64,000 bases of DNA from Kappaphycus alvarezii. Its lineage: Eukaryota; Rhodophyta; Florideophyceae; Gigartinales; Solieriaceae. The notes beneath the pieces are model-generated. The model did no database searches. It was not told the DNA's origin and worked only from the letters and a program-made list of their open reading frames with translations. Of this stretch, positions 1-64,000 are shown one piece after another; the stretch's first letter is position 1; the number at the start of each line of letters is the position of its first letter. Position numbers and translations under genes: made by a program. Where the stretch lies: NCBI GenBank assembly GCA_002205965.3, contig NADL03000176.1, forward strand, positions 1 to 64,000, in the 5' to 3' direction.

Positions 1-388
1 GCCTTGAGTAACGGGTGTGGAGTGCCATCGTACCATAGAATTCCACTGGGAATAGCGGGTGGTCTTGGCTATCGGTGAATCGCTGCACTACGGCTGAACC
101 CTTTTGGGAACAGTGCCTTGAGTAACGGGTGTGGAGTGCCATCGTACCATAGAATTCCACTGGGAATAGCGGTGGTCTTGGCTATCGGTGAATCGCTGCA
201 CTACGGCTGAACCCTTTTGGGAACAGTGCCTTTGAGTAACGAGTGTGGAGTGCCATCGTACCATAGAATTCCACAGGGATTAGCAGGTGGTCTTGGCTAT
301 CGGTGAATCGCTGCACTACGGCTGAACCCTTTTGGGAACAGTGCCTTGAGTAACGGGTGTGGAGTGCCATCGTACCATAGAATTCCAC
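1..388 (+). repeat. Leader minisatellite of family A, about 114-bp unit, more than three copies
   Basis: A unit of 113-115 bp beginning GCCTTGAGTAACGGG recurs at 1, 115, 228 and 343 (the last partial). Each unit carries GTGCCATCGTACCATAG and the phrase CTTTTGGGAACAGTGCC. The same array occurs in the leaders of A2 (two units), A3 (three units) and A4 (one unit), so unit number varies between copies. A single diverged relative occurs in the leader of element C. The role is unknown; leader position fits packaging or translation control, which is inference. Confidence 0.9.
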
Positions 389-741
389 TAGGTGCAAACT
401 GTGCGACGAACGGTTTGAAGCGGGTAACTCCGTGGACGTGAGCTTGGCGACTTGAACTAACGGCGAACTTGTTGACGTGCTGCTCCCACCGGTCCTCTTG
501 GGCAGATAACGGTGACGGTTGTGCAACCAGGTAGTAAGCGAACTTGTTTGCTGACAGGGTGTCGTAGCGTACTGCACAGTGACTGGGAGCATCCAACTGG
601 CCGCGCAATTTCCTGCAAGAGACTGGCTTGGCTTTAAGGGTGAACACTCGCCGGTGTTAATAGCCTCCTTGGGACGTCTCGTAGGGATCATTTGCACCTG
701 CCTGTGGTACTCGCACAGGTGGGAGAGGCAGCTGAAACCGC

Positions 742-918
742 GTCTTACCCGGAGAGTCTAACCGGGGGCCGGGAGTCCGACTCCTAGTGATCCTTCACAT
801 AGAGTGTTGGTGCGCTGCGCTGGACCTTGATTCACGCAAGGGAAGGTTAGTCAATCGCAAAAACCGTGTCTCACCTGGAGAGTCTAACTAGGGGCCCGGA
901 AGTCCGACTTCCTGCAGT
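742..918 (+). repeat. Imperfect direct duplication in the family A leader
   Basis: Two segments of roughly 45 bp, at about 742-787 and 868-918, share the phrase GGAGAGTCTAAC followed by a G-rich run and AGTCCGACT. Both sit upstream of gag and recur in the leaders of A2, A3 and A4. They are GC-rich and could fold, but I did not derive a firm structure. Leader sequence 389-741 and 919-1037 holds no gene that I can support. Confidence 0.7.
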
Positions 919-1037
919 TTGAGCACTCAAGCTCTGTACACACACTTCTTCTGAGACCATTGAGGTCTGGTATTTGCAACTTTGGGTTGCTGTTTTGCCT
1001 TGTACTTTCTTTATCTCTTAATCCTGTTAAGGGAAAG

Positions 1038-4000
1038 ATGGACGGCTCAGGCGTCTTTAAAATTGAAAAACTTAGTGACTCTAACTTCCATACCTGGAAG
1101 CAGAAAATCGAATATCTCCTGGCATTTCGAGAGCTTGACAATGTGATCACTGAAGCGGCTCCACCTGAAAACGATGAAGGGTACCGCGAATGGCAGAAAC
1201 GAGATGCCAAAGCGAGGGCTGTCATCGGTCTGACGCTGAGCGATGAGCACTTGGATCACGTTCGTGAACTGAAGTCTGCTTCTGATATGTGGAAAGCGTT
1301 GATGAATGTCTTTCAGCGCCGTAAACTACTCAATAAGCTCAGAGCTCGTCGTAGATTCTATTCTGCAGTTATGATGGAAGGGGAGCGAGCTTTGGCGTAT
1401 ATCAATCGTGTCCGCCAGCTTGCGTCGGATCTGCGAAACATGGAGGTCACAGTAGCGGATGAGGATATTGCTATGAGCGTGCTGTGTGGATTACCCGAAA
1501 AATTTGAGCACCTGATAGTCGCCATCGACACGGTGACAGATGAAAAATCACTCTCGCTAGATTTTGTGAAAAGCCGCCTTCTTCAAGAAGAACAGCGTCT
1601 AGCGGAGAAAAACTGGCGGAGCCTCAAGGTCGGACAGCTCAAATGCTTTGTTGGCAGAAATAAATCACAGCGACACTGCACCTACTGCAAAAAGCGAGGC
1701 CACGAGGAACAATTCTGCTGGAAGAAGCAGCGAGATGAACGAAATAGGTCAAAAGCCCATGCTTCGGAAAAGTCTGCGGGTCTCGTTGGTAGTGCCTCTT
1801 CAACATCGCCCGAAAGCAGTAACTCAGACGCCGATGATTTCGTGTGTTTGATGGCTCAAGGAGAGAACGCATCCGGTGCCACGGCTGCTCACCTGGCACA
1901 TTGATTCTGGGGCTACTGCTCACATGACTTCGAGCCGGGAACTGTTTGAAACCTTGGAGTCAGTGGACCCATTTGAGGTTTCTATGGCAATAACTCTACT
2001 GTCAAGGCCCACGGTAAAGGAATGATCACAGTCCAACTGCTTGTTGAAGGCGTTTCCGTTAAATGCAGGTTATCAAATGTCATGTATGTCCCGGGGTTAA
2101 AGTTCAATCTCATCTCAGTGTCGGCAATAGAGAATGGCGGACGGAAGATTGAGTTTGAGAATGGTGCATGTCGTATACTCGAAAACGTGCGAGTTATTGC
2201 CGAAGGAACACGTCGCAATGGTCTTTATGAATTAAATACGACTACGAAGGTTCCGACTGATAAACGAGGAATCGCTCTCGCCGTCAAGGACCTCTCGCTT
2301 TGGCACGCAAGACTTGCCCATGTAAACTCGGAAGAAATCAAAAGCATGGCTCGAACTGGAACAGTTCTTGGCATCGAAATAGATCCCAAACAACCCGTAA
2401 ATGTTTGCGAATCTTGCATTTATGGAAAAAGTCACCGTGCCACGATTCCTAAGCAGCCTGGACCCAGGGCCTCGCTGGTTCTCGATCTGGTTCACTCGGA
2501 CGTCCATGGTCCTGTGCAGACGCCGTCCCTAGGTGGGTCACGGTATTTTGTATCTTTCATTGATGACCACTCACGGTTTTGTGCCGTCTACACAATGAAA
2601 GAAAAGTCCGAAACGTTCGATTGCTTCAAACGGTTTCATGCTTACGCAGAACGTCATACAGGAAGGAAGTTGAAAAGGATTCATTTCGACAACGGTGGCG
2701 AGTATATTAATAATGTTTTCAAACGGTACCTGGCAGAACACGGTATAGAATCAATGCCGACAGTTCCGTATAACCCACATCAGAATGGGATCGCAGAACG
2801 TTTGAATAGAACTATAAACGATTTGGTTCGATCTATGCTTCACTGTAAGAATCTTCCGAATGCGTTCTGGGCAGAAGCAGTTGCAGTGGCAGTGTATGTC
2901 CGAAATCGGGTAACTACCAGGGCACTAGGGCGAAATGTTACGCCGTTTGAGCTATGGACTAAGCGAAAGCCGCATCTCGGGCATATGCGCGTCTTTGGAA
3001 GTAAGTGCTGGTTCACAATTCCAAAAGCCAATCGGGAAGGAAAACTATCTCCTAGAGCTCGAGAGGCGATCATGATTGGATACGCAAAGGGCTCACAGGG
3101 CTACAAATTATGGGACGTCTCCTCCAAGAAGGTGGTGATTTCCCGGGATGTGAAGTTTGATGAGATCAGTCAAACTGAACTCAATGCATCTACGGTGCTC
3201 AAAGATGTGCCCGGCGATCCCTCAGACACCGAGGACGAAGTTTCTCACCAAGTGTCTGAAGAATCTTCTGCTGTTGAGGAAGTTGATAATTCGAATCTGA
3301 ATAATGCTCCCTCTACTGGAGTGGCAGGGGAATCTGTTTCGGCTACGAATTCGCCTGAATTGGAACCGGTATCCGCAACTCGGAAATCTTCGAGGCACCG
3401 TCGTAAGCCTGGAGAATGGTGGAAGGCTACTCCAAGTGCTTTATTGTCGGCCTCCTGTCCACATGATCCTCAGTCATACAGAGAGGCCCTGTCCAACGGT
3501 GAAAGCGATAAATGGCAAGAGGCTATGGACAAAGAGTATCGCTCTCTCCTAGAGAACAACACCTGGGAGTTGGTTCCTCGTCCCGTGGATAAAAATGTAG
3601 TTTCCTGCAAGTGGGTTTATGTGACAAAAGACGATCCTCAGCCAGATGGTACAACTAAGAAACGCCACAAAGCTAGGCTTGTTGCTCGTGGTTTCTCCCA
3701 AGTTGAAGGAATTGACTACAATGAGACCTATGCCCTGGTAGTGAAGTTTACTTCAGTGCGTATTCTGCTGGCTATGGTTACATCTTTGAACTTATTGTTG
3801 CATCAGATGGATGTCGTGACGGCCTTTCTAAATGGAGATCTCGAAGAGTGTGTGTACATGGAGCAGCCGGAAGGATTCCGGATCAAGAATAAGGAAAATT
3901 ACGTTTGTAAGCTCGGGAAAGCGATCTACGGTCTCAAACAGGCGAGCCGCTGCTGGCACAGAAAAATCGACAAATTCCTGACAGAGCATTTGGGCTTACA

Positions 4001-4935
4001 GCGGAATCCGTCTGATGATTGCCTGTTCAGCAGCTGCATTGACGGAGCGGTTTTAGTCATTGCGTTGTATGTTGATGACTTGTTGATTGCTTGCAGCAAT
4101 GTTGCGCGGCTTGATGAAGTAAAGAAAGCCCTGAGCTCGTCTTTCCGTATGAAAGACCTGAACGAAGCTCGCCATTGCCTCGGCTTTGAGATCTATCGAA
4201 ATTCCACTGAGGGGAAGCTTTACTTGTCGCAGGAAAAGTACGCCCGCGCTGTAGCAGTCCGGTTTGGCCTTGGCTCAGCGAAAGGATCACACACGCCAAT
4301 GGAGACTGGTATCAACTTGAGTGTGGAGGGAGAAGTGGCGTCTGAGATCCCGTACCGTGAGGCAATTGGTTGTTTAATGTACTTGATGGTCGGTACACGT
4401 CCAGATATTGCATTCGCTGTTTGCCGCCTAGCTAAGTTTGTTGAGGCACCTACCAATTTGCATTGGCAATGTGTGAAACGACTTTTGAGATATCTGATCT
4501 CCACTTCCGGCCACAAATTGTGTTTCGATGGAAACGAATCTTTGGATCTAATTGGATACGTGGACTCGGATTATGCAGGTGATGTCACTACACGGAAGTC
4601 GACAAGTGGTTATGTCTTTATGATGGCTGGAGCGGCGGTGTCATGGTGCTCCCGTTTGCAGGAAGTTGTGACTTTGTCCTCAACTGAAGCGGAATACGTA
4701 AGCCTCAGTACTGGTGAAAAGGAAGCGGTATGGCTACGGCGATTGGTGGCGAATCTTAAAGTTGGACTTGTGCTTTGCAAAAATCCAATGGTGATATACG
4801 CAGATAACCAAGGTTCGATGCACTTGGCCATGAACGGGAGCAGTAACCGGCGAACGAAACACGTCGACGTCCGTTACCACTTCTGTAGACAAGCCATTGA
4901 GGAGGCGGAAATAAAATTGGAATACTGTCCCACTG
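1038..4935 (+). pseudogene. Family A gag-pol, copy A1 (fossil)
   Basis: The start ATG at 1038 gives MDGSGVFKIEKL, the typical opening of a UBN2-type copia Gag. Further on come a CCHC zinc knuckle (CTYCKKRGHEEQFC, C-x2-C-x4-H-x4-C), the protease motif DSGATAHMT, the integrase zinc-binding region (WHARLAHV ... CESCIYGK), integrase catalytic stretches DLVHSDVHG, FIDDHSRF and FDNGGEY, the reverse transcriptase box YVDDLLIA, and RNase H motifs YVDSDYAGD, SSTEAEY and YADNQGS. In intact relatives these proteins copy element RNA into DNA in virus-like particles and integrate it. The reading frame is broken in a few places, and the body runs into the poly(A) tract at 4936. An in-frame extension upstream of 1038 lacks an ATG and is not used here. 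Confidence 0.88.
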
Positions 4936-4970
<35 letters not shown>

Positions 4971-4973
4971 GGG
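4936..4973 (+). other. 32-bp poly(A) run followed by six Gs at the A1/T junction
   Basis: Thirty-two As (4936-4967) and six Gs (4968-4973) separate the A1 coding body from the T-type LTR that begins TGTTGATC at 4974. The G run placed directly before TGTT resembles the polypurine tract of both A (GAGGGGGG before TGTTGG) and T (GAGGGGGG before TGTTGATC). The poly(A) has no counterpart in A2 or A4. It may record copying of a polyadenylated RNA joined to a polypurine tract, or slippage. Confidence 0.7.
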
Positions 4974-5296
4974 TGTTGATCTATATATGTTGTGGTCCGC
5001 TCAGTGGCACAAGAGAGCCAGCGCTTGTGGCTTAGTGGTCAATGTGTTTTTCCTACATGGTAGCATCGCGGGTTCGAGCCCCGCAAGTGGTTGCATTGGT
5101 GAAAATTTAATTTGTGTGTTTTCGGCATTGCTTACTGTCCTATAGGTGATAGGAATGAGGTGTAAGATGTCTGAGTCTTTACAGCACTCTGTGGTCCCCT
5201 GAGTGAGGGGAGTGTTGAAATGGGCTGTGTATTCACTCAGTGCACCACTTGACATGCCAGCGCATGTGGCTTAGTGGTCAATGTGTTTTTCCTACA
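4974..5296 (+). mobile_element. TRIM-like small LTR element, T type II (323 bp)
   Basis: The element has an 84-bp LTR (4974-5057, TGTTGATC...CCTACA), an internal part of about 155 bp, a polypurine tract (GTGAGGGGAG ending at 5212) and a second 84-bp LTR (5213-5296, TGTTGAAATG...CCTACA). The two LTRs agree in their 3' halves but differ in their 5' halves: the left one begins like the type I elements at 30694 and 35118. Directly after the left LTR is TGGTAGCATCGCGG, a possible primer site opening with TGG, unlike the initiator-tRNA anticodon site of type I. A-box-like (TGGCTTAGTGG) and B-box-like (GGTTCGAGCCC) stretches suggest a tRNA-derived origin. It encodes nothing and would depend on enzymes from another element. 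Confidence 0.75.
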
Positions 5297-8239
5297 GAGT
5301 CAACGATATCTTCAGGCTGCTCCATATAAATATCCTCTTCTAAGTCACCGTTCAGAAAGGCCGTGACCACGTCCATTTGATGAAGCTCTAAATCGAAGTG
5401 GGCTACAATCGCCAACAACAATCGAATCGTTGTAAATTTGATCACCGGCGCAAAAGTCTCTGAGTAATCAATCCCCTCAATTTGTTGAAAGCCCCGCACA
5501 ACCAGGCGACCTTTTCCCTTTTGAGTCAACGTGCCGTTATCGTCCGGCATGTCCTTTACAGTAAATACCCAGCGAGAAGTTAGAATATTGGCACCTTCCG
5601 ATCGTGGCACTAGTGCCCAGGTTTTGTTTTTGCGTTGGGACTCTAGCTCTTATCAATCGCTTTCTGCCAGAACTGTGGTTGTGGTCCACCCATCGCCTCT
5701 TTAAAGGAGTTCGGTATGTTGATGTCGCCACAGGAAGGTGTGAAAGCTGGTTCCCACCAGGCCTGTCCACCACTGTCGGGGTGGGCGTCGTGAACGAGTG
5801 GAGCGGCGAGGTTCCATATCTCGGGACCAGCATCTTGCTCACCACTCACTTCTTCTGTTGCAAAGTCTCATTAGTTGAGTCGGGCTCAATACCTTGACTT
5901 TGAAAGTTCTCAACCTCCGCCGGTGACCCTGCTTCAATGCCATGTTCATTATCACCATTAGATTTCAGACTCAATTTCGTCAGTATCGGTCGCCTCCACT
6001 GGGTCAACGTCTACGTCATTATTATCGGAAAAATGTTCATCGTAAGAGCAAGCCCCTGGTCTCGACTCATCGAACTGCACATCCCTGGAAATACAATGCG
6101 ATGTAAGTTGTCATCCCAAATTTTGTAGGCCTTAGTTCCCGGCGGATACCCAACAAACATTCCCGTTGTTGCGCGGTCGTCAAGTTTACGCACCTCATTA
6201 CCAGGCACCTTGTACCAGCATTGACATCCAAACACACGTAGGTGAGATACATCGGGCTTTTTCTTCATCCATAGGTGAAATGGAGTAACGAGACCACCCA
6301 AAGCTCTTGTCGTGACACGATTGCGAACGTAAACTGCGTTATCAGAGCTTCAGCCCAAAAGCTTTCGGAACCTTCATATGGGACAGCATAGACCTGACGA
6401 GATCAATCAGGGTACGATTGAGCCGTTCTGCCACACCATTCTGTTCAGGTGTGTATGCAGCGGTCGTTTGATGAACAGTTCCTTGTGACGATAGAAAGGA
6501 TTGGAACTCTGAAGAAAGATACTCTCCACCACGATCAGATCGAAGCACTTTCACGCGTTGACCAGTGTGTGTGAAGGCATATTGGGCAAACTTCTGATAA
6601 AAATGGAACGTTTCATCTTTACTCTTCATCGGATAGACAACACTCCAGTTTGAGTGGTCATCGATAAAAGTGACAAAGTATCTAGCACCACCTACTGACT
6701 GTACTTGGAGTGGGCCGCAGACGTCCGAATGGACCAAGTCTAGCAAATGTTTGGCCCTGCCTCCAGAGCGCTGTTTAGGAATCACAGCACGAGTTGCTTT
6801 TCCTAACACACACGCATCACATGTCACAGATTCACAGTCAGAAGATGAGCTAGCGTCTCTTGTTATATCTGAAGAGGAGATATGAAGTCCACTTACCACG
6901 TTCTTACGAGCCATGGACAATATTCCTTGAGTGTGAACGTGGGCCAATCTTTCATGCCATGTCTTCAAAGAGGCTTTGTGCGCCGAATGAACCTCGTTAC
7001 ATGTGTCAAGCACATACAGCTCTCCTCGACTTGTGGCAGTAGCCACGATGCAGTCACTCCTCTTCACAGTGCACTTGTCACGAACGAACTCAACGTCAAA
7101 TCCATTATCGACCATCTTACGTACAGAAATTAGGGAAAAAGCAAAGCTTGGAACGTGCAGCACATTGGTGAGCTTGCATGACTTTTGAACTCCGTTCACT
7201 AAAGCGTAATGGGACGGTCCCGACTCCAGCTACTACTGCACACGCTTTTGTTCCCATTTCTACGCGGCTGTTTGAGACCTCCCTGTAGTCGGAGAACAGT
7301 CTCTTGTCAAATGTCATGTGCGCGGAGCATCCAGAGTCGATAACCAAGTGTTTGAGGTTATGTTGATACCAGAGTTATCTACCTTGTTCATCAGACATAT
7401 GTACTCGACTTCATTAATTTCCAGATCTTCTTGCTCTTGAGCAATCATCGCAGTAGGCTTCTGTGACTGTCTACGTAGGAACCGGTCAGGTGGCGGTGGT
7501 CGCCTTCCGTTGATGTCCTTTCCCCAGCAGCGGGCAGCGGAGTGTCCATTGTGACCACAGTTGGTGCATGTCAAAGTCGAAACACGCCTTGCCTCAGGGA
7601 TGTGCCCAATAAGAGCAGAACTTGGCGGATTCTCTTCTAGTAAGCTTCATCGATGCACGTTGCTCCTCTTGGAGCAGGCGACTTTTTACATATTCTACTC
7701 CGAACTGTTATCTTCGGATCCAAGAGCGTCAAGCGCTACAATGAGATTTTGAAACCTCTGCGGAAGACCATTGAGAACTGCCATAGCCATTTCCTTGTCA
7801 TCAATGATGACTCCCATTGACTTTAAGCGAGCTGCTAGGTGTCGCACACGTCCTATGTATGGCAAAACTTTCTCATTGTCTAGCATGGTGACCGTGTAGA
7901 AGTCTCTCCGGGCCGCCAGCTTATTTAGTAATGTGTGGCGCTCAAAAACTTCCAAGATGGCGTCCCACATTTCTTTGGCTGTGACAGCATCTCTCACATG
8001 ATCCAGGTGATCATCAGACAGCGACAGGCCGATGATGGCCCGGGCCTTTCGATCCCTTGCTTCCATGCCTTGTAAGTGGAAGATTGTTCATCTTCAGGAA
8101 CGGTGCCATCAGTAATATACTGTTCCACATCGCGAAGGGCCAACAGGAGCTGAATCTTCTGTTTCCACACGTAGAAATTGGTATCCGTGAGCTTTTCGAT
8201 CTTCATCGATCCTCCTCCTTGATCTTCTCCGCTACTCAT
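5297..8239 (-). pseudogene. Family B gag-pol, unit B1 (partial fossil)
   Basis: Reading leftwards from an ATG at 8239 (MSSGEDQGGGSMKIEKL), the Gag has the UBN2-like region (LDHVRDAVTAKEMWDAIL) and a CCHC knuckle (CTNCGHNGHSAARC). Next come a protease region, the integrase zinc-binding part (WHERLAHVH ... CDACVLGK), integrase catalytic stretches DLVHSDVCG, FIDDHSNW and SDRGGEYLS, and the start of reverse transcriptase (HQMDVVTAFLNGD). The later part of pol is beyond the junction at 5297. Several breaks are present. Family B proteins differ clearly from A but share its domain order. Confidence 0.85.
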
Positions 8240-8399
8240 TGCAATATTCTAGAGGTGCTAATGTTCTGTTCGAAGATCCCAAGCCGGGGACCGATAGTCC
8301 CTTGTAGTGGCAAGCCCACCTCTATAAGAACACAGCACACGAAACTCTAGACTAAAGCAAAGGCCAAAGACGTCGCTTCAAACAAACAAATGGATCTCT

Positions 8400-8933
8400 T
8401 TAAATTCTCTGGGACAAAACTACTTTCAAGTGTTCCTTCCCGTTCTCGTGACGCTTGAGAACCTCGTGGGAATCGAACACTCTATCACAAGCAGTACACC
8501 TAGGGGTCTTTTTCTTGTTTTTCTCTCTAGTCCTATGACCCTTAGAATTGATGTGATCGTAGAATGTCTGTGCGCTATTGCAGCTAATATCACAGAGCTT
8601 GCAGTACCTCTTGTTCCTCGGCGGAACTCTTCGTTTAGCCTTTAGTTCCTTCTTGGCAACTCGATCGGCGAGGGCTTTAGCTTTCTTTGCCGAGAGGCGT
8701 TGAACTTTCTTTATTGGCTTATCCAGAGGTACTGACTTACGAGGGATCCTATACCTTTCCCTAGACGAGGGAAGCGCGAGCGTCTTTGGCGGCGGTCCTT
8801 CTGGTTCGAGTACTTCGATCGATTCCACAACTGTCCTCCCCACAGATGGCAAAGTCCTAACTGTCGCAGCCCTGGGCACTCGGGGCACCAGGCTAATTCC
8901 GAGTCTAGCACAACCCCGCAAAAGCAGGCACAA
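8400..8933 (-). CDS. Extra leader ORF of family B: basic protein with two U1-type C2H2 zinc fingers
   Basis: A sense-strand ORF of about 177 codons lies between the B1 primer site (9142-9155) and gag (8239). Near its C-terminus are two fingers of the spacing C-x2-C-x12-H-x5-H: C111, C114, H127, H133 and C146, C149, H162, H168. This spacing is that of the U1/matrin class, many members of which bind double-stranded RNA. Residues 71-110 are rich in Lys and Arg, suggesting nucleic-acid contact or a nuclear signal. It is not part of gag or pol and not usual for copia elements. The frame has no ATG near its start; splice-like signals (GTAAG donor-like near 9048, CTAG acceptor-like near 8905, minus strand) suggest that its start may come from an upstream leader exon. 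The ORF recurs in B2, B3, B4 (partial) and B5. A captured host exon is possible; function unknown. Confidence 0.72.
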   Translation of the reverse strand: MCLLLRGCARLGISLVPRVPRAATVRTLPSVGRTVVESIEVLEPEGPPPKTLALPSSRERYRIPRKSVPLDKPIKKVQRLSAKKAKALADRVAKKELKAKRRVPPRNKRYCKLCDISCNSAQTFYDHINSKGHRTREKNKKKTPRCTACDRVFDSHEVLKRHENGKEHLKVVLSQRI

Positions 8934-9141
8934 AAGTGGAAGTGATCGTCAGTAACAGCTTTTGGGATTATGAGTCTTTAGACCAACCAAAAGGTGCAAA
9001 GAGAATCACTTCGATGTGCAAAGAAATGGAATTATTCAAATAGCTTACCGGAACGAGTAGACATAATCAAGAGACTGAGACAAGAAAACAATGCAGCAAC
9101 ACACGGCGACTTACGGGGTTCAGAGAAAAGACGGCGTTGAA

Positions 9142-9155
9142 CTGGGCCCATAACC
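9142..9155 (-). promoter_or_regulatory. Primer-binding site of B1, half-tRNA type (initiator tRNA-Met anticodon arm)
   Basis: On the minus strand the sequence reads GGTTATGGGCCCAG, the exact complement of the anticodon arm CTGGGCCCATAACC of eukaryotic initiator tRNA-Met. It lies next to the inner end of the LTR. Drosophila copia is known to prime with a tRNA fragment cut in this region. Confidence 0.88.
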
Positions 9156-9494
9156 TAATGGGAATCGGGAGGGTGAAGGACTTTGCTGGACGGATGAAGT
9201 TGCGGGCTTGGCTACCCAGAATTTACTCGGAACTCTAAAATCCTGGCCTTAAGTACAACCTACAACTACTTTCTAACTCACTGCGTCCACTAACAGAATC
9301 CCACAAACTGAGCCATTTGAGCGGATTTCAAGATCTTGGCCCGGTAATAACAGTCATTAGGGGCAAATTTGGAACTGCTTCCAAAGTTGACAAATTTGTG
9401 TAAATAGGTTGGCCCAATACACACATCAATACAGTACCTTATTTTGCAGACTTACCGGAACGAATTCCCTTGTGCCAAAATAACGGACTCAATC

Positions 9495-9990
9495 CGTCAT
9501 ACGTATAATAGAATCACATAACTGATTTTGGATGCAGTCGGTCCAATCTTCATCATAATTACGAACCTCATACATATGATGGAATCACATAACTGATTTG
9601 GATGCAGTACAAACCAATATCATAACTAACCACATACGTATGATGGAATCACATAACTGATTTTTTTGATGCAGTTGTACAAACCAATATCATAACTAGA
9701 AACCACATACGTATGATGGAATCACATAACTGATTTTGATGCAGTTGTACAAACCAATATCATAACTAGAACCACATACGTATGATGGAATCACATAACC
9801 GATTTTGATGCAGCTGTACAAACCAATATCATAACTAGAAACTCATACGTATGATGGAATCACATAACCGATTTTTGATGCAGCTGGATAACAATCATAA
9901 CTAGAAACCAATATATGATAATCACATAACCGATTTTGGATGCAGCTGGATAAAACCCGTAATCATAACTAGAATCCTCATACATAATAT
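9495..9990 (-). repeat. Minisatellite inside family B LTR 1, about 70-bp unit with a palindromic core
   Basis: Six to seven units of 67-73 bp each contain CATACGTATGATGGAATCAC, then GATGCAGTTGTAC and CCAATATCATAACTAG. The decamer CATACGTATG is its own reverse complement. Homologous arrays sit at about 16770-17135, 35427-35795, 55799-56165 and 62076-62590. Differences in unit number account for most of the length differences among B LTRs (1,296-1,437 bp). Confidence 0.88.
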
Positions 9991-10434
9991 AAAATCAAAT
10001 ACCTCTTTCTAGCAGTCATGACAGTATTGCCATAATTGATTCCTACTGTACAAACTCAGGTATAGTAAGGAGTACAGTACTTGGTATATTACGATGTACA
10101 GTGCGAAGTACAGTTCCTCATTTGGCACTAGTACAGTACGTGTACACACTGCACAAAAGGTTTCTACTCTTAGCTGTACCACGTGTACATCACATACACA
10201 ACTGCCACCACGTACACGTGTACATAGCTTTCCTCAGCATATCTCTCATACAGTATACTCATCATCCACTTATAGTACCCAACCCTACGTAAAATCACCC
10301 CATAAACAACATTTTGCCCTCTAAATCGCTGATCTCTCAAATCGTACTTTCGTCCCTGGGAACTTTGGATTTTTTCGGAATGCCTTAGGGCCACCCTTCA
10401 TTCAACACGTGTGCATGTGTACACGTGGAACATG

Positions 10435-10569
10435 CCTCATCCCTCTTATGATATTTGGCACCGATGTGGGGTCATGTGATCGTCTTGCCAAATCAACAAC
10501 ACCTCATGCCTCTCATGAGGTTTGGCAGCGATGTGGGGGTCATGTGATCGTCTTGCCAAATCAACAACA
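10435..10569 (-). repeat. Tandem duplication of the outer tip of the family B LTR
   Basis: Two units of about 66-68 bp (10435-10500 and 10501-10568) share CATGTGATCGTCTTGCCAAA and TCAACAAC. The outer unit forms the actual LTR end, so the first bases of the LTR occur twice. The same arrangement is seen in the other B LTRs. Confidence 0.8.
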
Positions 10570-10589
10570 CCCCCCCTCGATTACATGAC

Positions 10590-13500
10590 CTAAGCATCGT
10601 GCAGCTCTCCGAGGCCTAGAGATTTTATGCATTTTATGAATAGAATGCGACCAAGAGGCTTGGTGAGTATATCTGCTGGCATATCTGTAGAAGGTACGTG
10701 AAACAGTGAAACAATCTTTCGAGTCACAGCATCTCGGACAAAATGATATGATATGTCAATGTGCTTATTTCGCCTGTTCACTCCTTCGTTACCCGCAAAC
10801 GCTATTGTACCAGCATTATCACACCCGATTGTAACTGTGCTGTCTTTCGACTTTCCCAGTGCGTCTGCAAGAAGGCACCTGAGCCAAGCTGCCTCTTTGC
10901 AAGCCTCACACAGTGCAATATACTGCTTCGCATGTGGATTTCGCAACGACCGTTTGTCTCCTAGACGACCAACTAATAGCTCCCCCACACAGTTTGAACA
11001 CATATCCACTGGTGGACTTTCTCGAGTCCAAGCAACCACCCCAGTCTGCATCGCTGAAGCCCTCTAGAGTTTGCACTGGGAGATTTCCATCTAGAACTAC
11101 ACCTAGTGAGAGAGTTCCTTTGATATATCTCAGAACTCTTTTGGCTGCTTGCCAGTGGTCCTCGCGAGGGTTCTCACAGTGTTGGGACAGTTTTCCCACC
11201 ACATATGCAAGATCTGGACGTGACCACCATAAGAAACATTAAGCAGCCAATGATCTGTCGATGGTACATCGCAATACGGGCTAGTTGACATCTCAGGGTG
11301 TAATCCTTGTTCCATCGGAGTCCGCACGGGATTACAACTGGCCATACCAAAACGTTTCAAAATGGACTTGACATACTCTGTATGCGAGATATAGATCCGT
11401 CTAGGGACCCTTTTTCTACTTATTTCAAGCCCAATGCACTTTTTGGCCTCGCCTAAATCTTTCATCTCAAATCTCTTGTTCAGTTCACCTTTCATCCAGG
11501 TCACGGCTTTCAGGTCACTTCCCGCAAGAAGCAAGTCATCCACATATAGGGCAATCAGCATAACGCCTTTTTCTGATATGTTTGTATATAGACAGGCGTC
11601 ACTTCTCGTAGTCTTGAAGCCAAGCGTGTGAATAAGGAAATCGTCAATCTTTTTGTGCCATTGTCGACTCGCTTGCTTAAGACCATAGATAGCCTTGAGA
11701 AGTTTGCAAACATGATTGGGCCTGGAAGAGTCAACGATACTTCAGGCTGCTCCATATAAATATCCTCTTCTAAGTCACCGTTCAGAAAGGCCGTGACCAC
11801 GTCCATTTGATGAAGCTCTAAATCGAAGTGGGCTACAATCGCCAACAACAATCGAATCGTTGTAAATTTGATCACCGGCGCAAAAGTCTCTGAGTAATCA
11901 ATCCCCTCAATTTGTTGAAAGCCCCGCACAACCAGGCGACCTTTTCCCTTTTGAGTCAACGTGCCGTTATCGTCCGGCATGTCCTTTACAGTAAATACCC
12001 AGCGAGAAGTTAGAATATTGGCACCTTCCGATCGTGGCACTAGTGCCCAGGTTTTGTTTTTGCGTTGGGACTCTAGCTCATTATCAATCGCTTTCTGCCA
12101 GAACTGTGGTTGTGGTCCACCATCGCCTCTTTAAAGGAGTTCGGTATGTTGATGTCGCCACAGGAAGGTGTGAAAAGCTGGTTCCCACCAGGCCTGTCCA
12201 CCACTGTCGGGGTGGGCGTCGTGAACGAGTGGAGCGGCGAGGTTCCATATCTCCGGGACCAGCATCTTGCTCACCACTCACTTCTTCTGATTGCAAAGTC
12301 TCATTAGTTGAGTCGGGCTCAATACCTTGACTTTGAAAGTTCTCAACCTCCGCCGGTGACCCTGCTTCAATGCCATGTTCATTATCACCATCAGATAATT
12401 TAGACTCAATTTCGTCAGTATCGGTCGCCTCCACTGGGTCAACGTCTACGTCATTATTATCGGAAAAATGTTCATCGTAAGAGCAAGCCCCTGGTCTCGA
12501 CTCATCGAACTGCACATCCCTGGAAATAGTAATGCGATGTAAGTTGTCATCCCAAATTTTGTAGGCCTTAGTTCCCGGCGGATACCCAACAAACATTCCC
12601 GTTGTTGCGCGGTCGTCAAGTTTACGCACCTCATTACCAGGCACCTTGTACCAGCATTGACATCCAAACACACGTAGGTGAGATACATCTGGCCTTTTCT
12701 TCATCCATAGGTGAAATGGAGTAACGAGACCACCCAAAGCTCTTGTCTTGACACGATTGCGAACGTAAACTGCGTTATCCAGAGCTTCAGCCCAAAGAGC
12801 TTTCGGAACCTTCATATGGGACAGCATAGACCTGACGAGATCAATCAGGGTACGATTGAGCCGTTCTGCCACACCATTCTGTTCAGGTGTGTATGCAGCG
12901 GTCGTTTGATGAACAGTTCCTTGTGACGATAGAAAGGATTGGAACTCTGAAGAAGATACTCTCCACCACGATCAGATCGAAGCGCTTTCACGCGTTGACC
13001 AGTGTGTGTGAAGGCATATTGGGCAAACTTCTGATAAAAATGGAATGTTTCATCTTTACTCTTCATCGGATAGACAACACTCCAGTTTGAGTGGTCATCG
13101 ATAAAAGTGACAAAGTATCTAGCACCACCTACTGACTGTACTTGGAGTGGGCCGCAGAACGTCCGAATGGACCAAGTCTAGCAAATGTTTGGCCCTGCCT
13201 CCAGAGCGCTGTTTAGGAATCACAGCACGAGTTGCTTTTCCTAACACACACGCATCACATGTCACAGATTCACAGTCAGAAGATGAGCTAGCGTCTCTTG
13301 TTGTATCTGAAGAGGAGATATGAAGTCCACTTACCACGTTCTTACGAGCCATGGACAATATTCCTTGAGTGTGAACGTGGGCCAATCTTTCATGCCATGT
13401 CTTCAAAGAGGCTTTGTGCGCCGAATGAACCTCGTTACATGTGTCAAGCACATACAGCTCTCCTCGACTTGTGGCAGTAGCCACGATGCAGTCACTCCTC

Positions 13501-15509
13501 TTCACAGTGCACTTGTCACGAACGAACTCAACGTCCAATCCATTATCGACCATCTTACGTGCAGAAATTAGGGAAAAACAAAGCTTGGAACGTGCAGCAC
13601 ATTGGTGAGCTTGCATGACTTTTGAACTCCGTTCACTACAAGCGTAATGAGGACGGTCCCGACTCCAGCTACTACTGCACACGCTTTTGTTCCCATTTCT
13701 ACGCGGCTGTTTGAGACCTCCCTGTAGTCGGAGAACACTCTCTTGTCAAATGTCATGTGCGCGGAGCATCCAGAGTCGATAAACCAAGTGTTTGAGGTTA
13801 TGTTGATACCAGAGTTATCTACCTTGTTCATCAGACATATGTACTCGACTTCATTAATTTCCAGATCTTCTTGCTCTTGAGCAATCATCGCAGTAGGCTT
13901 CTGTGACTGTCTACGTAGGAACCGGTCAGGTGGCGGTGGTCCTTCCGTTGATGTCCTTTCCCCAGCAGCGGGCAGCGGAGTGTCCATTGTGACCACAGTT
14001 GGTGCATGTCAAAGTCGAAACACGCCTTGCCTCAGGGATGTGCCCAATAAGAGCAGAACTTGGCGGATTCTGTCTTCTAGTAAGCTTCATCGATGCACGT
14101 TGCTCTCTTGGAGCAGGCGACTTTTACATATTCTACTCCGAACATGTTATTGTTAAACAAATGGATTTGTGGGAAGTGTTGGGAAAGAATTCGGAATGTT
14201 GGTCAAGGATTTGGAAGTGGTGCCGAGTCTAGCTGGTTTACTTTCAAATCGCCGAAGGCAGAGAGTATATATGCTATTCATAGTGCTTCATCCAAAGTCA
14301 CTTTCACAGTCACCGCTAACTCGTTCAACATCCGAGATTACAAACTAACCAATCATCAAATGCCTAATAAACAAGAAGTGGCGGGAAGCATAACATCCAA
14401 TCACAGCTTACCCGCGTAAACAATTTGTACGTGCATCTGTACGTACACATTACAACAAACACAAAACATCACGTAATAAAATCTACCAATAATATCACTT
14501 TCCGCTCGTACAGAAATCTCCCGCCAAGGTAAATATCGTAACCTCTTGACCTCTCGATAATTCATAATTTATCGAATTATCTCGAGAGCACATATCACAA
14601 ACGCCACCATGTAATTTCCCGCCGGAAGTACTGTACACCTCACGAGAGGTAACAGAAAACTGCTTCCACCATTCCCACGAGACAGTGACAGCATGTGCAT
14701 GTGCATGCACTGTAATATTCACGTACGCACATCTTGGAATACTACTGTACAGTCATGAGTAACAGTAGAATGTTACTGTACTGGATGTAGTAACGTACAG
14801 TAGAATATGTTCCCACTGTAATGGTACAGTTGTAAGCAATATCAACAGTGCCCATACATCCAGTTCCAGTGCACACCAGACATTACAGTAGGTTTCCAAC
14901 ACAGTGCGCATCCAGCATACTGTATCAAAGCGGTCCTACTTATGTCCCGTTCCACCATTACAGTATGCTTCCAACAGTTATCTTCGGATCCAAGAGCGTC
15001 AAGCGCTACAATGAGATTTTGAAACCTCTGCGGAAGACCATTGAGAACTGCCATAGCCATTTCCTTGTCATCAATGATGACTCCCATTGACTTTAAGCGA
15101 GCTGCTAGGTGTCGCACACGTCCTATGTATGGCAAAACTTTCTCATTGTCTAGCATGGTGACCGTGTAGAAGTCTCTCCGGGCCGCCAGCTTATTTAGTA
15201 ATGTGTGGCGCTCAAAAACTTCCAAGATGGCGTCCCACATTTCTTTGGCTGTGACAGCATCTCTCACATGATCCAGGTGATCATCAGACAGCGACAGGCC
15301 GATGATGGCCCGGGCCTTTCGATCCCTTGCTTCCATGCCTTGTAAGTGGAAGATTGTTCATCTTCAGGAACGGTGCCATCAGTAATATACTGTTCCACAT
15401 CGCGAAGGGCCAACAGGAGCTGAATCTTCTGTTTCCACACGTAGAAATTGGTATCCGTGAGCTTTTCGATCTTCATCGATCCTCCTCCTTGATCTTCTCC
15501 GCTACTCAT
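10590..15509 (-). pseudogene. Family B gag-pol, unit B2 (fossil, interrupted by a solo A LTR)
   Basis: The stop lies at 10590 and the gag ATG at 15509. RNase H motifs FSDADWGGC, CEAVYC-type and GCDNAGT, the reverse transcriptase box LYVDDLLLAG, the integrase stretches and the protease motif DSGCSAHMT (near 13770) are all recognisable. The polyprotein ends in SLGLGELHDA, as in B3-B6. Roughly half a dozen breaks are apparent in addition to the LTR insertion at 14146-14981. Confidence 0.85.
14151..14976 (-). repeat. Solo LTR of family A inserted in B2 gag
   Basis: An 826-bp sequence starting TGTTAAACAAATGG and ending GCTTCCAACA on the plus strand (the LTR itself is in minus orientation) is flanked on both sides by GTTAT (14146-14150 and 14977-14981). 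Unit B5 shows the unoccupied site at about 60291. There is no internal A sequence, so it is a solo LTR, known to arise by LTR-LTR recombination. An ATATATAC TATA-like box lies near its right-orientation 3' part. Confidence 0.93.
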
Positions 15510-15669
15510 TGCAATATTCTAGAGGTGCTAATGTTCTGTTCGAAGATCCCAAGCCGGGGACCGATAGTCCCTTGTAGTGGCAAGCCCACCTCTATAAGAA
15601 CACAGCACACGAAACTCTAGACTAAAGCAAAGGCCAAAGACGTCGCTTCAAACAAACAAATGGATCTCT

Positions 15670-16203
15670 TTAAATTCTCTGGGACAAAACTACTTTCAAG
15701 TGTTCCTTCCCGTTCTCGTGACGCTTGAGAACCTCGTGGGAATCGAACACTCTATCACAAGCAGTACACCTAGGGGTCTTTTTCTTGTTTTTCTCTCTAG
15801 TCCTATGACCCTTAGAATTGATGTGATCGTAGAATGTCTGTGCGCTATTGCAGCTAATATCACAGAGCTTGCAGTACCTCTTGTTCCTCGGCGGAACTCT
15901 TCGTTTAGCCTTTAGTTCCTTCTTGGCAACTCGATCGGCGAGGGCTTTAGCTTTCTTTGCCGAGAGGCGTTGAACTTTCTTTATTGGCTTATCCAGAGGT
16001 ACTGACTTACGAGGGATCCTATACCTTTCCCTAGACGAGGGAAGCGCGAGCGTCTTTGGCGGCGGTCCTTCTGGTCGAGTACTTCGATCGATTCCACAAC
16101 TGTCCTCCCCACAGATGGCAAAGTCCTAACTGTCGCAGCCCTGGGCACTCGGGCACCAGGCTAATTCCGAGTCTAGCACAACCCCGCAAAAGCAGGCACA
16201 AAA
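15670..16203 (-). pseudogene. Zinc-finger leader ORF of family B, B2 copy (broken)
   Basis: This is the B2 counterpart of the ORF at 8400-8933, at the same place between gag and primer site. The two-finger coding segment is recognisable and nearly identical to B1. The copy is not open over its full length. It is treated as a fossil of the same element gene. Confidence 0.75.
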
Positions 16204-16412
16204 GTGGAAGTGATCGTCAGTAACAGCTTTTGGGATTATGAGTCTTTAGACCAACCAAAAGGTGCAAAGAGAATCACTTCGATGTGCAAAGAAATGGAAT
16301 TATTCAAATAGCTTACCGGAACGAGTAGACATAATCAAGAGACTGAGATAGACAAGAAAACAATGCAGCAACACACGGCGACTTACGGGGTTCAGAGAAA
16401 GACGGCGTTGAA

Positions 16413-16426
16413 CTGGGCCCATAACC
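16413..16426 (-). promoter_or_regulatory. Primer-binding site of B2, half-tRNA type
   Basis: The minus strand reads GGTTATGGGCCCAG, complementary to the initiator tRNA-Met anticodon arm, beside the inner end of LTR 2. Confidence 0.88.
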
Positions 16427-17724
16427 TAATGGGAATCGGGAGGGTGAAGGACTTTGCTGGACGGATGAAGTTGCGGGCTTGGCTACCCAGAATTTACTCG
16501 GAACTCTAAAATCCTGGCCTTAAGTACAACCTACAACTACTTTCTAACTCACTGCGTCCACTAACAGAATCCCACAAACTATTGCCATTTGAGCGGATTT
16601 CAAGATCTTGGCCCGGTGATAACAGTCATTAGGGGCAAATTTGGAACTGCTTCCAAAGTTGACAAATTTGTGTAAATAGGTTGGCCCAATACACACATCA
16701 ATACAGTACCTTATTTTGCAGACTTACCGGAAACCGAATTCCCTTGTGCCAAAATAACGGACTCAATCCGTCATACGTATAATAGAATCACATAACTGAT
16801 TTTTGGATGCAGTCGGTCCAATCTTCATCATAATTACGAACCTCATACATATGATGGAATCACATAACTGATTTTTGGATGCAGTTGTACAAACCAATAT
16901 CATAACTAAAACCACATACGTATGATGGAATCACATAACTGATTTTGATGCAGTTGTACAAACCAATATCATAACTAGAAACCACATACGTATGATGGAA
17001 TCACATAACTGATTTTTGGATGCAGTTGTACAAACCAATATCATAACTAGAAACCACATACGTATGATGGAATCACATAACTGATTTTTGGATGCAGTTG
17101 TAATAAAACCCGTAATCATAACTAGAATCCTCATACATAATATAAAATCAAAAAACTCTTTCTAGCAGTCATGACAGTATTGCCATAATCGATTCCTACT
17201 GTACAAACTCAGGTATAGTAAGGAGTACAGTACTTGGTATATTACGATGTACAGTGCGAAGTACAGTTCCTCATTTGGCACTAGTACAGTACGTGTACAC
17301 CACTGCACAAAAGGTTTCTACTCTTAGCTGTACCTCGTGTACATCACATACACAACTGCCACCACGTACACGTGTACATAGCTTTCCTCAGCATATCTCT
17401 CATACAGTATACTCATCATCCACTTATAGTACCCAACCCTACGTAAAATCACCCCATAAACAACATTTTGCCCTCTAAATCGCTGATCTCTCAAATCGTA
17501 CTTTCGTCCCTGGGAACTTTGGATTTTTTTCGGAATGCCTTAGGGCCACCCTTCATTCAACACGTGTGCATGTGTACACGTGGAACATGCCTCATCCCTC
17601 TTATGATATTTGGCACCGATGTGGGGTCATGTGATCGTCTTGCCAAATCAACAACACCTCATGCCTCTCATGAGGTTTGGCAGCGATGTGGGGGTCATGT
17701 GATCGTCTTGCCAAATCAACAACA
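16427..17724 (-). repeat. Family B LTR 2, shared by B2 and B3
   Basis: The LTR is 1,298 bp, beginning TGTTGTTGATT at 17724 on the minus strand and ending at the B2 primer site. It has about five to six minisatellite units (16770-17135) and the duplicated outer tip. The polypurine tract of B3 lies immediately outside (17725-17733). Confidence 0.88.
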
Positions 17725-20700
17725 CCCCCCCTCGATTACATGACCTAAGCATCGTGCAGCTCTCCGAGGCCTAGAGATTTTATGCATTTTATGAATAGAA
17801 TGCGACCAAGAGGCTTGGTGAGTATATCTGCTGGCATATCTGTAGAAGGTACGTGAAACAGTGAAACAATCTTTCGAGTCACAGCATCTCGGACAAAATG
17901 ATATGATATGTCAATGTGCTTATTTCGCCTGTTCACTCCTTCGTTACCCGCAAACGCTATTGTACCAGCATTATCACACCCGATTGTAACTGTGCTGTCT
18001 TTCGACTTTCCCAATGCGTCTGCAAGAAGGCACCTGAGCCAAGCTGCCTCTTTGCAAGCCTCACACAGTGCAATATACTCCGCTTCGCATGTGGATTTCG
18101 CAACGACCGTTTGTCTCCTAGATGACCAACTAATAGCTCCCCCACACAGTTTGAACACATATCCACTGGTGGACTTTCTCGAGTCCAAGCAACCACCCCA
18201 GTCTGCATCGCTGAAGCCCTCTAGAGTTTGCACTGGGAGATTTCCATCTAGAACTACACCTAGTGAGAGCGTTCCTTTGATATATCTCAGAACTCTTTTG
18301 GCTGCTTGCCAGTGGTCCTCGCGAGGGTTCTCACAGTGTTGGGACAGTTTTCCCACCACATATGCAAGATCTGGACGTGACCCTACCATAAGAAACATTA
18401 AGCAGCCAATGATCTGTCGATATGGTACATCGCAATACGGGCTAGTTGACATCTCAGGGTGTAATCCTTGTTCCATCGGAGTCCTCACGGGATTGCAACT
18501 GGCCATACCAAAACGTTTCAAAATGGACTTGGCATACTCTGTCTGCGAGATATAGATCCGTCTAGGGACCCTTTTTCTACTTATTTCAAGCCCAATGCAC
18601 TTTTTGGCCTCGCCTAAATCTTTCATCTCAAATCTCTTGTTCAGTTCACCTTTCATCCAGGTCACGGCTTTCAGGTCACTTCCCGCAAGAAGCAAGTCAT
18701 CCACATATAGGGCAATCAGCATAACGCCTTTTTCTGATATGTTTGTATATAGACAGGCGTCACTTCTCGTAGTCTTGAAGCCAAGCGTGTGAATAAGGAA
18801 ATCGTCAATCTTTTTGTGCCATTGTCGACTCGCTTGCTTAAGACCATAGATAGCCTTGAGAAGTTTGCAAACATGATTGGGCCTGGAAGAGTCAACGATA
18901 CCTTCAGGCTGCTCCATATAAATATCCTCTTCTAAGTCACCGTTCAGAAAGGCCGTGACCACGTCCATTTGATGAAGCTCTAAATCGAAGTGGGCTACAA
19001 TCGCCAACAACAATCGAATCGTTGTAAATTTGATCACCGGCGCAAAAGTCTCTGAGTAATCAATCCCCTCAATTTGTTGAAAGCCCCGCACAACCAGGCG
19101 ACCTTTTCCCTTTTGAGTCAACGTGCCGTTATCGTCCGGCATGTCCTTTACAGTAAATACCCAGCGAGAAGTTAGAATATTGGCACCTTCCGATCGTGGC
19201 ACTAGTGCCCAGGTTTTGTTTTTGCGTTGGGACTCTAGCTCCTTATCAATCGCTTTCTGCCAGAACTGTGGTTGTGGTCCACCCATCGCCTCTTTAAAGG
19301 AGTTCGGTATGTTGATGTCGCCACAGGAAGGTGTGAGTAAGCTGGTTCCCACCAGGCCTGTCCACCACTGTCGGGGTGGGCGTCGTGAACGAGTGGAGCG
19401 GCGAGGTTCCATCGCCGGGACCAGCATCTTGCTCACCACTCACTTCTTCTGGTTGCAAAGTCTCATTAGTTGAGTCGGGCTCAATACCTTGACTTTGAAA
19501 GTTCTCAACCTCCGCCGGTGACCCTGTTTCAATGCCATGTTCATTATCACCATTAGATTTCAGACTCAATTTCGTCAGTATCGGTCGCCTCCACTGGGTC
19601 AACGTCCACGTCATTATCATCGGAAAAATGTTCATCGTAAGAGCAAGCCCCTGGTCTCGACTCATCGAACTGCACATCCCTGGAAATAACAATGCGATGT
19701 AATTGTCATCCCAAATTTTGTAGGCCTTAGTTCCCGGCGGATACCCAACAAACATTCCCGTTGTTGCGCGGTCGTCAAGTTTACGCACCTCATTACCAGG
19801 CACCTTGTACCAGCATTGACATCCAAACACACGTAGGTGAGATACATCGGGCTTTTCTTCATCCATAGGTGAAATGGAGTAACGAGACCACCCAAAGCTC
19901 TTGTCGTGACACGATTGCGAACGTAAACTGCGTTATCAGAGCTTCAGCCCAAAAGCTTTCGGAACCTTCATATGGGACAGCATAGACCTGACGAGATCAA
20001 TCAGGGTACGATTGAGCCGTTCTGCCACACCATTCTGTTCAGGTGTGTATGCAGCGGTCGTTTGATGAACAGTTCCTTGTGACGATAGAAAGGATTGGAA
20101 CTCTGAAGAAAGATACTCTCCACCACGATCAGATCGAAGCACTTTCACGCGTTGACCAGTGTGTGTGAAGGCATATTGGGCAAACTTCTGATAAAAATGG
20201 AACGTTTCATCTTTACTCTTCATCGGATAGACAACACTCCAGTTTGAGTGGTCATCGATAAAAGTGACAAAGTATCTAGCACCACCTACTGACTGTACTT
20301 GGAGTGGGCCGCAGACGTCCGAATGGACCAAGTCTAGCAAATGTTTGGCCCTGCCTCCAGAGCGCTGTTTAGGAATCACAGCACGAGTTGCTTTTCCTAA
20401 CACACACGCATCACATGTCACAGATTCACAGTCAGAAGATGAGCTAGCGTCTCTTGTTATATCTGAAGAGGAGATATGAAGTCCACTTACCACGTTCTTA
20501 CGAGCCATGGACAATATTCCTTGAGTGTGAACGTGGGCCAATCTTTCATGCCATGTCTTCAAAGAGGCTTTGTGCGCCGAATGAACCTCGTTACATGTGT
20601 CAAGCACATACAGCTCTCCTCGACTTGTGGCAGTAGCCACGATGCAGTCACTCCTCTTCACAGTGCACTTGTCACGAACGAACTCAACGTCAATCCATTA

Positions 20701-21306
20701 TCGACCATCTTACGTACAGAAATTAGGGAAAAAGCAAAGCTTGGAACGTGCAGCACATTGGTGAGCTTGCATGACTTTTGAACTCCGTTCACTAAAGCGT
20801 AATGGGACGGTCCCGACTCCAGCTACTACTGCACACGCTTTTGTTCCCATTTCTACGCGGCTGTTTGAGACCTCCCTGTAGTCGGAGAACAGTCTCTTGT
20901 CAAATGTCATGTGCGGAGCATCCAGAGTCGATAAGCCAAGTGTTTGAGGTTATGTTGATACCAGAGTTATCTACCTTGTTCATCAGACATATGTACTCGA
21001 CTTCATTAATTTCCAGATCTTCTTGCTCTTGAGCAATCATCGCAGTAGGCTTCTGTGACTGTCTACGTAGGAACCGGTCAGGTGGCGGTGGTCGCCTTCC
21101 GTTGATGTCCTTTCCCCAGCAGCGGGCAGCGGAGTGTCCATTGTGACCACAGTTGGTGCATGTCAAAGTCGAAACACGCCTTGCCTCAGGGATGTGCCCA
21201 ATAAGAGCAGAACTTGGCGGATTCTGCCTTCTAGTAAGCTTCATCGATGCACGTTGCTCCTCTTGGAGCAGGCGACTTTTTACATATTCTACTCCGAACA
21301 TGTTAT

Positions 21307-22134
21307 TGTTAAACAAATGGATTTGTGGAAGTGTTGGGAAAGAATTCGGAATGTTGGTCAAGGATTTGGAAGTGGTGCCGAGTCTAGCTGGTTTACTTTC
21401 AATCGCCCGAAGGCAGAGTATATATGCTACTTCATAGTGCTTCATCCAAAGTCACTTTCACAGTCACCGCTAACTCGTTCAACATCCGAGATTACAAACT
21501 AACCAATCATCAAATGCCTAATAACATCAAGAAGTGGCGGGAAGCATAACATCCAATCACAGCTTACCCCGCGTAAACAATTTGTACGTGCATCTGTACG
21601 TACACATTACAACAAAGCACAAAACATCACGTAATAAAAATCTACCAATAATATCACTTTCCGCTCGTACAGAAATCTCCCGCCAAGGTAAATATCGTAA
21701 CCTCTTGACCTCTCTCGATAATTCATAATTTATCGAATTATCTCGAGAGCACATATCACAAATGCCACCATGTAATTTCCCGCCGGAAGTACTGTACACC
21801 TCACGAGAGGTAACAGAAACTGCTTCCACCATTCCCACGAGACAGTGACAGCACTGTGCAGTGCACTGTAATATTCACGTACGCACATCTTGGAATACTA
21901 CTGTACAGTCATGAGTACAGTAGAATGTTACTGTACTGGATGTAGTAACGTACAGTAGAATATGTTCCCACTGTAATGGTACAGTAATGTAAGCAATATC
22001 AACAGTGCCCATACATCCAGTTCCAGTGCACACCAGACATTACAGTAGGTTTCCAACACAGTGCGCATCCAGCATACTGTATCAAAGCGGTCCTACTTTA
22101 TGTCCCGTTCCACCATTACAGTATGCTTCCAACA
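21307..22134 (-). repeat. Solo LTR of family A inserted in B3 gag, same site as in B2
   Basis: The 828-bp A LTR is flanked by GTTAT at 21302-21306 and 22135-22139. Site, orientation and duplication equal those in B2. Two independent insertions at one base are unlikely, so the B units probably multiplied after this insertion. Confidence 0.93.
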
Positions 22135-22637
22135 GTTATCTTCGGATCCAAGAGCGTCAAGCGCTACAATGAGATTTTGAAACCTCTGCGGAAGACCATT
22201 GAGAACTGCCATAGCCATTTCCTTGTCATCAATGATGACTTCCATTGACTTTAAGCGAGCTGCTAGGTGTCGCACACGTCCTATGTATGGCAAAACTTTC
22301 TCATTGTCTAGCATGGTGACCGTGTAGAAGTCTCTCCGGGCCGCCAGCTTATTTAGTAATGTGTGGCGCTCAAAAACTTCCAAGATGGCGTCCCACATTT
22401 CTTTGGCTGTGACAGCATCTCTCACATGATCCAGGTGATCATCAGACAGCGACAGGCCGATGATGGCCCGGGCCTTTCGATCGCCTTGCTTCCATGCCTT
22501 GTAAGTGGAAGATTGTTCATCTTCAGGAACGGTGCCATCAGTAATATACTGTTCCACATCGCGAAGGGCCAACAGGAGCTGAATCTTCTGTTTCCACACG
22601 TAGAAATTGGTATCCGTGAGCTTTTCGATCTTCATCG

Positions 22638-23466
22638 TGTTAAACAAATGGATTTGTGGGAAGTGTTGGGAAAGAATTCGGAATGTTGGTCAAGGATTTG
22701 GAAGTGGTGCCGAGTCTAGCTGGTTTACTTTCAATCGCCCGAAGGCAGAGTATATATGCTACTTCATAGTGCTTCATCCAAAGTCACTTTCACAGTCACC
22801 GCTAACTCGTTCAACATCCGAGATTACAAACTAACCAATCATCAAATGCCTAATAACATCAAGAAGTGGCGGGAAGCATAACATCCAATCACAGCTTACC
22901 CCGCGTAAACAATTTGTACGTGCATCTGTACGTACACATTACAACAAAGCACAAAACATCACGTAATAAAAATCTACCAATAATATCACTTTCCGCTCGT
23001 ACAGAAATCTCCCGCCAAGGTAAATATCGTAACCTCTTGACCTCTCTCGATAATTCATAATTTATCGAATTATCTCGAGAGCACATATCACAAACGCCAC
23101 CATGTAATTTCCCGCCGGAAGTACTGTACACCTCACGAGAGGTAACAGAAACTGCTTCCACCATTCCCACGAGACAGTGACAGCACTGTGCAGTGCACTG
23201 TAATATTCACGTACGCACATCTTGGAATACTACTGTACAGTCATGAGTACAGTAGAATGTTACTGTACTGGATGTAGTAACGTACAGTAGAATATGTTCC
23301 CACTGTAATGGTACAGTAATGTAAGCAATATCAACAGTGCCCATACATCCAGTTCCAGTGCACACCAGACATTACAGTAGGTTTCCAACACAGTGCGCAT
23401 CCAGCATACTGTATCAAAGCGGTCCTACTTTATGTCCCGTTCCACCATTACAGTATGCTTCCAACA
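22638..23466 (-). repeat. 3' LTR of A2
   Basis: On the minus strand it runs TGTTGGAAGC...TTTAACA. It has a TATA-like ATATATAC on the minus strand near 22751-22758, which would place the transcript start close to the LTR 3' end. Many copies of GTACAGTA or TACTGTAC occur in its upstream half. Confidence 0.93.
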
Positions 23467-23475
23467 CCCCCCTCT
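23467..23475 (-). promoter_or_regulatory. Polypurine tract of A2
   Basis: The minus strand reads AGAGGGGGG directly before the LTR start TGTTGG. In this class it primes plus-strand DNA synthesis. Confidence 0.85.
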
Positions 23476-23476
23476 G

Positions 23477-26400
23477 TCACTGGCTTAGTTGTTTTAGCCC
23501 TACGCGAGAAATGAGCCATTCTAGCTTCACTCTACCGAGGGCTTTCGTCAGGAGATCTGCGACCATTGTTTCAGTGGGACAGTATTCCAATTTTATTTCC
23601 GCCTCCTCAATGGCTTGTCTACAGAAGTGGTAACGGACGTCGATGTGTTTCGTTCGCCGGTTACTGCTCCCGTTCATGCCAAGTGCATCGAACCTTGGTT
23701 ATCTGCGTATATCACCATTGGATTTTTGCAAAGCACAAGTCCAACTTTAAGATTCGCCACCAATCGCCGTAGCCATACCGCTCCTTTACACCAGTACTGA
23801 GGCTTACGTATTCCGCTTCAGTTGAGGACAAAGTCACAACTTCCTGCAAACGGGAGCACCATGACACCGCCGCTCCAGCCATCATAAAGACATAACCACT
23901 TGTCGACTTCCGTGTAGTGACATCACCTGCATAATCCGAGTCCACGTATCCAATTGGATCCAAAGATTCGTTTCCATCGAAACACAATTTGTGGCGGAAG
24001 TGGAGATCAGATATCTCAAAAGTCGTTTCACACATTGCCAATGCAAATTGGTAGGTGCCTCAACAAACTTAGCTAGGCGGCAAACAGCGAATGCAATATC
24101 TGGACGTGTACCGACCATCAAGTACATTAAACAACCAATTGGCTCACGGTACGGGATCTCAGACGCCACTTCTCCTCCACACTCAAGTTGATACCAGTCT
24201 CCATTGGCGTGTGTGATCCTTTCGCTGAGCCAAGGCCAAACCGGACTGCTACAGCGCGGGCGTACTTTTCCTGCGACAAGTAAAGCTTCCCCTCAGTGGA
24301 ATTTCGATAGATCTCAAAGCCGAGGCAATGGCGAGCTTCGTTCAGGTCTTTCATACGGAAAGACGAGCTCAGGGCTTTCTTTACTTCATCAAGCCGCGCA
24401 ACATTGCTGCAAGCAATCAACAAGTCATCAACATACAACGCAATGACTAAAACCGCTCCGTCAATGCAGCTGCTGAAAGGCAATCATCAGACGGATTCCG
24501 CTGTAAGCCCAAATGCTCTGTCAGGAATTTGTCGATTTTTCTGTGCCAGCAGCGGCTCGCCTGTTTGAGACCGTAGATCGCTTTCCCGAGCTTACAAACG
24601 TAATTTTCCTTATTCTTGATCCGGAATCCTTCCGGCTGCTCCATGTACACACACTCTTCGAGATCTCCATTTAGAAAGGCCGTCACGACATCCATCTGAT
24701 GCAACAATAAGTTCAAAGATGTAACCATAGCCAGCAGAATACGCACTGAAGTAAACTTCACTACCGGGGCATAGGTCTCATTGTAGTCAATTCCTTCAAC
24801 TTGGGAGAAACCACGAGCAACAAGCCTAGCTTTGTGGCGTTTCTTAGTTGTACCATCTGGCTGAGGATCGTCTTTTGTCACATAAACCCACTTGCAGGAA
24901 ACTACATTTTTATCCGCGGGACGAGGAACCAACTCCCAGGTGTTGTTCTCTAGGAGAGAGCGATACTCTTTGTCCATAGCCTCTTGCCATTTATCGCTTT
25001 CACCGTTGGACAGGGCCTCTCTGTATGACTGAGGATCATGTGGACAGGAGGCCGACAATAAAGCACTTGGAGTAGCCTTCCACCATTCTCCAGGCTTACG
25101 ACGGTGCCTCGAAGATTTCCGAGTTGCGGATACCGGTTCCAATTCAGGCGAATTCGTAGCCGAAACAGATTCCCCTGCCACTCCAGTAGAGGGTGCATTA
25201 TTCAGATTCGAATTATCAACTTCCTCAACAGCAGAAGATTCTTCAGACACTTGGTGAGAAACTTCGTCCTCGGTGTCTGAGGGATCGCCGGGCACATCTT
25301 TGAGCACCGTAGATGCATTGAGTTCAGTTTGACTGATCTCATCAAACTTCACATCCCGGGAAATCACCACCTTCTTGGAGGAGACGTCCCATAATTTGTA
25401 GCCCTGTGAGCCCTTTGCGTATCCAATCATGATCGCCTCTCGAGCTCTAGGAGATAGTTTTCCTTCCCGATTGGCTTTTGGAATTGTGAACCAGCACTTA
25501 CTTCCAAAGACGCGCATATGCCCGAGATGCGGCTTTCGCTTAGTCCATAGCTCAAACGGCGTAACATTTCGCCCTAGTGCCCTGGTAGTTACCCGATTTC
25601 GGACATACACTGCCACTGCAACTGCTTCTGCCCAGAACGCATTCGGAAGATTCTTACAGTGAAGCATAGATCGAACCAAATCGTTTATAGTTCTATTCAA
25701 ACGTTCTGCGATCCCATTCTGATGTGGGTTATACGGAACTGTCGGCATTGGATTCTATACCGTGTTCTGCCAGGTACCGTTTGAAAACATTATTAATATA
25801 CTCGCCACCGTTGTCGAAATGAATCCTTTTCAACTTCCTTCCTGTATGACGTTCTGCGTAAGCATGAAACCGTTTGAAGCAATCGAACGTTTCGGACTTT
25901 TCTTTCATTGTGTAGACGGCACAAAACCGTGAGTGGTCATCAATGAAAGATACAAAATACCGTGACCCACCTAGGGACGGCGTCTGCACAGGACCATGGA
26001 CGTCCGAGTGAACCAGATCGAGAACCAGCGAGGCCCTGGGTCCAGGCTGCTTAGGAATCGTGGCACGGTGACTTTTTCCATAAATGCAAGATTCGCAAAC
26101 ATTTACGGGTTGTTTGGGATCTATTTCGATGCCAAGAACTGTTCCAGTTCGAGCCATGCTTTTGATTCCTTCCGAGTTTACATGGGCAAGTCTTGCGTGC
26201 CAAAGCGAGAGGTCCTTGACGGCGAGAGCGATTCCTCGTTTATCAGTCGGAACCTTCGTAGTCGTATTTAATTCATAAAGACCATTGCGACGTGTTCCTT
26301 CGGCAATAACTCGCACGTTTTCGAGTATACGACATGCACCATTCTCAAACTCAATCTTCCGTCCGCCATTCTCTATTGCCGACACTGAGATGAGATTGAA

Positions 26401-27468
26401 CTTTAACCCCGGGACATACATGACATTTGATAACCTGCATTTAACGGAAACGCCTTCAACAAGCAGTTGGACTGTGATCATTCCTTTACCGTGGGCCTTG
26501 ACAGTAGAGTTATTGCCCATAGAAACCTCAAATGGGTCCACTGACTCCAAGGTTTCAAACAGTTCCCGGCTCGAAGTCATGTGAGCAGTAGCCCCAGAAT
26601 CAATGTGCCAGGTGATAGCAGCCGTGGCACCGGATGCGTTCTCTCCTTGAGCCATCAAACACACGAAATCATCGGCGTCTGAGTTACTGCTTTCGGGCGA
26701 TGTTGAAGAGGCACTACCAACGAGACCCGCAGACTTTTCCGAAGCATGGGCTTTTGACCTATTTCGTTCATCTCGCTGCTTCTTCCAGCAGAATTGTTCC
26801 TCGTGGCCTCGCTTTTTGCAGTAGGTGCAGTGTCGCTGTGATTTATTTCTTGCCACCAAAGCATTTGAGCTGTCCGACCTTGAGGCTCCGCCAGTTTTCT
26901 CCGCTAGACGCTGTTCTTCTTGAAGAAGGCGGCTTTTCACAAAATCTAGCGAGAGTGATTTTTCATCTGTCACCGTGTCGATGGCGACTATCAGGTGCTC
27001 AAATTTTTCGGGTAATCCACACAGCACGCTCATAGCAATATCCTCATCCGCTACTGTGACCTCCATGTTTCGCAGATCCGACGCAAGCTGGCGGACACGA
27101 TTGATATACGCCAAAGCTCGCTCTCCTTCCATCATAACTGCAGAATAGAATCTACGACGAGCTCTGAGCTTATTGAGTAGTGTACGGCGCTGAAAGACAT
27201 TCATCAACGCTTTCCACATATCAGAAGCAGACTTCAGTTCACGAACGTGATCCAAGTGCTCATCGCTCAGCGTCAGACCGATGACAGCCCTCGCTTTGGC
27301 ATCTCGTTTCTGCCATTCGCGGTACCCTTCATCGTTTTCAGGTGGAGCCGCTTCAGTGATCACATTGTCAAGCTCTCGAAATGCCAGGAGATATTCGATT
27401 TTCTGCTTCCAGGTATGGAAGTTAGAGTCACTAAGTTTTTCAATTTTAAAGACGCCTGAGCCGTCCAT
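23477..27468 (-). pseudogene. Family A gag-pol, copy A2 (fossil, near-whole)
   Basis: The gag ATG is at 27468 (MDGSGVFKIEKL) and the stop at 23477 (after LKQLSQ). One 605-codon open stretch covers Gag with UBN2-like region and CCHC knuckle, protease (WHIDSGATAHMT), integrase zinc-binding region and most of the catalytic core. A 433-codon stretch covers the rest of integrase and the first half of reverse transcriptase, including HQMDVVTAFLNGD. The YVDD box and RNase H follow. The expected size is about 1,330 codons in one frame. A few breaks are present. Confidence 0.92.
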
Positions 27469-28118
27469 CTTTCCCTTAACAGGATTAAGAGATAAAGAAA
27501 GTACAAGGCAAAACAGCAACCCAAAGTTGCAAATACCAGACCTCAATGGTCTCAGAAGAAGTGTGTGTACAGAGCTTGAGTGCTCAAACTGCAGGAAGTC
27601 GGACTTCCGGGCCCCTGGTTAGACTCTCCAGGTGAGACACGGTTTCTGCGATTGACTAACCTTCCCTTGCGTGAATCAAGGTCCAGCGCAGCGCACCAAC
27701 ACTCTATGTGAAGGATCACTAGGAGTCGGACTCCCGGCCCCCGGTTAGACTCTCCGGGTAAGACGCGGTTTCAGCTGCCTCTCCCACCTGTGCGAGTACC
27801 ACAGGCAGGTGCAAATGATCCCTACGAGACGTCCCAAGGAGGCTACTAACACCGGCGAGTGTTCACCCTTAAAGCCAAGCCAGTCTCTTGCAGGAAATTG
27901 CGCGGCCAGTTGGATGCTCCCAGTCACTGTGCAGTACGCTACGACACCCTGTCCAGCAAACAAGTTCGCTTACTACCTGGTTTCACAACCGTCACCGTTA
28001 TCTGCCCAAGAGGACCGGTGGGAGCAGCACGTCAACAAGTTCGCCGTTAGTTCAAGTCGCCAAGCTCACGTCCACGGAGTTACCCGCTTCAACCGTTCGT
28101 CGCACAGTTTGCACCTAG

Positions 28119-28337
28119 TGGAATTCTATGGTACGATGGCACTCCACACCCGTTACTCAAGGCACTGTTCCCAAAAGGGTTCAGCCGTAGTGCAGCGATT
28201 CACCGATAGCCAAGACCACCCGCTATTCCCAGTGGAATTCTATGGTACGATGGCACTCCACACCCGTTACTCAAGGCACTGTTCCCAAAAGGGTTCAGCC
28301 GTAGTGCAGCGATTCACCGATAGCCAAGACCACCAGG
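28119..28337 (-). repeat. Leader minisatellite of A2, two units
   Basis: Two units of the A leader repeat described at 1-388 lie between the gag start and the primer site. The leader from 27469 to 28118 corresponds to 389-1037 of A1. The part at 28338-28550 is a purine-rich stretch ending in an A run (28527-28534) and has no gene that I can support. Confidence 0.9.
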
Positions 28338-28550
28338 AGGTCGCACCAACTGAATTGAAATCAAGATACCAAGCAACCAACAACTAGAGAAAGCAACACA
28401 CAAGCACACAACAAGAATCGCTTTCAAACCGAACAGCGCCCAAAGCGCAAAAAGAAATCAACAGCTCGCAGCGCCCAACGCGCAGAAGGAGAAACAAAAG
28501 AGCTGGAGACAACAGCAGACCAAACAAAAAAAAATGCAGCAATTAGAGTC

Positions 28551-28564
28551 CTGGGCCCATAACC
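28551..28564 (-). promoter_or_regulatory. Primer-binding site of A2, half-tRNA type
   Basis: The minus strand reads GGTTATGGGCCCAG, directly abutting the LTR end TTTAACA with no spacer. It is the same site as in families B and C and T type I. Confidence 0.92.
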
Positions 28565-29393
28565 TGTTAAACAAATGGATTTGTGGGAAGTGTTGGGAAA
28601 GAATTCGGAATGTTGGTCAAGGATTTGGAAGTGGTGCCGAGTCTAGCTGGTTTACTTTCAATCGCCCGAAGGCAGAGTATATATGCTACTTCATAGTGCT
28701 TCATCCAAAGTCACTTTCACAGTCACCGCTAACTCGTTCAACATCCGAGATTACAAACTAACCAATCATCAAATGCCTAATAACATCAAGAAGTGGCGGG
28801 AAGCATAACATCCAATCACAGCTTACCCCGCGTAAACAATTTGTACGTGCATCTGTACGTACACATTACAACAAAGCACAAAACATCACGTAATAAAAAT
28901 CTACCAATAATATCACTTTCCGCTCGTACAGAAATCTCCCGCCAAGGTAAATATCGTAACCTCTTGACCTCTCTCGATAATTCATAATTTATCGAATTAT
29001 CTCGAGAGCACATATCACAAACGCCACCATGTAATTTCCCGCCGGAAGTACTGTACACCTCACGAGAGGTAACAGAAACTGCTTCCACCATTCCCACGAG
29101 ACAGTGACAGCACTGTGCAGTGCACTGTAATATTCACGTACGCACATCTTGGAATACTACTGTACAGTCATGAGTACAGTAGAATGTTACTGTACTGGAT
29201 GTAGTAACGTACAGTAGAATATGTTCCCACTGTAATGGTACAGTAATGTAAGCAATATCAACAGTGCCCATACATCCAGTTCCAGTGCACACCAGACATT
29301 ACAGTAGGTTTCCAACACAGTGCGCATCCAGCATACTGTATCAAAGCGGTCCTACTTTATGTCCCGTTCCACCATTACAGTATGCTTCCAACA
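28565..29393 (-). repeat. 5' LTR of A2
   Basis: An 829-bp partner of 22638-23466. By eye I see no difference between them. The outer end is followed by the duplication CATCG (29394-29398) and then the remainder of B3. Confidence 0.93.
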
Positions 29394-29588
29394 CATCGAT
29401 CCTCCTCCTTGATCTTCTCCGCTACTCATTGCAATATTCTAGAGTGCTAATGTTCTGTTCGAAGATCCCAAGCCGGGGACCGATAGTCCCTTGTAGTGGC
29501 AAGCCCACCTCTATAAGAACACAGCACACGAAACTCTAGACTAAGGCAAAGGCCAAAGACGTCGCTTCAAACAAACAAATGGATCTCT

Positions 29589-30116
29589 TTAAATTCTCTG
29601 GGACAAAACTACTTTCAAGTGTCCTTCCCGTTCTCGAGACGCTTGAGAACCTCGTGGGAATCGAACGCTCTATCACAAGCAGTACACCTAGGGGTCTTTT
29701 TCTTGTTTTTCTTCTAGTCCTATGACCCTTAGAATTGATGTGATCGTAGAATGTCTGTGCGCTATTGCAGCTAATATCACAGAGCTTGCAGTACCTCTTG
29801 TTCCTCGGCGGAACTCTTCGTTTAGCCTTTAGTTCCTTCTTGGCAACTCGATCGGCGAGGGCTTTAGCTTTCTTTGCGAGAGGCGTTGAACTTTCTTTAT
29901 TGGCTTATCCAGAGGTACTGACTTACGAGGGATCCTATACCTTTCCCTAGACGAGGGAAGCGCGAGCGTTTGGCGCGGTCCTTCTGGCTCGAGTACTTCG
30001 ATCAATTCCACAACTGTCCTCCCCACAGATGGCAAAGTCCTTACTGTCGCAGCCCTGGGCACTCGGGGCACCAGAGCTAATTCCGAGTCTAGCACAACCC
30101 GCAAAAGCAGGCACAA
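29589..30116 (-). pseudogene. Zinc-finger leader ORF of family B, B3 copy (broken)
   Basis: Counterpart of 8400-8933 in the B3 leader, between the resumed B3 gag start (29429) and primer site (30329). The N-terminal half is open over about 95 codons and the region that encodes the fingers is recognisable. The copy is not open throughout. Confidence 0.72.
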
Positions 30117-30328
30117 AAGTGGAAGTGATCGTCAGTAACAGCTTTTGGGATTATGAGTCTTTAGACCAACCAAAGGTGCAAAGAGAATCACTTCGATGTG
30201 CAAAGAAATGGAATTATTCAAATAGCTTACCGGAACGAGTAGACTAATCAAGAGACCGAGATAGACAAGAAAACAATGCAGCACACACGGCGACTTACGG
30301 GGTTCAGAGAGAAAAAGACTGCGTTGAA

Positions 30329-30342
30329 CTGGGCCCATAACC
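30329..30342 (-). promoter_or_regulatory. Primer-binding site of B3, half-tRNA type
   Basis: The minus strand reads GGTTATGGGCCCAG next to the inner end of LTR 3. Confidence 0.88.
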
Positions 30343-30693
30343 TAATGGGAATCGGGGAGGGTGAAGGACTTTGCTGGACGGATGAAGTTGCGGGCTTGGC
30401 TACCCAGAATTTACTCGGAACTCTAGAATCCTGGCCTTAAGTACAACCTACAACTACTTTCTAACTCACTGCGTCCACTAACAGAATCCCACAAACTATT
30501 GCCATTTGAGCGGATTTCAAGATCTTGGCCCGGTAATAACAGTCATTAGGGGCAAATTTGGAACTGCTTCCAAAGTTGACAAGTTTGTGTAAATAGGTTG
30601 GCCCAATACACACATCAATACAGTACCTTATTTTGCAGACTTACCGGAACCGAATTCCCTTGTGCCAAAATAACGGACTCAATCCGTCATACG

Positions 30694-31004
30694 TGTTGAT
30701 CTATATATGTTGTGGTCCGCTCAGTGGCACAAGAGAGCCAGCGCATGTGGCTCAGTGGTTAACTCTTTCTACAGGTTATGGGCCCAGTTGCCTCTGTGGT
30801 CGCGGGTTCGAGCCCCGCTGGGTGCACTGAGTTGGATATTTGTTATGAGCGTTACTGTAATGCTCTGTGTAAGCCCTGAACCCCTCGACAAGCATCTTGA
30901 TGTAGTGCCTCTGAGCGAGGGGGGTGTTGATCTATATATGTTGTGGTCCGCTCAGTGGCACAAGAGAGCCAGCGCATGTGGCTCAGTGGTTAACGTTTTC
31001 TACA
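30694..31004 (+). mobile_element. TRIM-like small LTR element, T type I, left copy (311 bp)
   Basis: Two 80-bp LTRs (30694-30773 and 30925-31004, TGTTGATC...TCTACA) enclose a primer site GGTTATGGGCCCAG (30774-30787), about 125 bp of non-coding DNA and a polypurine tract GAGCGAGGGGGG (30913-30924). An A-box-like TGGCTCAGTGG (30748-30758) sits in the LTR and a B-box-like GGTTCGAGCCC (30805-30815) in the internal part, the layout of a tRNA-type RNA polymerase III promoter. No protein is encoded. The size fits TRIM or SMART elements. Confidence 0.85.
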
Positions 31005-31017
31005 GGTTATGGGCCAG
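31005..31017 (+). promoter_or_regulatory. Primer-binding site at the T/A3 junction
   Basis: This initiator-tRNA type site follows the T LTR, but the bases after it (GACTCTAATTGCTGC) are those after the A2 primer site, not those of T. It is therefore the point where T and A sequence meet. Confidence 0.82.
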
Positions 31018-31232
31018 GACTCTAATTGCTGCATTTTTTTTTGTTTGGTCTGCTGTTGTCTCCAGCTCTTTTGTTTCTCCTTCTGCGCGTTGGGCGCTGC
31101 GAGCTGTTGATTTCTTTTTGCGCTTTGGGCGCTGTTCGGTTTGAAAGCGATTCTTGTTGTGTGCTTGTGTGTTGCTTTCTCTAGTTGTTGGTTGCTTGGT
31201 ATCTTGATTTCAATTCAGTTGGTGCGACCTCC

Positions 31233-31566
31233 TGGTGGTCTTGGCTATCGGTGAATCGCTGCACTACGGCTGAACCCTTTTGGGAACAGTGCCTTGAGTA
31301 ACGGGTGTGGAGTGCCATCGTACCATAGAATTCCACTGGGAATAGCGGGTGGTTTTGGCTATCGGTGAATCGCTGCACTACGGCTGAACCCTTTTGGGAA
31401 CAGTGCCTTTGAGTAACGAGTGTGGAGTGCCATCGTACCATAGAATTCCACAGGGATTGGCAGGTGGTCTTGGCTATCGGTGAATCGCTGCACTACGGCT
31501 GAACCCTTTTGGGAACAGTGCCTTGAGTAACGGGTGTGGAGTGCCATCGTACCATAGAATTCCACT
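31233..31566 (+). repeat. Leader minisatellite of A3, three units
   Basis: Three units of the family A leader repeat. The segment 31018-31232 before it corresponds to the T-rich A leader (complement of 28338-28550). Sequence 31567-32213 is ordinary A leader without a supported gene. Confidence 0.9.
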
Positions 31567-32213
31567 AGGTGCAAACTGTGCGACGAATGGTTGAAGCGGG
31601 TAACTCCGTGGACGTGAGCTTGGCGACTTGAACTAACGGCGAACTTGTTGACGTGCTGCTCCCACCGGTCCTTTTGGGCAGATAACGGTGACGGTTGTGA
31701 AACCAGGTAGTAAGCGAACTTGTTTGCTGGACAGGGTGTCGTAGCGTACTGCACAGTGACTGGGAGCATCCAACTGGCCGCGCAATTTCCTGCAAGAGAC
31801 TGGCTTGGCTTTAAGGGTGAACACTCGCCGGTGTTAGTAGCCTCCTTGGGACGTCTCGTAGGGATCATTTGCACCTGCCTGTGGTACTCGCACAGGTGGG
31901 AGAGGCAGCTGAAACCGCGTCTTACCCGGAGAGTCTAACCGGGGCCGGGAGTCCGACTCCTAGTGATCCTTCACATAGAGTGTTGGTGCGCTGCGCTGGA
32001 CCTTGATTCACGCAAGGGAAGGCTAGTCAATCGCAGAAACCGTGTCTCACCTGGAGAGTCTAACCAGGGGCCCGGAAGTCCGACTTCCTGCAGTTTGAGC
32101 ACTCAAGCTCTGTACACACACTTCTTCTGAGACCATTGAGGTCTGGTATTTGCAACTTTGGGTTGCTGTTTTGCCTTGTACTTTCTTTATCTCTTAATCC
32201 TGTTAAGGGAAAG

Positions 32214-35023
32214 ATGGACGGCTCAGGCGTCTTTAAAATTGAAAAACTTAGTGACTCTAACTTCCATACCTGGAAGCAAAATCGAATATCTCCTGGCATT
32301 TCGAGAGCTTGACAATGTGATCACTGAAGCGGCTCCACCTGAAAACGATGAAGGGTACCGCAAATGGCAGAAACGAGATGCCAAAGCGAGGGCTGTCATC
32401 GGTCTGACGCTGAGCGATGAGCACTTGGATCACGTTCGTGAACTGAAGTCTGCTTCTGATATGTGTAAAGCGTTGATGAATGTCTTTCAGCGCCGTACAC
32501 TACTCAATAAGCTCAGAGCTCGTCGTAGATTCTATTCTGCAGTTATGATGGAAGGAGAGCGAGCTTTGGCCTATATCAATCGTGTCCGCCAGCTTGCGTC
32601 GGATCTGCGAAACATGGAGGTCACAGTAGCGGATGAGGATATTGCTATGAGCGTGCTGTGTGGATTACCCGAAAAATTTGAGCACCTGATAGTCGCCATC
32701 GACACGGTGACAGATGAAAAATCACTCTCGCTAGATTTTGTGAAAAAGCCGCCTTCTTCAAGAAGAACAGCGTCTAGCGGAGAAAACTGGCGGAGCCTCA
32801 AGGTCGGACAGCTCAAATGCTTTGGTGGCAAGAAATAAATCACAGCGACACTGCACCTACTGCAAAAAGCGAGGCCACGAGGAACAATTCTGCTGGAAGA
32901 AGCAGCGAGATGAACGAAATAGGTCAAAAGCCCATGCTTCGGAAAAGTCTGCGGGTCTCGTTGGTAGTGCCTTTCAACATCGCCCGAAAGCAGTAACTCA
33001 GACGCCGATGATTTTTTTGTGTTGTTGATGGCTCAAGGAGAGAACGCATCCGGTGCCACGGCTGCTATCACCTGGCACATTGATTCTGGGGCTACTGCTC
33101 ACATGACTTCGAGCCGGGAACTGTTTGAAACCTTGGAGTCAGTGGACCCATTTGAGGTTTCTATGGGCAATAATCTACTGTCAAGGCCCACGGTAAAGGA
33201 ATGATCACAGTCCAACTGCTTGTTGAAGGCGTTTCCGTTAAATGCAGGTTATCAAATGTCATGTATGTCCCGGGGTTAAAGTTCAATCTCATCTCAGTGT
33301 CGGCAATAGAGAATGGCGGACGGAAGATTGAGTTTGAGAATGGTGCATGTCGTATACTCGAAAACGTGCGAGTTATTGCCGAAGGAACACGTCGCAATGG
33401 TCTTTATGAATTAAATAAGACTACGAAGGTTCCGACTGATAAACGAGGAATCGCTCTCGCCGTCAAGGACCTCTCCGCTTTGGCACGCAAGACTTGCCCA
33501 TGTAAACTCGGAAGGAATCAAAGCATGCTCGAACTGGAACAGTTCTTGGCATCGAAATAGATCCCAAACAACCCGTAAATGTTTGCGAATCTTGCATTTA
33601 TGGAAAAAGTCACCGTGCCACGATTCTAAGCAGCCTGGACCCAGGGCCTCGCTGGTTCTCGATCTGGTTCACTCGGACGTCCATGGTCCTGTGCAGACGC
33701 CGTCCCTAGGTGGGTCACGGTATTTTGTATCTTTCATTGATGACCACTCACGGTTTTGTGCCGTCTACACAATGAAAGAAAAGTCCGAAACGTTCGATTG
33801 CTTCAAACGGTTTCAATGCTTACGCAGAACGTCATACAGGAAGGAAGTTGAAAAGGATTCATTTCGACAACGGTGGCGAGTATATTAATAATGTTTTCAA
33901 ACGGTACCTGGCAGAACACGGTATAGAATCAATGCCGACAGTTCCGTATAACCCACATCAGAATGGGATCGCAGAACGTTTGAATAGAACTATAAACGAT
34001 TTGGTTCGATCTATGCTTCACTGTAAGAATCTTCCGAATGCGTTCTGGGCAGAAGCAGTTGCAGTGGCAGTGTATGTCCGAAATCGGGTAACTACCAGGG
34101 CACTAGGGCGAAATGTTACGCCGTTTGAGCTATGGACTAAGCGAAAGCCGCATCTCGGGCATATGCGCGTCTTTGGAGTAAGTGCTGGTTCACAATTCCA
34201 AAAGCCAATCGGGAAGGAAACTATCTCCTAGAGCTCGAGAGGCGATCATGATTGGATACGCAAAGGGCTCACAGGGCTACAAATTATGGGACGTCTCCTC
34301 CAAGAAAGTGGTGATTTCCCGGGATGTGAAGTTTGATGAGATCAGTCAACTGAACTCAATGCATCTACGGTGCTCAAAGATGTGCCCGGCGATCCCTCAG
34401 ACACCGAGGACGAAGTTTCTCACCAAGTGTCTGAAGAATCTTCTGCTGTTGAGGAAGTTGATAATTCGAATCTGAATAATGCACCCTCTACTGGAGTGGC
34501 AGGGGAATCTGTTTCGGCTACGATTCGCCTGAATTGGAACCGGTATCCGCAACTCGGAAATCTTCGAGGCACCGTCGTAAGCCTGGAGAATGGTGGAAGG
34601 CTACTCCAAGTGCTTTATTGTCGGCCTCCTGTCCACATGATCCTCAGTCATACAGAGAGGCCCTGTCCAACGGTGAAAGCGATAAATGGCAAGAGGCTAT
34701 GGACAAAGAGTATCGCTCTCTCCTAGAGAACAACACCTGGGAGTTGGTTCCTCGTCCCGCGGATAAAAATGTAGTTTCCTGCAAGTGGGTTTATGTGACA
34801 AAAGACGATCCTCAGCCAGATGGTACAACTAAGAAACCACAAAGCTAGGCTTGTTGCTCGTGGTTTCTCCCAGTTGAAGGAATTGACTACAATGAGACCT
34901 ATGCCCGGTAGTGAAGTTTACTTCAGTGCGTATTCTGCTGGCTATGGTTACATCTTTGAACTTATTGTTGCATCAGATGGATGTCGTGACGGCCTTTCTA
35001 ATGGAGATCTTGAAGAGTGTGTG
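32214..35023 (+). pseudogene. Family A gag-pol, copy A3 (partial fossil inside the composite)
   Basis: The gag ATG is at 32214 (MDGSGVF). The UBN2 region, CCHC knuckle (CTYCKKRGHEEQFC), protease, integrase catalytic stretches (DLVHSDVHG, FIDDHSRF, FDNGGEY) and the beginning of reverse transcriptase (HQMDVVTAFL) are present. The body ends at 35023, where a T LTR begins, so the later part of pol is absent. It has many more breaks than A2 or A4, and could not supply enzymes. Confidence 0.87.
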
Positions 35024-35117
35024 TGTTGATCTATATATGTTGTGTTCCGCTCAGAGGCACAGAGAGCCAGCGCATGTGGCTCAGTGGTTAACGTTTTCTA
35101 CAGGTTATGGGCCCAGA
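35024..35117 (+). repeat. Lone T type I LTR with primer site
   Basis: A 79-bp LTR (35024-35102) is followed by GGTTATGGGCCCAG (35103-35116) and one extra base, and then directly by the next T LTR. The T internal part is missing between them. Short GT-repeat similarity marks its junction with A3. Confidence 0.85.
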
Positions 35118-35426
35118 TGTTGATCTATATATGTTGTGGTCCGCTCAGTGGCACAAGAGAGCCAGCGCATGTGGCTCAGTGGTTAACTCTTTCTACAGGT
35201 TATGGGCCCAGTTGCCTCTGTGGTCGCGGGTTCGAGCCCCGCTGGGTGCACTGAGTTGGTATTTGTTATGAGCGTTACTGTAATGCTCTGTGTAAGCCCT
35301 GAACCCTGGACAAGCACCTTGTGGTAGTGCCTCTGAGCGAGGGGGGTGTTGATCTATATATATTGTGGTCCGCTCAGTGGCACAAGAGAGCCAGCGCATG
35401 TGGCTCAGTGGTTAACGTTTTCTACA
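35118..35426 (+). mobile_element. TRIM-like small LTR element, T type I, right copy (309 bp)
   Basis: LTRs at 35118-35197 and 35347-35426 (80 bp each), a primer site at 35198-35211 and a polypurine tract of GAGCGAGGGGGG ending at 35346. It is almost the same as 30694-31004. Its outer end is followed by the duplication ATACG. Confidence 0.87.
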
Positions 35427-36391
35427 ATACGTATAATAGAATCACATAACGGATTTTGGATGCAGTCGGTCCAATCTCATCATAATTACGAACCTCATAC
35501 ATATGATGGAATCACATAACTGATTTTTGGATGCAGTTGTACAAACCAATATCATAACTACAAACCAATACGTATGATGGAATCACATAACTGATTCTTG
35601 AATGCAGTTGTACAAACCAATATCATAACTAGAAACCACATACGTATGATGGAATCACATAACCGATTTTTGGATGCAGCTGGATAAAACCCGTAATCAT
35701 AACTAGAATCCTCATACGTATGATGGAATCACATAACCGATTTTTGGATGCAACTGGATAAAACCCGTAATCATAACTAGAATCCTCATACATAATATAA
35801 AATCAAAAAACTCTTTCTAGCAGTCATGACAGTATTGCCATAATCGATTCCTACTGTACAAACTCAGGTATAGTAAGGAGTACAGTACTTGGTTATTACG
35901 ATGTACAGTGCGAAGTACAGTTCCTCATTTGGCACTAGTACAGTACGTGTACACACTGCACAAAAGGTTTCTACTCTTAGCTGTACCTCGTGTACATCAC
36001 ATACAAACTGCCACCACGTACACGTGTACATAGCTTTCCTCAGCATATCTCTCATACAGTATACTCATCATCCACTTATAGTACCCAACCCTACGTAAAA
36101 TCACCCCATAAACAACATTTTGCCCTCTAAATCGCTGATCTCTCAAATCGTACTTTCGTCCCTGGGAACTTTGGATTTTTTTCGGAGTGCCTTAGGGCCA
36201 CCCTTCATTCAACACGTGTGCATGTGTACACGTGGAACATGCCTCATCCCTCTTATGATATTTGGCACCGATGTGGGTCATGTGATCGTCTTGCCAAATC
36301 AACAACCTCATGCCTCTCATGAGGTTTGGCAGCGATGTGGGGGTCATGTGATCGTCTTGCAAATCAACAACACCCCCCTCGATTACATGAC

Positions 36392-39300
36392 CTAAGCATC
36401 GTGCAGCTCTCCGAGGCCTAGAGATTTTATGCATTTTATGAATAGAATGCGACCAAGAGGCTTGGTGAGTATATCTGCTGGCATATCTGTAGAAGGTACG
36501 TGAAACAGTGAAACAATCTTTCGAGTCACAGCATCTCGGACAAATGATATGATATGTCAATGTGCTTATTTCGCCTGTTCACTCCTTCGTTACCCGCAAA
36601 CGCTATTGTACCAGCATTATCACACCCGATTGTAACTGTGCTGTCTTTCGACTTTCCCAGTGCGTCTGCAAGAAGGCACCTGAGCCAAGCTGCCTCTTTG
36701 CAAGCCTCACACAGTGCAATATACTCTGCTTCGCATGTGGATTTCGCAACGACCGTTTGTCTCCTAGACGACCAACTAATAGCTCCCCCACACAGTTTGA
36801 ACACATATCCACTGGTGGACTTTCTCGAGTCCAAGCAACCACCCCAGTCTGCATCGCTGAAGCCCTCTAGAGTTTGCACTGGGAGATTTCCATCTAGAAC
36901 TACACCTAGTGAGAGAGTTCCTTTGATGTATCTCAGAACTCTTTTGGCTGCTTGCCAGTGGTCCTCGCGAGGGTTTCTCACAGTGTTGGGACAGTTTTCC
37001 CACCACATATGCAAGATCTGGACGTGACCTACCATAGAAACATTAAGCAGCCAATGATCTGTCGATATGGTACATCGCAATACGGGCTAGTTGACATCTC
37101 AGGGTGTAATCCTTGTTCCATCGGAGTCCGCACGGGATTACAACTGGCCATACCAAAACGTTTCAAAATGGGACTTGACATACTCTGTATGCGAGATATA
37201 GATCCGTCTAGGGACCCTTTTTCTACTTATTTCAAGCCCAATGCACTTTTTGGCCTCGCCTAAATCTTTCATCTCAAATCTCTTCAGTTCACCTTTCATC
37301 CAGGTCACGGCTTTTCAGGTCACTTCCCGCAAGAAGCAAGTCATCCACATATAGGGCAATCAGCATAACGTAGACAGCGTCACTTCTCGTAGTCTTGAAG
37401 CCAAGCGTGTGAATAAGGAAATCGTCAATCTTTTTGTGCCATTGTCGACTCGCTTGCTTAAGACCATAGATACCTTGAGAAGTTTGCAAACATGATTGGG
37501 GCCTGGAAGAGTCAACGATACCTTCAGGCTGCTCCATATAAATATCCTCTTCTAAGTCACCGTTCAGAAAGGCCGTGACCACGTCCATTTGATGAAGCTC
37601 TAAATCGAAGTGGGCTACAATCGCCAACAACAATCGAATCGTTGTAAATTTGATCACCGGCGCAAAGTCTGAGTAATCAATCCCTCAATTTGTTGAAAGC
37701 CCCGCACAACCAGGCGACCTTTTCCCTTTTGAGTCAACGTGCCGTTATCGTCCGGCATGTCCTTTACAGTAAATACCCAGCGAGAAGTTAGAATATTGGC
37801 ACCTTCCGATCGTGGCACTAGTGCCCAGGTTTTGTTTTTGCGTTGGGACTCTAGCTCATTATCAATCGCTTTCTGCAGAACTGTGGTTGTGGTCCACCCA
37901 TCGCCTCTTTAAAGGAGTTCGGTATGTTGATGTCGCCAACAGGAAGGTGTGAATAAGCTGGTTCCCACCAGGCCTGTCCACCACTGTCGGGGTGGGCGTC
38001 GTGAACGAGTGGAGCGGCGAGGTTCCATATCTCCGGGACCAGCATCTTGCTCACCACTCACTTCTTCTGATTGCAAAGTCTCATTAGTTGAGTCGGGCTC
38101 AATACCTTGACTTTGAAAGTTCTCAACCTCCGCCGGTGACCCTGCTTCAATGCCATGTTCATTATCACCATCAGATAATTCAGACTCAATTTCGTCAGTA
38201 TCGGTCGCCTCCTCTGGGTCAACGTGCACGTCATTATCATCGGAAAAATGTTCATCGTAAGAGCAACCCTGGTCTCGACTCATCGAACTGCACATCCCTG
38301 GAAATAGTAATGCGATGTAAGTGTCATCCCAAGTTTTGTAGGCCTTAGTTCCCGGCGGATACCCAACAAACATTCCCGTTGTTGCGCGGTCGTCAAGTTT
38401 ACGCACCTCATTACAGGCACCTTGTACCAGCATTGACATCCAAACACACGTAGGTGAGATACATCTGGCCTTTTCTTCATCCATAGGTGAAATGGAGTAA
38501 CGAGACCACCCAAAGCTCTTGTCTTGACACGATTGCGAACGTAAACTGCGTTATCCAGAGCTTCAGCCCAAAGAGCTTTCGGAACCTTCATATGGGACAG
38601 CATAGACCTGACGAGATCAATCAGGGTACGATTGAGCCGTTCTGCCACACCATTCTGTTCAGGTGTGTATGCAGCGGTCGTTTGATGAACAGTTCCTTGT
38701 GACGATAGAAAGGATTGGAACTCTGAAGAAAGATACTCTCCACCACGATCAGATCGAAGCGCTTTCACGCGTTGACCAGTGTGTGTGAAGGCATATTGGG
38801 CAAACTTCTGATAAAAATGGAATGTTTCATCTTTACTCTTCATCGGATAGACAACACTCCAGTTTGAGTGGTCGTCGATAAAAGTGACAAAGTATCTAGC
38901 ACCACCTACTGACTGTACTTGGAGTGGGCCGCAGACGTCCGAATGGACCAAGTCTAGCAAATGTTTGGCCCTGCCTCCAGAGCGCTGTTTAGGAATCACA
39001 GCACGAGTTGCTTTTCCTAACACACACGCATCACATGTCACAGATTCACAGTCAGAAGATGAGCTAGCGTCTCTTGTTGTATCTGAAGAGGAGATATGAA
39101 GTCCACTTACCACGTTCTTACGAGCCATGGACATATTCCTTGAGTGTGAACGTGGGCCAATCTTTCATGCCATGTCTTCAAGAGGCTTTGTGCGCCGAAT
39201 GAACCTCGTTACATGTGTCAAGCACATACAGCTCTCCTCGACTTGTGGCAGTAGCCACGATGCAGTCACTCCTCTTCACAGTGCACTTGTCACGAACGAA

Positions 39301-39928
39301 CTCAACGTCCAATCCATTATCGACCATCTTACGTGCAGAAATTAGGGAAAAAACAAAGCTTGGAACGTGCAGCACATTGGTGAGCTTGCATGACTTTTGA
39401 ACTCCGTTCACTACAAGCGTAATGAGTACGGTCCCGACTCCAGCTACTACTGCACACGTTTTGTTCCCATTTCTACGCGGCTGTTTGAGACCTCCCTGTA
39501 GTCGGAGAACACTCTCTTGTCAAATGTCATGTGCGCGGAGCATCCAGAGTCGATAAACCAATTGTTTGAGGTTATGTTGATACCAGAGTTATCTACCTTG
39601 TTCATCAGACATATGTACTCGACTTCATTAATTTCCAGATCTTCTTGCTCTTGAGCAATCATCGCAGTAGGCTTCTGTGACTGTCTACGTAGGAACCGGT
39701 CAGGTGGCGGTGGTCTCCTTCCGTTGATGTCCTTTCCCCAGCAGCAGGCAGCGGAGTGTCCATTGTGACCACAGTTGGTGCATGTCAAAGTCGAAACACG
39801 CCTTGCCTCAGGGATGTGCCCAATAAGAGCAGAACTTGGCGGATTCTGTCTTCTAGTAAGCTTCATCGATGCACGTTGCTCCTCTTGGAGCAGGCGACTT
39901 TTTACATATTCTACTCCGAACATGTTAT
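36392..39928 (-). pseudogene. Family B pol and partial gag, unit B4 (fossil)
   Basis: From the stop at 36392 the segments for RNase H (FSDADWGGC, STCEAEYIAL), reverse transcriptase (LYVDDLLLAG), integrase and protease (DSGCSAHMT) are found, plus the CCHC region of gag up to GTTAT at 39924-39928, where the A4 LTR begins. The integrase part has a long open stretch of 284 codons. Elsewhere many breaks are seen. Confidence 0.85.
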
Positions 39929-40757
39929 TGTTAAACAAATGGATTTGTGGGAAGTGTTGGGAAAGAATTCGGAATGTTGGTCAAGGATTTGGAAGTGGTG
40001 CCGAGTCTAGCTGGTTTACTTTCAATCGCCCGAAGGCAGAGTATATATGCTACTTCATAGTGCTTCATCCAAAGTCACTTTCACAGTCACCGCTAACTCG
40101 TTCAACATCCGAGATTACAAACTAACCAATCATCAAATGCCTAATAACATCAAGAAGTGGCGGGAAGCATAACATCCAATCACAGCTTACCCCGCGTAAA
40201 CAATTTGTACGTGCATCTGTACGTACACATTACAACAAAGCACAAAACATCACGTAATAAAAATCTACCAATAATATCACTTTCCGCTCGTACAGAAATC
40301 TCCCGCCAAGGTAAATATCGTAACCTCTTGACCTCTCTCGATAATTCATAATTTATCGAATTATCTCGAGAGCACATATCACAAACGCCACCATGTAATT
40401 TCCCGCCGGAAGTACTGTACACCTCACGAGAGGTAACAGAAACTGCTTCCACCATTCCCACGAGACAGTGACAGCACTGTGCAGTGCACTGTAATATTCA
40501 CGTACGCACATCTTGGAATACTACTGTACAGTCATGAGTACAGTAGAATGTTACTGTACTGGATGTAGTAACGTACAGTAGAATATGTTCCCACTGTAAT
40601 GGTACAGTAATGTAAGCAATATCAACAGTGCCCATACATCCAGTTCCAGTGCACACCAGACATTACAGTAGGTTTCCAACACAGTGCGCATCCAGCATAC
40701 TGTATCAAAGCGGTCCTACTTTATGTCCCGTTCCACCATTACAGTATGCTTCCAACA
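39929..40757 (-). repeat. 3' LTR of A4
   Basis: An 829-bp A LTR, TGTTAAACAA...CTTCCAACA on the plus strand. Its left junction is the same base, with GTTAT, as the solo LTRs in B2 and B3. The polypurine tract (minus-strand AGAGGGGGG) lies at about 40758-40766. Confidence 0.92.
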
Positions 40758-43700
40758 CCCCCCTCTGTCACTGGCTTAGTTGTCTTAGCCCTACGCGAGA
40801 AATGAGCCATTCTAGCTTCACTCTACCGAGGGCTTTCGTCAGGAGATCTGCGACCATTGTTTCAGTGGGACAGTATTCCAATTTTATTTCCGCCTCCTCA
40901 ATGGCTTGTCTACAGAAGTGGTAACGGACGTCGATGTGTTTCGTTCGCCGGTTACTGCTCCCGTTCATGGCCAAGTGCATCGAACCTTGGTTATCTGCGT
41001 ATATCACCATTGGATTTTTGCAAAGCACAAGTCCAACTTTAAGATTCGCCACCAATCGCCGTAGCCATACCGCTTCCTTTACACCAGTACTGAGGCTTAC
41101 GTATTCCGCTTCAGTTGAGGACAAAGTCACAACTTCCTGCAAACGGGAGCACCATGACACCGCCGCTCCAGCCATCATAAAGACATAACCACTTGTCGAC
41201 TTCCGTGTAGTGACATCACCTGCATAATCCGAGTCCACGTATCCAATTGGATCCAAAGATTCGTTTCCATCGAAACACAATTTGTGGCCGGAAGTGGAGA
41301 TCAGATATCTCAAAAGTCGTTTCACACATTGCCAATGCAAATTGGTAGGTGCCTCAACAAACTTAGCTAGGCGGCAAACAGCGAATGCAATATCTGGACG
41401 TGTACCGACCATCAAGTACATTAAACAACCAATTGCCTCACGGTACGGGATCTCAGACGCCACTTCTCCCTCCACACTCAAGTTGATACCAGTCTCCATT
41501 GGCGTGTGTGATCCTTTCGCTGAGCCAAGGCCAAACCGGACTGCTACAGCGCGGGCGTACTTTTCCTGCGACAAGTAAAGCTTCCCCTCAGTGGAATTTC
41601 GATAGATCTCAAAGCCGAGGCAATGGCGAGCTTCGTTCAGGTCTTTCATACGGAAAGACGAGCTCAGGGCTTTCTTTACTTCATCAAGCCGCGCAACATT
41701 GCTGCAAGCAATCAACAAGTCATCAACATACAACGCAATGACTAAAACCGCTCCGTCAATGCAGCTGCTGAACAGGCAATCATCAGACGGATTCCGCTGT
41801 AAGCCCAAATGCTCTGTCAGGAATTTGTCGATTTTTCTGTGCCAGCAGCGGCTCGCCTGTTTGAGACCGTAGATCGCTTTCCCGAGCTTACAAACGTAAT
41901 TTTCCTTATTCTTGATCCGGAATCCTTCCGGCTGCTCCATGTACACACACTCTTCGAGATCTCCATTTAGAAAGGCCGTCACGACATCCATCTGATGCAA
42001 CAATAAGTTCAAAGATGTAACCATAGCCAGCAGAATACGCACTGAAGTAAACTTCACTACCGGGGCATAGGTCTCATTGTAGTCAATTCCTTCAACTTGG
42101 GAGAAACCACGAGCAACAAGCCTAGCTTTGTGGCGTTTCTTAGTTGTACCATCTGGCTGAGGATCGTCTTTTGTCACATAAACCCACTTGCAGGAAACTA
42201 CATTTTTATCCGCGGGACGAGGAACCAACTCCCAGGTGTTGTTCTCTAGGAGAGAGCGATACTCTTTGTCCATAGCCTCTTGCCATTTATCGCTTTCACC
42301 GTTGGACAGGGCCTCTCTGTATGACTGAGGATCATGTGGACAGGAGGCCGACAATAAAGCACTTGGAGTAGCCTTCCACCATTCTCCAGGCTTACGACGG
42401 TGCCTCGAAGATTTCCGAGTTGCGGATACCGGTTCCAATTCAGGCGAATTCGTAGCCGAAACAGATTCCCCTGCCACTCCAGTAGAGGGTGCATTATTCA
42501 GATTCGAATTATCAACTTCCTCAACAGCAGAAGATTCTTCAGACACTTGGTGAGAAACTTCGTCCTCGGTGTCTGAGGGATCGCCGGGCACATCTTTGAG
42601 CACCGTAGATGCATTGAGTTCAGTTTGACTGATCTCATCAAACTTCACATCCCGGGAAATCACCACCTTCTTGGAGGAGACGTCCCATAATTTGTAGCCC
42701 TGTGAGCCCTTTGCGTATCCAATCATGATCGCCTCTCGAGCTCTAGGAGATAGTTTTCCTTCCCGATTGGCTTTTGGAATTGTGAACCAGCACTTACTTC
42801 CAAAGACGCGCATATGCCCGAGATGCGGCTTTCGCTTAGTCCATAGCTCAAACGGCGTAACATTTCGCCCTAGTGCCCTGGTAGTTACCCGATTTCGGAC
42901 ATACACTGCCACTGCAACTGCTTCTGCCCAGAACGCATTCGGAAGATTCTTACAGTGAAGCATAGATCGAACCAAATCGTTTATAGTTCTATTCAAACGT
43001 TCTGCGATCCCATTCTGATGTGGGTTATACGGAACTGTCGGCATTGATTCTATACCGTGTTCTGCCAGGTACCGTTTGAAAACATTATTAATATACTCGC
43101 CACCGTTGTCGAAATGAATCCTTTTCAACTTCCTTCCTGTATGACGTTCTGCGTAAGCATGAAACCGTTTGAAGCAATCGAACGTTTCGGACTTTTCTTT
43201 CATTGTGTAGACGGCACAAAACCGTGAGTGGTCATCAATGAAAGATACAAAATACCGTGACCCACCTAGGGACGGCGTCTGCACAGGACCATGGACGTCC
43301 GAGTGAACCAGATCGAGAACCAGCGAGGCCCTGGGTCCAGGCTGCTTAGGAATCGTGGCACGGTGACTTTTTCCATAAATGCAAGATTCGCAAACATTTA
43401 CGGGTTGTTTGGGATCTATTTCGATGCCAAGAACTGTTCCAGTTCGAGCCATGCTTTTGATTCCTTCCGAGTTTACATGGGCAAGTCTTGCGTGCCAAAG
43501 CGAGAGGTCCTTGACGGCGAGAGCGATTCCTCGTTTATCAGTCGGAACCTTCGTAGTCGTATTTAATTCATAAAGACCATTGCGACGTGTTCCTTCGGCA
43601 ATAACTCGCACGTTTTCGAGTATACGACATGCACCATTCTCAAACTCAATCTTCCGTCCGCCATTCTCTATTGCCGACACTGAGATGAGATTGAACTTTA

Positions 43701-44643
43701 ACCCCGGGACATACATGACATTTGATAACCTGCATTTAACGGAAACGCCTTCAACAAGCAGTTGGACTGTGATCATTCCTTTACCGTGGGCCTTGACAGT
43801 AGAGTTATTGCCCATAGAAACTCAAATGGGTCCACTGACTCCAAGGTTTCAAACAGTTCCCGGCTCGAAGTCATGTGAGCAGTAGCCCCAGAATCAATGT
43901 GCCAGGTGATAGCAGCCGTGGCACCGGATGCGTTCTCTCCTTGAGCCATCAAACACACGAAATCATCGGCGTCTGAGTTACTGCTTTCGGGCGATGTTGA
44001 AGAGGCACTACCAACGAGACCCGCAGACTTTTCCGAAGCATGGGCTTTTGACCTATTTCGTTCATCTCGCTGCTTCTTCCAGCAGAATTGTTCCTCGTGG
44101 CCTCGCTTTTTGCAGTAGGTGCAGTGTCGCTGTGATTTATTTCTTGCCACCAAAGCATTTGAGCTGTCCGACCTTGAGGCTCCGCCAGTTTTCTCCGCTA
44201 GACGCTGTTCTTCTTGAAGAAGGCGGCTTTTCACAAAATCTAGCGAGAGTGATTTTTCATCTGTCACCGTGTCGATGGCGACTATCAGGTGCTCAAATTT
44301 TTCGGGTAATCCACACAGCACGCTCATAGCAATATCCTCATCCGCTACTGTGACCTCCATGTTTCGCAGATCCGACGCAAGCTGGCGGACACGATTGATA
44401 TACGCCAAAGCTCGCTCTCCTTCCATCATAACTGCAGAATAGAATCTACGACGAGCTCTGAGCTTATTGAGTAGTGTACGGCGCTGAAAGACATTCATCA
44501 ACGCTTTCCACATATCAGAAGCAGACTTCAGTTCACGAACGTGATCCAAGTGCTCATCGCTCAGCGTCAGACCGATGACAGCCCTCGCTTTGGCATCTCG
44601 TTTCTGCCATTCGCGGTACCCTTCATCGTTTTCAGGTGGAAGC

Positions 44644-45876
44644 TGTTGGAAAAGGGATAGAATGCATGCGATCCCATGGTTTTTAGTTGCCACCTGGACA
44701 CGTGTACACTTGTAGCATGAAAAGCGAGTTGCACCCTTCTTCTGTGTGTACACCTATGACACGTGTAAAATGGGCCAAATCGAAAGTTGCCTGGGACGAA
44801 GCCCATTTTCGGGCAACTCAAAATCACGGCGCATTTTGCCTTTTCAAACCACTTGGTATTCTGCCCTCTGATTGGCTGCTAGATACGCCTCCATACACTC
44901 ACATCGCTCCAAGTGGCGATGCCTGAGTGATGATCATTGTGGAGCATTCTGACACTTGGCATGTTATGGTTTGGTTGATGGTTTGTCTCTATTTAAGGCT
45001 CAAGGACTGTACGCAATGTGTCATACGTGTATTGTCTCCTATGTGGCATACGTGTATTGTCTCCTCTCTGTCGTACGTGTACAGTATTATAGGTGTCGTA
45101 CGTGTACAAGTAAACAGTGGTTTCCATATTTATCTATAGTTGCCTGGACTGGCTGCATACAGTTTACACTATACTCATTATACTGGCTGCATACAAATCA
45201 CTCTTGCACAAGTATGCAGCCAAAGTATTGACGCAGCCACGTTGCTTTTACAGTATTGCAGTATAGCACGTAAGGCTTAATTCACGTTGAACGGCCTGCA
45301 TGAGATTTACGTACTGTTTCGTAACAAAGTGAGACAAGCCCGCCAAAAATTGTTTTCTACTTTTATATTTTAAGTTCCCGCCTTAAGTTCCCGCCTTTGG
45401 GTTCTGTTACAGGCCGAGAGATTACAGTTGCGTTGGCGGGTCACGTAAGGCATAATTCACGGGGACTGTTTTAGTGTACGTTTACGTAACAGAACATGCA
45501 TGGCTAGCATGCACGCAATGTTACTTACGTTTTGAATATCGGTAATTATGAATTTCCCGCGCATGCAAATCAGGAATTCTGAGGCATCTCGGCTTGGGTA
45601 GGCTATAGGATCAACAAAGATAGTACTGCAAATGTAGATTTTGCTACTTTCATTTTTGCTGTCACGAAGCCGAAGTGAGTACCGGCAAACAGTATATAGT
45701 TGTAGTCTAATAGCTCACCCAGTAAAGAAGAGGCACGGACTTGCCTTTGATTTCAACACCAACCTCACCCTTGCCGTTCTATCTCCTTTCTGTTTCTTTT
45801 ATCCATCTACACTCTTTCCCTACTTCCCTTTTCATTCTCTCTCCTCATCCCTCATCATCCCCTGTTCCTTTCATCA
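44644..45876 (+). repeat. 5' LTR of element C
   Basis: It begins TGTTGGAAAAGGG and ends CCTTTCATCA. A TATA-like TATTTAAG lies near 44990, followed by four spaced copies of the TACGTGTA motif (about 45018-45110). Two related segments starting CACGTAAGGC occur near 45267 and 45447. A pyrimidine-rich stretch fills the 3' end. Confidence 0.92.
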
Positions 45877-45890
45877 GGTTATGGACCCAG
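45877..45890 (+). promoter_or_regulatory. Primer-binding site of element C, half-tRNA type
   Basis: GGTTATGGACCCAG matches the initiator tRNA-Met anticodon-arm site in 13 of 14 bases and abuts the LTR directly. Confidence 0.88.
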
Positions 45891-46051
45891 TCCACGCTAC
45901 CGCTCTTTCCGCTTGATCCGTCCCTCAACCGTTGACGTTGACGTTGAGGTAATTGCTTTCTCTGTTTGTTGGTGCTGTTGGTGTTTTCATTTGTTGCTTT
46001 GTGGTGATTGTTGTTGGTTCTTGTCTTTGTTAGGACCATTTGGTGATTGTT

Positions 46052-46279
46052 AAGCACTCTTTGTGTGGATCCTGAGTGTTTTTGGGTTCTAATTGTGTGT
46101 TGTTGGAAGCTTTTGTTGATACGAACCAACTTTAAGGTTTTCAAGCACTCTGTGTGTGGATCCTGAGTGTTTTTGTGGTTACCATTGTGTGTTGAATCAG
46201 AGCAATCGTTGTTTGTGCTCTACTACTGTTGAGAACAATTTTGTGTTTCAAGCACTCTGTGTGAGGATCCTGAGTGCTT
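46052..46279 (+). repeat. Three copies of a 30-nt hairpin with palindromic loop in the C leader
   Basis: At 46052-46081, 46143-46172 and 46250-46279 an 8-bp stem (AAGCACTC with GAGTGCTT or GAGTGTTT) encloses a 14-nt loop ending GGATCCT. The third stem is perfectly complementary, the other two use one G-T pair. The loop hexamer GGATCC is self-complementary. The arrangement resembles the kissing-loop dimerisation hairpins of retroviral leaders; that role is inference. Confidence 0.8.
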
Positions 46280-46526
46280 TGTGGTGTCATTGCTCTGATT
46301 GTTGTTTGTTGGTTTGGTTTTTTGTCTCTTTTGTGGTAGTCGTGGTCATTCGGCAATCTGTCAGCTCGAGTTTATTGTTTGGAAATATTGGCCTTGTTGT
46401 TTGGGGAGGAATCTAGGCCTGGTTGTTGATACCCCTTGCACTCTTGGAAAGCCTTCACGGCAACGGAAAAGAAGAAGACAGAGTGCCGGGGGTCCGCCCA
46501 AGTTTGTCCGATTCTTTTGCCGAATC

Positions 46527-46627
46527 GTGGTCTTGGCAATCGGTTTTGTGGTCCTCTCACCGCTGTACTCTTTTGAGAACAGTGCCTTTGTGTAACGCGA
46601 TTGGACGGACCGTACCATACAAACCCA
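46527..46627 (+). repeat. Diverged single copy of the family A leader repeat in the C leader
   Basis: The segment has GTGGTCTTGGCAATCGG, then CTTTTGAGAACAGTGCCTTT and CCGTACCATA, in the order and spacing of the family A leader unit. Its presence in two otherwise different families suggests a conserved leader function. The rest of the C leader, 46628-47428, shows no gene that I can support. Confidence 0.72.
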
Positions 46628-47428
46628 CGCGGTCGATAACGCGAGTTATCAGAAGTCGTAAGACTGAACCCGATTCCGGTGGGAATCACGGTGTACCAGC
46701 CGAGTCGGTCCGTTGCAGTGGCCCTTTTGCGCGCCGGCGGGACAGAGACGCTCCTCGCTTGAACGACCGATTACGTACGCGAAACACCATCGCCCGTGTC
46801 GGAGAGGGAACGACTGTCTTCTAATTCCTTACTCTGGTAGCATACCGGTACTAGTGTTCTGCACTTGTACTTGTGTACCTGCTGGCTTTACTTCTGTTGA
46901 GGTATAGATACGTGCTGTGCACGGAAGGACGAGGCTCATTGGTGACCTTGAGTGCTTTCACACGAGTACGACGGAAGTCAAGCAACACAGTCCGGAAGGA
47001 AACGCGCCTGAGTTAGTACGGAAAGACTGTGATTGTGGTAAGACGCCCTTTGCTGCGGGGACCTTTCGGGGTAGTGGCTGAAAATTCCTGGCCGTCTACA
47101 GGTAAAGTCGCTGTGCTTACTCGTGGCACACGGATTGCGCTCAAAGTTGAAAGACCAGCACTGGCCGATATACAGGGGTAGCGCCCTAAGGCACAAATAA
47201 AGAGGTGGTAAAGAGGTAAAGAGGAGGAAAACTAAAGAGGTAAAGAGTTGGAAATTAAACACCACGTGTCTTTGAGTAAACGCTGCAAACTTCTTATAGG
47301 GAAAGGCTTGCCGTGACAAGCGACTATCGGTCGCCGGCTTGGGATACCGAACAGAGGACTTTGCATACTCACTGCATACGTGGTAATAGAGGTTTCAGAT
47401 ACAAAGGGTCTTGGATAAAGACGTAGTC

Positions 47429-50400
47429 ATGGACGATCGCGGAGGCGGAGTTCGAATTGAAAAGCTCACCAACAATAATTTCCATGTTTGGAAGCAGAAG
47501 GTGCAGCTTCTTCTCGCCCTCCGGGAGCTTGATGACTACATTGTGGATGATCCGCCTGAGGAATCGGATGATAGGGCTCTCAAATCATGGACTCGGGCCG
47601 ACCGCAAAGCACGGGCGCTCATCGGGTTGTCCCTTTCTGATGAGCACCTTGAGCATGTGCGCACTGCGGCAACTGCAAAGGAGATGTGGACTATTATTCT
47701 CAACACGTTTGAAAGGCACACACTCCTCAATAAGCTTGCGGCTCGACGCCGGTTTTACACCGCGGCTATGGACGGTAACGAGAGAGTTTTGCAGTATGTT
47801 AACCGTGTGACGCAGCTAGCAGCGACCCTGAAATCCATGGATGTGACTATTGATGACAAAGAGATAGCCATGGCTGTGCTTAATGGATTGCCACCTCGGT
47901 TCGACAATCTCATCGTTGCCTTGGATGCGCTCGGCAATGAGGACAGGGTGTTTACTTTGGAATTTGTGAAGAGCCGGTTGTTGCAGGAAGAGGAGCGTGC
48001 TCAAATGAGGAGTCAAAAGGGACAAAATCCAATGCTGCGCTCATATCCAATGCCCGTCCGAATGACTACGGAGGTAATGCTAGACAGCTGCACTGTACGA
48101 ACTGCGGTCATTGGTCACACCGCGGACAGATGCTGGGGCAAAGATGTGAACGGTAGGCGCCCGGAAGCTCCAAGGGGCTATCGTGCATCCGGTTCTCGTA
48201 GTGGCAGAGCATCTAATAATCATCGAAACGAGAAAATCGCCCGAGAGAGATCAGCAGGCGTTCGTAGGTGCAAATGTATTTGATTCGACTGATTCTCATC
48301 CTTCAGCTGATAGTGGGGACAGCATAGTTGAGATGAAATTGTTTGCCTCATGTCACGAATTAAACAGGCCGGATTTCGGCCGGAACTTCCTCCTGGTACG
48401 CAGATTCGCATGTACTTCCCATATGACTTACGATAGGAGTGTTTTCACGTTATACCGAATTCTCTGCAGCTCAGTCGAAATGGGAACTAAAGCCCGGGCT
48501 AAGATTGCTGGGCGAGGTGACGTGGAGCTCACATACTAGTAGATGGTTCTCGAAAGCGGTGCATTCTGCGAGATGTTGTCCACGTTCCTAGTTTCGAATA
48601 TTCTCTCATCTCTGTAGGCAAAGCGGACATAGAAGGGATCAAAACTGTATTTGAGAACAAATCTTTGCAGATGACTAAGAATGGGAGAGTTGTAGCAACT
48701 GGAAAAATGCTGTGCAATAGCCTTCTTTATGCTATCGACATAGTCCAGAAGATACCAATGATACCTTGTACTCTGCGAAAGTCACCACACTCTCGACATG
48801 GCACGAGAGAATGGCTCATGTAAGCAAGCAGGGCATTGCATCTATGGTAAGGAACAATGTTGTGGACGGCGTGCAGATCAGTGGCTCGAATACATCCGAA
48901 ATATGCACTCATGCGTTCATGGAAAGGCTCATCGTTCTGCAGTGCCGAAGAACGCACGACTGGTAGAGCTGAAGCGATGTTAGACCTTGTTCACAGTGAC
49001 GTGTGTGGACCTATGGAGGTTTCTTCTGTTGGAGGGCACGCTACTTTGTGACCTTCACGGACGATCACTCTTCCTGGGTTACCGTCTACATGATGCAGCG
49101 AAAGTCAGAGGTCTTTGATAAATATAAACTGTTCCAAGCTCGTAGCGAAGCCCATACTGGGCGTCGCATTGGCATTCTTCGTTCAGATCGAGGGGAGAAT
49201 ATATGTCCACTGCATTCAAGGACTACCTTGCCGAGCGCGGCACAAAACATGAGCTTAGTGCAGTGGAGTCACCTGAACAGAATGGTGTTTCAGAGCGGCT
49301 GAACCGAACACTGATGGATCTGGTTCGGTCATGCTACATGCAAAGAGTCTGCCAAAACAGTTCTGGGCCGAAGCTCTGGCGACTGCTGTATACATCCGAA
49401 ACAGAGTTACAACTCGGCACTTCCAAGCCACACGACCCCGCATCATATATGGTACGGTCGCAAGCCCAATTTGTCGCACCTTCGTACGTTCGGAAGCAAA
49501 TGTTGGTACACCGTCCCGGCAAGTCAGTTGAGTAAGCTTGACAACCGAGCACGGGAAGCAATTATGCTTGGATATGCGGAAGCCAGCAAAGCTTACAAAC
49601 TGTGGGATCCTGAATTACACAAGGTAGTTGTTTCCAGAGATGTCAGATTCAGTGAGAGCGAAACCTGCCAGTCTGAAATAAATGAGAAAGAATCAGATGA
49701 GTATCTCGCAATGAGCTCCGATGAGGATCTTGTAAGTCTCGGCGTTGAACAGGATGGTCAAGTCCGGCTTCCTACACCAGACACAGCCGAAATAACTGCA
49801 TCTTCGAGACAAGATATTCAGGGACAAGGAATGACCAGGCTAATGTTGGAAACGACCCAACGGTCGCCGAAAACGTAGGTACAGATAACGAAATCCCTGA
49901 CCCCCTGAGGTGTCTGTAGCTCCTCGGAGATCTGAAAGGATTCGAAGAGCCCCAAATGCTTGGTGGAGATCAAACATATCCTTGACACCTAATGACACGG
50001 CTCTCGTTACAAATGTTGTCAACATCTCGTACCGACACGCGGCGACAGGACCGGACGCAGACTTTTGGAAGTCCGCCATCGAGTCCGAGCGAGACTCGAT
50101 CTTCGGAACAAAACATGGAAGTTAGTCCCACGTTTGGAGGCCTCAAACATTCTGACTCCAAAATGGGTGTTTGCAATAAAAGATGCCCAGGACTCCAACG
50201 GAGGCTTTTCCGAAAATCGAAGGCGCGTCTTGTCGCTCGTGGTTTCCAACAGGTGAAAGGGGTAGATTATAATGAGACGTACGCCCCTGTCGTGAAGCTC
50301 ACGTCAATTCGGGTGCTTTTGGCACTTGTCGCACATCAGGACCTGGAGCTGCATCAAATGGACGTTAAGACGGCATTTCTGAACGGTGAGGTGGAGGAGG

Positions 50401-51638
50401 ACGTGTACATGGAACAGCCTGATGGATTTAAGGACGCCTCGAAACCAAATCATGTCTGCAAATTTCTGAAGGCCTTGTATGGTTTGAAACAGGCACATAG
50501 GCGGTGGCACCAGAAAATCGATGATTTTCTTGTTGATGGGCTCAAATTCAAAAGTGGCACTAATGATCCCTGTGTTTATGTAAAATTTGACCCGACCTCC
50601 GACTCAATCATGATTATCCTCCTGTATGTTGATGACTTGCTGCTTGCAGGAAACAACATGGAGGCGATTGCATGGATGAAGGGGAGCTGAACCGCCGTTT
50701 TGAAATGAAAGATTTGGGCGAAGCGAGAATGGTTGTTGGGCTTGAAATTTCTCGCCGGAGATCCGAACGATCCTTGTGTTTATCCCAGCCACGGTTTGTA
50801 GACAGCGTTTAGAGCGATTTGGAATGCAGAATTGTAGACCTGTTCCAACTCCTATGAATCTAAACACTGACGAGTTGAACGTGGATCGGTCGGTAGATAC
50901 GGGTAGTGATGCTCGGACAGATGCTCCATACAGGAGCGCCATTGGAGCTCTCATGTATTTGTCTGTTGGAACACGACCTGATATATCTTATGCGGTGGCA
51001 AACTTGCACGTTTCTGCGAAGAACCAAGAGAGAAGCATTGGTTAGCAGTAAAAAGAGTGTTAAGGTATCTCGCTGGGACCAAAGATTTAGGTCTTGTGTT
51101 CCGAGGGAATGCTGATCTGGGCTTGTCTGCATACTGTGACTCGGATTGGGCCGGAGATGTGTCCGATCGCAAATCGACGAGTGGTTTCGTGTTTCGCATG
51201 GCTGGAAGTGGGGTAAGTTGGTGCTCGCGAAAGCAAACGGTTGTCGCAGCTTCGTCATGTGAGGCCGAATACATTTCGTTAACTGCAGCAAGTAAAGAAG
51301 CAATATGGCTGAGACGTGTCGTTCGGGACATCCTTGAAACCTGGACATCGCTGGGCATGAAAGCACTTGGAATTGATCATGCTACTACAATATACAGCGA
51401 TAACCAGGGGGCTATGGAGCTCGCTCGAAACGAGAGCACCAACAGACGCAACAAGCACATTGATATTGCATACCACTTTGTAAGAGATGCAGTTGTGCGT
51501 AAAGAGGTGGACTTGGTGTACGTGCCAACAACTGAAAATGTTGCTGACGCTTTGACAAAACCACTAGGGCGAGTTCAGATGACAAAACTTGTTAGACTGA
51601 TTGTGATGGGTAGTAAGGGGGAGCATAAATTAATGTAA
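47429..51638 (+). pseudogene. Family C gag-pol (fossil)
   Basis: An ATG at 47429 opens MDDRGGGVRIEKL, a Gag related to family B (LEHVRTAATAKEMW, AMAVLNGLPPRFDNLIVALDALG). Further on are a knuckle region, the integrase stretches FTDDHSSW and LRSDRG, reverse transcriptase (VKTAFLNGEVEEDVYMEQP, LYVDDLLLAG) and RNase H (YCDSDWAGD, SSCEAEYISL, YSDNQGAMELA, RRNKHIDIAYHFVRD). The stop is at about 51638. Protease is poorly preserved. There are about ten breaks, spread over the whole region, which fits an older copy. Confidence 0.88.
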
Positions 51639-51650
51639 AAACAATGTGAT

Positions 51651-52897
51651 CGAGGGGAGTGTTGAAAAAGGATAGAATGCATGCGATCCCATGGTTTTTA
51701 GTTGCCACCTGGACACGTGTACACTTGTAGCATGAAAAGCGAGTTGCACCCTTCTTCTGTGTGTACACCTATGACACGTGTAAAATGGGCCAAATCGAAA
51801 GTTGCCTGGGACGAAAGCCCATTTTCGGGCAACTCAAAATCACGGCGCATTTTGCCATTTTTCAAACCACTTGGTATTCTGCCCTCTGATTGGCTGCTAG
51901 ATACGCCTCCATACCACTCACATCGCTCCAAGTGGCGATCTGAGCTGATCATTGTGGAGCATTCTGACACTTGGCATGTTATGGTTGGTTGATGGTTTGT
52001 CTCTATTCTAGGCTCAAAGTACTGTACCAATGTGTCATACGTGTACTGTCTCCTATGTGGCATACGTGTACTGTCTCCTCTCTGTCGTACGTGTACAGTA
52101 TTATAGGTGTCGTACGTGTACAAGTAAACAGTGGTTTCTATATTTATCCTATAGTTGCCTGGACTGGCTGCATACAGTTTACACTATACTCATTATACTG
52201 GCTGCGTACAAATCACTCTTGCACAAGTATGCAGCCAAAGTATGTTGATGCAGCCACGTTGCTTTTACAGTATTGCACGTATAGCACGTAAGGCTTAATT
52301 CACGTTGAACGGCCTGCATGAGATTTACGTACTGTTACGTAACAAGTGAGACAAGCCCGCCAAAAATTGTTTTCTACTTTATGATATTTAAGTTCCCGCC
52401 TTAAGTTCCCGCCTTTGGGTTCTGTTACAGGCCGAGAGATTACAGTTGCGTTGGCGGGTCACGTAAGGCATAATTCACGGGTTGACTGTTTTAGTGTACG
52501 TTTACGTAACAGAACATGCATGGCTAGCATGCACGTAATGTTACTTACGTTTTGAATATCGGTAATTATGAATTTCCCGCGCATGCAAATCAGGGATTCT
52601 GAGGCATCTCGGCTTGGGTAGGCTATAGGATCAACAAAGATAGTACTGCAAATGTAGATTTTGCTACTTTCATTTTGCTTTCACGAAGCCGAAGTGAGTA
52701 CCGGCAAACAGTATATAGTTGTAGTCTAATAGCTCATCCAAGTAAAGAAGAGGTACGGACTTGCCTTTGATTTCAACACCAACCTCACCCTTGCCGTTCT
52801 ATCTCCTTTCTGTTTCTTTTATCCATCTACACTCTTTCCCTACTTCCCTTTTCATTCTCTCTCCTCATCCCTCATCATCCCCTGTTCCTTTCATTCA
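51651..52897 (+). repeat. Polypurine tract and 3' LTR of element C
   Basis: CGAGGGGAG (51651-51659) precedes the LTR that begins TGTTGAAAAAGG at 51660 and ends TTTCATTCA at 52897. It repeats the features of the 5' LTR, including the four TACGTGTA motifs (about 52035-52125). Confidence 0.92.
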
Positions 52898-53021
52898 GGA
52901 GCCGCATCAGTGATCACATTGTCAAGCTCTCGAAATGCCAGGAGATATTCGATTTTCTGCTTCCAGGTATGAAGTTAGAGTCACTAAGTTTTTCAATTTT
53001 AAAGACGCCTGAGCCGTCCAT

Positions 53022-53984
53022 CTTTCCCTTAACAGGATTAAGAGATAAAGAAAGTACAAGGCAAAACAGCAACCCAAAGTTGCAAATACCAGACCTCAAT
53101 GGTCTCAGGAGAAGTGTGTGTACAGAGCTTGAGTGCTCAAACTGCAGGAAGTCGGACTTCCGGGCCCCTGGTTAGACTCTCCAGGTGAGACACGGTTTCT
53201 GCGATTGACTAACCTTCCCTTGCGTGAATCAAGGTCCAGCGCAGCGCACCAACACTCTATGTGAAGGATCACTAGGAGTCGGACTCCCGGCCCCCGGTTA
53301 GACTCTCCGGTAAGACGCGGTTTCAGCTGCCTCTCCCACCTGTGCGAGTACCACAGGCAGGTGCAAATGATCCCTACGAGACGTCCCAAGGAGGCTACTA
53401 ACACCGGCGAGTGTTCACCCTTAAAGCCAAGCCAGTCTCTTGCAGGAAATTGCGCGGCCAGTTGGATGCTCCCAGTCACTGTGCAGTACGCTACGACACC
53501 CTGTCCAGCAAACAAGTTTCGCTTACTACCTGGTTTCACAACCGTCACCGTTATCTGCCCAAGAGGACCGGTGGGAGCAGCACGTCAACAAGTTTGCCGT
53601 TAGTTCAAGTCGCCAAGCTCACGTCCACGGAGTTACCCGCTTCAACCGTCGTCGCACAGTTTGCACTAGTGGAATTCTATGGTACGATGGCACTCCACAC
53701 CCGTTACTCAAGGCACTGTTCCCAAAAGGGTTCAGCCGTAGTGCAGCGATTCACCGATAGCCAAGACCACCAGGAGGTCGCACCAACTGAATTGAAATCA
53801 AGATACCAAGCAACCAACAACTAGAGAAAGCAACACACAAGCACACAACAAGAATCGCTTTCAAACCGAACAGCGCCCAAAGCGCAAAAGAAATCAACAG
53901 CTCGCAGCGCCCAACGCGCAGAAGGAGAACAAAAGAGCTGGAGACAACAGCAGACCAAACAAAAAAAATGCAGCAATTAGAGTC
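53022..53984 (-). repeat. Leader of A4 with one minisatellite unit
   Basis: This corresponds to the A leader. It contains the imperfect duplication (about 53150-53315) and one 114-bp repeat unit (53669-53772), the lowest number among the A copies. No gene can be supported in it; open frames on the opposite strand follow the repeat. Confidence 0.85.
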
Positions 53985-54821
53985 CTGGGCCATAACCTGT
54001 TAAACAAATGGATTTTGGGAAGTGTTGGGAAAGAATTCGGAATGTTGGTCAAGGATTTGGAAGTGGTGCCGAGTCTAGCTGGTTTACTTTCAATCGCCCG
54101 AAGGCAGAGTATATATGCTACTTCATAGTGCTTCATCCAAAGTCACTTTCACGTCACCGCTAACTCGTTCAACATCCGAGATTACAAACTAACCAATCAT
54201 CAAATGCCTAATAACATCAAGAAGTGGCGGAAGCATAACATCCAATCACAGCTTACCCCGCGTAAACAATTTGTACGTGCATCTGTACGTACACATTACA
54301 ACAAAGCACAAACATCACGTAATAAAAATCTACCAATAATATCACTTTCCGCTCGTACAGAAATCTCCCGCCAAGGTAAATATCGTAACCTCTTGACCTC
54401 TCTCGATAATTCATAATTTATCGAATTATCTCGAGAGCACATATCACAAACGCCACCATGTAATTTCCCGCCGGAAGTACTGTACACCTCACGAGAGGTA
54501 ACAGAAACTGCTTCCACCATTCCCACGAGACAGTGACAGCACTGTGCAGTGCACTGTAATATTCACGTACGCACATCTTGGAATATACTGTACAAGTCAT
54601 GAGTACAGTAGAATGTTACTGTACTGGATGTAGTAACGTACAGTAGAATATGTCCCACTGTAATGGTACAGTAATGTAAGCAATATCAACAGTGCCCATA
54701 CATCCAGTTCCAGTGCACACCAGACATTACAGTAGGTTTCCAACACGTGCGCATCCAGCATACTGTATCAAAGCGGTCCTACTTTATGTCCCGTTCTCAC
54801 CATTACAGTATGCTTCCAACA
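53985..54821 (-). repeat. Primer-binding site and 5' LTR of A4
   Basis: The initiator-tRNA type site (53985-53997) abuts an LTR of 824 bp (53998-54821). By eye this LTR carries a number of small differences from 39929-40757, unlike the A2 pair. The flank after 54821 is B leader sequence (CTATGACCC), not GTTAT. Confidence 0.88.
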
Positions 54822-55200
54822 CTATGACCCTTAGAATTGATGTGATCGTAGAATGTCTGTGCGCTATTGCAGCTAATATCACAGAGCTTGCAGTACCTCT
54901 TGTTCCTCGGCGGAACTCTTCGTTTAGCCTTTAGTTCCTTCTTGCAACTCGATCGCGAGGGCTTTAGCTTTCTTTGCCGAGAGGCGTTGAACTTTCTTTA
55001 TTGGCTTATCCAGAGGTACTGACTTACGAGGGATCCTATACCTTTCCCCTAGACGAGGGAAGCGCGAGCGTCTTTGGGCGGCGGTCCTTCTGGCTCGAGT
55101 ACTTCGATCATTCCACACTGTCCTCCCCACAGATGGCAAAGTCCTTACTGTCGCAGCCCTGGGCACTCGGCGGCACCAGAGCTAATTCCGAGTCTAGCAC
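54822..55200 (-). pseudogene. Zinc-finger leader ORF of family B, B4 copy (partial, broken)
   Basis: The B4 leader resumes inside this ORF, so the part for finger 1 and the basic N-terminal region is present, and the end is cut by the A4 LTR. Homology to 8530-8930 of B1 is plain. The copy is not open throughout. Confidence 0.7.
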
Positions 55201-55437
55201 AACCCCGCAAAAGCAGGCACAAAAGTGGAAGTGATCGTCAGTAACAGCTTTTGGGATTATGAGTCTTTAAGAACCAACCAAAAGGTGCAAAGAGAATCAC
55301 TTCGATGTGCAAAGAAATGGAATTATTCAAATAGCTTACCGGAACGAGTAGACATAATCAAGAGACCGAGATAGACAAGAAAACAATGCAGCAACACACG
55401 GCGACTTACGGGGTTCAGAGAAAAAGACTGCGTTGAA

Positions 55438-56747
55438 CTGGGCCCATAACCTAATGGGAATCGGGGAGGGTGAAGGACTTTGCTGGACGGATGAAGTTGC
55501 GGGCTTGGCTACCCAGAATTTACTCGGAACTCTAAAATCCTGGCCTTAAGTACAACCTACAACTACTTTCTAACTCACTGCGTCCACTAACAGAATCCCA
55601 CAAACTATTGCCATTTGAGCGGATTTCAAGATCTTGGCCCGGTAATAACCAGTCATTAGGGGCAAATTTGGAACTGCTTCCAAAGTTGACAAGTTTGTGT
55701 AAATAGGTTGGCCCAATACACACATCAATACAGTACCTTATTTTGCAGACTTACCGGAACCGAATTCCCTTGTGCCAAAATAACGGACTCAATCCGTCAT
55801 ACGTATAATAGAATCACATAACGGATTTTGGATGCAGTCAGTCCAATCTTCATCATAATTACGAACCTCATACATATGATGGAATCACATAACTGATTTT
55901 TGGATGCAGTTGTACAAACCAATATCATAACTACAAACCACATACGTATGATGGAATCACATAACTGATTCTTGAATGCAGTTGTACAAACCAATATCAT
56001 AACTAGAAACCACATACGTATGATGGAATCACATAACTGATTTTTTGGATGCAGTTGTACAAACCAATATCATAACTAGAAACCTCATACATATGATGAA
56101 ATCGCATAACCGATTATTGGATGCAGCTGGATCAAACCCGTAATCATAACTAGAATCCTCATACATAATATAAAATCAAATACCTCTTTCTAGCAGTCAT
56201 GACAGTATTGCCATAATTGATTCCTACTGTACAAACTCAGGTATAGTAAGGAGTACAGTACTTGGTATATTACGATGTACAGTGCGAAGTACAGTTCCTC
56301 ATTTGGCACTAGTACAGTACGTGTACAACACTGCGAAAAAGGTTTCTACTTTAGCTGTACCACGTGTACATCACATACACAACTGCCACACGTACACGTG
56401 TACATAGCTTTCCTCAGCATATCTCTCATACAGTATACTCATCATCCACTTATAGTACCCAACCCTACGTAAAATCACCCCATAAAAACATTTTGCCCTC
56501 TAAATCGCTGATCTCTCAAATCGTACTTTCGTCCCTGGGAACTTTGGTTTTTTTCGGAATGCCTTAGGGCCACCCTTCATTCAACACGTGTGCATGTGTA
56601 CACGTGGAACATGCCTCATCCCTCTTATGATATTTGGCACCGATGTGGGGTCATGTGATCGTCTTGCCAAATCAACAACACCTCATGCCTCTCATGAGGT
56701 TTGGCAGCGATGTGGGGTCATGTGATCGTCTTGCCAAATCAACAACA
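55438..56747 (-). repeat. Primer-binding site of B4 and family B LTR 4 (shared by B4 and B5)
   Basis: The primer site (minus-strand GGTTATGGGCCCAG) is at 55438-55451 and the LTR at 55452-56747 (1,296 bp). About five minisatellite units (55799-56165) and the duplicated tip are present. Sequence 55201-55437 is B leader without a further gene. Confidence 0.87.
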
Positions 56748-56766
56748 CCCCCCTCGATTACATGAC

Positions 56767-59700
56767 CTAAGCATCGTGCAGCTCTCCGAGGCCTAGAGAT
56801 TTTATGCATTTTATGAATAGAATGCGACCAAGAGGCTTGGTGAGTATATCTGCTGGCATATCTGTAGAAGGTACGTGAAACAGTGAAACAATCTTTCGAG
56901 TCACAGCATCTCGGACAAAATGATATGATATGTCAATGTGCTTATTTCGCCTGTTCACTCCTTCGTTACCCGCAAACGCTATTGTACCAGCATTATCACA
57001 CCCGATTGTAACTGTGCTGTCTTTCGACTTTCCCAGTGCGTCTGCAAGAAGGCACCTGAGCAAGCTGCCTCTTTGCAAGCCTCACACAGTGCAATATACT
57101 CCGCTTCGCATGTGGATTTCGCAACGACCGTTTGTGTCCTAGACGACCAACTAATAGCTCCCCCACACAGTTTGAACACATATCCACTGGTGGACTTTCT
57201 CGAGTCCAAGCAACCACCCCAGTCTGCATCGCTGAAGCCCTCTAGAGTTTGCACTGGGAGATTCCATCTAGAACTACACCTAGTGAGAGAGTTCCTTTGA
57301 TATATCTCAGAACTCTTTTGGCTGCTTGCCAGTGGTCCTCGCGAGGGTTCTCACAGTGTTGGGACAGTTTTCCACCACATATGCAAGATCTGGACGTGAC
57401 CATACCATAAGAAACATTAAGCAGCCAATGATCTGTCGAAATGGTACATCGCAATACGGGCTAGTTGACGTCTCAGGGTGTAATCCTTGTTCCATCGGAG
57501 TCCGCACGGGATTACAACTGGCCATACCAAAACGTTTCAAAATGGACTTGACATACTCTGTATGCGAGATATAGATCCGTCTAGGGACCCTTTTTCTACT
57601 TATTTCAAGCCCAATGCACTTTTTGGCCTCGCCTAAATCTTTCATCTCAAATCTCTTGTTCAGTTCACCTTTCATCCAGGTCACGGCTTTCATCCACATA
57701 TAGGGCAATCAGCATAACGCCTTTTTCTGATATGTTTGTATATAGACAGGCGTCACTTCTCGTAGTCTTGAAGCCAAGCGTGTGAATAAGGAAATCGTCA
57801 ATCTTTTTGTGCCATTGTCGACTCGCTTGCTTAAGACCATAGATAGCCTTGAGAAGTTTGCAAACATGATTGGGCCTGGAAGAGTCAACGATATCTTCAG
57901 GCTGCTCCATATAAATATCCTCTTTAAGTCACCGCTCAGAAAGGCCGTGACCACGTCCATTGATGAGCTCTAAATCGAAGTGGGCTACAATCGCCAACAA
58001 CAATCGAATCGTTGTAAATTGATCACCGGCGCAAAAGTCTCTGAGTAGCCAATCCCCTCAATTTGTTGAAAGCCCGCACAACCAGGCGACCTTTTCCCTT
58101 TTGAGTCAACGTGCCGTTATCGTCCGGCATGTCCTTTACAGTAAGTACCCAGCGAGAAGTTAGAATATTGGCACCTTCCGATCGTGGCACTAGTGCCCAG
58201 GTTTTGTTTTGCGTTGGGACTCTAGCTCATTATCAATCGCTTTCTGCCAGAACTGTGGTTGTGGTCCACCCATCGCCTCTTTAAAGGAGTTCGGTATGTT
58301 GATGTCGCCACAGGAAGGTGTGAATAAGCTGGTTCCCACCAGGCCTGTCCACCACTGTCGGGGTGGGCGTCGTGAACGAGTGGAGCGGCGAGGTTCCATA
58401 TCTCCGGGACCAGCATCTTGCTCACCACTCACTTCTTCTGATTGCAAAGTCTCATTAGTTGAGTCGGGCTCAATACCTTGACTTTGAAAGTTCTCAACCT
58501 CCGCCGGTGACCCTGCTTCAATGCCATGTTCATTATCACCATCAGATAATTTAGACTCAATTTCGTCAGTATCGGTCGCCTCCACTGGGTCAACGTCTAC
58601 GTCATTATTATCGGAAAAATGTTCATCGTAAGAGCAAGCCCCTGGTCTCGACTCATTGAACTGCACATCCCTGGAATAGTAATGCGATGTAAGTTGTCAT
58701 CCTAAGTTTTGTAGGCCTTAGTTCCCGGCGGATACCCAACAAACATTCCCGTTGTTGCGCGGTCGTCAAGTTTACGCACCTCATTACCAGGCACCTTGTA
58801 CCAGCATTGACATCCAAACACACGTAGGTGAGATACATCTGGCCTTTTCTTCATCCATAGGTGAAATGGAGTAACGAGACCACCCAAAGCTCTTGTCTTG
58901 ACACGATTGCGAACGTAAACTGCGTTATCCAGAGCTTCAGCCCAAGAGCTTTCGGAACCTTCATATGGGACAGCATAGACCTGACGAGATCAATCAGGGT
59001 ACGATTGAGCCGTTCTGCCACACCATTCTGTTCAGGTGTGTATGCAGCGGTCGTTTGATGAACAGTTCCTTGTGACGATAGAAAGGATTGGAACTCTGAA
59101 GAGAGATACTCTCCACCACGATCAGATCGAAGCGCTTTCACGCGTTGAGCAGTGTGTGTGAAGGCATATTGGGCAACTTCTGATAAAAATGGAATGTTTC
59201 ATCTTTACTCTTCATCGGAATAGACAACACTCCAGTTTGAGTGGTCATCGATAAAAGTGACAAAGTATCTAGCACCACCTACTGACTGTACTTGGAGGGG
59301 ACCGCAGACGTCCGAATGGACCAAGTCTAGCAAATGTTTGGCCCTGCCTCCAGAGCGCTGTTTAGGAATCACAGCACGAGTTGCTTTTCCTAACACACAC
59401 GCATCACATGTCACAGATTCACAGTCAGAAGATGAGCTAGCGTCTCTTGTTATATCTGAAGAGGAGATATGAAGTCCACTTACCACGTTCTTACGAGCCA
59501 TGGACAATATCCCTTGAGTGTGAACGTGGGCCAATCTTTCATGCCATGTCTTCAAAGAGGCTTTGTGCGCCGAATGAACCTCGTTACATGTGTCAAGCAC
59601 ATACAGCTCTCCTCGACTTGTGGCAGTAGCCACGATGCAGTCACTCCTCTTCACAGTGCACTTGTCACGAACGAACTCAACGTCCAATCCATTATCGACC

Positions 59701-60823
59701 ATCTTACGTGCAGAAATTAGGGAAAAAAACAAGCTTAACGTGCAGCACATTGGTGAGCTTGCATGACTTTTGAACTCCGTTCACTACAAGCGTAATGAGT
59801 ACGTCCCGACTCCAGCTACTACTGCACACGCTTTTGTTCCCATTTCTACGCGGCTGTTGAGACCTCCCTGTAGTCGGAGAACACTCTCTTGTCAAATGTC
59901 ATGTGCGCGGAGCATCCAGAGTCGATAAACCAAGTGTTTGAGGTTATGTTGATACCAGATTTATCTACCTTGTTCATCAGACATATGTACTCGACTTCAT
60001 TAGTTTCAGATCTTCTTGCTTCTGAGCAATCATCGCAGTAGGCTTCTGTGACTGTCTACGTAGAACCGGTCAGGTGGCGGTGGTCGCCTTCCGTTGATGT
60101 CCTTTCCCAGCAGCGGGCAGCGGAGTGTCCATTGTGACCACAGTTGGTGCGTGTCAAAGTCGAAACACGCCTTGCTCAGGGATGTGCCCAATAAGAGCAG
60201 AACTTGGCGGATTCTGTCTTCTAGTAAGCTTCATCGATGCACGTTTCCTCTTGGAGCAGGCGACTTTTACATATTCTACTCCGAACATGTTATCTTCGGA
60301 TCCAAGAGCGTCAAGCGCTACAATGAGATTTGAAACCTCTGGAAGACCATTGAGAACTGCCATAGCCATTTCCTTGTCATCAATATGACTTCCCATTGAC
60401 TTTAAGCGAGCTGCTAGGTGTCGCACACGTCCTATGTATGGCAAAACTTTCTCATTGTCTAGCATGGTGACCGTGTAGAAGTCTCTCCGGGCCGCCAGCT
60501 TATTTAGTAATGTGTGGCGCTCAAAAAATTCCAAGATGGCGTCCCACATTTCTTTAGCTGTGACAGCATCTCTCACATGATCCAGGTGATCATCAGACAG
60601 CGCCAGGCCGATGATGGCCCGGGCCTTTCGATCGCCTTGCTTCCATGCCTTGTAAGTGGAAGATTGTTCATCTTCAGGAACGGTGCCATCAGTTAATATA
60701 TACTGTTCCACATCGCGAAGGGCCAACAGGAGCTGAATCTTCTGTTTCCACACGTAGAAATTGGTATCCGTGAGCTTTTCGATCTTCATCGATCCTCTCT
60801 CCTTGATCTTCTCCGCTACTCAT
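56767..60823 (-). pseudogene. Family B gag-pol, unit B5 (fossil)
   Basis: The stop is at 56767 (after LGELHDA) and the gag ATG at 60823. Gag, with UBN2-like region, is open over most of its length; integrase (DLVHSDVCG, FIDDHSNW), reverse transcriptase and RNase H (FSDADWGGC, GCDNAGT) are recognisable. It has ten or more breaks. Confidence 0.86.
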
Positions 60824-60970
60824 TGCATATTCTAGAGTGCTAATGTTCTGTTCGAAGATCCCAACCGGGGACCGATATCCTTGTAGTGGCAAGCCCACCT
60901 CTATAAGAACACAGCACACGAAACTCTAGACAAAGCCAAAGACGTCGCTTCAAACAAACAAATGGATCTC

Positions 60971-61483
60971 TTAAATTCTCTGGGACAGAACTACTTTCAA
61001 GTGTTCCTTCCCGTTCTCGTGACGCTTTGAGAACCTCGTGGAATCGAACGCTCTATCACAAGCAGTTACACCTAGGGGTCTTTTTTTGTGTTTTCTCTCT
61101 AGTCCTATACCCTTAGAATTGATGTGATCGTAGAATGTCTGTGCGCTATTGCAGCTAATATCACAGAGCTTGCAGTACCTCTTGTTCCTCGGCGGAACTC
61201 TTCGTTTAGCCTTTAGTTCCTTCTTGGCAACTCGATCGGCGAGGGCTTTAGCTTTCTTTGCCGAGAGGCGTTGAACTTTCTTTATTGGCTTATCCAGAGG
61301 TACTGACTTACGAGGGATCCTATACCTTTCCCTAGACGAGGGAAGCGCGAGCGTCTTCGGCGGCGGTCCTTCTGGTTCGAGTACTTCGATCGATTCCACA
61401 ACTGTCCTCCCCACAGATGGCAAAGTCCTAACTGTCGCAGCCCTGGGCACTCGGGGCACCAGGGCTAATTCCGAGTCTAGCAC
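60971..61483 (-). CDS. Zinc-finger leader ORF of family B, B5 copy (open)
   Basis: An open stretch of about 170 codons matches the B1 ORF over the basic region (KPIKKVQRLSAKKAKAL) and both fingers. Finger 1 (CKLC ... H-x5-H) is as in B1; finger 2 retains CTACDRAF and the final RHENGKEH. The stretch between the fingers differs somewhat from B1. As in B1 there is no ATG near the start, and the same splice-like signals lie upstream. That B1 and B5 both stay open while gag-pol is broken is notable, but length is short and copies are young, so selection is not shown. Confidence 0.7.
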   Translation of the reverse strand: MLDSELALVPRVPRAATVRTLPSVGRTVVESIEVLEPEGPPPKTLALPSSRERYRIPRKSVPLDKPIKKVQRLSAKKAKALADRVAKKELKAKRRVPPRNKRYCKLCDISCNSAQTFYDHINSKGIGLERKHKKRPLGVTACDRAFDSTRFSKRHENGKEHLKVVLSQRI

Positions 61484-61718
61484 AACCCCGCAAAAGCAGG
61501 CACAAAAGTGGAAGTGATCGTCAGTAACAGCTTTTGGGATTATGAGTCTTTAGACCAACCAAAAGGTGCAAAGAGAATCACTTCGATGTGCAAAGAAATG
61601 GAATTATTCAAATAGCTTACCGGAACGAGTAGACATAATCAAGAGACTGAGATAGACAAGAAAACAATGCAGCAACACACGGCGACTTACGGGGTTCAGA
61701 GAAAGAGACGGCGTTGAA

Positions 61719-63169
61719 CTGGGCCCATAACCTAATGGGAATCGGGAGGGTGAAGGACTTTGCTGGACGGATGAAGTTGCGGGCTTGGCTACCCAGAATT
61801 TACTCGGAACTCTAAAATCCTGGCCTTAAGTACAACCTACAACTACTTTCTAACTCACTGCGTCCACTAACAGAATCCCACAAACTGAGCCATTTGAGCG
61901 GATTTCAAGATCTTGGCCCGGTGATAACAGTCATTAGGGGCAAATTTGGAACTGCTTCCAAAGTTGACAAATTTGTGTAAATAGGTTGGCCCAATACACA
62001 CATCAATACAGTACCTTATTTTGCAGACTTACCGGAAACGAATTCCCTTGTGCCAAAATAACGGACTCAATCCGTCATACGTATAATAGAATCACATAAC
62101 TGATTTTGGATGCAGTCGGTCCAATCTTCATCATAATTACGAACCTCATACATATGATGGAATCACATAACTGATTTTTGGATGCAGTTGTACAAACCAA
62201 TATCATAACTAAACCATACGTATGATGGAATCACATAACTGATTTTTGGATGCAGTTGTACAAACCAATATCATAACTAGAAACCACATACGTATGATGG
62301 AATCACATAACTGATTTTTGGATGCAGTTGTACAAACCAATATCATAACTAGAAACCACATACGTATGATGGAATCACATAACTGATTTTTGGATGCAGT
62401 TGTACAAACCAATATCATAACTAGAAACCACATACGTATGATGGAATCACATAACTGATTTTTGGATGCAGCTGGATAAAACCCAATATCATAACTAGAA
62501 ACCTCATACATATGATGAAATCACATAACCGATTTTTGGATGCAGCTGGATAAAACCCTAATCATAACTAGAATCCTCATACATAATATAAAATCAAATA
62601 CCTCTTTCTAGCAGTCATGACAGTATTGCCATAATTGATTCCTACTGTACAAACTCAGGTATAGTAAGGAGTACAGTACTTGGTATATTACGATGTACAG
62701 TGCGAAGTACAGTTCCTCATTTGGCACTAGTACAGTACGTGTACAACACTGCACAAAAGGTTTCTACTCTTAGCTGTACCACGTGTACATCACATACACA
62801 ACTGCCACCACGTACACGTGTACATAGCTTTCCTCAGCATATCTCTCATACAGTATACTCATCATCCACTTATAGTACCCTACCCTACGTAAAATCACCC
62901 CATAAACAACATTTTGCCCTCTAAATCGCTGATCTCTCAAAATCGTACTTTCGTCCCTGGGAACTTTGGATTTCTTCCGGAATGCCTTAGCGCCACCCTT
63001 CATTCAACGTGTGCATGTGTACACGTGGAACATGCCTCATGCCTCTTATGAGGTTTGGCACCGATGTGGGGTCATGTGATCGTCTTGCCAAATCAACAAC
63101 ACCTCATGCCTCTCATGAGGTTTGGCAGCGATGTGGGGGTCATGTGATCGTCTTGCCAAATCAACAACA
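61719..63169 (-). repeat. Primer-binding site of B5 and family B LTR 5 (shared by B5 and B6)
   Basis: The primer site is at 61719-61732, and the LTR at 61733-63169 (1,437 bp), the longest B LTR here because it has about seven to eight minisatellite units (62076-62590). Sequence 61484-61718 is leader with no further gene. Confidence 0.87.
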
Positions 63170-64000
63170 CCCCCCCTCGATTACATGACCTAAGCATCGT
63201 GCAGCTCTCCGAGGCCTAGAGATTTTATGCATTTTATGAATAGAATGCGACCAAGAGGCTTGGTGAGTATATCTGCTGGCATATCTGTAGAAGGTACGTG
63301 AAACAGTGAAACAATCTTTCGAGTCACAGCATCTCGGACAAAATGATATGATATGTCAATGTGCTTATTTCGCCTGTTCACTCCTTCGTTACCCGCAAAC
63401 GCTATTGTACCAGCATTATCACACCCGATTGTAACTGTGCTGTCTTTCGACTTTCCCAGTGCGTCTGCAAGAAGGCACCTGAGCCAAGCTGCCTCTTTGC
63501 AAGCCTCACACAGTGCAATATTCTCCGCTTCGCATGTGGATTTCGCAACGACCGTTTGTCTTCTGGAAGACTAACTAATAGCACTCCCCACACAGTTTGA
63601 ACACATATCCACTGGTGGACTTTCTCGAGTCCAAGCAACCACCCCAGTCTGCATCGCTGAAGCCCTCTAGAGTTTTGCACTGGGAGATTTCCATCTAGAA
63701 CTACACCTAGTGAGAGCGTTCCTTTGATATATCTCAGAACTCTTTTGGCTGCTTGCCAGTGGTCCTCGCGAGGGTTCTCACAGTGTTGGGACAGTTTTCC
63801 CACCACATATGCAAGATCTGGACGTGACCTACCATAAGAAACATTAAGCAGCCAATGATCTGTCGAAATGGTACATCGCAATAAGGGCTAGTTGACGTCT
63901 CAAGGTGTAATCCTTGTTCCATCGGAGTCCGCACGGGATTACAACTGGCCATACCAAAACGTTTCAAAATGGACTTGACTACTCTGTATGCGAGATATAG
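63170..64000 (-). mobile_element. Copia-type LTR retrotransposon, family B, unit B6 (continues beyond window)
   Basis: The polypurine tract and the end of pol of a sixth unit: the stop is at 63190 (SLGLGELHDA), followed by RNase H sequence (NRRNKHIDISYHFVRD) and reading into the end of reverse transcriptase at the window edge. It shows the array goes on to the right. Some breaks are present. Confidence 0.85.

What the first reader, a model, noticed from the sequence alone, without database searches (positions are those of the whole stretch)
30694..35426. A composite that moved family A internal DNA between TRIM-like LTRs
Seen: one 4.7-kb insertion with ATACG on both sides holds five T-type LTRs of about 80 bp, two T internal parts and the leader plus part of gag-pol of family A, but no A LTR. 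The left T-to-A join falls exactly at the primer site that T and A share. Known: TRIMs lack proteins and rely on partners, and reverse transcriptases switch templates at shared sequences. Inference: family A is the helper of T, and a tandem T/A transcript or recombinant was integrated in one event. Direct evidence of a TRIM swapping its LTRs onto its helper body would be unusual.
Basis: partly seen in the sequence, partly recalled or inferred. Interest (0 to 1): 0.86.

Follow-up and report, generated by a model that had tools for sequence, protein, structure and literature searches.

The report
Miniature retrotransposon fused to helper elements
A tiny parasitic jumping gene and the full-size jumping genes that probably copy it are found stitched together, mostly at one 14-letter site where copying starts, which suggests that their RNAs are copied together and that this site works as a common joint.

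Summary
30694-35426 holds five ~80-bp T LTRs, two T internal parts (t) and a pol-truncated internal region of Ty1/copia family A (a), no A LTR, between ATACG repeats; sibling units in the window show the empty site. The T-to-A join lies in the shared primer site (PBS) GGTTATGGGCCCAG.
It is not a one-off. The window's own 336-Mb genome holds more T/copia joins; seven loci (window included) have 5-bp target duplications. Partners are A and relatives of window families B and C: A-t-T-a-A, B'-t-T-b'-B', C-t-T-c-C, T-t-T-t-T-a-A-t-T, C-t-T/t2-T2. Of 20 cross-family joins with identified partners that I read, 15 run LTR-PBS-internal. So A is one partner, not the only helper.
Best explanation: T and copia RNAs are reverse-transcribed together; a plus strand ending in LTR+PBS pairs with another family's minus strand, chaining elements before one integration. 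Shown: joins, PBS, duplications. Inferred: co-packaging, and which strand moves.
T's tRNA-like polymerase III promoter boxes are split by the LTR border (A box in LTR, B box internal), unlike published Helenus. New variant of known kinds (TRIMp3, TRIM arrays, template-switch complexes).

The parts
30689..30693 (.). target-site duplication ATACG, left
30694..30773 (+). T LTR1 (TGTTG...CTACA), U5 tail CTCTTTCTACA
30748..30758 (+). A box TGGCTCAGTGG of the tRNA-like pol III promoter, inside the LTR
30774..30924 (+). T internal part t (PBS GGTTATGGGCCCAG at 30774-30787; purine tract ...GAGGGGGG at the end)
30805..30815 (+). B box GGTTCGAGCCC, inside the internal part, not the LTR
30925..31004 (+). 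T LTR2, U5 tail CGTTTTCTACA
31005..35023 (+). family A (Ty1/copia) internal region: PBS, leader with 115-bp repeats, gag and part of pol, truncated in the reverse transcriptase region
   Evidence: 98.5-98.9% to the other long A copies over 32210-35022; gag and pol domains of sister copies
35023..35026 (+). A-to-T join: microhomology GTGT, no purine tract
35024..35102 (+). T LTR3
35103..35117 (+). bare 14-nt PBS copy plus one A between LTR3 and LTR4
35118..35197 (+). T LTR4
35198..35346 (+). second T internal part t
35347..35426 (+). T LTR5
35427..35431 (.). target-site duplication ATACG, right
1..5296 (+). second chimera in the window (left end off the contig): A internal to about 4938, A run 4936-4967, GGGGGG, hybrid LTR 4974-5057 (T U3 joined to T2 R-U5), T2 internal 5058-5212, T2 LTR 5213-5296
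5020..5092 (+). tRNA-Lys-like fold called by ARAGORN across the LTR/internal border of T2
22638..29394 (-). complete family A element with two identical ~830-bp LTRs, used as reference

Best explanation
T is a TRIM with a split, tRNA-like polymerase III promoter. It encodes no protein and is copied by Ty1/copia machinery. In this genome T and several copia families share one primer-binding site, complementary to the 5' half of initiator tRNA-Met. During reverse transcription a plus strand that has copied an LTR and the 14 primer nucleotides ends in PBS. Instead of returning to its own minus strand it pairs with the PBS complement at the end of a minus strand of another family (or of another T) copied in the same particle. 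Each such transfer adds one LTR-PBS-internal join, so chains of mixed elements form. The chain is then integrated once by a copia integrase, which makes one 5-bp duplication. The window's 4.7-kb insert is such a chain, with two further accidents: an RT jump out of A pol into a T LTR at a 4-nt microhomology, and an end join that trapped a bare LTR+PBS tail. Shown: structures, PBS joins, target duplications, several partner families. Inferred: co-packaging, which strand transfers, pol III transcription.
For: Seven loci (window included) with cross-family joins and 5-bp duplications, capitals for LTRs and small letters for internals: window ATACG; C765, T-t-T-t-T-a-A-t-T, CCCTC (C224 is the same insertion, 98.9% over 9.9 kb, its right copy one C short); C739 A-t-T-a-A, CATAG (right LTR read with one extra A); C595 T-a-A-..-T-..-T, CTATC; C506 B'-t-T-b'-B', GATGT, if its left LTR begins TGTTTG (C471 is the same insertion); C209 C-t-T-c-C, CTTAA; C85 C-t-T/t2-T2, ACATT. 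Counting each insertion once over these seven, C161, C20, C200 and the left-edge chimera, 15 of 20 cross-family joins with identified partners run LTR-PBS-internal. Of 33 listed exact genome matches with the T-type tail before the PBS, 25 go on into t (23 of them read in context; one, in C161, ends an A LTR), 1 into a T variant, 5 into A, 2 into B' (loci). Outer LTRs are identical while inner ones differ in the C765 chain and in a T dimer on C20. C85 has a C LTR at the left and a T2 LTR at the right of one integration, which one-molecule plus-strand transfer does not give. A run of 32 A between A pol and the T purine tract (4936-4967) points to an RNA template. LTR3 with a bare 14-nt PBS looks like the transfer intermediate.
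Against: Five of the 20 cross-family joins are not at the PBS: 35024, 4936-4967, two in C595, one in C200; C20 also has an inverted A/A join. Outer LTRs are not always alike: window 3 of 80 positions differ, with LTR1 equal to LTR4 instead; C595 2; the C23 T array 5; the outer A LTRs of C739 differ by 6 substitutions and 2 gap columns, those of C161 by 4 and 1. C161 has imperfect flanks (ATGTT/ATGCC). Of 11 T copies whose flanks were read only 3 (two of them one site) had an exact duplication. No RNA, particle or cDNA data. All loci come from one assembly with duplicated regions, and the genome tool lists only part of its matches. A minus-strand hop at the PBS explains most chains as well.
Confidence: 0.65

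Rival explanations
1. Minus-strand hop: the minus strand ends at the PBS because RNase H has removed U5-R of its RNA; its end pairs with the PBS of a co-packaged RNA of another family, copies that RNA's U5-R, jumps by R to its 3' end and goes on. Normal plus-strand transfer then gives outer LTRs of one family.
For: Explains LTR-PBS-internal joins, within-family internal-LTR joins and outer LTRs of one family in C739, C161, C595, C506 and C209. The left A LTR of C161 ends TTCTACA, a T-like U5 tail, next to T internal. Left and right U5 tails differ in the window's T units and in a C200 T copy.
Against: C85, with C and T2 outer LTRs and one target duplication (ACATT), needs plus-strand transfer between molecules.
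Confidence: 0.22
2. DNA-level recombination after integration (unequal crossing over or gene conversion) between neighbouring elements joined their parts.
For: The genome has clear tandem duplications: C200 repeats one chimera with its flank, C161 holds A copies about 6 kb apart, C23 holds 28 T LTRs in one array.
Against: At the PBS joins the two families have only about 14-17 nt in common; seven chains are bracketed by one 5-bp duplication; in two, outer LTRs are identical while inner ones differ.
Confidence: 0.08
3. A genomic T/A tandem locus is transcribed through and integrated as one transcript.
For: Would give one integration with one duplication.
Against: No two independent chains that I read have the same order with the same partner, and at least three partner families occur, so no single source locus; the two t parts in the window differ.
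Confidence: 0.05

Closest known systems
Helenus / TRIMp3 (Kojima 2024, PMC10886601; parts 1-3 of 6, discussion, legends and tables read)
   Same: TRIM without protein genes, tRNA-like A and B boxes; as in fungal Helenus, PBS matching the iMet anticodon loop, 5-bp duplications and Copia as likely helper
   Different: There the tRNA-like sequence with both boxes lies in the LTRs; here the LTR/internal border and the PBS split it: A box in LTR, B box internal. I saw no fused helper elements in the parts read.
Template-switching complexes (Sabot and Schulman 2007, PMC1950507; abstract and passages read)
   Same: Extra inner LTRs and 5-bp duplications around the whole
   Different: Those are complexes of like elements (two Angela, one Squiq, one Opie) explained by jumps at R, with highly similar outer LTRs; here different families are joined, mostly at the PBS.
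Tandemly arrayed TRIMs and Cassandra arrays (Gao 2016, PMC4717578; Kalendar 2020, PMC7215508; passages read)
   Same: T dimers and a long T array with one target duplication
   Different: The published arrays in the passages read are of one family; here copia bodies lie inside the chains.
LTR swapping between autonomous and non-autonomous elements in soybean (recalled; only a listing of papers that use the term was seen)
   Same: Exchange of LTRs between partner elements
   Different: Here the partners have unrelated LTRs and the usual exchange point is the PBS.

Membership tests
TRIM (T element) | short LTRs, no coding capacity, PBS and purine tract, total under 1 kb | tested here: met
   LTR about 80 bp, internal 149-158 bp, element 309-318 bp in four T copies, PBS and GAGGGGGG present
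TRIM (T element) | 5-bp target duplication on single elements | tested here: met
   C544 CCAAG; 3 of 11 copies: C403 and C663 ATAAC (one site) and C521 AGAAA; the other 8 of 11 showed none, and the C200 copies read GGACA/GGACG
Helenus | tRNA-like sequence with A and B boxes inside the LTR | tested here: not met
   A box at LTR position 55; B box at element position 98-118, in the internal part, in 5 of 5 elements
TRIMp3 | transcription by RNA polymerase III | not testable with these tools
   Boxes match the consensus and lie in strongly conserved blocks between T and T2, but no RNA data; TTTT or TTTTT lies between the boxes in the 5' LTR of 3 of the 5 elements
Cassandra | 5S rRNA sequence in the LTR | tested here: not met
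   Rfam scan of the window: no match at E 0.1
Ty1/copia (family A) | gag, then integrase before reverse transcriptase | tested here: met
   Retrotran_gag_2 in one frame; gag_pre-integrs, rve, SH3_retrovirus, RVT_2 in this order in the next
Template-switching complex | one target duplication around the complex | tested here: met
   ATACG with 4 empty sibling sites
Template-switching complex | near-identical outer LTRs | tested here: inconclusive
   Window 3 of 80 differ; C765 0; C20 dimer 0; C595 2; C23 array 5; C739 6 substitutions and C161 4 in ~830; C209 95.9%

The most novel reading that the evidence does not exclude
The half-tRNA primer site is a universal joint: plus strands that end after the 14 copied primer nucleotides can be passed among any elements with that site, so a miniature pol III-promoted element and several unrelated copia families routinely swap LTRs and bodies. 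T's promoter, split so that it is complete only when a T LTR meets a T internal, would make each swap also a promoter swap.
Probability: 0.33. Interest if true: 0.78.

Novelty: new variant of a known kind. Interest (0 to 1): 0.62.

Why it matters
Kojima 2024 (PMC10886601) writes that it is not known how a TRIM's dependence on its autonomous partner is maintained, and Gao 2016 (PMC4717578) found related larger elements for only 11 of 289 TRIM subfamilies, four of them with all domains. Fused chains are physical evidence that a TRIM was copied in the same reaction as particular copia families with unrelated LTRs, sharing the PBS and short end signals. They also suggest one way in which tandem TRIM arrays start, and a way to find partners of other TRIMs: look for LTR-PBS-internal joins between families.

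Tried and rejected
Considered and dropped: (a) the T LTRs differ in U5 (CTCTTT before t, CGTTTT at the right) because the 5' LTR must lack a pol III terminator: other T copies have TTTT or TTTTT in the 5' LTR, so rejected. (b) A is the exclusive helper: rejected by joins to B' and C relatives. (c) Local rearrangement or one assembly error: rejected by other loci with their own duplications, though all are from one assembly. (d) Likeness of A LTRs as a test of same-cycle origin: little power, since 9 of 14 A LTRs compared differ from one reference by 0-2 substitutions; the outer pairs of C739 and C161 differ by 6 and 4, which does not help my reading. (e) 18 A copies' 3' ends were sampled for A-LTR-to-t joins: 16 showed the A LTR end, none led into t. 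(f) Two pattern scans and one protein scan of viral contigs and one pattern scan of bacterial and archaeal genomes found no relative. (g) The host was not identified. Among hits with an organism name the highest identity is to Chondrus crispus, a red alga (50% for A pol, 58% for B pol), but several land-plant proteins have better E-values for A, and many hits are unnamed environmental contigs.

Not done: a full count of T-to-A joins (the request did not complete), a search for the poly(A) join elsewhere, the left ends of the C99, C615, C20 and C473 chains. C99, C473 and C615 are left out of the count of 20 joins: partner internal or LTR not identified in C99 and C473, PBS damaged in C615. T-to-T2 changes are not counted as cross-family.
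Full report
What was checked. The insert at 30694-35426 is as described: T LTR, t, T LTR, truncated A internal, T LTR, bare PBS, T LTR, t, T LTR (capitals LTRs, small letters internal parts), with ATACG on both sides. The target is a repeat unit B that recurs in the window; the 4 other copies of the site that I printed have the sequence without the insert. The join T LTR2 to A lies in the PBS. The join A to LTR3 (35024) is inside A's reverse transcriptase region with four letters, GTGT, in common. Between LTR3 and LTR4 there is GGTTATGGGCCCAG and one A only.

Families. A is a Ty1/copia element (gag frame, then integrase before reverse transcriptase, in sister copies at 960-4979 and 43815-40768) with LTRs of about 830 bp that are identical in one complete copy, 22638-29394. 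T is 309-318 bp in the four copies measured, with LTRs of about 80 bp. A second type, T2, stands at 4974-5296. T and A share ACAGGTTATGGGCCCAG and the purine tract plus LTR start GAGGGGGG/TGTTG. The PBS is complementary to the anticodon stem and loop of initiator tRNA-Met (recalled); [quoted passage not shown] B has the same PBS and C has it with one change.

A second chimera in the window. At 1-5296, A internal breaks off in pol, a run of 32 A follows (4936-4967; the first three belong to A), then GGGGGG and a T LTR whose right part is T2, then T2 internal and T2 LTR. The A run suggests that a prematurely polyadenylated A RNA was a template. Its left end is off the contig, since the window is the first 64 kb of contig C175.

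The rest of the genome. The window's genome has 336 Mb in 884 contigs. A T-LTR-plus-A-leader query hit nine places with both parts, the window included; C765 and C224 are one insertion (98.9% over 9.9 kb), and three C200 places are tandem copies that share the right flank of the C739 insertion. That search scored only 40 of 430 candidates, so it is a lower bound. Loci fetched and read: C765 T-t-T-t-T-a-A-t-T, CCCTC; C739 A-t-T-a-A, CATAG; C595 T-a-A-[PBS fragment and a piece of A leader]-T-[36 nt of A, about 17 nt of t]-T, CTATC; C161 A-t-T-[short spacer]-T-a-A, flanks ATGTT/ATGCC; C20 ...a-A-t-T beside an inverted piece of A. A PBS pattern with up to two mismatches has 784 matches, none for the reversed control. 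Of the places it lists, all exact, 33 have the T-type tail TCTACA, of which 25 continue into t (one of them, C161:14676, is the end of an A LTR; 23 were read in context), 1 into a T variant, 5 into A and 2 into a B relative; 27 have TTAACA and A internal; 8 have TTAACA before t, of which 3 are A LTR, 4 T variants and 1 another LTR; the rest have TCAACA. A pattern for the A tail before t, up to three mismatches, gave 86 matches; the A-to-t joins that I know among them are C224, C739, C765, C20 and C161 (read); most of the others were not read.

Other partners. Twenty small loci, then larger stretches: C506 and C471 carry the same insertion B'-t-T-b'-B' (99.1% over 9.2 kb), with GATGT on both sides if the left LTR begins TGTTTG; C20 shows that site without it. 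C209 is C-t-T-c-C with CTTAA; its outer C LTRs are 95.9% alike against 89.6 and 92.3% to the window's C LTR. C85 is C-t-T/t2-T2 with ACATT, that is, LTRs of different families at the ends of one integration. C99, C615 and C473 hold older or incomplete joins whose far ends were not all read. No exact match listed joins the A tail to a B-type internal; the pattern would not show joins to C or joins from B and C LTR ends. T or T2 takes part in each cross-family join that I read.

Rule. Counting each insertion once, I read 20 cross-family joins with identified partners. Fifteen run from LTR through the PBS into the other family's internal part: window 1, C765 2, C739 2, C595 2, C161 2, C20 1, C506 2, C209 2, C85 1. 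Five do not: 35024, 4936-4967, two in C595 and one in C200. In C739, C506 and C209 the plan is X-t-T-x-X for three different X; C161 has the same plan with an extra T LTR.

Mechanism. Reverse transcription passes through an intermediate that ends in LTR plus PBS, plus-strand strong-stop DNA, and a minus strand that ends in the complement of PBS next to the internal part (recalled textbook steps). If two families with the same PBS are copied in one particle, the first can pair with the second. Two such transfers give X-t-T-x-X; one gives C85; several give C765. Transfers within T would give T arrays, for example the T dimer on C20 (TTCGG; outer LTRs identical, inner one different) and perhaps the start of the array on C23 with 28 LTRs and GTCGG. 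The bare PBS after LTR3 has the length expected if copying of the primer stops before tRNA position 26, a methylated G in many eukaryotic tRNAs (recalled; inference). The minus-strand version is a close rival and both may happen. Against a clean single cycle in every case stand the outer LTR differences listed in the Against line.

Promoter. T has TGGCTCAGTGG at position 55, in the LTR, and GGTTCGARCCC at 112-118, in the internal part; T2 has them at 55 and 98. In the alignment of T with T2 these two boxes lie in strongly conserved blocks. ARAGORN calls a tRNA-Lys across the T2 border but nothing in T. Polymerase III use is inference. The T/T2 switch in the hybrid LTR at 4974-5057 lies just upstream of the A box, where the transcript should begin.

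Prior work. PMC10886601 (parts 1-3 of 6, discussion, legends and tables read) defines Helenus with the tRNA-like part in the LTRs. PMC1950507 (abstract and passages) gives template-switch complexes of like elements. PMC4717578 and PMC7215508 (passages) give tandem TRIM arrays; PMC11302176 (passages) infers a partner pair from shared motifs. I saw no report of TRIM/helper chains joined at the PBS in the listings of searches of the held open library; most subscription papers are missing there, and most listed papers were not opened.

Noticed in passing
window 5296-64000: About five tandem copies of a ~6.3-kb copia-derived unit B (starts near 5296, 11727, 18888, 37508, 57881), with A insertions at shared sites as solo LTRs, a full copy and a copy interrupted by family C.
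   Followed up: partly
window 9497-10004, 35427-35812, 62075-62603: Arrays of ~71-bp repeats with variable copy number, probably part of the B LTR (a B relative on C506, L079, has such repeats before its PBS).
   Followed up: partly
L018 (C23:712883-719331): Array of 28 T LTRs and 27 internals bracketed by one 5-bp duplication GTCGG.
   Followed up: partly
L013 near 2420-2454 and L084 near 1145-1162: T LTR start preceded by CTGGGCCCATAACC, the complement of the PBS and thus the sense of the primer tRNA half; unexplained.
   Followed up: no
L019 1150-1240: Inverted A/A junction at the shared letters GTCCTG next to the A leader, like a snap-back of the minus-strand end near the PBS.
   Followed up: no
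L014-L017 (C200:22500-56000): Tandem 6.75-kb repeats of one T-a-A chimera with its flank, and three copies of a T insertion; in the one compared, left and right LTRs differ at two positions.
   Followed up: no
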